From: a virus
Direction: 5' to 3' (one strand)
IMG/VR virus record: IMGVR_UViG_3300021963_000442
Coordinates: 1 to 31,527 of that record
Length of the DNA stretch: 31,527 nucleotides
Part shown: positions 1 to 31,527 of the stretch, piece by piece
How positions within the stretch are numbered: position 1 is the first letter of the stretch
How the letters are laid out: every line of letters begins with the position of its first letter
Notes under the pieces: generated by a model
Seen by the model: the letters and a program-made list of their open reading frames with translations, nothing else
Told to the model about the DNA's origin: nothing
Database searches by the model: none
Position numbers and translations under genes: made by a program

Positions 1-26
1 TTTAGACTAATAACAATTTAAATTTT

Positions 27-2921
27 ATGGCAGGATTAAACCACTTAAAAGACATTTACGAAAAGAAGGGCAAAGAATTTTTAGAAGCTCTTCTTAATAA
101 AGAAGTTATCGTTAACGAAAAAATGGATGGTGCATTTTTTGGTGCACAAAGAAACTGTGGAAATTCTGAAGAACCATTTGACTTTTTTAAACGTAATACT
201 AAATTAACTGGTGTGGATCGTGTCCTAAGTTCATATTATAATCCTGCGCTTAAGCACTTTGATGAATTATCGTCAGACGTAATTGAAAAACTTCCATGTA
301 ATTATCACTTTGGCATGGAGTATTTTAGTTCACCAACTGCTCAATCTATTCAATACGATAGATTACCTAAGAATCACCTAATCTTAAGTTATATTCACAT
401 ATTAGATGAGGCTGGAGAACAGGCAGAAACTATTCAAGATAAAGCAGAATTAGATAAATGGGCAGATATTTTAGATATTGAACGCCCTCCAATTATTTTT
501 CAAGGCAAACTAACAGACGATCAAAAAGAGAAAATTTTAGATTTTGTCTATACTCCTCTCGATGAGTTAGTTGGAAAATTTAAAACTGCATCATTTACTA
601 AATACATTATTAATGTATTAAACCCTGAACTCAAAACGTCCTTTCTAAGAGATACTGCAGATAAAGATATCGAAGGTATTGTATTTAGATTTTATGAGCC
701 AGGCGGAGAAGACTCTGTATTTTTAGCAAAGTTGGTTGACCCAGTTTTCCAAGCAAGAGCAAAGGAAAAGGCTCAAGCCAGAGTTGAAGCTCCAAAGACT
801 GATGATTATATTTGGATCATGACTGCAGATCTAATGAATTTTATTGAAACCTATTCACAAGCAGATCTTGATGCAATTAAACCAAATGGTACAACATTTG
901 AAAGACGTTATATTCAAATTATAAATGCAATTTTTAAAGATTTTGTTCAAGAACATGGTAGCAAATATCGTGGACTTGAAATTACAACTCCAGAATTCCT
1001 AAATAAGCCAGAATTTGACGTTAACCGAGCATTAATTAGTGATGATATTGTTATCAACTTAATTGATTCTGATAAAACTCTTAAGGAACTCTATCGAGTT
1101 TTCTTAAATACTTTTAGAAAAAAGAATATTAGAGTTAGCTCAACATTTTTCAATAAAACTATGAAAGAAACTCTAAAGTCTCAAATTGCTAAAGTTCAAC
1201 TTGCAGCAGAGGACAAATTAAATGAAGCATTCTTCCCTACATTTAATCAATTTTTTGGAACAGATGAAGATGCAACTGATTTCTTCAGTCAATTTCAAAC
1301 TGACCAAAATAAAAAAAAAGATATTGAAGTAGTAATCTATCTTGATAAATTCCAACCATTAAGTAAGGAACACGAAAAGATTGCAGCAAATATCAAAGGA
1401 AAGTATGATGCACCATGTATGATGGTTGCATATCACCCTGGACAGAGAAGCTCAGCTTTTCCAATGACACCAGAAACCGTTAAGAGTTCAATCGACAGAT
1501 TATCCAAAACTTCTGACTATGTGGTTGGTGGAGGTACAACTGATTCAATTGGAATTGATGAATTAATTAAGTCAATTGGTCAAGGTTATTCAATTAAAGC
1601 GGTTGCAACTAATTCAGATTTTGTTCCAGATTTAGTAATTGATCTTAATCGAATTAATAAAAAGGCGCCCTATGCAAAAATTCCATCTCAACTTAGAGTA
1701 GTGGAAGTTCCTAAAATTGAATTGGAAGGGGATCTTATTAATTCAGTTAAAAACCAAGATTTTGTTCAATACAAAAATTTAACTAGTAAACCACTACACT
1801 CAGAATTCTATAATATGACAAAAGAGATTGAAGAATCTCTTTTAACTGAGTCTATTTCAGCAGCTGATCTTGATAAAAGAAAAACAGACTTGCTTGATCT
1901 AATTATCGATGCACCTTATAATGAGGCTCTTTATAAAAAGATCGAAAAGCTTTTAAAGAGAACCCATAATGATTTAACTAAAGATCTATTTGAAATTCTT
2001 AGCAAAACTAAAGGTTATAAAGATTTAGCAAAAACTATTGTTTCAATTGCTGATGATTTAGATCAAGATGATGAGTTACTTGCATATCTAGAAAATCCAA
2101 CCGTTACATTTGAAGATATTGTAAAATTGCCAAATGGTAATTTAAAAACTCTATTTAATACAACTGGACTTAGTACAGAGTTATACGATCAATTATTCAA
2201 TTTAATTGGTTCAGTCGGTAGCGTAAATATTGGCCGTGGTGAAATCCTAATGTCTATTTTAATCAAAGATGCAATAAATGCAGATAATAAAACTAAGGGA
2301 GATGTTAAAATTGGATCTGACTCCATTGAAATTAAGTCAAGTGGAGATAATTTTAGATTAACTGGTCAGAGCGGTACTGGAATGGGAGCTGATACTGGAA
2401 ATTATATTAGAAAAGGTCTATCTGACCTATTTACAGAAGCTGGTCAAGAAATACCAGAATATTTTGGAAATGCTACTGCATTTGCTCCAAGCGCATCAGC
2501 AAATCCAAGAAAAGAATATTTTAGTCAAGGTATAACTGCAGCAGTTCAAGCATCAAACAAGCAAGAAGTAGTTGAAATCCTAGCAACTGGCTTTAATTTA
2601 ATCTATAAGAATTATAAACAAGAACTAGTTTCAGTATTTAATGGTGCAATTGCAGAAGATGGCACCTTTAATAATAAAGTATATTTAGATGGAGTTCTAA
2701 AGATTGAATTTGACAGATATTTACAGGATGGAACCTATTTTATGGCAGTAAATAAGCATACTGGTGACTATATTTTAGTTAATGGAAAGATTACCGATGA
2801 TCAACTTAAATACTTTAAAGTTGAACAAGCTAATAATATTAGACCAAAATCAACTTCTTCTGACTCCCTGTTAGGAATTGATATTAATATGGAGTCCATT
2901 TCTACTCCACCACAAGAATAA
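27..2921 (+). CDS. Three-domain protein: ligase-like nucleotidyltransferase, cytidylyltransferase-like domain, PD-(D/E)XK-like nuclease domain
   Basis: A 964-residue protein. Residues 1-250 carry the motifs of the covalent nucleotidyltransferase (RNA/DNA ligase) superfamily: KMDG at 32-35 (motif I, Lys32 the expected adenylation site), GMEYF around 96-100 (motif III), EGIVFRF at 216-222 (motif IV) and AKLVDP with Lys235 (motif V). Residues about 432-550 look like an HxGH-type nucleotidylyltransferase: a beta strand, then KFQPLSKEHEKI at 441-452, which resembles the GRFQPxHxGH motif but with Ser for the first His. Residues about 735-785 show GRGE (Glu739), GDV (Asp759) and EIK (Glu768, Lys770), a pattern fitting a PD-(D/E)XK nuclease fold. 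A site-like LLTES at 605-609 lies in the linker before the third domain. The ATG has no Shine-Dalgarno. The ligase call is fairly secure; the other two are inferred from short motifs. Nucleic-acid or tRNA repair is possible; the substrate is unknown. Confidence 0.7.
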   Translation: MAGLNHLKDIYEKKGKEFLEALLNKEVIVNEKMDGAFFGAQRNCGNSEEPFDFFKRNTKLTGVDRVLSSYYNPALKHFDELSSDVIEKLPCNYHFGMEYFSSPTAQSIQYDRLPKNHLILSYIHILDEAGEQAETIQDKAELDKWADILDIERPPIIFQGKLTDDQKEKILDFVYTPLDELVGKFKTASFTKYIINVLNPELKTSFLRDTADKDIEGIVFRFYEPGGEDSVFLAKLVDPVFQARAKEKAQARVEAPKTDDYIWIMTADLMNFIETYSQADLDAIKPNGTTFERRYIQIINAIFKDFVQEHGSKYRGLEITTPEFLNKPEFDVNRALISDDIVINLIDSDKTLKELYRVFLNTFRKKNIRVSSTFFNKTMKETLKSQIAKVQLAAEDKLNEAFFPTFNQFFGTDEDATDFFSQFQTDQNKKKDIEVVIYLDKFQPLSKEHEKIAANIKGKYDAPCMMVAYHPGQRSSAFPMTPETVKSSIDRLSKTSDYVVGGGTTDSIGIDELIKSIGQGYSIKAVATNSDFVPDLVIDLNRINKKAPYAKIPSQLRVVEVPKIELEGDLINSVKNQDFVQYKNLTSKPLHSEFYNMTKEIEESLLTESISAADLDKRKTDLLDLIIDAPYNEALYKKIEKLLKRTHNDLTKDLFEILSKTKGYKDLAKTIVSIADDLDQDDELLAYLENPTVTFEDIVKLPNGNLKTLFNTTGLSTELYDQLFNLIGSVGSVNIGRGEILMSILIKDAINADNKTKGDVKIGSDSIEIKSSGDNFRLTGQSGTGMGADTGNYIRKGLSDLFTEAGQEIPEYFGNATAFAPSASANPRKEYFSQGITAAVQASNKQEVVEILATGFNLIYKNYKQELVSVFNGAIAEDGTFNNKVYLDGVLKIEFDRYLQDGTYFMAVNKHTGDYILVNGKITDDQLKYFKVEQANNIRPKSTSSDSLLGIDINMESISTPPQE

Positions 2922-2937
2922 AATCTAGATTCGCTCG

Positions 2938-2945
2938 AATAAATA
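2938..2945 (+). promoter_or_regulatory. Candidate T4-type late promoter (AATAAATA)
   Basis: CGAATAAATA ends 19 nt before the GTG at 2965. The same core recurs at the same spacing before 15638 and 21551. It matches the T4 late -10 element TATAAATA, which is read by a gp55-type sigma. Expression is inferred. Confidence 0.5.
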
Positions 2946-2964
2946 TCTTAAAAGGGCGAAGCTT

Positions 2965-3144
2965 GTGAATTCTTCTCAGAAAAACTATAAAGATTATATC
3001 CAGGGTAAAGCTAGGCTAGAAAATGCCATTATTCAGCACCCAAGTGGAGATAATAAGATTATGGATCTTTTACAGAAAGAAACCAATAGAACCTTCTGGG
3101 TTAAACCATTCGCCGATTGGAAAAAACAAACTACAAAGAAATGA
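2965..3144 (+). CDS. Small hypothetical protein, 59 aa, GTG start
   Basis: A 59-codon frame that starts with GTG and ends in TGA at 3142-3144. Two things support it: a candidate late promoter 19 nt upstream, and an ATGA overlap with the next gene, whose ATG is at 3141-3143. Such overlaps usually mean translational coupling. The product is polar and basic at the C-terminus (KKQTTKK), with aromatic residues in FWVKPFADW, and has no signal peptide or membrane segment. I do not recognise a family. It is easily missed because of its length and GTG start. Confidence 0.6.
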   Translation: MNSSQKNYKDYIQGKARLENAIIQHPSGDNKIMDLLQKETNRTFWVKPFADWKKQTTKK

Positions 3145-3560
3145 TTCCATTTGAATTACAAAGCGGATTAGACGAACCTCAAAATGAGGGCATGGATGTA
3201 TCAACTTTCATGTTAAGTCTACTACAAATCAGAGACCAAGCACATATTTTACATTGGCAAACAACTAATGAAGCTCAGCATAATGCGTTTGGAGCTTTCT
3301 ATGATGATTTCTTAGGATTAGTTGATGAAATTGCTGAACAGGTAATTGGAAAATACGGCAGATTTAAAGTTGGAGGTTGCGCAATCTTAGTTATGGACTA
3401 CGATCAAGCAATGCCAATTTTTATCCAAAATATTGAAAAGGTATTTCAACAAGATTTTTGTGAAATCTTTGATCAAGAATCAAATACTGAATTGTATAAC
3501 TTAAGAGATGAATTTTTATCTCTTAAAAACAAACTAGCTTATAGATTAACCCTAGACTAA
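3141..3560 (+). CDS. Dps/ferritin-like four-helix protein
   Basis: A 139-residue protein. I place the start at the ATG at 3141 rather than an in-frame TTG at 3117, because the ATG overlaps the upstream stop as ATGA and the TTG would sit inside the previous gene. The segment LQIRDQAHILHWQT, then QHNAFGAFYDDF and VDEIAEQV, reproduces the Dps-family pattern: His...HisTrp on helix 1, a second His after the loop, then Asp/Glu (DEIAE) on helix 2. These are the residues of the Dps ferroxidase centre. Related ferritin-like proteins occur in other T4-like phages as an uncharacterised family. Iron or oxidative protection of DNA in the virion or host is plausible, but no activity can be claimed. The gene ends in TAATG, overlapping the next start by one base. 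Confidence 0.6.
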   Translation: MIPFELQSGLDEPQNEGMDVSTFMLSLLQIRDQAHILHWQTTNEAQHNAFGAFYDDFLGLVDEIAEQVIGKYGRFKVGGCAILVMDYDQAMPIFIQNIEKVFQQDFCEIFDQESNTELYNLRDEFLSLKNKLAYRLTLD

Positions 3561-5182
3561 TGCTTAAATTTAAACACATAAATATTCTAGAACATCTTCT
3601 TTTAGAGTCAGATCTAATTATCATTGGAAATGAGGCTAATGATATAATTAGCATTGAAAATGATGCAGATATGCTTGCTAAATTAGATGCATTTCTATCT
3701 ATGTTGATAGAAAAGGATATTATTAATAAATCAAAGACTGATCCTAATGTTTTAGAACAGCTTAGTCAAGTATTTCTACAAACACGATGGATTAAAATCT
3801 TAGATAAGTATATCGACTATGTTTCACAGGTTTTAAAGTTAGAAATTTCTGAACTTGAAAATTTAGTAAAAAATGGTCGAGACACTGAAACCCAACGCGC
3901 AAGAGTTGCAATATATGAACAGCGTCTAAAAACAATTTGGGACGCATATCATGTAATCGAAGAGGCAAAATGGACAAAGGAAGTAAATGACCTTTTATCT
4001 AAATTAAAAATTGCAGCTTCTGATCTTGGTGAAGAAAAGGTAAATCAAGCTGAAACCTTAATGAAAGCAATTGAGGCAAACTTTGGTAAAAATTCAGAAG
4101 ATGAAGATGCGATTAAGGATGATGTTAGACAAGCGGTTCAGGTTGCAGAAATCTTAGACGGTTTTTCTAAAAAGAAAAATCGAGTTGAACCAGATATTGA
4201 AGATATTGATTTTATTGAGATAGTTAGCCCAGAATTTGAAGAAGAACAGGCTACTAAATATGATGAAAGCCAAGAAAAAATTGAAGAGCTTAAAAGAAAA
4301 ATTAAAGAATTATCAGATGAGCTCAACAAGAAAACTGGAGGTCGAGCTGAAAAGTTTACCAAAAGAGATGTTCTTATTAGATTAGCAATTGAAGAACTTA
4401 GAACTTGGCCAGATATTAATACGCTTGAATCAAAGTTTGTTAAAGTTAGAACTGAGATTATGACAGATCCTAGACGAGGAACTGACGATCAAACAGCTCT
4501 TTCTAGAGAAGCCAAATCTACTTATATGGCGCTTGCCGTTGAAGCTTATATGGAAGCTAGAGCACGACTTGGTAAATACAAAACTGACCTAGATCTAAAA
4601 AGATATCGTGGAGTATCATATTCACCTGAAATTGCACTTCCTCTATATGAAAAGCAGCTAATTCCAATTACATCTAAGCAAATGTTAGATTCAAGCCGAA
4701 TTAACTACTTATTAAAATTAGGCGAACTTATTGGAAAAGGTTTTCTTTTCTTTAATGATAACGTTGAAGGAAATGAGCAAAAGGTTCTTGGAGAAGTTTT
4801 TGCAAGAGCACGTAAAGCAACTAAACCAGTAGTCGGAAGAGCTATTTCAAGAACAGCTAAGAAATTAGGTGGAAAGGAAGCTCAATTAAAAGCTGAAAAA
4901 TGGACAAGATTCCTTTTTACAAGTTCAGAAAGCGGACTAGATGATCCTCAAAGTAAAATTAAAGGTGCAACAAAAGTTGGATCAGGTACAGTTAAGGAAG
5001 ATGTTGCTTCACCAGGAGTAGCATTTCAAACGCCAGCTTCAATTGGAGGTTCAGGTAATCCACTTGCACCAACTCCAACTTCACTAGGATCTGGTGATAA
5101 TTTTCAACCAAAAAAATCTAAAAAGTCTAATAAAAATATTATGGACTTTAGCAGCTTTTTTAAAAATTTAAATAAAAAGTAA
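3560..5182 (+). CDS. Coiled-coil hypothetical protein, probable virion/internal head protein
   Basis: A 540-residue protein that I do not recognise. Its N-terminus (FKHINILEHLLLESD) ends in an LLE|S sequence that resembles a capsid-targeting peptide followed by a T4 gp21-type (L/I)xE cleavage site at residue 16. The middle is highly charged and helical, with a likely coiled coil near residues 230-265 (EEQATKYDESQEKIEELKRK onward). The C-terminal 100 residues are low-complexity, rich in Gly/Ser/Pro/Thr, and end in a basic Lys/Asn tail. The start overlaps the preceding stop (TAATG), so the two are probably co-translated. Its size and position within the cassette suggest a structural or encapsidated protein. 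That is inference from context. Confidence 0.55.
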   Translation: MLKFKHINILEHLLLESDLIIIGNEANDIISIENDADMLAKLDAFLSMLIEKDIINKSKTDPNVLEQLSQVFLQTRWIKILDKYIDYVSQVLKLEISELENLVKNGRDTETQRARVAIYEQRLKTIWDAYHVIEEAKWTKEVNDLLSKLKIAASDLGEEKVNQAETLMKAIEANFGKNSEDEDAIKDDVRQAVQVAEILDGFSKKKNRVEPDIEDIDFIEIVSPEFEEEQATKYDESQEKIEELKRKIKELSDELNKKTGGRAEKFTKRDVLIRLAIEELRTWPDINTLESKFVKVRTEIMTDPRRGTDDQTALSREAKSTYMALAVEAYMEARARLGKYKTDLDLKRYRGVSYSPEIALPLYEKQLIPITSKQMLDSSRINYLLKLGELIGKGFLFFNDNVEGNEQKVLGEVFARARKATKPVVGRAISRTAKKLGGKEAQLKAEKWTRFLFTSSESGLDDPQSKIKGATKVGSGTVKEDVASPGVAFQTPASIGGSGNPLAPTPTSLGSGDNFQPKKSKKSNKNIMDFSSFFKNLNKK

Positions 5183-5183
5183 A

Positions 5184-5540
5184 ATGCAAAAAATTAAAAC
5201 TTTCGAATCATTTTCTCAAGAAGATTTCGAACCTACTCAATTACAACCATTCCATGCAGAGCGTCCAGAATCTCATGATGAAGAATCTCATGAAACTGGA
5301 GCGGAATACGAAAATTACATGTTCTTTGGTAATCTTAAAACTATTAAAAGATGTATTGATCTTCTATTAGAAATGGATGAATCTAAAGTTGATGAAATTT
5401 TATCAAATGGCCATGCATGGGCAGCAGATCATATTGCAACATCAAAAGACGATGTTGAAGAAGTACTTGATTTTTTACTTAATGAAGTTAATGATTCAGA
5501 AGATAAAGAATTAATTCAAGAAGAACCAGAACAATACTAA
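5184..5540 (+). CDS. Small acidic hypothetical protein
   Basis: A 118-residue protein starting one base after the preceding stop. The N-terminus MQKIKTFESFSQEDFE has the TFESF pattern shared with other proteins of this cassette and with the T4 internal-protein leader (TYQEF), though the following SQE is a poor (L/I)xE site. The rest is strongly acidic, with Glu/Asp/His-rich stretches around 27-42 and 100-118. A predicted helical core lies at 50-105 (TIKRCIDLLLEMDESKVDEI...). No catalytic motif is seen. Possibly an internal head protein; function unknown. Confidence 0.5.
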   Translation: MQKIKTFESFSQEDFEPTQLQPFHAERPESHDEESHETGAEYENYMFFGNLKTIKRCIDLLLEMDESKVDEILSNGHAWAADHIATSKDDVEEVLDFLLNEVNDSEDKELIQEEPEQY

Positions 5541-5559
5541 AAATAAAATAATTTTAATT

Positions 5560-5760
5560 ATGGCACAACATCCAGCAGATCTAGCAATGGCTAGAGGAGT
5601 AAAGGTAATAGCAACACCCGCAGTTATCACAAAGGAAGTAGAAAAAGCGACTAAAGCCGCTGAAAAAGCAGTTAAAGATGCGCAAAAGGCAGCTGAAAAA
5701 GCAGCAAAAGAAGCAATTGCTGCAGTAGAAGCTGCAATTGAAACTAAAGACGCAGAATAA
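5560..5760 (+). CDS. Ala/Lys/Glu-rich helical small protein
   Basis: A 66-residue protein. After a short N-terminus (MAQHPADLAMARGVKV), residues 24-60 are almost entirely Ala, Lys, Glu, Val and Ile in a repeating KAAEKA-type pattern, predicted to form one long amphipathic helix. The sequence resembles histone-H1-like or coiled-coil segments rather than an enzyme. It is AT-spaced from its neighbours, with an A-rich leader and no Shine-Dalgarno. The low-complexity sequence leaves an open frame on the opposite strand too, but only this direction fits the gene order. DNA binding or packing in the head is speculative. Confidence 0.55.
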   Translation: MAQHPADLAMARGVKVIATPAVITKEVEKATKAAEKAVKDAQKAAEKAAKEAIAAVEAAIETKDAE

Positions 5761-5764
5761 TTAA

Positions 5765-6292
5765 ATGTCACCTAACCTCCAATATCATTTAAATGAAAAT
5801 TTGTGTATCGCTGAGTCGGTTTTTAGACCAGGTAGCGATGCACATATTTCTTTATTGACTGAGGCCAGGTTTCACTTTGAAAATGGGGTTAAACTAGACC
5901 CAATTACAGAAGAATTATTCATAAAAACTGATTTAGGCTTTATTGGAGAATATCACGGAGAGCCAGTTCCACTAGATTTTCCGATCGAAGAAATTAACGA
6001 AGCCGAATATCATGGAAAAGAGGTAGACCTTAACTATCCAAGACGAGGCGGTACTAAAAAGTATCACGTTTACGTTAAAAATCCAAAAACTGGCAAAGTC
6101 CTTAAAATTGCATTTGGTGATATTCATGGAGGACTTACCGCAAAGGTAAGTAATCCAAAGGCTAGAGCAAGTTTTGCAGCTAGACACCAATGTCATCTTA
6201 AAAAAGATAAAACCAAAGCAGGTTATTGGGCATGTAGAATTAATAGATATGCTCACCTATGGGGAGGTAAAACTTATCCAGGTTATTGGTAA
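5765..6292 (+). CDS. Conserved phage protein with C-terminal RARHxC...YWxCR-type domain
   Basis: A 175-residue protein. The C-terminal half (about 90-175) has KKYHVYVKNPKTGKVLKIAFGD, then NPKARASFAARHQCHLKKDKTKAGYWACR. I recognise this arrangement from many T4-like and marine phage proteins of unknown function; conserved Cys and His residues could bind metal. In the N-terminal half, SLLTEAR at 29-35 matches a gp21-type (L/I)xE|A processing site, which would release a mature protein starting at Ala34. The gene begins four bases after the previous stop. The domain is widespread but uncharacterised, so I call only a conserved phage family and infer virion association from its neighbours. Confidence 0.6.
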   Translation: MSPNLQYHLNENLCIAESVFRPGSDAHISLLTEARFHFENGVKLDPITEELFIKTDLGFIGEYHGEPVPLDFPIEEINEAEYHGKEVDLNYPRRGGTKKYHVYVKNPKTGKVLKIAFGDIHGGLTAKVSNPKARASFAARHQCHLKKDKTKAGYWACRINRYAHLWGGKTYPGYW

Positions 6293-6300
6293 TTAATATT

Positions 6301-6585
6301 ATGAATAAAGTACTTTCATATTCGGAATTTATTACAGAGGCACGAAAAACCAAAAACTCGCCAGATTGGCATGACTCAAATGCGCCTGATGCAAATGGTA
6401 AATTTAAAAGCCTTGGAATCAAAGCCCTAGCTTCATGGTTAATTAAAACTAGAGGTGGTGATATGAGAAAAATTACAGGTAGTCTTAATCAGCAAATTGT
6501 TTTTAACCGCAATGACAATCCATCCTATGCTAAAAAGATGGAAAAGGTTAGAGAAGAAGTAAAAAGACAACTTAATAAAAAGTAA
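6301..6585 (+). CDS. Small internal-head-protein candidate with T4-like capsid-targeting leader
   Basis: A 94-residue basic protein. I chose the ATG at 6301. An in-frame TTG at 6286 lies inside the previous gene, and the ATG places a leader, MNKVLSYSEFITEAR, at the very N-terminus. This is strikingly like the T4 internal-protein capsid-targeting sequence (MKTYQEFIAEA), which gp21 protease cleaves after the Glu; here the cut would be after Glu13. The body contains SLGIKALASWLIKTRGGDMR, then KITGSLNQQIVFNRN and a helical Lys-rich C-terminus. I recall similar sequences in other large phages but know no function. The expected role is as a protein packaged with DNA. Confidence 0.6.
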   Translation: MNKVLSYSEFITEARKTKNSPDWHDSNAPDANGKFKSLGIKALASWLIKTRGGDMRKITGSLNQQIVFNRNDNPSYAKKMEKVREEVKRQLNKK

Positions 6586-6591
6586 TATCCT

Positions 6592-7068
6592 ATGTACGTA
6601 AAGCCATTTAGCGAATATGTAAGTTTGCTTGAGAAAAAGTCAAATTCAGAAAATCCGGCGCAATATAAAGCTCCAGAAGGAAGTTCTAGAGACAAAAAAT
6701 TGGATAAGGCCAAGCAATTATTGGATAGTGGTAAAAAAGAAGCTGCATATAAACTTAGAGATGAGATGGAAGCAGCGGAAAGAAAGAAATCCGGTTGGAA
6801 AAATACTCCAAGACCAGATTCAAAGGTGACTGAGGCTAGCAAGAAAAAATCGTCTAACCTTAGTAAAGAAACCCTAGCTAAAATTAAGGCAGTTGCTGAT
6901 AAAAAAGGTTATTCATTTGCCGATTTAAAACGTGAATACACTAAAGGTCTAGGTGCATTCTACTCTTCTGGTTCCAGACCAGGAATGACTGCTCACCAAT
7001 GGGCAATGGCTAGAGTAAATGCAGCAAGTCCAAGTAAATCTTGGGCCGATGTTAAAAAGACTAAGTAG
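6592..7068 (+). CDS. Lys-rich conserved phage protein with GLGAFYSSGSRPG motif
   Basis: A 158-residue, very basic protein. The leader MYVKPFSEYVSLLEKKS resembles the capsid-targeting leaders of neighbouring genes, with LLE|K as a candidate (L/I)xE site at residue 14. Residues about 25-85 are charged and helical. The C-terminal region carries KGLGAFYSSGSRPGMTAHQW followed by AMARVNA, a motif I recognise as recurrent in small proteins and protein tails of T4-like phages, of unknown function. High Lys content (near 20 percent by eye) suits a DNA-associated internal protein. An ATG start with A-rich upstream sequence lies six bases after the preceding stop. Confidence 0.6.
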   Translation: MYVKPFSEYVSLLEKKSNSENPAQYKAPEGSSRDKKLDKAKQLLDSGKKEAAYKLRDEMEAAERKKSGWKNTPRPDSKVTEASKKKSSNLSKETLAKIKAVADKKGYSFADLKREYTKGLGAFYSSGSRPGMTAHQWAMARVNAASPSKSWADVKKTK

Positions 7069-7069
7069 C

Positions 7070-7336
7070 ATGCATCCGTATAAAGATATATCATCTGGCG
7101 ATAACTGGGTAATACGAGAATTCACCCAAGCAGTTGATCCAATTGAACTATTATGGCACAGAGATGATGAAGACCGCGAACTCGAATTAATTGAGGGAAG
7201 AGGTTGGAAGATACAGCTAGATAATAGCTTACCATTAGAGTTAACTCAAACCCAAAGAATAAATATTAAAAAGCATGATTGGCATCGACTAATTAAAGGA
7301 GATGGTAATCTGGTTGTAAAAATCTATAAATCATAA
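7070..7336 (+). CDS. Small cupin-like conserved phage protein
   Basis: An 88-residue protein. I chose the ATG at 7070, one base after the preceding stop, over an in-frame ATG at 7019 that would overlap the previous gene by 50 bases. The sequence WHRDDEDRELELIEGRGWKI, then LDNSLPLEL and KKHDWHRLIKGDGNLVVKI, has conserved His residues in a beta-rich pattern. It resembles small phage proteins with a single-domain cupin-like look (HRxIKG near the end). Known relatives are uncharacterised. No capsid-targeting leader is apparent. Confidence 0.55.
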   Translation: MHPYKDISSGDNWVIREFTQAVDPIELLWHRDDEDRELELIEGRGWKIQLDNSLPLELTQTQRINIKKHDWHRLIKGDGNLVVKIYKS

Positions 7337-7337
7337 A

Positions 7338-8057
7338 ATGGCATTCGAAATAGGGGATAAAGTTAAGCTTAGATTATCTAAAGATACGATGGATCGTCTT
7401 AATCTAGTAGGCGCTCCAATTGATAATAAAATTGTTACTATCGGTAAAGTTTATAAGTTAGACTATGCCCCAGACCAAACTTTATACATGGTTGATTTAG
7501 ATGAGCCAATTAAATTTGAAGAAACTACATTTGATGAGATTTATGATTTAAGAGATGCAGATTTAGACCTAATCGATGCAAATGAGGCTCTTCCAGAAAA
7601 TAAAGTATTAAGATTTTCTTCTTTCTTAACTGAAGCAAAAAAACCTGCACACTGGTACTTTGGAATTGCTGATTGTCATGGTGTAGAATCTTTTAATAAA
7701 GAAAATATTGACCACACATATCTAGATCAACTAGACAGAATTCACGATTTAGGGTTGGCTGATGAAACTGCTCCAACCAGAAAGAGTGTAATGAAAGAAT
7801 ATAATGGTCAATTGAATATGATGATGATGCGTTGCAGATTCAATGAACAGCGCCACCCAGTAGTTTATAGAGTTTTATTAACAGATGATGTTGCTGACTA
7901 TATTCAATCATTTATCGATCAACGTGATTATATTAGCGCCCTAAATGCAATTAAAGATCACTCAACAGAGATTCAATTAGCAAGAGGACAAGGTGCAAAT
8001 CTAGAAAGACGCTGGAATATGATTCCTAATCCAGATCTTGATCCATTCCACGGATAA
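7338..8057 (+). CDS. Two-part protein with internal capsid-protease-like site
   Basis: A 239-residue protein, ATG one base after the previous stop. Residues 1-85 look like a small beta-barrel (FEIGDKVKLRL..., SH3/KOW-like) with an acidic end. Then VLRFSSFLTEAKKPAHW at 90-106 matches the leader-plus-cleavage pattern seen at the N-termini of neighbouring proteins. FLTE|A is identical to the residues around the T4 gp23 maturation site. Residues 105-239 form a separate, mostly helical domain with a run of Met (MMMMR) near 160. The placement suggests a long propeptide or two fused units released by the prohead protease. No enzyme motif is seen. Confidence 0.5.
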   Translation: MAFEIGDKVKLRLSKDTMDRLNLVGAPIDNKIVTIGKVYKLDYAPDQTLYMVDLDEPIKFEETTFDEIYDLRDADLDLIDANEALPENKVLRFSSFLTEAKKPAHWYFGIADCHGVESFNKENIDHTYLDQLDRIHDLGLADETAPTRKSVMKEYNGQLNMMMMRCRFNEQRHPVVYRVLLTDDVADYIQSFIDQRDYISALNAIKDHSTEIQLARGQGANLERRWNMIPNPDLDPFHG

Positions 8058-8121
8058 TCCATTACTCCCCATTACGAACTCCAGCATTATCACAAATAGA
8101 TAATAAAAAAGATTGTGATTA

Positions 8122-10020
8122 ATGCCAACTGACGCGTTACCAAGTATTGCCACCCTATCGGCGGAAGATTCTTCCAAAAAGGAATTTATTCAAGTAGACC
8201 CAATAACTGGGTCAGTTATTGCTGGTGGTAGAGACTACTCGTTATTTAGTCCATGGTATGTTTTTAAATATACGGGCGGTGTTTCCGAAATTAAAGAAGA
8301 TACTTATGTTAAAGCAAGAGATGTATTAAATACTGCATCCAGAAAACAAGCGGCAAATCCAACTGCGGCAACAATTATTGATTGGGGTAAAGAGTTACCG
8401 AATAAGGGTAGCACATTCACACAATGGTCATCTCCATATTCTTGGAGTGATTTTATTTTTTGTAAATTATATGGAGTAGTATCGAACAATAGGATGATTA
8501 CTCTTAGAAAATATCCAGTTGCAGTCAATGATGCAGCAACAACTAGAAGACAAAATAATAATACTGCTAGATTTATTCCAATTGCACAAGCTGTAACTTG
8601 GTTTGGCGAAGGTACAGGTAATGATATTAATTCATTTTGGCAAAATCAATGGAGTATGCCATGGGAAAAGAAATCAATTGATCAAAAGGACGTAGAGGGT
8701 AATGAGATTGTTAACTTTGGAGCTGCTCTAAAAAAGGTATTTGCAGATAGCGGCGCAACAAATATTAATCCTCTGTTTAGTTCAGTATTAGATATTGCCC
8801 TAACTGCATCTGACATGGATATAAATCCAAATCAGAGCGGTTATCAAGGAGCACTAAAAACTGAATTTGAAAAGGTTGCAACCTCAACCGGAAAGGCGTC
8901 AATCGAACAAAAACGCCAAGATTTTATTAAAGGATTATATTCAGACAATGGTGCATATTTTAATCAAATTCTAGGTCCAGTTAATGTTAAGAATAAATTT
9001 CTTATGAGATCTCGCGGATTAAGTGGAGAATCATTTGATACTGATATGTCATTAACCTTTGAATTTAGAACAGATTCATATTATGGATTGGACCAGCGTA
9101 GAGTCGCGCTAGACATTTTAGCAAATATGTTGGAATTGACTTATTCAGATGGAGATTGGTTAGAAGTATTAAACGTGTATTACAAAAAGGTTGGACTTGC
9201 TCTATCTAAAACTGAACAGGCACTGATTCAAAATTCTATGCAAGGTTCAGCGTTTAATCCAGATAAGCTATTTAATGCGCTTGCAACAATTACTAAAGCC
9301 AGAGTAAATGCAGCTTTGGATTTTACGCTACAGGCTGGAGGACAAGCGATTAATGCTGGAGTAAATCTATTAGGTAATTTAGTCGGACTAAATGATATTG
9401 CAAATGCTGATGCAGGTACCCTTAAGACAGCAATGAATATTGCAGTTACAAAAGCACTTGGAGAAACATTTCCAGCATTTGTTCAAAGAAGGTCTGCTGT
9501 GGGAAATCAGCCAACTGGAAACTGGCATATAACAATCGGAAACCCAATAAATCCTATTATGCAAATGGGAGATGTTGTTGTAACTGGTGCAACTTGTACA
9601 TTTAATGATGAACTTGGACCAAATGATTTTCCAACTGAAATGAAATTTGTTGTTTCATTAAAGAGAACTAAACCTAGAGATTCAGCCGATATTAGAAGAG
9701 CATTTGATCTTGGTAGAACTGATTATATTGATTCAAGAGTTGGTGCATCTCAAGATCAACTTAATACATATGGTGTTCAATCAACTAGTCAAGGACAAGC
9801 CGCCTCTGGAAATCAATCTGGTTCAGGTATAAATTCAAATATAAATTTCACTAGGGCAGAAGCATGGATTAAGAGTAGATATGGTGATGGTATGTGGACA
9901 CCAGATACACAATCCTTAGTAAATGATGTATATTTTTACATGCCTAGTGCAGTAAAAGATCTTCCAGTCGGAACAGCAGAACAGGGCTCAACTCAAATTG
10001 GGGTATCAAATACTAACTAA
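8122..10020 (+). CDS. Tail/baseplate structural protein
   Basis: A 632-residue protein that opens the tail module after a 64-base spacer. The region about 475-545 contains GNPINPIMQMGDVVVTGATC, TFNDELGPNDFPTEMKFVV and LKRTKPRDSADIRRAFDLGR. I recognise this combination (a strand-rich domain with LGPNDFP and a positively charged strand followed by PRD) from structural proteins of large contractile-tail phages. The remainder is strand- and Asn/Gln/Ser-rich, without enzyme motifs. The N-terminus MPTDALPS resembles that of the 12166 protein (MPSDALSG), and both share a CTF...KR-type strand region, so they may be distant paralogues. The exact baseplate or tube role cannot be assigned. Confidence 0.55.
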   Translation: MPTDALPSIATLSAEDSSKKEFIQVDPITGSVIAGGRDYSLFSPWYVFKYTGGVSEIKEDTYVKARDVLNTASRKQAANPTAATIIDWGKELPNKGSTFTQWSSPYSWSDFIFCKLYGVVSNNRMITLRKYPVAVNDAATTRRQNNNTARFIPIAQAVTWFGEGTGNDINSFWQNQWSMPWEKKSIDQKDVEGNEIVNFGAALKKVFADSGATNINPLFSSVLDIALTASDMDINPNQSGYQGALKTEFEKVATSTGKASIEQKRQDFIKGLYSDNGAYFNQILGPVNVKNKFLMRSRGLSGESFDTDMSLTFEFRTDSYYGLDQRRVALDILANMLELTYSDGDWLEVLNVYYKKVGLALSKTEQALIQNSMQGSAFNPDKLFNALATITKARVNAALDFTLQAGGQAINAGVNLLGNLVGLNDIANADAGTLKTAMNIAVTKALGETFPAFVQRRSAVGNQPTGNWHITIGNPINPIMQMGDVVVTGATCTFNDELGPNDFPTEMKFVVSLKRTKPRDSADIRRAFDLGRTDYIDSRVGASQDQLNTYGVQSTSQGQAASGNQSGSGINSNINFTRAEAWIKSRYGDGMWTPDTQSLVNDVYFYMPSAVKDLPVGTAEQGSTQIGVSNTN

Positions 10021-10034
10021 AATAATAGAAAACT

Positions 10035-10604
10035 ATGCTTAATTTAAGATTACTTATTGGAAAACCTCTTAAGGTGGGTAGTTTTACTGAAAGAATTTTA
10101 GGTGCTAATATATTTTCATATATTAAATTAAATACTCTAAATTCTTGGAAACATGTTGTATCAAATGAAGAACAAATGAGACCTGATATGATTGCAGATT
10201 ACTATTATAATAATCCTAATTATTTAGATATTTTATGTAAATACAATGGCATATCTAATCCATTTTCACTATACGCTGGTCAAGTATTAATCATACCAAA
10301 AAATCCTAATGATTTTTTTAAAACTGCCATTGATATTATTGATAAGGGAACAATCAAAGCAATTCCTAATATTGTACCTGCATCGACTGCCGATAAATCT
10401 AGACTTAAATATTTGACAAATAAAGCTGCAACTAAAGTTGCGCCTAATGTAACCTTACCTAAAGATCAAAATATAAGAATAAAGGATGGTAATATTATAT
10501 TTGGAGCGGATGTTACAAATGTTAATAAAGCAGACTGTCCTACCCCAATTTCAAGATCAAAGGTGTTAAAAACTTTAATTGAAGCTAAAATATTTAATCA
10601 GTAA
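10035..10604 (+). CDS. gp53-like baseplate wedge protein with LysM-like segment
   Basis: A 189-residue protein. The segment WKHVVSNEEQMRPDMIADYY, then YNNPNYLDILCKYNGISNPF and SLYAGQVLIIPKNP (about 35-95), is typical of the gp53/LysM-type baseplate proteins of contractile tails. In T4 gp53, RPEELANAIYGNPQLYWVLL occupies the same position. In phages this protein joins the wedge to the hub. The C-terminal half is Lys/Ile-rich and not recognisable. The gene overlaps the hub-protein start by one base (TAATGG), consistent with a baseplate operon. Confidence 0.6.
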   Translation: MLNLRLLIGKPLKVGSFTERILGANIFSYIKLNTLNSWKHVVSNEEQMRPDMIADYYYNNPNYLDILCKYNGISNPFSLYAGQVLIIPKNPNDFFKTAIDIIDKGTIKAIPNIVPASTADKSRLKYLTNKAATKVAPNVTLPKDQNIRIKDGNIIFGADVTNVNKADCPTPISRSKVLKTLIEAKIFNQ

Positions 10605-12163
10605 TGGCAGCTACAACTAGTCCAAGTGCATTAGCAACAATATTTCAACCAACTCTGGAAATTAATACCCTAGCAATACCAGATATTAAGGGTCTTAATG
10701 CTGACTCTGGTGGAAGCTCTGCAGATTCTGCAAAGTCTGGTCAAGATGTTGCAAATACAGCTGGCGCATTTGTACCTTATGCAGAAATTGATAATTATCG
10801 TATAATGATGAGAGATTTTATCTCATTGACAATATACCAAAATGGTTTTTTACCAGAAGTAACTTTAAGTTTTATCGATAAAAGTGGATCTTTTAGCGGA
10901 AGGTACTTTCCAAGAAGAAATCCTCTTTTAAAATTATATGTTAAGTCAAACAACCCCGAAACAAAAATGATTAGAGGCGACTATTTAATTGAATCTGTAA
11001 CGGGTAGTCCCACTAATAATACATATACTTCAAATACTCAAGAAAATATCTATACAATAACCGGATCTCTTTTTATTCCTGGTTTATATGGAGATACTAT
11101 AAAGTCTTTGCCTAAATTAAAATCAATTGATGCTCTTAAAAAAATTGCACAAGAATTAAAATTAGGATTTGCAACAAATGAAGAGTCAACTAATGATGAA
11201 ATGACTTGGATTAATCCAAATACTACAGTTGCAAATTTTATTAAGAATATTACAGATAGGGCTTATAAAAATGAAACTAGCTTTTTTACTTCATTTATTG
11301 ATGTAAACTATATTTTAAATTTTATTAATATTGAAAAAGTATTAAGTGCAGAAACTAAAGTATTTCAATATGCAGTTGAAGGCGATGTCACATCTCAAAC
11401 AAATTTGTCTAATTTAGACGATGCTACAACTCGCGATAAAAAAGAAAAAAGATATGAATTTTTTGACGTTGAGTTAAATAGTTCTAGAAAAAGATCTGGG
11501 TCAGCCCTAAATATTATTGAATATTCAATGTATTCAAATCATGGTGAAGTCTTATCTACTCAAGCATATAAAAAGCAAATTAATTGGCACGATAGAGCAG
11601 AGTATTTAAATACAGGTAAATACTTATCATTTTATCACGAACCTCTAAGTAAAACTGAGGTTACAAATAATCAAGTATTATATCAAAAACCCAAGCTTGA
11701 TAATTTTATAGATAAGGAATTATCTTCAAGATGGTTAGGCGTAGATTATAACAATGCTCATACAAACTATAAATTTTCTAAACTACTAAATTTACATAAT
11801 TTAAGTGAATTAACTAAAAACTATTTGGTTGTAAAAATTCCAAGTATGAACCAAAATGTTATTAGAGGAGTTAAGGTTAGAGTACTTATAAAAAATTTAA
11901 AGGATGCAGACGATCCTAGAAATATGCAATCTGATGATAATGTACCAGTTACAGTAGATTCATCGGATAATACAAAGGAGGTCTACGATTACTACTTATC
12001 TGGACTTTACTATGTAAAAGATATTATTTATGAATATGATGTATTTGCAGAATTAGAGAATGCAAAAATGGCAACTACTTTAATTTTAGCAAAACGCGAA
12101 TGGTTAGATGTAAAACCGGATTCATATTTAGAAACTGAAAGATTAAAAAATACTACTGCATAA
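10604..12163 (+). CDS. Baseplate hub protein (gp27/late-control-D-like)
   Basis: A 519-residue protein. From about residue 55 it has the beta-rich layout of phage hub proteins: YRIMMRDFISLTIYQNGFLP and VTLSFIDKSGSF, a middle domain with MTWINPNTTVANFIKNITDR plus AYKNETSFFTSFIDVNYIL (a very typical hub segment, the part where a short linear domain contacts the tube), and later YYLSGLYYVKDIIYEYDV. Position supports the call: it lies directly before an uncharacterised structural gene and the gp5-like spike, and after the gp53-like gene. The hub forms a trimer that carries the spike at the centre of the baseplate. The first 55 residues are low-complexity Ala/Ser/Gly. Identification rests on pattern and context, since gp27-type proteins diverge strongly. 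Confidence 0.55.
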   Translation: MAATTSPSALATIFQPTLEINTLAIPDIKGLNADSGGSSADSAKSGQDVANTAGAFVPYAEIDNYRIMMRDFISLTIYQNGFLPEVTLSFIDKSGSFSGRYFPRRNPLLKLYVKSNNPETKMIRGDYLIESVTGSPTNNTYTSNTQENIYTITGSLFIPGLYGDTIKSLPKLKSIDALKKIAQELKLGFATNEESTNDEMTWINPNTTVANFIKNITDRAYKNETSFFTSFIDVNYILNFINIEKVLSAETKVFQYAVEGDVTSQTNLSNLDDATTRDKKEKRYEFFDVELNSSRKRSGSALNIIEYSMYSNHGEVLSTQAYKKQINWHDRAEYLNTGKYLSFYHEPLSKTEVTNNQVLYQKPKLDNFIDKELSSRWLGVDYNNAHTNYKFSKLLNLHNLSELTKNYLVVKIPSMNQNVIRGVKVRVLIKNLKDADDPRNMQSDDNVPVTVDSSDNTKEVYDYYLSGLYYVKDIIYEYDVFAELENAKMATTLILAKREWLDVKPDSYLETERLKNTTA

Positions 12164-12165
12164 TT

Positions 12166-13884
12166 ATGCCAAGTGATGCTTTATCGGGAAATTCAAACTT
12201 AACTAGTGGATATCGTTCTAAATCTAACGATTATGGAATAAGTGTTTCTTCTGTATTAGATAAGCGACCAGATGAGTTGCCTAATATAATGTACGCATTT
12301 AGAAATGGCCGTACCGAGAGTGTTGGAAATGAAGATCCAACTTACTTTGGATTTTATATTGATATACACTCAACTGAATCTGAAGCAAAGGGAATAGAAA
12401 ACCCATTTACTGGATTAAGAGCAAACCCACTATTCTATTTTCCAGATACAGAAGGCAACCTTAATGTTGATACTGGATTTATGTCAACCAAAAATGATGG
12501 TAAACAGAATTTTAAATCACTTGCAAGTAATCCAAGCGAGGCTAGTGCTATTCAATTCTTAAATCATTTTGGAAATGAAACATTAGAAGATGAATATGAA
12601 GAAATTTGGTCAAACTCAGTTCCCCTAAAAAATAGAGCAAATTCAACTCTAGATGGAATTAAGCCCGATAGCTCAGAACTAAATAGAGGTTATTATTTAG
12701 CAGAATTTAGAAATATCCTAAACTTAATTTTAGCAAAAACTCCATGGGTTTTTAAAGAAATTGATGGAATAAACTCACTATGGGAGAATTCATATAAACA
12801 TAATACGACTGAAGCTACACTTACAATAAAGTGCGAAGAAACAGTTGATCTAAGAATAACTAAACTTGCACATTATTATAAGATGCTTTCATGGGATTCA
12901 TTTAATAATAGACGAGTTTTACCGCATAATTTGTCACAATTTTCAATGGACATATATTTAATGGACCTAAGATTCTTAAAAAGTGCGGTAGATATGGGTG
13001 GAATTAATATTGGATTGGGATTTGGTAGTAATGCAATGTATGATAATTCATTTAGCGCACAAATTAATTTTGGTGGAATTGGTTTTAGATGTATGGGATG
13101 TACATTTGATTTTTCTGGATTGCTAGATAGCTATTCATCTGGTGTAAAATCTAATATAACTGATTCTAGTTATCAACCATCATTTAAAATCAAAGTTAAA
13201 CGAGTTTTACCTGCATCTTATTTTGGAGACCAATCATTTGGTTATGCAACGCTAGGCGAACCTAATTCATTCGTAACTACTGCACTTAGTAGTGCGCTTA
13301 ATGGAGCATTGAATTTAGGACCTTTTACTGGAGGAGTAACTAGAGTATTAACTGCGGCAAAAAATAAACTTGCCAATATTTTAGGAACACCACAAAGATT
13401 ACTAAATGATGCACTCCAAGGAGTTCAACAAAATTTTGAAGCAGGTGTTAATAATTTCCTAGGAGATAATGGACTTAAGATTAGTCCATATGGAAGTGCA
13501 GTATCAGTAGAAGACTTAGTAAATGGAAGAAGAACCTCTCCATTAACTGGAGATATTTTTCCAGGATCTGATTCTAGAACTGCTCCAAGAATAACCCAAG
13601 ACATTTTTCCTGGAGTGGATAATCGAAAAGCCAATCCAATCAGACGAGATGAATTTACTGGAGTGGATAATCGAACGACTGATCCGATTAAAACAGATAT
13701 GTTTCCAGGAAAAACTGTACAACAGAAAAGTCCAATTAAAATGGATGTATTTACTGGTTCAACTAAGACTGAAAAGGGTTCAATTAAATTTGACGTTTTT
13801 CCAGGAGATGGTTCAGTTTCAGCTTTAGTAAACCAAAGAAAACAAGGAGGTAAAATAAGTAGTCAAAACCCATATAAGTCATAA
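12166..13884 (+). CDS. Tail structural protein with C-terminal FPG tandem repeats
   Basis: A 572-residue protein. Residues about 170-350 include HYYKMLSWDSFNNRRVLPHN and LSQFSMDIYLMDLRF, then FRCMGCTFDFSG and FKIKVKRVLPASYFG. This resembles the tube-like fold domains of phage tail initiator or baseplate proteins and the 8122 protein, but I cannot match it to a named T4 gene. Residues 459-549 form about six imperfect repeats of 16-17 residues with the core PI..D.FPG..NR. The last 20 residues are basic. It is flanked by hub and spike genes with 1-3 base spacing, so a baseplate-centre role is likely. The stop overlaps the spike start by one base. Confidence 0.55.
   Translation: MPSDALSGNSNLTSGYRSKSNDYGISVSSVLDKRPDELPNIMYAFRNGRTESVGNEDPTYFGFYIDIHSTESEAKGIENPFTGLRANPLFYFPDTEGNLNVDTGFMSTKNDGKQNFKSLASNPSEASAIQFLNHFGNETLEDEYEEIWSNSVPLKNRANSTLDGIKPDSSELNRGYYLAEFRNILNLILAKTPWVFKEIDGINSLWENSYKHNTTEATLTIKCEETVDLRITKLAHYYKMLSWDSFNNRRVLPHNLSQFSMDIYLMDLRFLKSAVDMGGINIGLGFGSNAMYDNSFSAQINFGGIGFRCMGCTFDFSGLLDSYSSGVKSNITDSSYQPSFKIKVKRVLPASYFGDQSFGYATLGEPNSFVTTALSSALNGALNLGPFTGGVTRVLTAAKNKLANILGTPQRLLNDALQGVQQNFEAGVNNFLGDNGLKISPYGSAVSVEDLVNGRRTSPLTGDIFPGSDSRTAPRITQDIFPGVDNRKANPIRRDEFTGVDNRTTDPIKTDMFPGKTVQQKSPIKMDVFTGSTKTEKGSIKFDVFPGDGSVSALVNQRKQGGKISSQNPYKS
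13540..13812 (+). repeat. Six degenerate ~48-51-nt repeats encoding PI..D.FPG
   Basis: In-frame repeats encode SPLTGDIFPG, PRITQDIFPG, PIRRDEFTG, PIKTDMFPG, PIKMDVFTG and SIKFDVFPG, with variable spacers. Conservation is at the peptide level more than the DNA level, which suggests selection on the protein. Confidence 0.75.
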
Positions 13885-14684
13885 TGTTAAACCGTAATGC
13901 CGATATTAATAGATCAGGAGATAGTTCCATTGATTATCTTGTTAAAAGATATATGGGAACTGTTGTTGATGCAAATGATCCACTAAAGGAGGGTCGTTGT
14001 CGTGTTAGAATACACGGTCTATTTGATTCGCTTGCAGTTGAAGATATTCCATGGGCAAACCCTGGAACAAAGCCCACATTTTTTGGAAAAGAGGGCGCAG
14101 CTAGTATTTCAATACCAAAAAATGGAGCACTAGTTGTAGTAAGATTTGATCAAGGAGATATTTACAGCCCAGAATATGAACAATTACAGGAACTTGCAAA
14201 GGACCTACAAGAAGAACTTAAAAAGGATGGAGAATATCTTGGATCCCATTTTATTTTATGGGATGGCGATGAGGCTCTTAAATTATGGTTTACCGTTGGA
14301 AAGGGGTTAACCTTTGAAAATAAAGAATCCAGAATTAATATTGCACAGGATTCTAAAATAACAATTGAGCATAAAGAAACTCAATCAATTATTGAATTAG
14401 AAGGACCTACTATTAATATTGTAGCAAATTCAACAGTAGATATTAATGCTACTTCTGAAGTTAGAGTTACATCAAGTCAAGTATGGCTAAATGGAGATTT
14501 TACCCGATTGGGACACAGCCCTTCAACTGAACCTGCAGTTATGGGTAATGCAGTTATGACAGCTTTAAAGAGTCTAGCTAGCGCAGTTGATGGAAAGCTT
14601 CCAGCCACCCCAGGGCTAAATGCAGGAGTAATTGCTGCCCTAGAACCTAATGTTTTATCAAAAACCGTTACAGTAGGCTACTAA
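13884..14684 (+). CDS. gp5-like baseplate spike protein without lysozyme domain
   Basis: A 266-residue protein. Residues 20-110 form the N-terminal OB-fold typical of gp5/VgrG-type spikes: [35 protein letters not shown] and [17 protein letters not shown] helical linker follows. Residues about 145-215 are short repeating strands ([59 protein letters not shown]) expected to make the triple-stranded beta-helix needle. The T4 gp5 lysozyme domain between these parts is absent. The protein would trimerise on the hub and help puncture the cell envelope. Its position after the hub and 12166 genes fits. A short Ala-rich C-terminal segment follows the needle. Confidence 0.8.
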
Positions 14685-14703
14685 TTTAGGTATATTAATT
14701 ATA

Positions 14704-15567
14704 GTGAAAGACTATTATAATATACTAGAAGTAGAGCGTGGATGTAGTCCGGATGATATTAAAAAGGCATATAGAAAACTTGCCATTAAATATCACCCAG
14801 ATAAAAATCCAGATGGCGATTCCAAATTTAAGGAAATCGCTGAGGCTTATGGTGTATTAGGAGATCCAGATAAACGCAAAAACTATGATAGAAGCGGTTC
14901 AACTGGATCGACCTTTGAGGATCTTCGAGATATGTTTGGTGGATTTGGAGCTGATGATATTTTTACTCAAAACTGGGGAATCAACTTAGATATTGTAGTT
15001 AATCAAAAAATTGAACTTAGAGATATTTTAAATGGTAAAACCATTGAAGTAGTCTATACAAAAAAGGGAGAATCTACCCCTATTAGATTTAGTGTTGATC
15101 TTAACCCCGATACAACTAAACACCAATTAATTTTTGATGGAGCTCGTGCATTTTCTAGATTAACCTTCCAAAATATGGGAAATCAAGGTAAACTTGGTGG
15201 AGGAAGCATGTTTAACCGAACTTTTATTGGTAACTTGTATGTTTTATTGGATATTGTATTACCAGAAGGAATCTCAATTGATGCATCAGGTAATATTATA
15301 GATAATCGCGAGGTAAGCCTAGATGAGTTAATTAATATTGAAAACTTAATCTTTACTTCAGTAACTGGCACAAACTTTAAGATAAAATCTATCAAAGCTA
15401 AATCATTTAATGATATTAGAATAACTATTCCTGGCCGAGGAATTGGTACAGGGTCTCCAAATAAAGGCTCGTATGTATTTAAAATTCACACAAAGGTGCC
15501 TAATTTCGATAAACTAACTGATCTCGAGAAGCAAGATCTAATAAGCCTAATAAATAAGACTAAATAG
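14704..15567 (+). CDS. DnaJ-family co-chaperone (J domain plus C-terminal domain, no zinc fingers)
   Basis: A 287-residue protein starting at a GTG preceded by an A/T-rich leader. Residues 3-65 are a complete J domain: [20 protein letters not shown], then [10 protein letters not shown] with the essential HPD at 31-33, and [19 protein letters not shown] short Gly/Phe stretch ([11 protein letters not shown]) follows, then a beta-sandwich C-terminal domain starting [18 protein letters not shown] and ending near [20 protein letters not shown]. The CxxCxGxG zinc repeats of type I DnaJ are missing, so it is closer to the CbpA/type II layout. It would stimulate a host DnaK ATPase. Its location between tail and capsid genes suggests a role in virion protein folding. 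That role is inferred. Confidence 0.85.
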
Positions 15568-15610
15568 GTGTCAACTTGTCACTTGTTGCGAATTATTTGT
15601 ATCAATACGA

Positions 15611-15618
15611 TATAAATA
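15611..15618 (+). promoter_or_regulatory. Candidate T4-type late promoter (TATAAATA)
   Basis: A perfect TATAAATA in CGATATAAATAATAA, ending 19 nt before the GTG start of the protease-scaffold gene, inside a 70-base gap after the DnaJ gene. Identical to the T4 late promoter core. Likely drives the capsid operon. Confidence 0.65.
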
Positions 15619-15637
15619 ATAAAAAAAATCAGGCAAC

Positions 15638-17671
15638 GTGGTCCTTACAGGCGTAAACGAAATTACAAATACTTCAGATATGCTCTTCATTATTGAAAGA
15701 GTAAATGAAGGTCTAAACACAGCTAAGTTAGAGAACGGAGACATTGTTATGGAAGGTGTTTGTGCAGTATTTGACACAAAGAACAATAACAACCGCATCT
15801 ACGAAAAAGCTGAGTATCTACCGCACCTAGAATACCTAAACGAGAAAATCGAAAGAGGTCAATTATTTGGTGAGTTAGACCACCCTCAAAATTTTGACGT
15901 TTCACTTAAGAATGTTTCTCACGTAGTTGAGAAATTATGGTACGATCAAGATTCTAATAACGTAAAAATTAAAGTACGTCTGCTAAATACACCAGCTGGC
16001 CAGATTGCAAAAACTCTAGTTGAGTCAGGCTGTACAATTTCAACTTCTTCACGAGCTGCTGGTCAGGTAATGAATGAAGGTAAAGTAAAAATCCAAAGAA
16101 TATTCACATATGACTTAGTAGCTGAACCAGGTTTCAGTGAAGCAGTTCTTAGAAGATCAGTTAACGAAAGTTTCCAAAGCAATTATTCTATGCTTTTCGA
16201 ATCTTTGGATAATATTAAATCAACCTCAATTATAAACAAACTGGTAGATATTTCTGAAAGCTTAAACCTCGCAGAATCGATCAAAGTTTATAAGATAAAT
16301 AATGAAGAGATAGTAAAACCTATGGAAAATAATAACAAACACATGACTAATGAGTTTGTAACGAAAGAAGCATTCAACCAATACTCTGAACTTGTTAAGA
16401 GCAAGTTCGACGCGCTTAAAGAGAGCGTAGATAAAATGGTTGATAACTTCGCAGTTACCGAAGACGACCAACCTGCTGATGCTCCAGTGGTTGAAGATCC
16501 AAACGCTGAAAAAGAAGAAGAAAAAGCACCCGCAACTAATGATCAATTAGTTGAGTATGTTAACTATCTTTCAAGCGAGCTTAGCAAAGTAATTGAATAT
16601 AACAATTACCTTTCTGGCATGTTAAACAAATCTATTAACTATTCTGAGCATGTTGCTGAGAGAGTTAATAACGTAATCGATTACTCTGATTATCTTGCTG
16701 AAAAAGTTGAACAGGGTATTGGTTATTCTCAATACGTTGCTGAAAACTTAAATAATGCAATTGATTATTCTGAGCATATCGCTGAAAACGTAAACAAAAA
16801 TATTAAGTACACAGAATACTTAGCAGAAAACCTTGATAAAGGAATTCAATATTCTGAGTATGTTGCTGAAAAATCAGAACAAGGTATCAGATATACTGAA
16901 TACGTTGCTGAAAACTTAAAGCACTCTATTGGTTACGCTAACTATCTTGCTGAAAACCTTGAAAGAGGAATCAAATATTCTGAATATATTGCAGAATCAT
17001 TAAATGAAGGTGGAGTTGGTATCTCTGTTAAAGAAGGTTCAGCTTTAAGCCAAATCGAAAAATTACAAGAATCTGTAAACTATCAAGTTGCTGAAGGTTC
17101 TAATGTTAATGATATTGTTAGCTCAGTTAACTCTATCGTTAAGCATATCAAAGATAACTCAGCTAAATCTGTATTAGAAAGCAGATATCCATTCTTAAAA
17201 CTTCTTAATGAAGATAATAAATCAAGATTCTTTAATTTAGATCAAACTCAAAAAACTGCTATTATTGAAGCTCTTTCAGGTGCAGTTTATTTCAAAGAAG
17301 AAGATGTTCTTCAAATTATTGAGTCTGTTCTTAACAAACAACAAGAAAACATTCCTAACTTAATCAAATTCATGCCTGCTAAATTTAAAGAAGTTTACGA
17401 AAGCATGACGTCTGCTGAAAAGAGCCGTTTAGAAGCTCAAGCTTCTCTAACTGTTTTAAACACTCCTTATCAAGTTAAAAACTTCTGGGAGAGCAGAGAT
17501 TTAAGAGGAGTTAATGAAAGAATTTATTTCGAAACACAAAATAAAAATGCGCAACAAATCAACGAAAGCCAAGGTAGAGAAGGTTTTATCTCGATTGAAA
17601 AGGTTGCGGAACATCAAAGAGGTTATGGTAATGCATACCTCGACGCTCTAAAAAGAAGAGCACAAAACTAA
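15638..17671 (+). CDS. Fused prohead protease and core scaffold protein (gp21/gp22-like)
   Basis: A 677-residue protein. Residues 14-180 are a T4 gp21-type prohead protease: GDIVMEGVCAVFDTKNNNNR, LFGELDHPQNFDVSL with catalytic His82, VSHVVEKLWYD, then GQIAKTLVESGCTISTSSRA with the nucleophile Ser137 or Ser138, and YDLVAEPGFSEA. The C-terminal 470 residues are scaffold-like: acidic and helical, with a 14-residue tandem repeat at about 307-457 and a further helical domain (INESQGREG near the end). In T4 the protease and main core scaffold are separate genes (21, 22), so this is a fusion. The protease is expected to remove the scaffold and trim capsid proteins at (L/I)xE sites. A start at GTG 15638 is supported by the promoter spacing; the next ATG, codon 15, is possible. 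Confidence 0.85.
   Translation: MVLTGVNEITNTSDMLFIIERVNEGLNTAKLENGDIVMEGVCAVFDTKNNNNRIYEKAEYLPHLEYLNEKIERGQLFGELDHPQNFDVSLKNVSHVVEKLWYDQDSNNVKIKVRLLNTPAGQIAKTLVESGCTISTSSRAAGQVMNEGKVKIQRIFTYDLVAEPGFSEAVLRRSVNESFQSNYSMLFESLDNIKSTSIINKLVDISESLNLAESIKVYKINNEEIVKPMENNNKHMTNEFVTKEAFNQYSELVKSKFDALKESVDKMVDNFAVTEDDQPADAPVVEDPNAEKEEEKAPATNDQLVEYVNYLSSELSKVIEYNNYLSGMLNKSINYSEHVAERVNNVIDYSDYLAEKVEQGIGYSQYVAENLNNAIDYSEHIAENVNKNIKYTEYLAENLDKGIQYSEYVAEKSEQGIRYTEYVAENLKHSIGYANYLAENLERGIKYSEYIAESLNEGGVGISVKEGSALSQIEKLQESVNYQVAEGSNVNDIVSSVNSIVKHIKDNSAKSVLESRYPFLKLLNEDNKSRFFNLDQTQKTAIIEALSGAVYFKEEDVLQIIESVLNKQQENIPNLIKFMPAKFKEVYESMTSAEKSRLEAQASLTVLNTPYQVKNFWESRDLRGVNERIYFETQNKNAQQINESQGREGFISIEKVAEHQRGYGNAYLDALKRRAQN
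16556..17008 (+). repeat. Tandem 42-nt (14-residue) repeat within the scaffold gene
   Basis: Ten full copies plus a partial one of the unit Y-x-x-Y-(L/V/I)-A-E-x-(L/V)-x-x-x-I-x, from Tyr307 to about residue 457. Peptide copies include YSEHVAERVNNVID and YSQYVAENLNNAID. The DNA copies have diverged, so the period is held by selection on the protein. It is predicted to be a regular helical or coiled-coil rod. Confidence 0.85.
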
Positions 17672-17688
17672 AAAATTTTTAAAACAAA

Positions 17689-19245
17689 ATGTCTACAAAA
17701 GTATTTAAAAGACTAAATGACGCTTCTGTTAAGTCAACTTGGACTCCAGTTTTAGAAAGCTATGGTGTAAACGCTGATGCTCGTCCTTGGTTAGTAGATT
17801 ATTGCCACTATCACGCAATGTTCGAAAACGCAGGTTCAATCAACGAAGCAACTGTTACTCCAGGCTTGTTCTATCAACAACCAGGTTCAATTAGCGGACA
17901 AGGCGCTGCATTTGCTCCTACTACAGGTGCAAACGGTTCAGGTGATAAATTCCCTAGCCTTCTTCCAGTAGCTATCCAAGTAGCTGCTAAAACAATTGGT
18001 TTCGACCTAGTTGGTGTAGTTCCTATGGACTCTCCAGTTGGTTTCCTTCCTTACCTAGATTATGTTTACCAAGGTGGTAACTTAGGTACTGAATTCGAAC
18101 CATATTTGATCAAAATCGCTGATTTCACAACTGGTGAGAAAGCTACTTTCACAGCAGGTGCTGAATATACAGTAGATGGTGACGGTGCTGGTACAGGTGC
18201 ATTACTTACTCTTCAGTTCGTAGGTGCTTCACGTATCGACGGTCAATTGATCTTCAAAGTAGTTTCTTCTGATTCTGATATCACTTTAGCTACTTACTTA
18301 GGTGCTGGTAAAGTATTAAACAGTGTAACTTTAGATGCTGCTAACGTAGTTTCTTTAGTATCTGCTTTAGAAAACCACATCTCTGGTTTCACTTCAACTT
18401 CAACTGAAGCTCACACAGATTTCGGTGGTCCTTTCCTTACTGGAAATGAGTACACTCAATCTATGACAAGAGCTGAAGGTGAAGCTTCTAAATTCCGTCA
18501 AATGGGTCTTAAAATGTTCACTAAGTTCGTTGAGGCTAAAACTTCTCAAGTTTCTATCTCTGCAACAGTTGAGCAAATCCAAGATCTTAACAGAGTTTGG
18601 AATTTCGACGCAATCTCTATGTTAGAGAACGTTGCAGTTAACGAGCTTGCTCAAACTATCAACAAAGAAATCGTTTCTAAAGTTAAAGCTTTAGCTTCAT
18701 CTCACGCTACTGCAGCTGCTGCAGCAGAAGGTTATGCTGCTACTGTAACTGTTACTCCTGGTTCAGGTACTTTCGAAAACGTTACGACTTCTCAAAGAAA
18801 ATTAGTTACTAAGATTCTTGAATCTGCTAACTTAATTTACCACAGAGCTCGTTTCGGTGCTGGTACTTTCGCAGTAGTTTCTGCTAAAGTTGCATCTGCT
18901 ATGGCTGATGCTGCTGGTTACTCAATCGCTCCTTTCGCAAATGACTTAGGTTCTGCTGCAGGTACTTTATACCCAGCTGGTAAAGTTTACGGTTTAACTG
19001 TATACGTTGATCCAAACTTGAAGTTCAATGATGCAAACGTTCTTATCGGACGTAAAGGTGCTGACGAAGAGCCAGGTCTTAAATTCATGCCTTACATCAT
19101 GGCAGAATCTCTTCAAACTATTTCTGAGGGTACTTTCTCTCCGAAAATCGGTATGAAGTCAAGATATGCTTTGGTTGAAGCTGGATGGCATCCACAAACT
19201 CAGTACGTTCAATTCGCAATCGATGACGTTACTAAATTAGGTTAA
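17689..19245 (+). CDS. Major capsid protein (gp23-like)
   Basis: A 518-residue protein, close to T4 gp23 (521). The diagnostic HK97-fold/gp23 segments are IQVAAKTIGFDLVGVVPMDS followed by PVGFLPYLDYVYQGG (T4: NLIAFDICGVQPMNSPTGQV), KFVEAKTSQVSISATVEQIQ plus DLNRVWNFDAISMLENVAVN, and SEGTFSPKIGMKSRYALVE near the C-terminus. The N-terminal 53 residues look like the delta region removed during maturation: GSINE|ATV at 49-56 matches the gp21 (L/I)xE|A rule. Codon use is shifted towards TTC, AAC and ATC relative to its neighbours, as in very highly expressed genes. It is followed by a strong terminator, and the leader AAAATTTTTAAAACAAA is typical of Bacteroidota. Confidence 0.92.
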   Translation: MSTKVFKRLNDASVKSTWTPVLESYGVNADARPWLVDYCHYHAMFENAGSINEATVTPGLFYQQPGSISGQGAAFAPTTGANGSGDKFPSLLPVAIQVAAKTIGFDLVGVVPMDSPVGFLPYLDYVYQGGNLGTEFEPYLIKIADFTTGEKATFTAGAEYTVDGDGAGTGALLTLQFVGASRIDGQLIFKVVSSDSDITLATYLGAGKVLNSVTLDAANVVSLVSALENHISGFTSTSTEAHTDFGGPFLTGNEYTQSMTRAEGEASKFRQMGLKMFTKFVEAKTSQVSISATVEQIQDLNRVWNFDAISMLENVAVNELAQTINKEIVSKVKALASSHATAAAAAEGYAATVTVTPGSGTFENVTTSQRKLVTKILESANLIYHRARFGAGTFAVVSAKVASAMADAAGYSIAPFANDLGSAAGTLYPAGKVYGLTVYVDPNLKFNDANVLIGRKGADEEPGLKFMPYIMAESLQTISEGTFSPKIGMKSRYALVEAGWHPQTQYVQFAIDDVTKLG

Positions 19246-19264
19246 TCTTAACTTAAGTATATTT

Positions 19265-19291
19265 GAAAGCCCTCTTCGGAGGGCTTTCTTA
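19265..19291 (+). terminator. Rho-independent terminator after the capsid gene
   Basis: GAAAGCCCTC, a TTCG tetraloop, then GAGGGCTTTC: a perfect 10-bp stem (19265-19288) followed by TTATTTT, 20 bases after the capsid stop. It should end the abundant capsid transcript. Confidence 0.9.
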
Positions 19292-19304
19292 TTTTAGAAG
19301 GTCA

Positions 19305-19312
19305 GATAAATA
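19305..19312 (+). promoter_or_regulatory. Possible late promoter (GATAAATA)
   Basis: AGATAAATA directly after the capsid terminator resembles the late promoter core but has G at the first position. No start codon follows at 19-20 nt; the next candidate starts are at 19391 and 19470. Weak on sequence alone, although a new promoter is expected here. Confidence 0.3.
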
Positions 19313-19390
19313 ACTAAAATAATTGTCTAATTAGGTAATTATAAAAAGTATTTACTCTGAGACCTCTGGCGGCCTTAATATCTTTTTAAT

Positions 19391-19468
19391 ATGAATACTC
19401 ATATTGCAAGATTGAAGAGACCAGGAGTGATCAGGGAAGATCGAGTAATTAAAAAAACGAAACAATAA
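19391..19468 (+). CDS. Possible 25-residue basic peptide
   Basis: An ATG...TAA frame encoding a 25-residue, strongly basic peptide (MNTHIARLKRPGVIREDRVI, then KKTKQ). It ends one base before the ATG at 19470, so its translation could be coupled to the repeat-protein gene. It occupies most of the otherwise empty space after the capsid terminator. It could equally be chance in a leader region. I recognise no family. Confidence 0.3.
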   Translation: MNTHIARLKRPGVIREDRVIKKTKQ

Positions 19469-19469
19469 A

Positions 19470-19823
19470 ATGGCAAACCCAGTATTGTCTTACACAGAAT
19501 TCCTAAACGAAAAAGTTAACCAAAACTTAGCAGCTATGCCTGCAGCAGGTTCTAGATTAGGAAAAAGCGTTGATCCTAAAATGGCTAAATTAGATATGCC
19601 TAAAGGTTCTAGCATTAAAAAGTCAGTTGATGCAAAAATGACTGATCTTAAAGCTGCTAAAGGCGCTAAACTTACTAAATCAGTTAATTCTAATTTAGCA
19701 GAAGCTGCCCCTAAAGGTAAAGCTATCACTAAATCAGTTGATCCTGCATTCGGTAACTTGGTTATCAAAGGTAAAGCTATCACTAAGTCAGTTGACCCTA
19801 AGATGGCTAGCAAACAAAAATAA
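19470..19823 (+). CDS. Basic tandem-repeat protein with capsid-targeting-like leader
   Basis: A 117-residue protein. MANPVLSYTEFLNEKVNQ closely parallels the leader at 6301 (VLSYSEFITEAR) and the T4 internal-protein targeting sequence; cleavage would follow Glu14 (LNE|K). Residues 27-117 are five repeats of about 18-19 residues built on ITKSVDPKMA, rich in Lys and ending in a Lys tail. No enzyme motif is present. The location just after the major capsid gene, the small size and the basic character suggest an internal head protein that contacts DNA or the capsid lattice. An antisense open frame exists because of the biased composition and is not credible. Confidence 0.6.
   Translation: MANPVLSYTEFLNEKVNQNLAAMPAAGSRLGKSVDPKMAKLDMPKGSSIKKSVDAKMTDLKAAKGAKLTKSVNSNLAEAAPKGKAITKSVDPAFGNLVIKGKAITKSVDPKMASKQK
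19548..19820 (+). repeat. Five ~54-57-nt repeats encoding ITKSVDPKMA
   Basis: Copies at peptide level are GSRLGKSVDPKMA, GSSIKKSVDAKMT, GAKLTKSVNSNLA, GKAITKSVDPAFG and GKAITKSVDPKMA. The last two are nearly identical in DNA too (GGTAAAGCTATCACTAA shared), which suggests recent duplication. Confidence 0.85.
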
Positions 19824-19834
19824 TTAAAAACTCG

Positions 19835-20314
19835 ATGAGGATTACATTAAGTATACCTCGCAGCATTGTTCAGCACATGGACGAAGTTGGCGTTCCAATG
19901 CAAGAAAGAGCAGATCTTTATGATAGATTTGTTGCATATGCTATTGGTCTAATGACTGGCGATGAGCTTGATCGTTTTGGATCATATGTAGCTGATCATG
20001 AATCAGAATATGCCAGCGAATCAATGACATTCGAGTCTTTTGTTGCAATTAATGAAAAATCTAGAAATTCTCTTAAAGAATTAGTAGGTAAAGATGATGA
20101 AGAAGAATTAGATCTTGACGATGCACGTCGTATTGGAAAGAAAGTTTCCAGAATGACTGGAGATGACCGTAAGAAATTCGTTGGAATTATCAATTTCATG
20201 GGTGCAAGCTGCAGAATATACAATGAAATTTGGGCAAACTATAAACCAGTTGATCCAGAAAGAAAAGATTCCAATAAAGGTAAAGCCTTTAGAGGAGAAA
20301 AACCACAAGCATAA
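19835..20314 (+). CDS. Hypothetical protein, 159 aa
   Basis: A 159-residue protein that I do not recognise. Residues 1-60 are helical (SIPRSIVQHMDEVGVPMQER, LYDRFVAYAIGLM). SMTFESFVAINEKSRNSL at 63-80 contains the TFESF leader-like motif followed by INE|K, a possible prohead-protease site inside the protein. The centre is acidic (GKDDEEELDLDDARRIGKKV) and the C-terminus is basic, ending KGKAFRGEKPQA. It lies 11 bases after the repeat protein and 4 before the next gene. Its position between capsid and tail-tube genes suggests a head-related protein; no catalytic residues stand out. Confidence 0.45.
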   Translation: MRITLSIPRSIVQHMDEVGVPMQERADLYDRFVAYAIGLMTGDELDRFGSYVADHESEYASESMTFESFVAINEKSRNSLKELVGKDDEEELDLDDARRIGKKVSRMTGDDRKKFVGIINFMGASCRIYNEIWANYKPVDPERKDSNKGKAFRGEKPQA

Positions 20315-20318
20315 TTAA

Positions 20319-21515
20319 ATGAGCGTAATTTGCGAAATTTTCCAAAGTCACGAGCTTAAATGGCAAATTAAAGACTGCGAGCCAAAATGGAATCAAAACG
20401 ATCAAAAAACCGTTTTGCATAGCATGACATTGTACCCAGATTTAGATTATATTAAAGCTGAGGGTACATCAACTTATGTTAAGTATACTAGTGCAGAAAA
20501 AATTCGTGAACTTTTATTAGAAATTCATAAACATGTTTGTGAAAAAGTTAATGCAAAGAAAGACGAATCTCAGCCTAAAGGATTTGGCGTATTTAATGAA
20601 GACACTCCAGCATTACCTGCACCAGGTTCAAATTTACCAGCAGTTCAAGGAAGTCGAGAACTTGCCACTACTCAAAAACCAGGTTTACCTGTTCCTTATA
20701 ATGCAGCGCAATATGCAAAGCCAGAAGACCCTAGTCAAAAACTATTAACTGGACCTGAACAACAGAAATTGTTAACTGGTCCAGAAGATCAAAAGAAGCT
20801 CCCTGCTCCAGTTTTAACTAAGTGGTATTGCTTAACACTTGAAGATGATTCTAAATCAATACATTCAATTGAAATTAATGATGGAGAACAGATTCCAGTT
20901 GCAACCTCGCTAGTTGGAACAGAAATTGAAGGAAAGGGCAAGGTAAAACTTGCATCTGGCCCATACGAAACCGAAGACGCTGCAACTAAAGAGTGTGCAG
21001 TTGAAGAAAAATCGGATGAGGATTGTTGTAATTACTATATTACAATAAAGACAACTAAACTTAGAATGATTGAAGAGGGAAAAGGTACAAAAACCTTTAG
21101 CTTTAGATATTTAATGTCAAATAACATGATTAAAGATCTTGGAGATGACAAAATATCAAATGCAGATAAATTTACAATTACTATTACCCCTGCATCAAAT
21201 GGTCTATCTAAAGTTTTTGGAGCAAGTTATGATATGAAATTAGAAGATTTTAACAGCGATAATCCTTCGTATCCTGGAAATCTTATTGTTGCAATTATAC
21301 CAACTTTAGAATTAACTCTTACTGGAAATGAAAACATGCCAGAAAAAGAAGAACCTAAAGCATATAGTGAAATTAGTGCAAAACAACTTAAAGCTCAAAT
21401 TAATGCGTTTGAGTTTGATGAAAGAAATGCAGCTTTAGAGCCAGAAGAAAAGGAAAAACGCTTCAAGGAGCTTATTTCCAAATGGGAGGAAACTGAGCGT
21501 AGAGATGTATCATAA
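20319..21515 (+). CDS. Hypothetical protein, 398 aa, with Pro/Gln linker
   Basis: A 398-residue protein of unknown family. Residues 1-80 look like a small mixed domain (VICEIFQSHELKWQIKDCEP). Residues 90-165 are a low-complexity Pro/Ala/Gln linker with a short duplicate (QKLLTGPEQQKLLTGPED). Residues 165-330 are strand-rich (KWYCLTLEDDSKSIHSIEIN; CCNYYITIKTTKLRMIEEGK), including a cluster of Cys at about 227-232. The C-terminus is a charged helix. No leader or membrane segment is visible. Followed by a candidate late promoter, it appears to end a transcription unit. A virion role is inferred only from location. Confidence 0.4.
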   Translation: MSVICEIFQSHELKWQIKDCEPKWNQNDQKTVLHSMTLYPDLDYIKAEGTSTYVKYTSAEKIRELLLEIHKHVCEKVNAKKDESQPKGFGVFNEDTPALPAPGSNLPAVQGSRELATTQKPGLPVPYNAAQYAKPEDPSQKLLTGPEQQKLLTGPEDQKKLPAPVLTKWYCLTLEDDSKSIHSIEINDGEQIPVATSLVGTEIEGKGKVKLASGPYETEDAATKECAVEEKSDEDCCNYYITIKTTKLRMIEEGKGTKTFSFRYLMSNNMIKDLGDDKISNADKFTITITPASNGLSKVFGASYDMKLEDFNSDNPSYPGNLIVAIIPTLELTLTGNENMPEKEEPKAYSEISAKQLKAQINAFEFDERNAALEPEEKEKRFKELISKWEETERRDVS

Positions 21516-21522
21516 TCTAGCG

Positions 21523-21530
21523 AATAAATA
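21523..21530 (+). promoter_or_regulatory. Candidate T4-type late promoter (AATAAATA)
   Basis: CGAATAAATA in the 35-base gap before the tail tube gene, ending 20 nt before its ATG. The same ten-base string occurs at 2936-2945, and the spacing is almost identical to that at the other two sites. Confidence 0.55.
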
Positions 21531-21550
21531 AACAAAAAAGTCCAACATAA

Positions 21551-22141
21551 ATGGCAGGGTTACCACATTTTAAAAATTCAGCAGTAGGTCAGCAATTATT
21601 TGAACCGTTATACCTTAACCAGTTTACGGTAATTATTACTCCACCTGCTAGTATCAATAATACAGCTATTAATCAGTTATTAGTTGAGCACGTAAAAAAG
21701 ATTACAGGTCTTCCAGAACAAGCTGGTACTGGTGGAACTGTTGAACAAGCTTACAGATTCTCTAAGAGATATTTTGCTGGCGCAAGACCAAAGGAAACTG
21801 GCGCTAAACTTAAGATTGACTTTGAAGTCAACTTAAATAATGCAAATGAGATGTATGTATACAACTTATTTAGAGCTTGGGCCAATTTAGTATATGATCC
21901 ATTAACTGGTAGACAAGGTCTTAAGAAAGACTATGCTCCAAATGGTGCTGGTATTTATGTAGGTGTTCATAACCGTGCTGGAGATGTTTATAGAGAATTT
22001 AATTTCTCTCCAGTATTTGTTTATGGAGACACAAGTTTAACTGAAGAAATGGCACTAGATTATGGATCTGATGCAATCTACAATGCATCATTTAACTTAA
22101 TTGCAGATAGCTACACTGAAGTAAGAAACGGACAATTCTAA
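21551..22141 (+). CDS. Tail tube protein (gp19-like)
   Basis: A 196-residue protein, somewhat longer than T4 gp19 (163). The layout is that of phage tail tube proteins: LYLNQFTVIITPP, VKKITGLPEQAGTGGTVEQA, KLKIDFEVNLNNANEMYVYN followed by LFRAWANLVYDPLTG, then YREFNFSPVFVYG and YNASFNLIADSYTEVRNG. The protein stacks as hexameric rings inside the contractile sheath. The conserved pattern of strand, loop and helix with NxNxNEMYVYN supports the call. It follows its own candidate late promoter, consistent with high demand. Sheath and tail-terminator genes are not nearby in this window. Confidence 0.8.
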   Translation: MAGLPHFKNSAVGQQLFEPLYLNQFTVIITPPASINNTAINQLLVEHVKKITGLPEQAGTGGTVEQAYRFSKRYFAGARPKETGAKLKIDFEVNLNNANEMYVYNLFRAWANLVYDPLTGRQGLKKDYAPNGAGIYVGVHNRAGDVYREFNFSPVFVYGDTSLTEEMALDYGSDAIYNASFNLIADSYTEVRNGQF

Positions 22142-22161
22142 AAATTTAAAACCAAAGCCAA

Positions 22162-22743
22162 ATGGATATTTTTAACCTAAAAAATAATGATGTTAAAGAC
22201 TTTAAGAGATTCATGGATATGAAAGCTCCTGCGTTCGGCGGACCTGCTGAAACTGAAGCCTTTGACAAATCTAAAAGAAAATCATTAAAAGATTGGAATA
22301 AAGTTGCACAAAGAGATGCTAATTTTGAAAATGGCGGGAAAAACCATAATTACGATAATTATTGGAAAGCCTTTAATAGCGATGTACCAAGCCGTGCAGC
22401 TAAAATTAAAGTAGAAGAACCTTTAACTGCGATTCCTACAATGGGAGTTAAGATTGTAAAAGAAAGTCATGTTCCTCAATTTGAAAACTATATGTTTGAA
22501 GAAGAAGCTGATGAAACTAAAGAAGTAGAATTAGACGAAGCTCCAGAAATCGACGAAGAAGCTCTTGAAATGTTTATGGAAGAGTTTAGCGATGAACTAA
22601 AAGAAATTTTAGCAATTGCGTGCGAAAAAATGGAAATCGAAAAAGAAGAATGTGTTGAAATATTTAAAGCAGCTATTCAAAAAGTTTCAGAAATGCCAGA
22701 TGAGGATGAGTCAGAAGAATTAACTGACGAAGACGAAGAATAA
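22162..22743 (+). CDS. Acidic hypothetical protein, 193 aa
   Basis: A 193-residue protein of unknown family, 20 bases after the tail tube gene and last in the plus-strand block. The N-terminal half is mixed and basic in places (MKAPAFGGPAETEAFDKSKR; WNKVAQRDANFENGGKNHNY). The C-terminal half is strongly acidic: EEEADETKEVELDEAPEIDE, a helix DELKEILAIACEKMEIEKEE, and a final DEDESEELTDEDEE run. The acidic tail could mimic DNA or act as a chaperone or scaffold, but this is speculation. Transcription ends at the hairpin just downstream. Confidence 0.5.
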   Translation: MDIFNLKNNDVKDFKRFMDMKAPAFGGPAETEAFDKSKRKSLKDWNKVAQRDANFENGGKNHNYDNYWKAFNSDVPSRAAKIKVEEPLTAIPTMGVKIVKESHVPQFENYMFEEEADETKEVELDEAPEIDEEALEMFMEEFSDELKEILAIACEKMEIEKEECVEIFKAAIQKVSEMPDEDESEELTDEDEE

Positions 22744-22763
22744 TATAAATCTATTTAAATTAG

Positions 22764-22790
22764 AAAGGAGATCAATGATCTCCTTTTTTT
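22764..22790. terminator. Bidirectional terminator between convergent blocks
   Basis: AAAGGAGATC, loop AAT, GATCTCCTTT, then TTTT: a 10-bp perfect stem. It ends the plus-strand late genes. Read on the minus strand, the stem is followed by T-rich sequence (TTTCTAATTTAAATA). The stop codon of the minus-strand gene at 22772 falls inside the stem. Confidence 0.85.
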
Positions 22791-23173
22791 ATGTCTTTTA
22801 GTACGGCTTGAAATTCTTTATCTGGATCAATTACAGTAAAATCAAAGTCAACCCAGCTATAAGTAGTTTTTAAGAAATTAATTGAATTTAGGATCCCAGT
22901 TGGAGAAAGCTCAGTATTTAAATAAATCAATCTAGAATATTTCTGATTTTTTATTTTGATTACTTTATCAATTAGTTTAGAAATCTCATAGTTTAACAAA
23001 AATGCTTGTACTTTGTTTGGAATAAAGATTTCTGTTTGAAATTTTTCTTTTACGATCTTATTAATGTTAAGAACGTAATCACTTTTACATTTTTTAGAAA
23101 AGTGTTCGACGAATGTTTTATAATCTCTTACAAAAACAATAGTTAGTTCTCTGGTTGCAATATCTTCTGTCAA
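22772..23173 (-). CDS. Hypothetical protein, 133 aa
   Basis: A 133-residue protein. It has no Met after the first codon, and the best initiator is the TTG at 23173, shortly downstream of the dCMP deaminase stop and with only ATT/ATA alternatives before an upstream stop. The sequence alternates strand and helix (LTIVFVRDYKTFVEHFSKKC; SRLIYLNTELSPTGILNSIN; DFDFTVIDPD), giving a Rossmann-like alpha/beta impression. There is no P-loop or other catalytic motif. Its stop lies within the terminator hairpin. As the last gene of the nucleotide-metabolism operon it may be an accessory protein; function unknown. Confidence 0.45.
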   Translation of the reverse strand: MTEDIATRELTIVFVRDYKTFVEHFSKKCKSDYVLNINKIVKEKFQTEIFIPNKVQAFLLNYEISKLIDKVIKIKNQKYSRLIYLNTELSPTGILNSINFLKTTYSWVDFDFTVIDPDKEFQAVLKDIKKGDH

Positions 23174-23190
23174 AATATGGATAGCTTTTT

Positions 23191-23637
23191 TTATTCAGAC
23201 TCCGGTAGAATCTGAACTACATCAACCCCTGCCTTTTTTAAGAGGTCGAGACCGGCAGAGTCTCTATATGATTCTGAATAAACTACTCTTTTAATTCCAG
23301 CCTGTAGAATTAATTTGCTACATTCTCTACAAGGAGACATTGTAACATAAAGGGTAGAACCCTCAGAAGATTGTGTAGATTTTGCAACTTTAGCTAATGC
23401 ATTTGATTCAGCATGCAAAACATACCATTTTGTTTCATAATCTAAAAAATTGCCGTCTCCATCAAATATTGGATTTTCACATTCATTTTCAAATCCAGAT
23501 GGAGTTCCATTATAACCGTCTGCAATAATAGTATTATTCTTTACTAAGAGAGCTCCAACCTTTTTTCTTCGAGCATTAGACAATTGGCCCCATTCAGAGG
23601 CCATTTTCATGTATACTATGTCATATCTAGTTATCAT
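23191..23637 (-). CDS. cd: dCMP deaminase
   Basis: A 148-residue zinc enzyme that converts dCMP to dUMP, feeding thymidylate synthesis. The zinc/catalytic motif HAE at 75-77 (WYVLHAESNALAKVA; Glu77 the proton shuttle) and SPCRECSKLI with Cys103 and Cys106 are intact. The N-terminal GYNGTPSGFENECEN is also typical of dCMP deaminases and their allosteric region. It is shorter than T4 Cd (193 residues). Its ATG overlaps the stop of the upstream thymidylate synthase-family gene (ATGA), so the two enzymes are translationally coupled, which fits sequential steps or a shared pool. Confidence is high on the family. Confidence 0.93.
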   Translation of the reverse strand: MITRYDIVYMKMASEWGQLSNARRKKVGALLVKNNTIIADGYNGTPSGFENECENPIFDGDGNFLDYETKWYVLHAESNALAKVAKSTQSSEGSTLYVTMSPCRECSKLILQAGIKRVVYSESYRDSAGLDLLKKAGVDVVQILPESE

Positions 23638-24512
23638 GCTTCAAATTGATTTACGATCCAAGTTAGTAGATCTTCTTTTTCTTGTAAGATTAAAATATCA
23701 TCCTGATCGTGCTCGACAAATTCAAAAATATCAATAAATTCATTTGTAGGATGGCCAGACATTGATACTAAGTTAGTTTTAACTGATGGAAGTCTACTTG
23801 GTACAAATTCTCCAAGTAGCATTTTACTAACTAGCTCATAGTGACGATCATATACATGATATGAATTTGCATGGTGAGTGTATGTTCCTAATTCTAGGTC
23901 TGGATAAAATTCTTTAAGATGGGCTAGGGCTTGCATTTGAAGAGAACAGAAAAATGCAACATCAGTTGGGGTACCCCAAATTGCATCATTGGATCTCATA
24001 TAGACACTAAAATTTAGTTTATTATGTCTAATATGAAAAATTCCATACATTGTACATACAAAATCTTTATTTCCACTATATTGATGTTCTGGTGTATTAA
24101 AGTGAAGAATTGCTTGACGACTGTCTTTGTCTTTAGCTAAAGAGGCAATTGCCCATTCATATTGAGTAATTCCACCTAAAGATTTTGGCTTAAAGATTAA
24201 ATTACCATATGCTGAGTTTACTGTACCATTTGGATTTTGAATCTGTTCCCAGAATTTTGCGTATTTTGAAATAAATGCAACATCATTACGACCTGCATAA
24301 TACCACAAAAATTCAGCTGCAATATATTTCGTCTGGGTAGATCTGGTCATATTAGTATACATACACTGACTTGGGTCAGTTATTTCAAGAGAAACATTTA
24401 ATAATTCTCTACTAGTCGTTCCTCGTGTTTCGCACAAGTCACCATTATCCATTAAATCAATTAATGACTTTTGATAAGCTTCCGCAAATGATGTTCCTTT
24501 GTAAGTATGCAT
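23634..24512 (-). CDS. Thymidylate synthase-family enzyme (possible dCMP hydroxymethylase specificity)
   Basis: A 292-residue member of the ThyA/dCMP-hydroxymethylase family, which transfers a one-carbon unit from methylene-tetrahydrofolate to C5 of a pyrimidine nucleotide. Visible motifs are KDSRQAILHFN (phosphate-binding Arg132), KDFVCTMYGIFHIRHNKL with nucleophile Cys153, MRSNDAIWGTPTDVAFF at 172-188, LQMQALAHL, and HANSYHVYDRHYELV with His219 and Tyr221. The position that is Asn in classical dUMP-specific ThyA (GxPFNIA) is Asp184 here, as in T4 gp42 (GFRNDYAW), where Asp favours cytosine. Homologues with this Asp are often annotated simply as thymidylate synthase. The coupling to dCMP deaminase argues for dTMP synthesis, so the product remains open: dTMP, hydroxymethyl-dCMP or methyl-dCMP. 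Confidence 0.85.
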   Translation of the reverse strand: MHTYKGTSFAEAYQKSLIDLMDNGDLCETRGTTSRELLNVSLEITDPSQCMYTNMTRSTQTKYIAAEFLWYYAGRNDVAFISKYAKFWEQIQNPNGTVNSAYGNLIFKPKSLGGITQYEWAIASLAKDKDSRQAILHFNTPEHQYSGNKDFVCTMYGIFHIRHNKLNFSVYMRSNDAIWGTPTDVAFFCSLQMQALAHLKEFYPDLELGTYTHHANSYHVYDRHYELVSKMLLGEFVPSRLPSVKTNLVSMSGHPTNEFIDIFEFVEHDQDDILILQEKEDLLTWIVNQFEA

Positions 24513-24521
24513 AGTTCTATA

Positions 24522-26186
24522 TTAATTTACTCTTATATCAGAAAAATGGTCTTTGTTTTCGACAAATAGCTTAATATCGAAAAACTCTTCTGGTAATGGA
24601 TCATGGGAGATCACAAATACTGTCATGTTATGCTTTTTAGCAAATGTTTTTAATAAATCAACTACTTTGTAAATACTTACAGAATCTAGAGAAGAAAAGA
24701 TCTCATCTAAGAAAAGTAGATTAATTTTATTGTTTTTCATCTTAATTAATTCTAATATGCATAAAAGAACAATTAGATTCATTTTCTTTTGTTCTCCAGC
24801 GGACAGGGATTCTGGAGAAATCTGCATACCCAAATGGGTAATAATTGGATTAAATTCAAGATCAAATTCAAAAGCAAATTTAAATTCAAGTAGTTTAGAC
24901 GTTCTTAAAATATTCTTATTAAGAAGTGGAATAATTTGATTCATTAAGATTCTTTTCATTCCATTGTCTGAAAGAATTACTTCAAGCTCTTGATTAACTG
25001 AAAGTTCCTTCTCTAATTCAGCAATTTCAGTTTTAGTCGTTTCAATATCTTCATTTAATTGATCAATAATCTTTTGAAGGTATTGCGTCTGTTTTTCAGA
25101 ATCTTGAGATTGGGTTAGGGAATCTAATTCACGTTTAGCTGAATCAATCGCTGAAGACAATTTAGCATGATCATTTCTAAATTTTTCTTGAGATGATTCA
25201 AGGTCCCTTGAGCTTGCTTCAATTTCAGAAATTCTAGTTGCAATTGGAGCAAGCTCTTCTAAAAATTTATTTTTATTATCTTCCAGTTGTTGCTTAATTC
25301 CAATATGAACGGTATCAGTAAGGTCGCTTAAACAATGAGGACACTTATTCTTTGCATATATTGCTAATTTCTTATCAATTTCTGCAATATTAAAAGTACA
25401 TGAAGATTTAGATTCTCTCGCAGCCTTTAAATCGTTTTTTGCAGAATCTAGGTGAGTTTTAAGTTCACCATACGAAGATTTAACTTCATCTTGCTTAACC
25501 TTTGCTCTACTTAAAATATCAGTAAGCTGGGTAATACGATTTTCTTTTTCTTGAGTTAAGTCTTCTTGTAAATTAGATAATTGTTGAACTGACTGCTCTA
25601 GCAAATGTTGATTTTTAGTAAGAGCAGTTTGGCTGGAAGTCTGTTTACCCTTTACTGTCTTTGCATCTTCCTTGACCAATTGATTCATATCATTAACTAA
25701 ATCTAAACCAAAAATTTTATCAATGATTTTTCTCTTATCGGCTGGGCTTAATTTAACAAAACTCTTAAAATCATTTACTGATAGAGAAATTGTATTTGAA
25801 AATACATTAAAAGGAATCTTTACAAGTTCTTCTTCAATAAACTCATCAACTCTTCTTTTATCTGGTAAGTTATAGTCATTTCCATTAATTAAGATCTTTG
25901 AAAAATTTGGTTCGATTCCTCGTTCAATTTCAACTTCATCTCCATTATTTGCAACAAATTTAACTGAAGTATATGCATTTTTATTAATTCTATTTGGAAT
26001 CTCTTTAATTTTTCTAATACCAGATTTTCCATATATTGATACAGTTAGGGCATCGGAAATACTAGATTTACCAGAACCGTTTGTTCCTTGAACAAGAATT
26101 AAATTTGGCTCATCTGAAAATTTAAAGGTTTGTACCTTATTTCCATATGAACATATATTTTTAAATGCAAATTCTTTTATCTTCAT
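24522..26186 (-). CDS. 46: Recombination endonuclease large subunit (gp46/SbcC/Rad50-like ATPase)
   Basis: A 554-residue SMC-type ATPase. GTNGSGKSS at 34-42 is the Walker A. After a coiled coil (about 170-275), CPHC at 282-285 is the zinc hook that dimerises the arms. A second coiled coil runs to about 400. LSAGEQKKMN at 461-470 is the ABC signature and LLFLDEIFSSLD at 490-501 the Walker B and D-loop. With gp47 it resects DNA ends for recombination-dependent replication. The gene abuts the SET-like gene by two bases, and gp47 lies one gene further upstream, as the partner pair. T4 gp46 is of similar length (560). Confidence 0.93.
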   Translation of the reverse strand: MKIKEFAFKNICSYGNKVQTFKFSDEPNLILVQGTNGSGKSSISDALTVSIYGKSGIRKIKEIPNRINKNAYTSVKFVANNGDEVEIERGIEPNFSKILINGNDYNLPDKRRVDEFIEEELVKIPFNVFSNTISLSVNDFKSFVKLSPADKRKIIDKIFGLDLVNDMNQLVKEDAKTVKGKQTSSQTALTKNQHLLEQSVQQLSNLQEDLTQEKENRITQLTDILSRAKVKQDEVKSSYGELKTHLDSAKNDLKAARESKSSCTFNIAEIDKKLAIYAKNKCPHCLSDLTDTVHIGIKQQLEDNKNKFLEELAPIATRISEIEASSRDLESSQEKFRNDHAKLSSAIDSAKRELDSLTQSQDSEKQTQYLQKIIDQLNEDIETTKTEIAELEKELSVNQELEVILSDNGMKRILMNQIIPLLNKNILRTSKLLEFKFAFEFDLEFNPIITHLGMQISPESLSAGEQKKMNLIVLLCILELIKMKNNKINLLFLDEIFSSLDSVSIYKVVDLLKTFAKKHNMTVFVISHDPLPEEFFDIKLFVENKDHFSDIRVN

Positions 26187-26188
26187 AG

Positions 26189-26689
26189 TTATTTCTTAAT
26201 AGGTAGGGTTATAGTTTTGCCTGGTAAGATCTCTGTCATTGCAACAACATTCCAAACATTATCTTCAGTATTCCATAAAATTCTAGCATTCGGTAATTCT
26301 GCCATATGATAATATGGAATATTTCCAATCAACATATCTAACCATTTATATGAATTAAAGAAATTTATTAATTCTGGATGTTCCTTTAATTTTTCAATTT
26401 CTTCGTTAGATGGTTCACCAGTTAACATAAGTTCAGAAAGTAATTTCTGATGAATCTCTTCAGTTTTTTGATTTAACTCTCTTAGTTTAATTTCATTTGG
26501 TTGAACGCAATTGGCAAAGGATGGTAGTCTTTCATAAATCTCAAAACCATCACTAATTGAAATATGTTGAGCGCATAGCACTTCAATAACTTCGCCTACT
26601 ATAATACGATCAGTTGAGACCACAGTTGGAATTCCACCCTTGTGATCAAATACTACATTGGCTTTGCTAGATAATCCAAGTTTAAGCAT
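26189..26689 (-). CDS. Possible SET-domain-like protein between gp46 and gp47
   Basis: A 166-residue protein. I chose the ATG at 26689; an upstream in-frame ATG at 26725 would overlap the gp47 gene by 44 bases instead of 8. The N-terminus (LSSKANVVFDHKGGIPTVVS; IIVGEVIEVLCAQHI) resembles SET-type segments where an arriving strand is followed by IxxGEVIE. The C-terminus (GNIPYYHMAELPNARILWNT; WNVVAMTEILPGKTITLPI) resembles the NHxxxPNA...A..dI..GeeIt region. The Tyr/His residues differ from the consensus NHS, so catalysis (lysine methylation) is doubtful. The overlap with gp47 and the 2-base gap to gp46 suggest co-translation with this complex. Confidence 0.4.
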   Translation of the reverse strand: MLKLGLSSKANVVFDHKGGIPTVVSTDRIIVGEVIEVLCAQHISISDGFEIYERLPSFANCVQPNEIKLRELNQKTEEIHQKLLSELMLTGEPSNEEIEKLKEHPELINFFNSYKWLDMLIGNIPYYHMAELPNARILWNTEDNVWNVVAMTEILPGKTITLPIKK

Positions 26690-27803
26690 AGTCTTTTTCT
26701 TGTTTTGCCCTCTCTTGTATTTCAAAGAATTTAGTTACTAGATCCTTTTTCATACTTTGAGAATATTGTTTTGAATTTAAATATGTTTTAAATATTTCAA
26801 ATGCATCAAATTTATCTGAACTTGATAGGTCTAATGAAATATCAACAGTTGACGTTTCTGATGAATCGTTAGTATAGGTAAAGAATTCTATTTTTCTATA
26901 CTTAACTTGTTCTAATACCATTAAAAACTGGCTAATTGGAATCTTATTAGATAAATTGATCTCTATCATAACATCAACAAAATTATTAGTCAATAGTCCT
27001 GATAGTTGGTCAATATTCATATCTAACAATTCGCAAATATCATATTTAACATAATTTGGTGATGCCTGGTTCTCTACAAAGATCTCTTTAAAGTTATCTT
27101 TAGCATCTATTATGTAATATCCTTTAGTGTTCCCTCGATCACCCCTGTCCATCTGGTAAGGAGTTCCAGTATACAATATATTATCTTGTTCTTGTCTATG
27201 ATGGATGTGACCAGAGTAAACCCTATCATACTGGGATAGCGCTGTAATCTCTAATCCATGTTCAACCTTAGTCCATCTATTAAACTTAAGTCCTTTAATA
27301 TCAGCATGGCAAACAATACGTTTACACATACCTGCATAATCAGCAACATAATTACCCAAAGTTTTAGTATCTTCAACCCAAGGCAACATTAGCCAATTTT
27401 CAGTATCATTTATTGTTAAGATTTCAGGACTCTCAAAAACATGGATATTTTCAGCAAGGTGTTTTAGATGCCTAACTGAATTAACTTGGTTAGAATCTTT
27501 ATAATAGACATCATGATTTCCCAATATAATAAAAATACCTCTCTTAAATATTTTAGAAAGATTTTCAAAAATTTCCATTGAATCATTTTGGATGCGAACA
27601 TTAATTGATTCTCTAGAATGAAAAATATCACCCTCTAAAATAAGAATATCTGTTTCTGGATTAAAACCATTTTCAAGTGCAGTTTTAGGTAAAACCTCTA
27701 ACAAAAAATCCTTTTGAATATCTGCCCACTCTACTGAATTATTTCGAATTCCTAGGTGTAAATCTCCTACTAAAAATATTTTGTTTATATTGTTTAACTT
27801 CAT
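26682..27803 (-). CDS. 47: Recombination endonuclease small subunit (gp47/SbcD/Mre11-like)
   Basis: A 373-residue metallophosphoesterase with all metal-binding motifs: GDLHLG (Asp14, His16), EGDIFHSR (Asp59), ILGNHDVYY (Asn96, His97, Asp98), VCHADI (His166) and SGHIHHRQ (His199, His201). These coordinate two Mn ions for the nuclease. T4 gp47 is 339 residues. The extra C-terminal segment probably binds the gp46 coiled coil. The start codon overlaps the preceding stop by one base (TTA/CAT on the plus strand). Strong call. Confidence 0.93.
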   Translation of the reverse strand: MKLNNINKIFLVGDLHLGIRNNSVEWADIQKDFLLEVLPKTALENGFNPETDILILEGDIFHSRESINVRIQNDSMEIFENLSKIFKRGIFIILGNHDVYYKDSNQVNSVRHLKHLAENIHVFESPEILTINDTENWLMLPWVEDTKTLGNYVADYAGMCKRIVCHADIKGLKFNRWTKVEHGLEITALSQYDRVYSGHIHHRQEQDNILYTGTPYQMDRGDRGNTKGYYIIDAKDNFKEIFVENQASPNYVKYDICELLDMNIDQLSGLLTNNFVDVMIEINLSNKIPISQFLMVLEQVKYRKIEFFTYTNDSSETSTVDISLDLSSSDKFDAFEIFKTYLNSKQYSQSMKKDLVTKFFEIQERAKQEKDYA

Positions 27804-28474
27804 TAAAATAGTTTTTTAAATCGAACTTTACCGTCTAGTATTCCAAATTTGTTATTAAGTTCTAATAAAAGTACTTCTTTATGTTCATATTCCATTGATT
27901 CAAATAGACGTTTAAAATCCATTTGAGAAATCATTGAAACAAAATCTAATACATCAATTGGTCCAATAAAGGTTGTTTTATTATTTTCTCTAACTAATTC
28001 GCATAATCTAGAAAAGGCTAAATTAATTTCGGGTTTTGTAAACTTTCTGCCTTCACCTGAAATTTCCATTAACTTGATCATAACTTCATCAGAAGTTGCA
28101 ATGTTATTTAGGTCTCTTTCAATAATAATTTTATCCGTATATCGATCAAATGAATCTGCATCTAGTAAGTGACTATCAGTATGACCAGGATCTAATCTGA
28201 TTCCAGTATTATGATACATTTCATCAGTAACGCCTTCACCACTATTCCAAGAGTTATTAAAGATTTTATCTTCTCTTTTTAGTTTTAAGTGTTGTTGGTA
28301 TCGAGCCTCATCTTCATCATCAATTGACTCTTGATCAATGTGACCAAGCTCATCAGAATCTTCATCATCTCCTTCAACTTGATCTAATCCATCAAAATCA
28401 TCTCCATCTAAAGCTGACCACTCATCGCCTTCATTGATGAATAAATCCTCTTCTTTAGTTTTTTTCTTCCACAT
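27803..28474 (-). CDS. Acidic N-terminus hypothetical protein, 223 aa
   Basis: A 223-residue protein, unrecognised. Residues 1-60 are mostly Asp/Glu, after MWKKKTKEEDLF. Residues 125-223 are a helical domain with TKPEINLAFSRLCELVRENN, then TTFIGPIDVLDFVSMISQMD and FKRLFESMEYEHKEVLLLEL. This has the look of a small conserved phage domain of the replication region, but I cannot name it. A late-transcription coactivator (gp33-like) or a helicase accessory factor has been considered, and I see no diagnostic residue for either. It is flanked by helicase and gp47, 15 bases from the first and overlapping the second by one. Confidence 0.5.
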   Translation of the reverse strand: MWKKKTKEEDLFINEGDEWSALDGDDFDGLDQVEGDDEDSDELGHIDQESIDDEDEARYQQHLKLKREDKIFNNSWNSGEGVTDEMYHNTGIRLDPGHTDSHLLDADSFDRYTDKIIIERDLNNIATSDEVMIKLMEISGEGRKFTKPEINLAFSRLCELVRENNKTTFIGPIDVLDFVSMISQMDFKRLFESMEYEHKEVLLLELNNKFGILDGKVRFKKLF

Positions 28475-28489
28475 AATATTGTAGTTTTT

Positions 28490-29977
28490 TTATAAATCTC
28501 CTAAAATATCTTCGTGTTCACCAAACGTTTTAATACTAGGGGCAACTGTCAATTGTGGTTTAACTTGGACATTTGCATATTGTTGACGCAAATCATCTTC
28601 AATTGAAGAAATATCATCGTCATCAGAGTAGTATTCGCTAGCTGGATCAGTTTCTTCTACAAGTCTAGAGAAATCATAGAACATTCGATACATTTTAAAG
28701 CTTTCTGTGTAGCCTTCATCACGGTTAGCAATAACCTTGATTTTAATTCGTTTTTCCATTGGACCTCTCATCAATCCATAGAGAGAATCAACTGTATGAA
28801 CAAGACCAAATGATTCAGCAATATCTGACATTCCAATATCTTGATCATCAACTGCATCACGTTTAATTTGGGTTGCAGTAATAATAGTCCATTCATTTCT
28901 TTGTGCAACTGCACGTAATTCTTCAGAAATTACTTTGATTTTTTCATAAGTATTTCCTTGCTCACGCATAGGTCTCATCAAGTTAATATAGTCAACCACT
29001 ACAACTTGTAATCGTTTGCCTGTACTCTCTTGAACTTTTAAGAAATAGTTTTCAATATCAACTGCGGTTGCACTACCTGTTGCAAACTCCTTAACCCATA
29101 ATTCTCCTGGTTGAGATCCACTTTGCTTAAACTGTTCGATTTTTGCTTCAATTAATTGAGTTCGATCAGTTGAGGTAATTTCATTGTATTGATTATATGG
29201 AATATTCAAGATATTTGATCCTAAACGTTTCATATATTTAGTATCAGCTAATTCAAGAGTTGCAACACCAGTTTGGCAGCCTGACATAAATGCTCGAGCT
29301 GCAATATTTGAAAGAACCATTGACTTACCTACTTTAGGACGACCTTGGAAAACAACTAAGGTTTTAGGATTCCAACCTCCACCTAATGTTTTATCAAAGA
29401 ATGGAAATCCAGTCGGAGTACCTGTTTTAGAAACCTGAACGTGATCAACTGCATTAAAGAAGTTTAGGCCAGATTCAGCATTACTAAAAGATACATTTAG
29501 ATTTGTATTTAATTTAGTTCTTACCTGATCTGTAATAATATTAACGTTCTCTGGACTAATTTCAGTAGTCTTTAAGAAAGATAAAATATCAATAATCGAA
29601 GAGTTAAGATTCTTAATTAGGATAAATGACTTTGTGTATTTAGTTAAGAATTCATAATTGTATTCTCCTAGATTTACACCAAGTAGAGTATTAAAACTAT
29701 CATCTGAAATTTCATAACCGGTTAGATTAAGCATTTCTCGAATTTCAGTTTTAGATGGAACTTTATGGTATTCCTTATAATAGTTTTTTACAACTTTAAA
29801 GATATTGCCAAGGTCATCATTGTTAAAATACTGAGTTTTCATTTTAGGAATTACTTCCCTTATATCAAGCGCCTCCACATTCTTTGGACGAATTAATGTC
29901 TCATTATTATCATCCATTAGAATAAAGTTAAGAATAACTTTCTCTAGTAACTCAATGTTTTCTTTAAAGTCTATCAT
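28490..29977 (-). CDS. 41: Replicative DNA helicase (gp41/DnaB-like)
   Basis: A 495-residue RecA-fold hexameric helicase (T4 gp41 is 475). TGFPFFDKTLGGGWNPKTLV precedes the Walker A GRPKVGKS at 212-219. ATLELADTKYMKRLGSNILN follows and LQVVVVDYINLM with Asp329 is the Walker B. Next come VISEELRAVAQRNEWTIITA and TQIKRDAVDDQDIGMSDIAE, the DnaB-type motif 3/4 region. The N-terminal 170 residues should be the DnaB-like dimer domain. It unwinds DNA ahead of the phage polymerase and works with the primase. The C-terminal about 60 residues are acidic (SDDDDISSIEDDLRQ), a likely docking tail. No primase or helicase loader is recognised in the window. Confidence 0.92.
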   Translation of the reverse strand: MIDFKENIELLEKVILNFILMDDNNETLIRPKNVEALDIREVIPKMKTQYFNNDDLGNIFKVVKNYYKEYHKVPSKTEIREMLNLTGYEISDDSFNTLLGVNLGEYNYEFLTKYTKSFILIKNLNSSIIDILSFLKTTEISPENVNIITDQVRTKLNTNLNVSFSNAESGLNFFNAVDHVQVSKTGTPTGFPFFDKTLGGGWNPKTLVVFQGRPKVGKSMVLSNIAARAFMSGCQTGVATLELADTKYMKRLGSNILNIPYNQYNEITSTDRTQLIEAKIEQFKQSGSQPGELWVKEFATGSATAVDIENYFLKVQESTGKRLQVVVVDYINLMRPMREQGNTYEKIKVISEELRAVAQRNEWTIITATQIKRDAVDDQDIGMSDIAESFGLVHTVDSLYGLMRGPMEKRIKIKVIANRDEGYTESFKMYRMFYDFSRLVEETDPASEYYSDDDDISSIEDDLRQQYANVQVKPQLTVAPSIKTFGEHEDILGDL

Positions 29978-29981
29978 ATTT

Positions 29982-30326
29982 TTAGTTATACAGTTCGTTA
30001 AATACTGCTTGGTTAATATACAAAAATTCGCCCTTTTTTATCAAGGTTTCTGCATCCATTAATTTTTTAATTACAAGTCGGAGTTTATCCTTAAATCCAG
30101 GAGTTACCTCATTTTCATTAAATACATACTTAAGGGTTTTTGCTGAAAACTTTAACTCAGAAGGATTAAATTCTTTATTTTTTATTTCACAAACCTTAAT
30201 AATATATTGAATAATATCAACTACAAAATCTGTTTCAGTAGGATAACTTGGTAGCACCCTATGTAAACCTAATTCATATTTAATTGGTAACTCTGGCTTA
30301 AGTTTATAATTAATCTTCTGATCCAT
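29982..30326 (-). CDS. Small hypothetical protein between uvsX and helicase
   Basis: A 114-residue protein. I chose the ATG at 30326 over a TTG one codon upstream. It overlaps the end of uvsX by 17 bases and ends 4 bases before the helicase start. The sequence has a winged-helix-like distribution: TDFVVDIIQYIIKVCEIKNK, then LKFSAKTLKYVFNENEV, and DKLRLVIKKLMDAETLIKKG plus EFLYINQAVF, where the last part resembles a wing. In T4-like genomes small proteins near uvsX and 41 include helicase-loading and regulatory factors, but similarity to gp59 is not visible. Function unknown. Confidence 0.45.
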   Translation of the reverse strand: MDQKINYKLKPELPIKYELGLHRVLPSYPTETDFVVDIIQYIIKVCEIKNKEFNPSELKFSAKTLKYVFNENEVTPGFKDKLRLVIKKLMDAETLIKKGEFLYINQAVFNELYN

Positions 30327-31503
30327 CAAATTCAGTCATTTCGTTTAATTCATCTGTTTCCATATCATCAATACCATCCTGAGTTTCAGGGAACTTAAAG
30401 GTCGGTTTGATAATTTTTTCATCCAATTCTTTTAGGACCTCATCAGTAAATAGTCTTGATGAGAAGAATTCCTTAACTGGAACAGCATCACCGTTATGAC
30501 GAACGATATAAGATTTTCCAAGCTTTTTAGGATAGAAATAAACCTGCTCTCCATTTAATTGAAATGGTGATAGTATTTCTTGCTCGTCAGCTTTCATTTT
30601 TTCAAATTCCTTTTGGGTTACAATAACACCACGGCCAACTCCGCAAGTTTCCCAACTTACATATTGTTCCAATCCAACAAATGGATTCATACCTTTATGG
30701 AATGAAATATGGAATTCAATATCAAGAGGACGTGCTAAACGATTCTTTTTGGTTTTACTACGAACAATAATACCAGTCGTTGTTTTGTTTTCATCGCGAA
30801 GAGTTCCTTTGCTTAGCATTAAGATAATTGAAGCAGAGAATTCTGGACCACCTCCACCTGACATTCCCTTTGGAGTGTATTGATCCATTGATGCATAAGT
30901 GTGGTTTGTAAAAATAAATGGAACTTTATGGTTTGAAAGATCTAGAGTTAGAGATTTAAATAGGGATCTCATCTCTTTTGCACGAAGACCCATGTCCGCT
31001 GCATTTTTACCCTTGTCCATGTCAGTTTTACTTTTATCAGTATCTAACATTCCAACAGAGTCAACAAATAGTGCAATTTTAAGACCTGGATTTTCTTTGA
31101 TTGTATCAATTAAGTCATTAACGAAGAATTTTACTTCACTAATAAGACCCATACGTAGATACTTAAGTTTAGTTAAGTCTACACCAAATTTTACATAATC
31201 TGAAGAGTCAATTGCACCCTCAGTATCAATGTAAAATACCATGTAATCTTTTTTCTGTAGCTCACGAACAGCATTTAAACATAGGAATGTTTTACCTGCT
31301 CCTGAATCTCCAGCGATTCCAATACTTCTTGTGTTTGGATATCCACCAAATAGAGAGCCCGACATTTGGGCATTTAGTAGAAAATTTCCGGTTGGAATAT
31401 ACTCCTCGATATCGGAGAAGCCACGAATTTCAATTTTAGATTTTACTTTCTTTTCAAGTAAATCATTAAACTTTGCGAATGCATCTAATGTAGATTTTGC
31501 CAT
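30310..31503 (-). CDS. uvsX: UvsX recombinase (RecA/Rad51 family)
   Basis: A 397-residue strand-exchange protein (T4 UvsX is 391). The Walker A GDSGAGKT lies at 65-72; VFYIDTEGAIDS at 89-100 carries the catalytic Glu95; LKIALFVDSVGML at 141-153 contains Walker B Asp148. FIFTNHTYASMDQYTPKGMS followed by GGGGPEFSAS is the L2 region typical of UvsX. The C-terminal 20 residues are acidic, as in RecA-type proteins where the tail controls DNA binding. It is the most upstream minus-strand gene in the window. The leader (31504-31527) is AT-rich with an AAAGG stretch, and its promoter must lie beyond the edge. Confidence 0.93.
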   Translation of the reverse strand: MAKSTLDAFAKFNDLLEKKVKSKIEIRGFSDIEEYIPTGNFLLNAQMSGSLFGGYPNTRSIGIAGDSGAGKTFLCLNAVRELQKKDYMVFYIDTEGAIDSSDYVKFGVDLTKLKYLRMGLISEVKFFVNDLIDTIKENPGLKIALFVDSVGMLDTDKSKTDMDKGKNAADMGLRAKEMRSLFKSLTLDLSNHKVPFIFTNHTYASMDQYTPKGMSGGGGPEFSASIILMLSKGTLRDENKTTTGIIVRSKTKKNRLARPLDIEFHISFHKGMNPFVGLEQYVSWETCGVGRGVIVTQKEFEKMKADEQEILSPFQLNGEQVYFYPKKLGKSYIVRHNGDAVPVKEFFSSRLFTDEVLKELDEKIIKPTFKFPETQDGIDDMETDELNEMTEFDGSED

Positions 31504-31527
31504 AAATATTTAATCCTTTTGTTATAC

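Follow-up and report, generated by a model that had tools for sequence, protein, structure and literature searches.

In bacteriophage T4 the first ten residues of the internal protein IPIII are enough for packaging, and mutational mapping has assigned residues 4 and 7 to targeting and residues 8 and 10 to processing (PMC9026906). Many head proteins of the phiKZ-like giants (201phi2-1, phiKZ and SPN3US) are cut after a glutamate by a gp21-related protease (PMC9026906). The same four IPIII positions define the signature used throughout this analysis, [FY]xx[FY][LIV]xE, which was derived from the T4 leader MKTYQEFIAE and tested against shuffled proteins, a match being counted as N-terminal in the enrichment counts when the pattern lay within the first 25 residues. 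T4 gp23 contains FGSFLTE↓A (arrow, cut position), which fits the full signature and is the known cleavage site of this capsid protein. A literature search covering few subscription journals turned up no account of such leaders in large or huge phages.

The DNA analysed here, an IMG/VR virus record of 31.5 kb from a T4-related phage (31,527 nucleotides; hereafter the window), was compared with G001, its closest long relative (217 kb), with the 735-kb phage LR756501 and with LR756500, of which 400 kb were examined. These three leader-rich genomes are related to one another, and the gene calls for every genome came from one simple script on which all counts depend. A DNA-level search of phage records with the window returned short weak matches only, and most genes of the stretch 3560-8057 received no functional assignment from PHROGs or Pfam. 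The initial annotation had read that stretch as a cassette of encapsidated cargo proteins with T4-like leaders and [LI]xE protease sites, and had described only loosely the fuller pattern of two aromatics ahead of such a site. All the sites it quoted are present, namely FITE↓A at residue 13 of gene 6301 (genes are named by their first position in the window), LLE↓S at 16 (3560), LLE↓K at 14 (6592), LLTE↓A at 33 (5765), FLTE↓A at 99 (7338), LNE↓K at 14 (19470) and INE↓K at 74 (19835). The T4-type reading, capsid targeting with gp21 cleavage, was supported for 6301, 19470 and, internally, 7338, which fit the full signature, but not for 3560 and 5765, which fit [LI]xE only.

By itself, [LI]xE was close to chance in G001, both within the first 25 residues (76 genes versus 58.5 after shuffling, maximum 84) and at any position (214 versus 207), and it was rejected as evidence for a leader. 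The full signature, in contrast, occurred in the N-termini of 11 of 266 G001 genes where 0.55 were expected (at most 4 in any of 2000 shuffles), so that the enrichment over shuffled proteins anticipated for the motif applies to the complete pattern and not to the minimal site. It was found in 58 of 1038 genes of LR756501 (3.3 expected) and in 20 of 550 genes of LR756500 (2.0 expected; for example MKYIKEYEEFILE↓A), where the leaders are nearly uniform, while genes near 85 protease loci drawn from IMG/VR, not all of them independent, carried 77 leaders against about 2.5 expected. The search recovered the T4 positive controls IPII and IPIII, and N-terminal matches were at chance in the control genomes phiKZ (1/369), SPO1 (0/213) and Lak-A1 (1/434), the last being a fair control in that it too is huge and has a related protease, without the scaffold repeats described below. 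There was no clear leader enrichment in PTm1 or immuto, T4-related phages that lack these repeats. The signature is real, and is spread genome-wide rather than confined to a local cassette. Within 3560-8057 we found one canonical N-terminal leader (6301), one internal (7338) and one degenerate (5184), and the notion that leaders mark out this stretch as a cassette does not hold.

The signature was specific in spacing and residues. With the three leader-rich genomes pooled, the exact spacing was found in 89 genes against 6.0 expected, and once these were set aside shifted spacings and a change of Glu to Lys were near chance, and a Glu to Asp variant gave a weak signal. The T4-type pattern of two aromatics, [LIV] and Glu is carried by 6301, 19470 and 83 leader proteins of three relatives with the motif near the initial Met; these 83 proteins fall into 65 body families, and alignment of 79 leaders gave MxxIKxYxxFxNE, with the Glu as the sole invariant column. 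In N-terminal position, length, the four mapped positions, the Glu at the cut, the unrelated bodies behind the leader and the presence of a gp21-type protease in the genome, these leaders resemble the capsid-targeting sequences (MKTYQEFIAE↓A) of T4 IPI, IPII and IPIII. They differ in number (about three genes in T4, dozens in the leader-rich phages), in occurring at internal fusion junctions too, in that packaging is here read from sequence, and in the putative core protein, a fusion of protease and scaffold whose repeats share the signature. The propeptides of phiKZ-like phages have the Glu cut site and a gp21-related protease in common with them, but are specified by S/A-x-E and little else, whereas the leaders have [LIV]-x-E and do not show the S/A-x-E form; phiKZ itself is without signature enrichment. 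The motif is likely to serve throughout the phage genome as a capsid-targeting leader of the T4 type that is removed after targeting.

The canonical N-terminal leader MNKVLSYSEFITE↓A (6301..6339, +) opens a 94-aa gene (6301-6585) and is retained in relatives of 94% identity, with MKYLKTYQQYDVSE↓K in a relative of 71% identity. Another, MANPVLSYTEFLNE↓K (19470..19511, +), opens the 117-aa gene 19470-19823, directly 3' of the major capsid gene, and its signature is retained in 16 of 16 distinct homologues with identity down to 38%. The expectation that homologues keep the leader was borne out in this case and less so for 7338, in whose more distant relatives L331 and L332 it is weak or absent. 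The 19470 protein consists of some five Lys-rich repeats, each roughly 20 residues long (KGxxIxKSVDPKMA); its pI without the leader is 10.3, and it is possibly DNA-binding. Gene 5184-5540, which had been overlooked, has the N-terminus MQKIKTFESFSQED, in which the leader MQKIKTFESFSQE (5184..5222, +) is degenerate; it is clear in relatives, the homologues' leaders being MKLKSYNEFVNE (L296), MKKFKEWLNE (L288) and MRLKKFADWVNE (L303). The DUF5824 gene 6592-7068 begins with a possible variant leader, MYVKPFSEYVSLLE↓K (6592..6633, +), which reads FNEYISLLE in close relatives; conservation of this spacing variant is limited to close relatives, and a general second leader class with such longer spacing was rejected, not being enriched genome-wide. 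In 5765 the minimal [LI]xE match lies inside a wider conserved stretch, and close relatives of 3560 keep its N-terminal LLLE. Neither gene has the aromatic pair, and a leader is not supported for 3560 or for 5765, chance being the reading we would adopt by default for either site.

The gp21-like protease that the initial annotation placed at 15638 was confirmed, and its gene precedes a gp23-type major capsid gene at 17689 (Gp23 family, 4.6e-46). The protease domain (residues 33-173; 15734..16156, +), of gp21-type head-maturation type with GELDHP and SSRAAG, matches Pfam Peptidase_S77 (5.6e-12) and phrog_207 (1e-33), and T4 gp21 (5jbl, E 1.8e-8) was the top match in a structural search with Foldseek; GELDHP and SSRA are invariant in 30 relatives, and both the motifs and the fold are those of peptidase family S77. 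Behind it come a scaffold region of eleven 14-residue repeats (residues 307-460; 16556..17017, +; consensus Y[ST]EY[VLI]AE[NK][LV]xxxIx), modelled as long helices at low confidence, and a conserved C-terminal helical domain (residues 490-645; 17105..17572, +; pLDDT about 80, conserved alignment columns). A protein that is DnaJ-like on reading of its sequence is encoded just 5' of the protease gene (14704-15567). The S77 fold, the helical core region and a gene position immediately 5' of the major capsid gene are shared with T4 gp21 and gp22 and with fusions termed 'prohead core scaffolding protein and protease' (Tenacibaculum phage PTm1), whereas in the window phage a single polypeptide bears eleven regular YxEYxAE repeats of 14 residues. 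The same repeats occur in LR756501 and in IMG/VR relatives, with at least five in 82 of the 85 protease loci, and LR756501 has them outside the protease gene in two proteins (619760-620383 and 715688-716344), three repeats in one and a single repeat near the N-terminus of the other.

These repeats, YxEY[VLI]AE, carry the leader's four positions (YxxY[LIV]xE), which suggests that the tag may work as one scaffold repeat. Residue preferences differ, the leaders having F and N where the repeats have Y and A, and a profile made from the scaffold repeats alone did not find leaders above chance and was rejected as a leader finder, so that any mimicry of repeat by leader would lie in the four-position pattern only. 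Repeats and leaders do not always go together: in L264 degenerate repeats come without leaders, but L295 has seven leaders beside few matching repeats. Docking of the tag as a scaffold repeat, taken as a step on its own, has in our judgement about an even chance of being correct. It is possible, though we think it unlikely, that the signature reflects a cleavage preference of the protease only, the proteins entering the head by other means, their N-terminal piece being a propeptide to be removed, and leaders and repeats having converged on one protease. The failure of the scaffold-only profile to recognise leaders is consistent with this, as is the T4 gp23 site, which has the full pattern though it is no cargo leader. 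However, the aromatic positions in T4 matter for targeting rather than cutting (PMC9026906), the aromatics here belong to a signature in which their distance from the Glu is exact, and the putative capsid site of the window, INE↓A, has no aromatic pair, so that cutting alone may not need one.

A tag addressed to a target other than the head, such as a membrane, a compartment or a polymerase complex, is considerably less probable. Most cargo bodies have no assigned function, but the leader carriers include a NUDIX hydrolase, a polynucleotide phosphatase (PNK3P) and a methyltransferase, enzymes for which another destination could be imagined. Yet T4 packs an enzyme too (Alt), spacing and residues are those of the mapped T4 capsid-targeting sequence including its cut site, and the best conserved case, 19470, lies right after the major capsid gene. 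A description of the cargo as generally basic, DNA-condensing proteins was rejected, pI not being shifted.

Two genes have such a site at the junction of two domains. In gene 7338-8057 the internal leader FSSFLTE↓A (residues 93-99; 7614..7634, +), built like the T4 gp23 site, separates an N-domain that is a separate 105-aa gene in L315 from a C-domain that is a gene of its own in L247, L248 and L251, with a short aromatic-rich start ending FNES or FES. In gene 19835-20314 the leader-like FESFVAINE↓K (residues 66-74; 20030..20056, +) is a signature variant backed by the fusion junction: the C-domain is a gene of its own (about 100 aa) in seven relatives, six of which have a leader-like start (canonical FSSYIQE in L242, FRNFVIQE in L247 and FKDFVTNE in L315 among them). 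Since the downstream domains of both genes are separate genes in relatives, the internal sites look like leaders at fusion junctions, and the propeptide formerly proposed for 7338 is better explained by gene fusion.

Internal copies of this kind, far from start codons, also argue against the leader as a recently spread DNA element (a promoter, translation-start cassette or mobile module) translated by accident, which we regard as very improbable. Leader genes do cluster in the 735-kb genome of LR756501 (17 close pairs versus 5.2 expected), and the near uniformity of the LR756500 leaders would fit such an origin, but synonymous positions of the leaders match genome codon usage and leader DNA identity is 0.609 against 0.604 +/- 0.005 for back-translated peptides, a comparison by which recent spread at the DNA level is largely refuted. 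As this similarity equals the back-translation expectation, selection acts on the peptide and not on the DNA. Chance matches, to which the near-chance frequency of [LI]xE alone might point, are refuted genome-wide by full-signature enrichment tests that all lie above expectation, and have next to no probability.

A few leader-bearing genes also lie near helicase and primase genes in Syn9 (149735-150883), P-SSM2 (158143-159417) and Melnitz (12203-14528), and two of the leader genes in T4-like phages of cyanobacteria and Methylophilales are annotated as cytidyltransferase. The window encodes at 27-2921 a 964-aa protein that, as read from its sequence, has a ligase-like KxDG motif and a part resembling nucleotidyltransferases; its homologues were found in huge phages only, and Melnitz has comparable separate genes with a leader at the start.

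The C-terminus of gene 3560-5182 holds a copy (residues 485-515, PGVAFQTPASIGG...GSGDNF; 5012..5104 or, more widely, 4979-5107, +) of the N-arm of the major capsid protein, the arm itself lying at 17848..17952 (+) after INE↓A (residue 53), where we infer that the capsid protein is cleaved. This copy matches the phage's own capsid arm with E values of 3.2e-6 in the window and 7.6e-11 in G001, is the most conserved part of the 3560 family, and is followed by a Lys-rich tail (PKKSKKSNKNIMDF...; 5108..5179, +). An arm copy with a Lys-rich tail is present in three further lineages, in an 84-aa protein of LR756501 that consists of leader, arm copy and Lys tail (730457-730711; 5.2e-10), in a protein of LR756500 (265261-265644; 1.3e-8) and in PTm1 gp299 (2.5e-10), and each copy is far closer to the capsid arm of its own genome than to the arms of other genomes. 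An AF2 model of the 3560 protein was of low confidence (mean pLDDT 54), and the fold search made from it was set aside. From these sequence features, a role of the 3560 protein as a shell anchor is possible. Directly 5' of this gene, 3117-3560 encodes a starvation-inducible (Dps-like) protein (phrog_858, 3.1e-14).

We infer a course of packaging, docking on the repeats, cleavage and injection. A cargo protein would carry the aromatic-x-x-aromatic-[LIV]-x-Glu tag N-terminally or, where genes have fused, at the junction of two domains, and the two aromatics would dock it into the prohead core, which is probably built from helical repeats of the protease-scaffold fusion and which the tag probably joins by acting as an additional scaffold repeat. 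During head maturation the fused gp21-type protease would cut after Glu in repeats and leaders alike, so that the scaffold would be removed and the cargo, set loose within the head, could be injected along with the DNA. The complete proposal, in which the address tag is a functional copy of the scaffold repeat released by the fused protease at equivalent Glu sites, and in which one arm-copy protein per genome (3560 here) with its Lys-rich tail could anchor core or DNA inside the shell, seems to us to fall slightly short of an even chance. The core idea of the initial annotation was right and its extent much larger than stated; its cassette boundary and two of its five named genes are not supported, and it had missed the largest signals, namely the protease-gene repeats and the distribution of the tag over the whole genome.

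If the proposal is true, the head cargo of uncultured large phages would be readable from sequence alone, with about 50 candidate packed proteins in the 735-kb genome, and the leader-bearing NUDIX hydrolase, methyltransferase and polynucleotide phosphatase might already act on the host within minutes of the start of infection. The old T4 question of how a ten-residue leader directs a protein into the prohead core would become testable, because the core protein here seems to be built of repeats with the same four positions.
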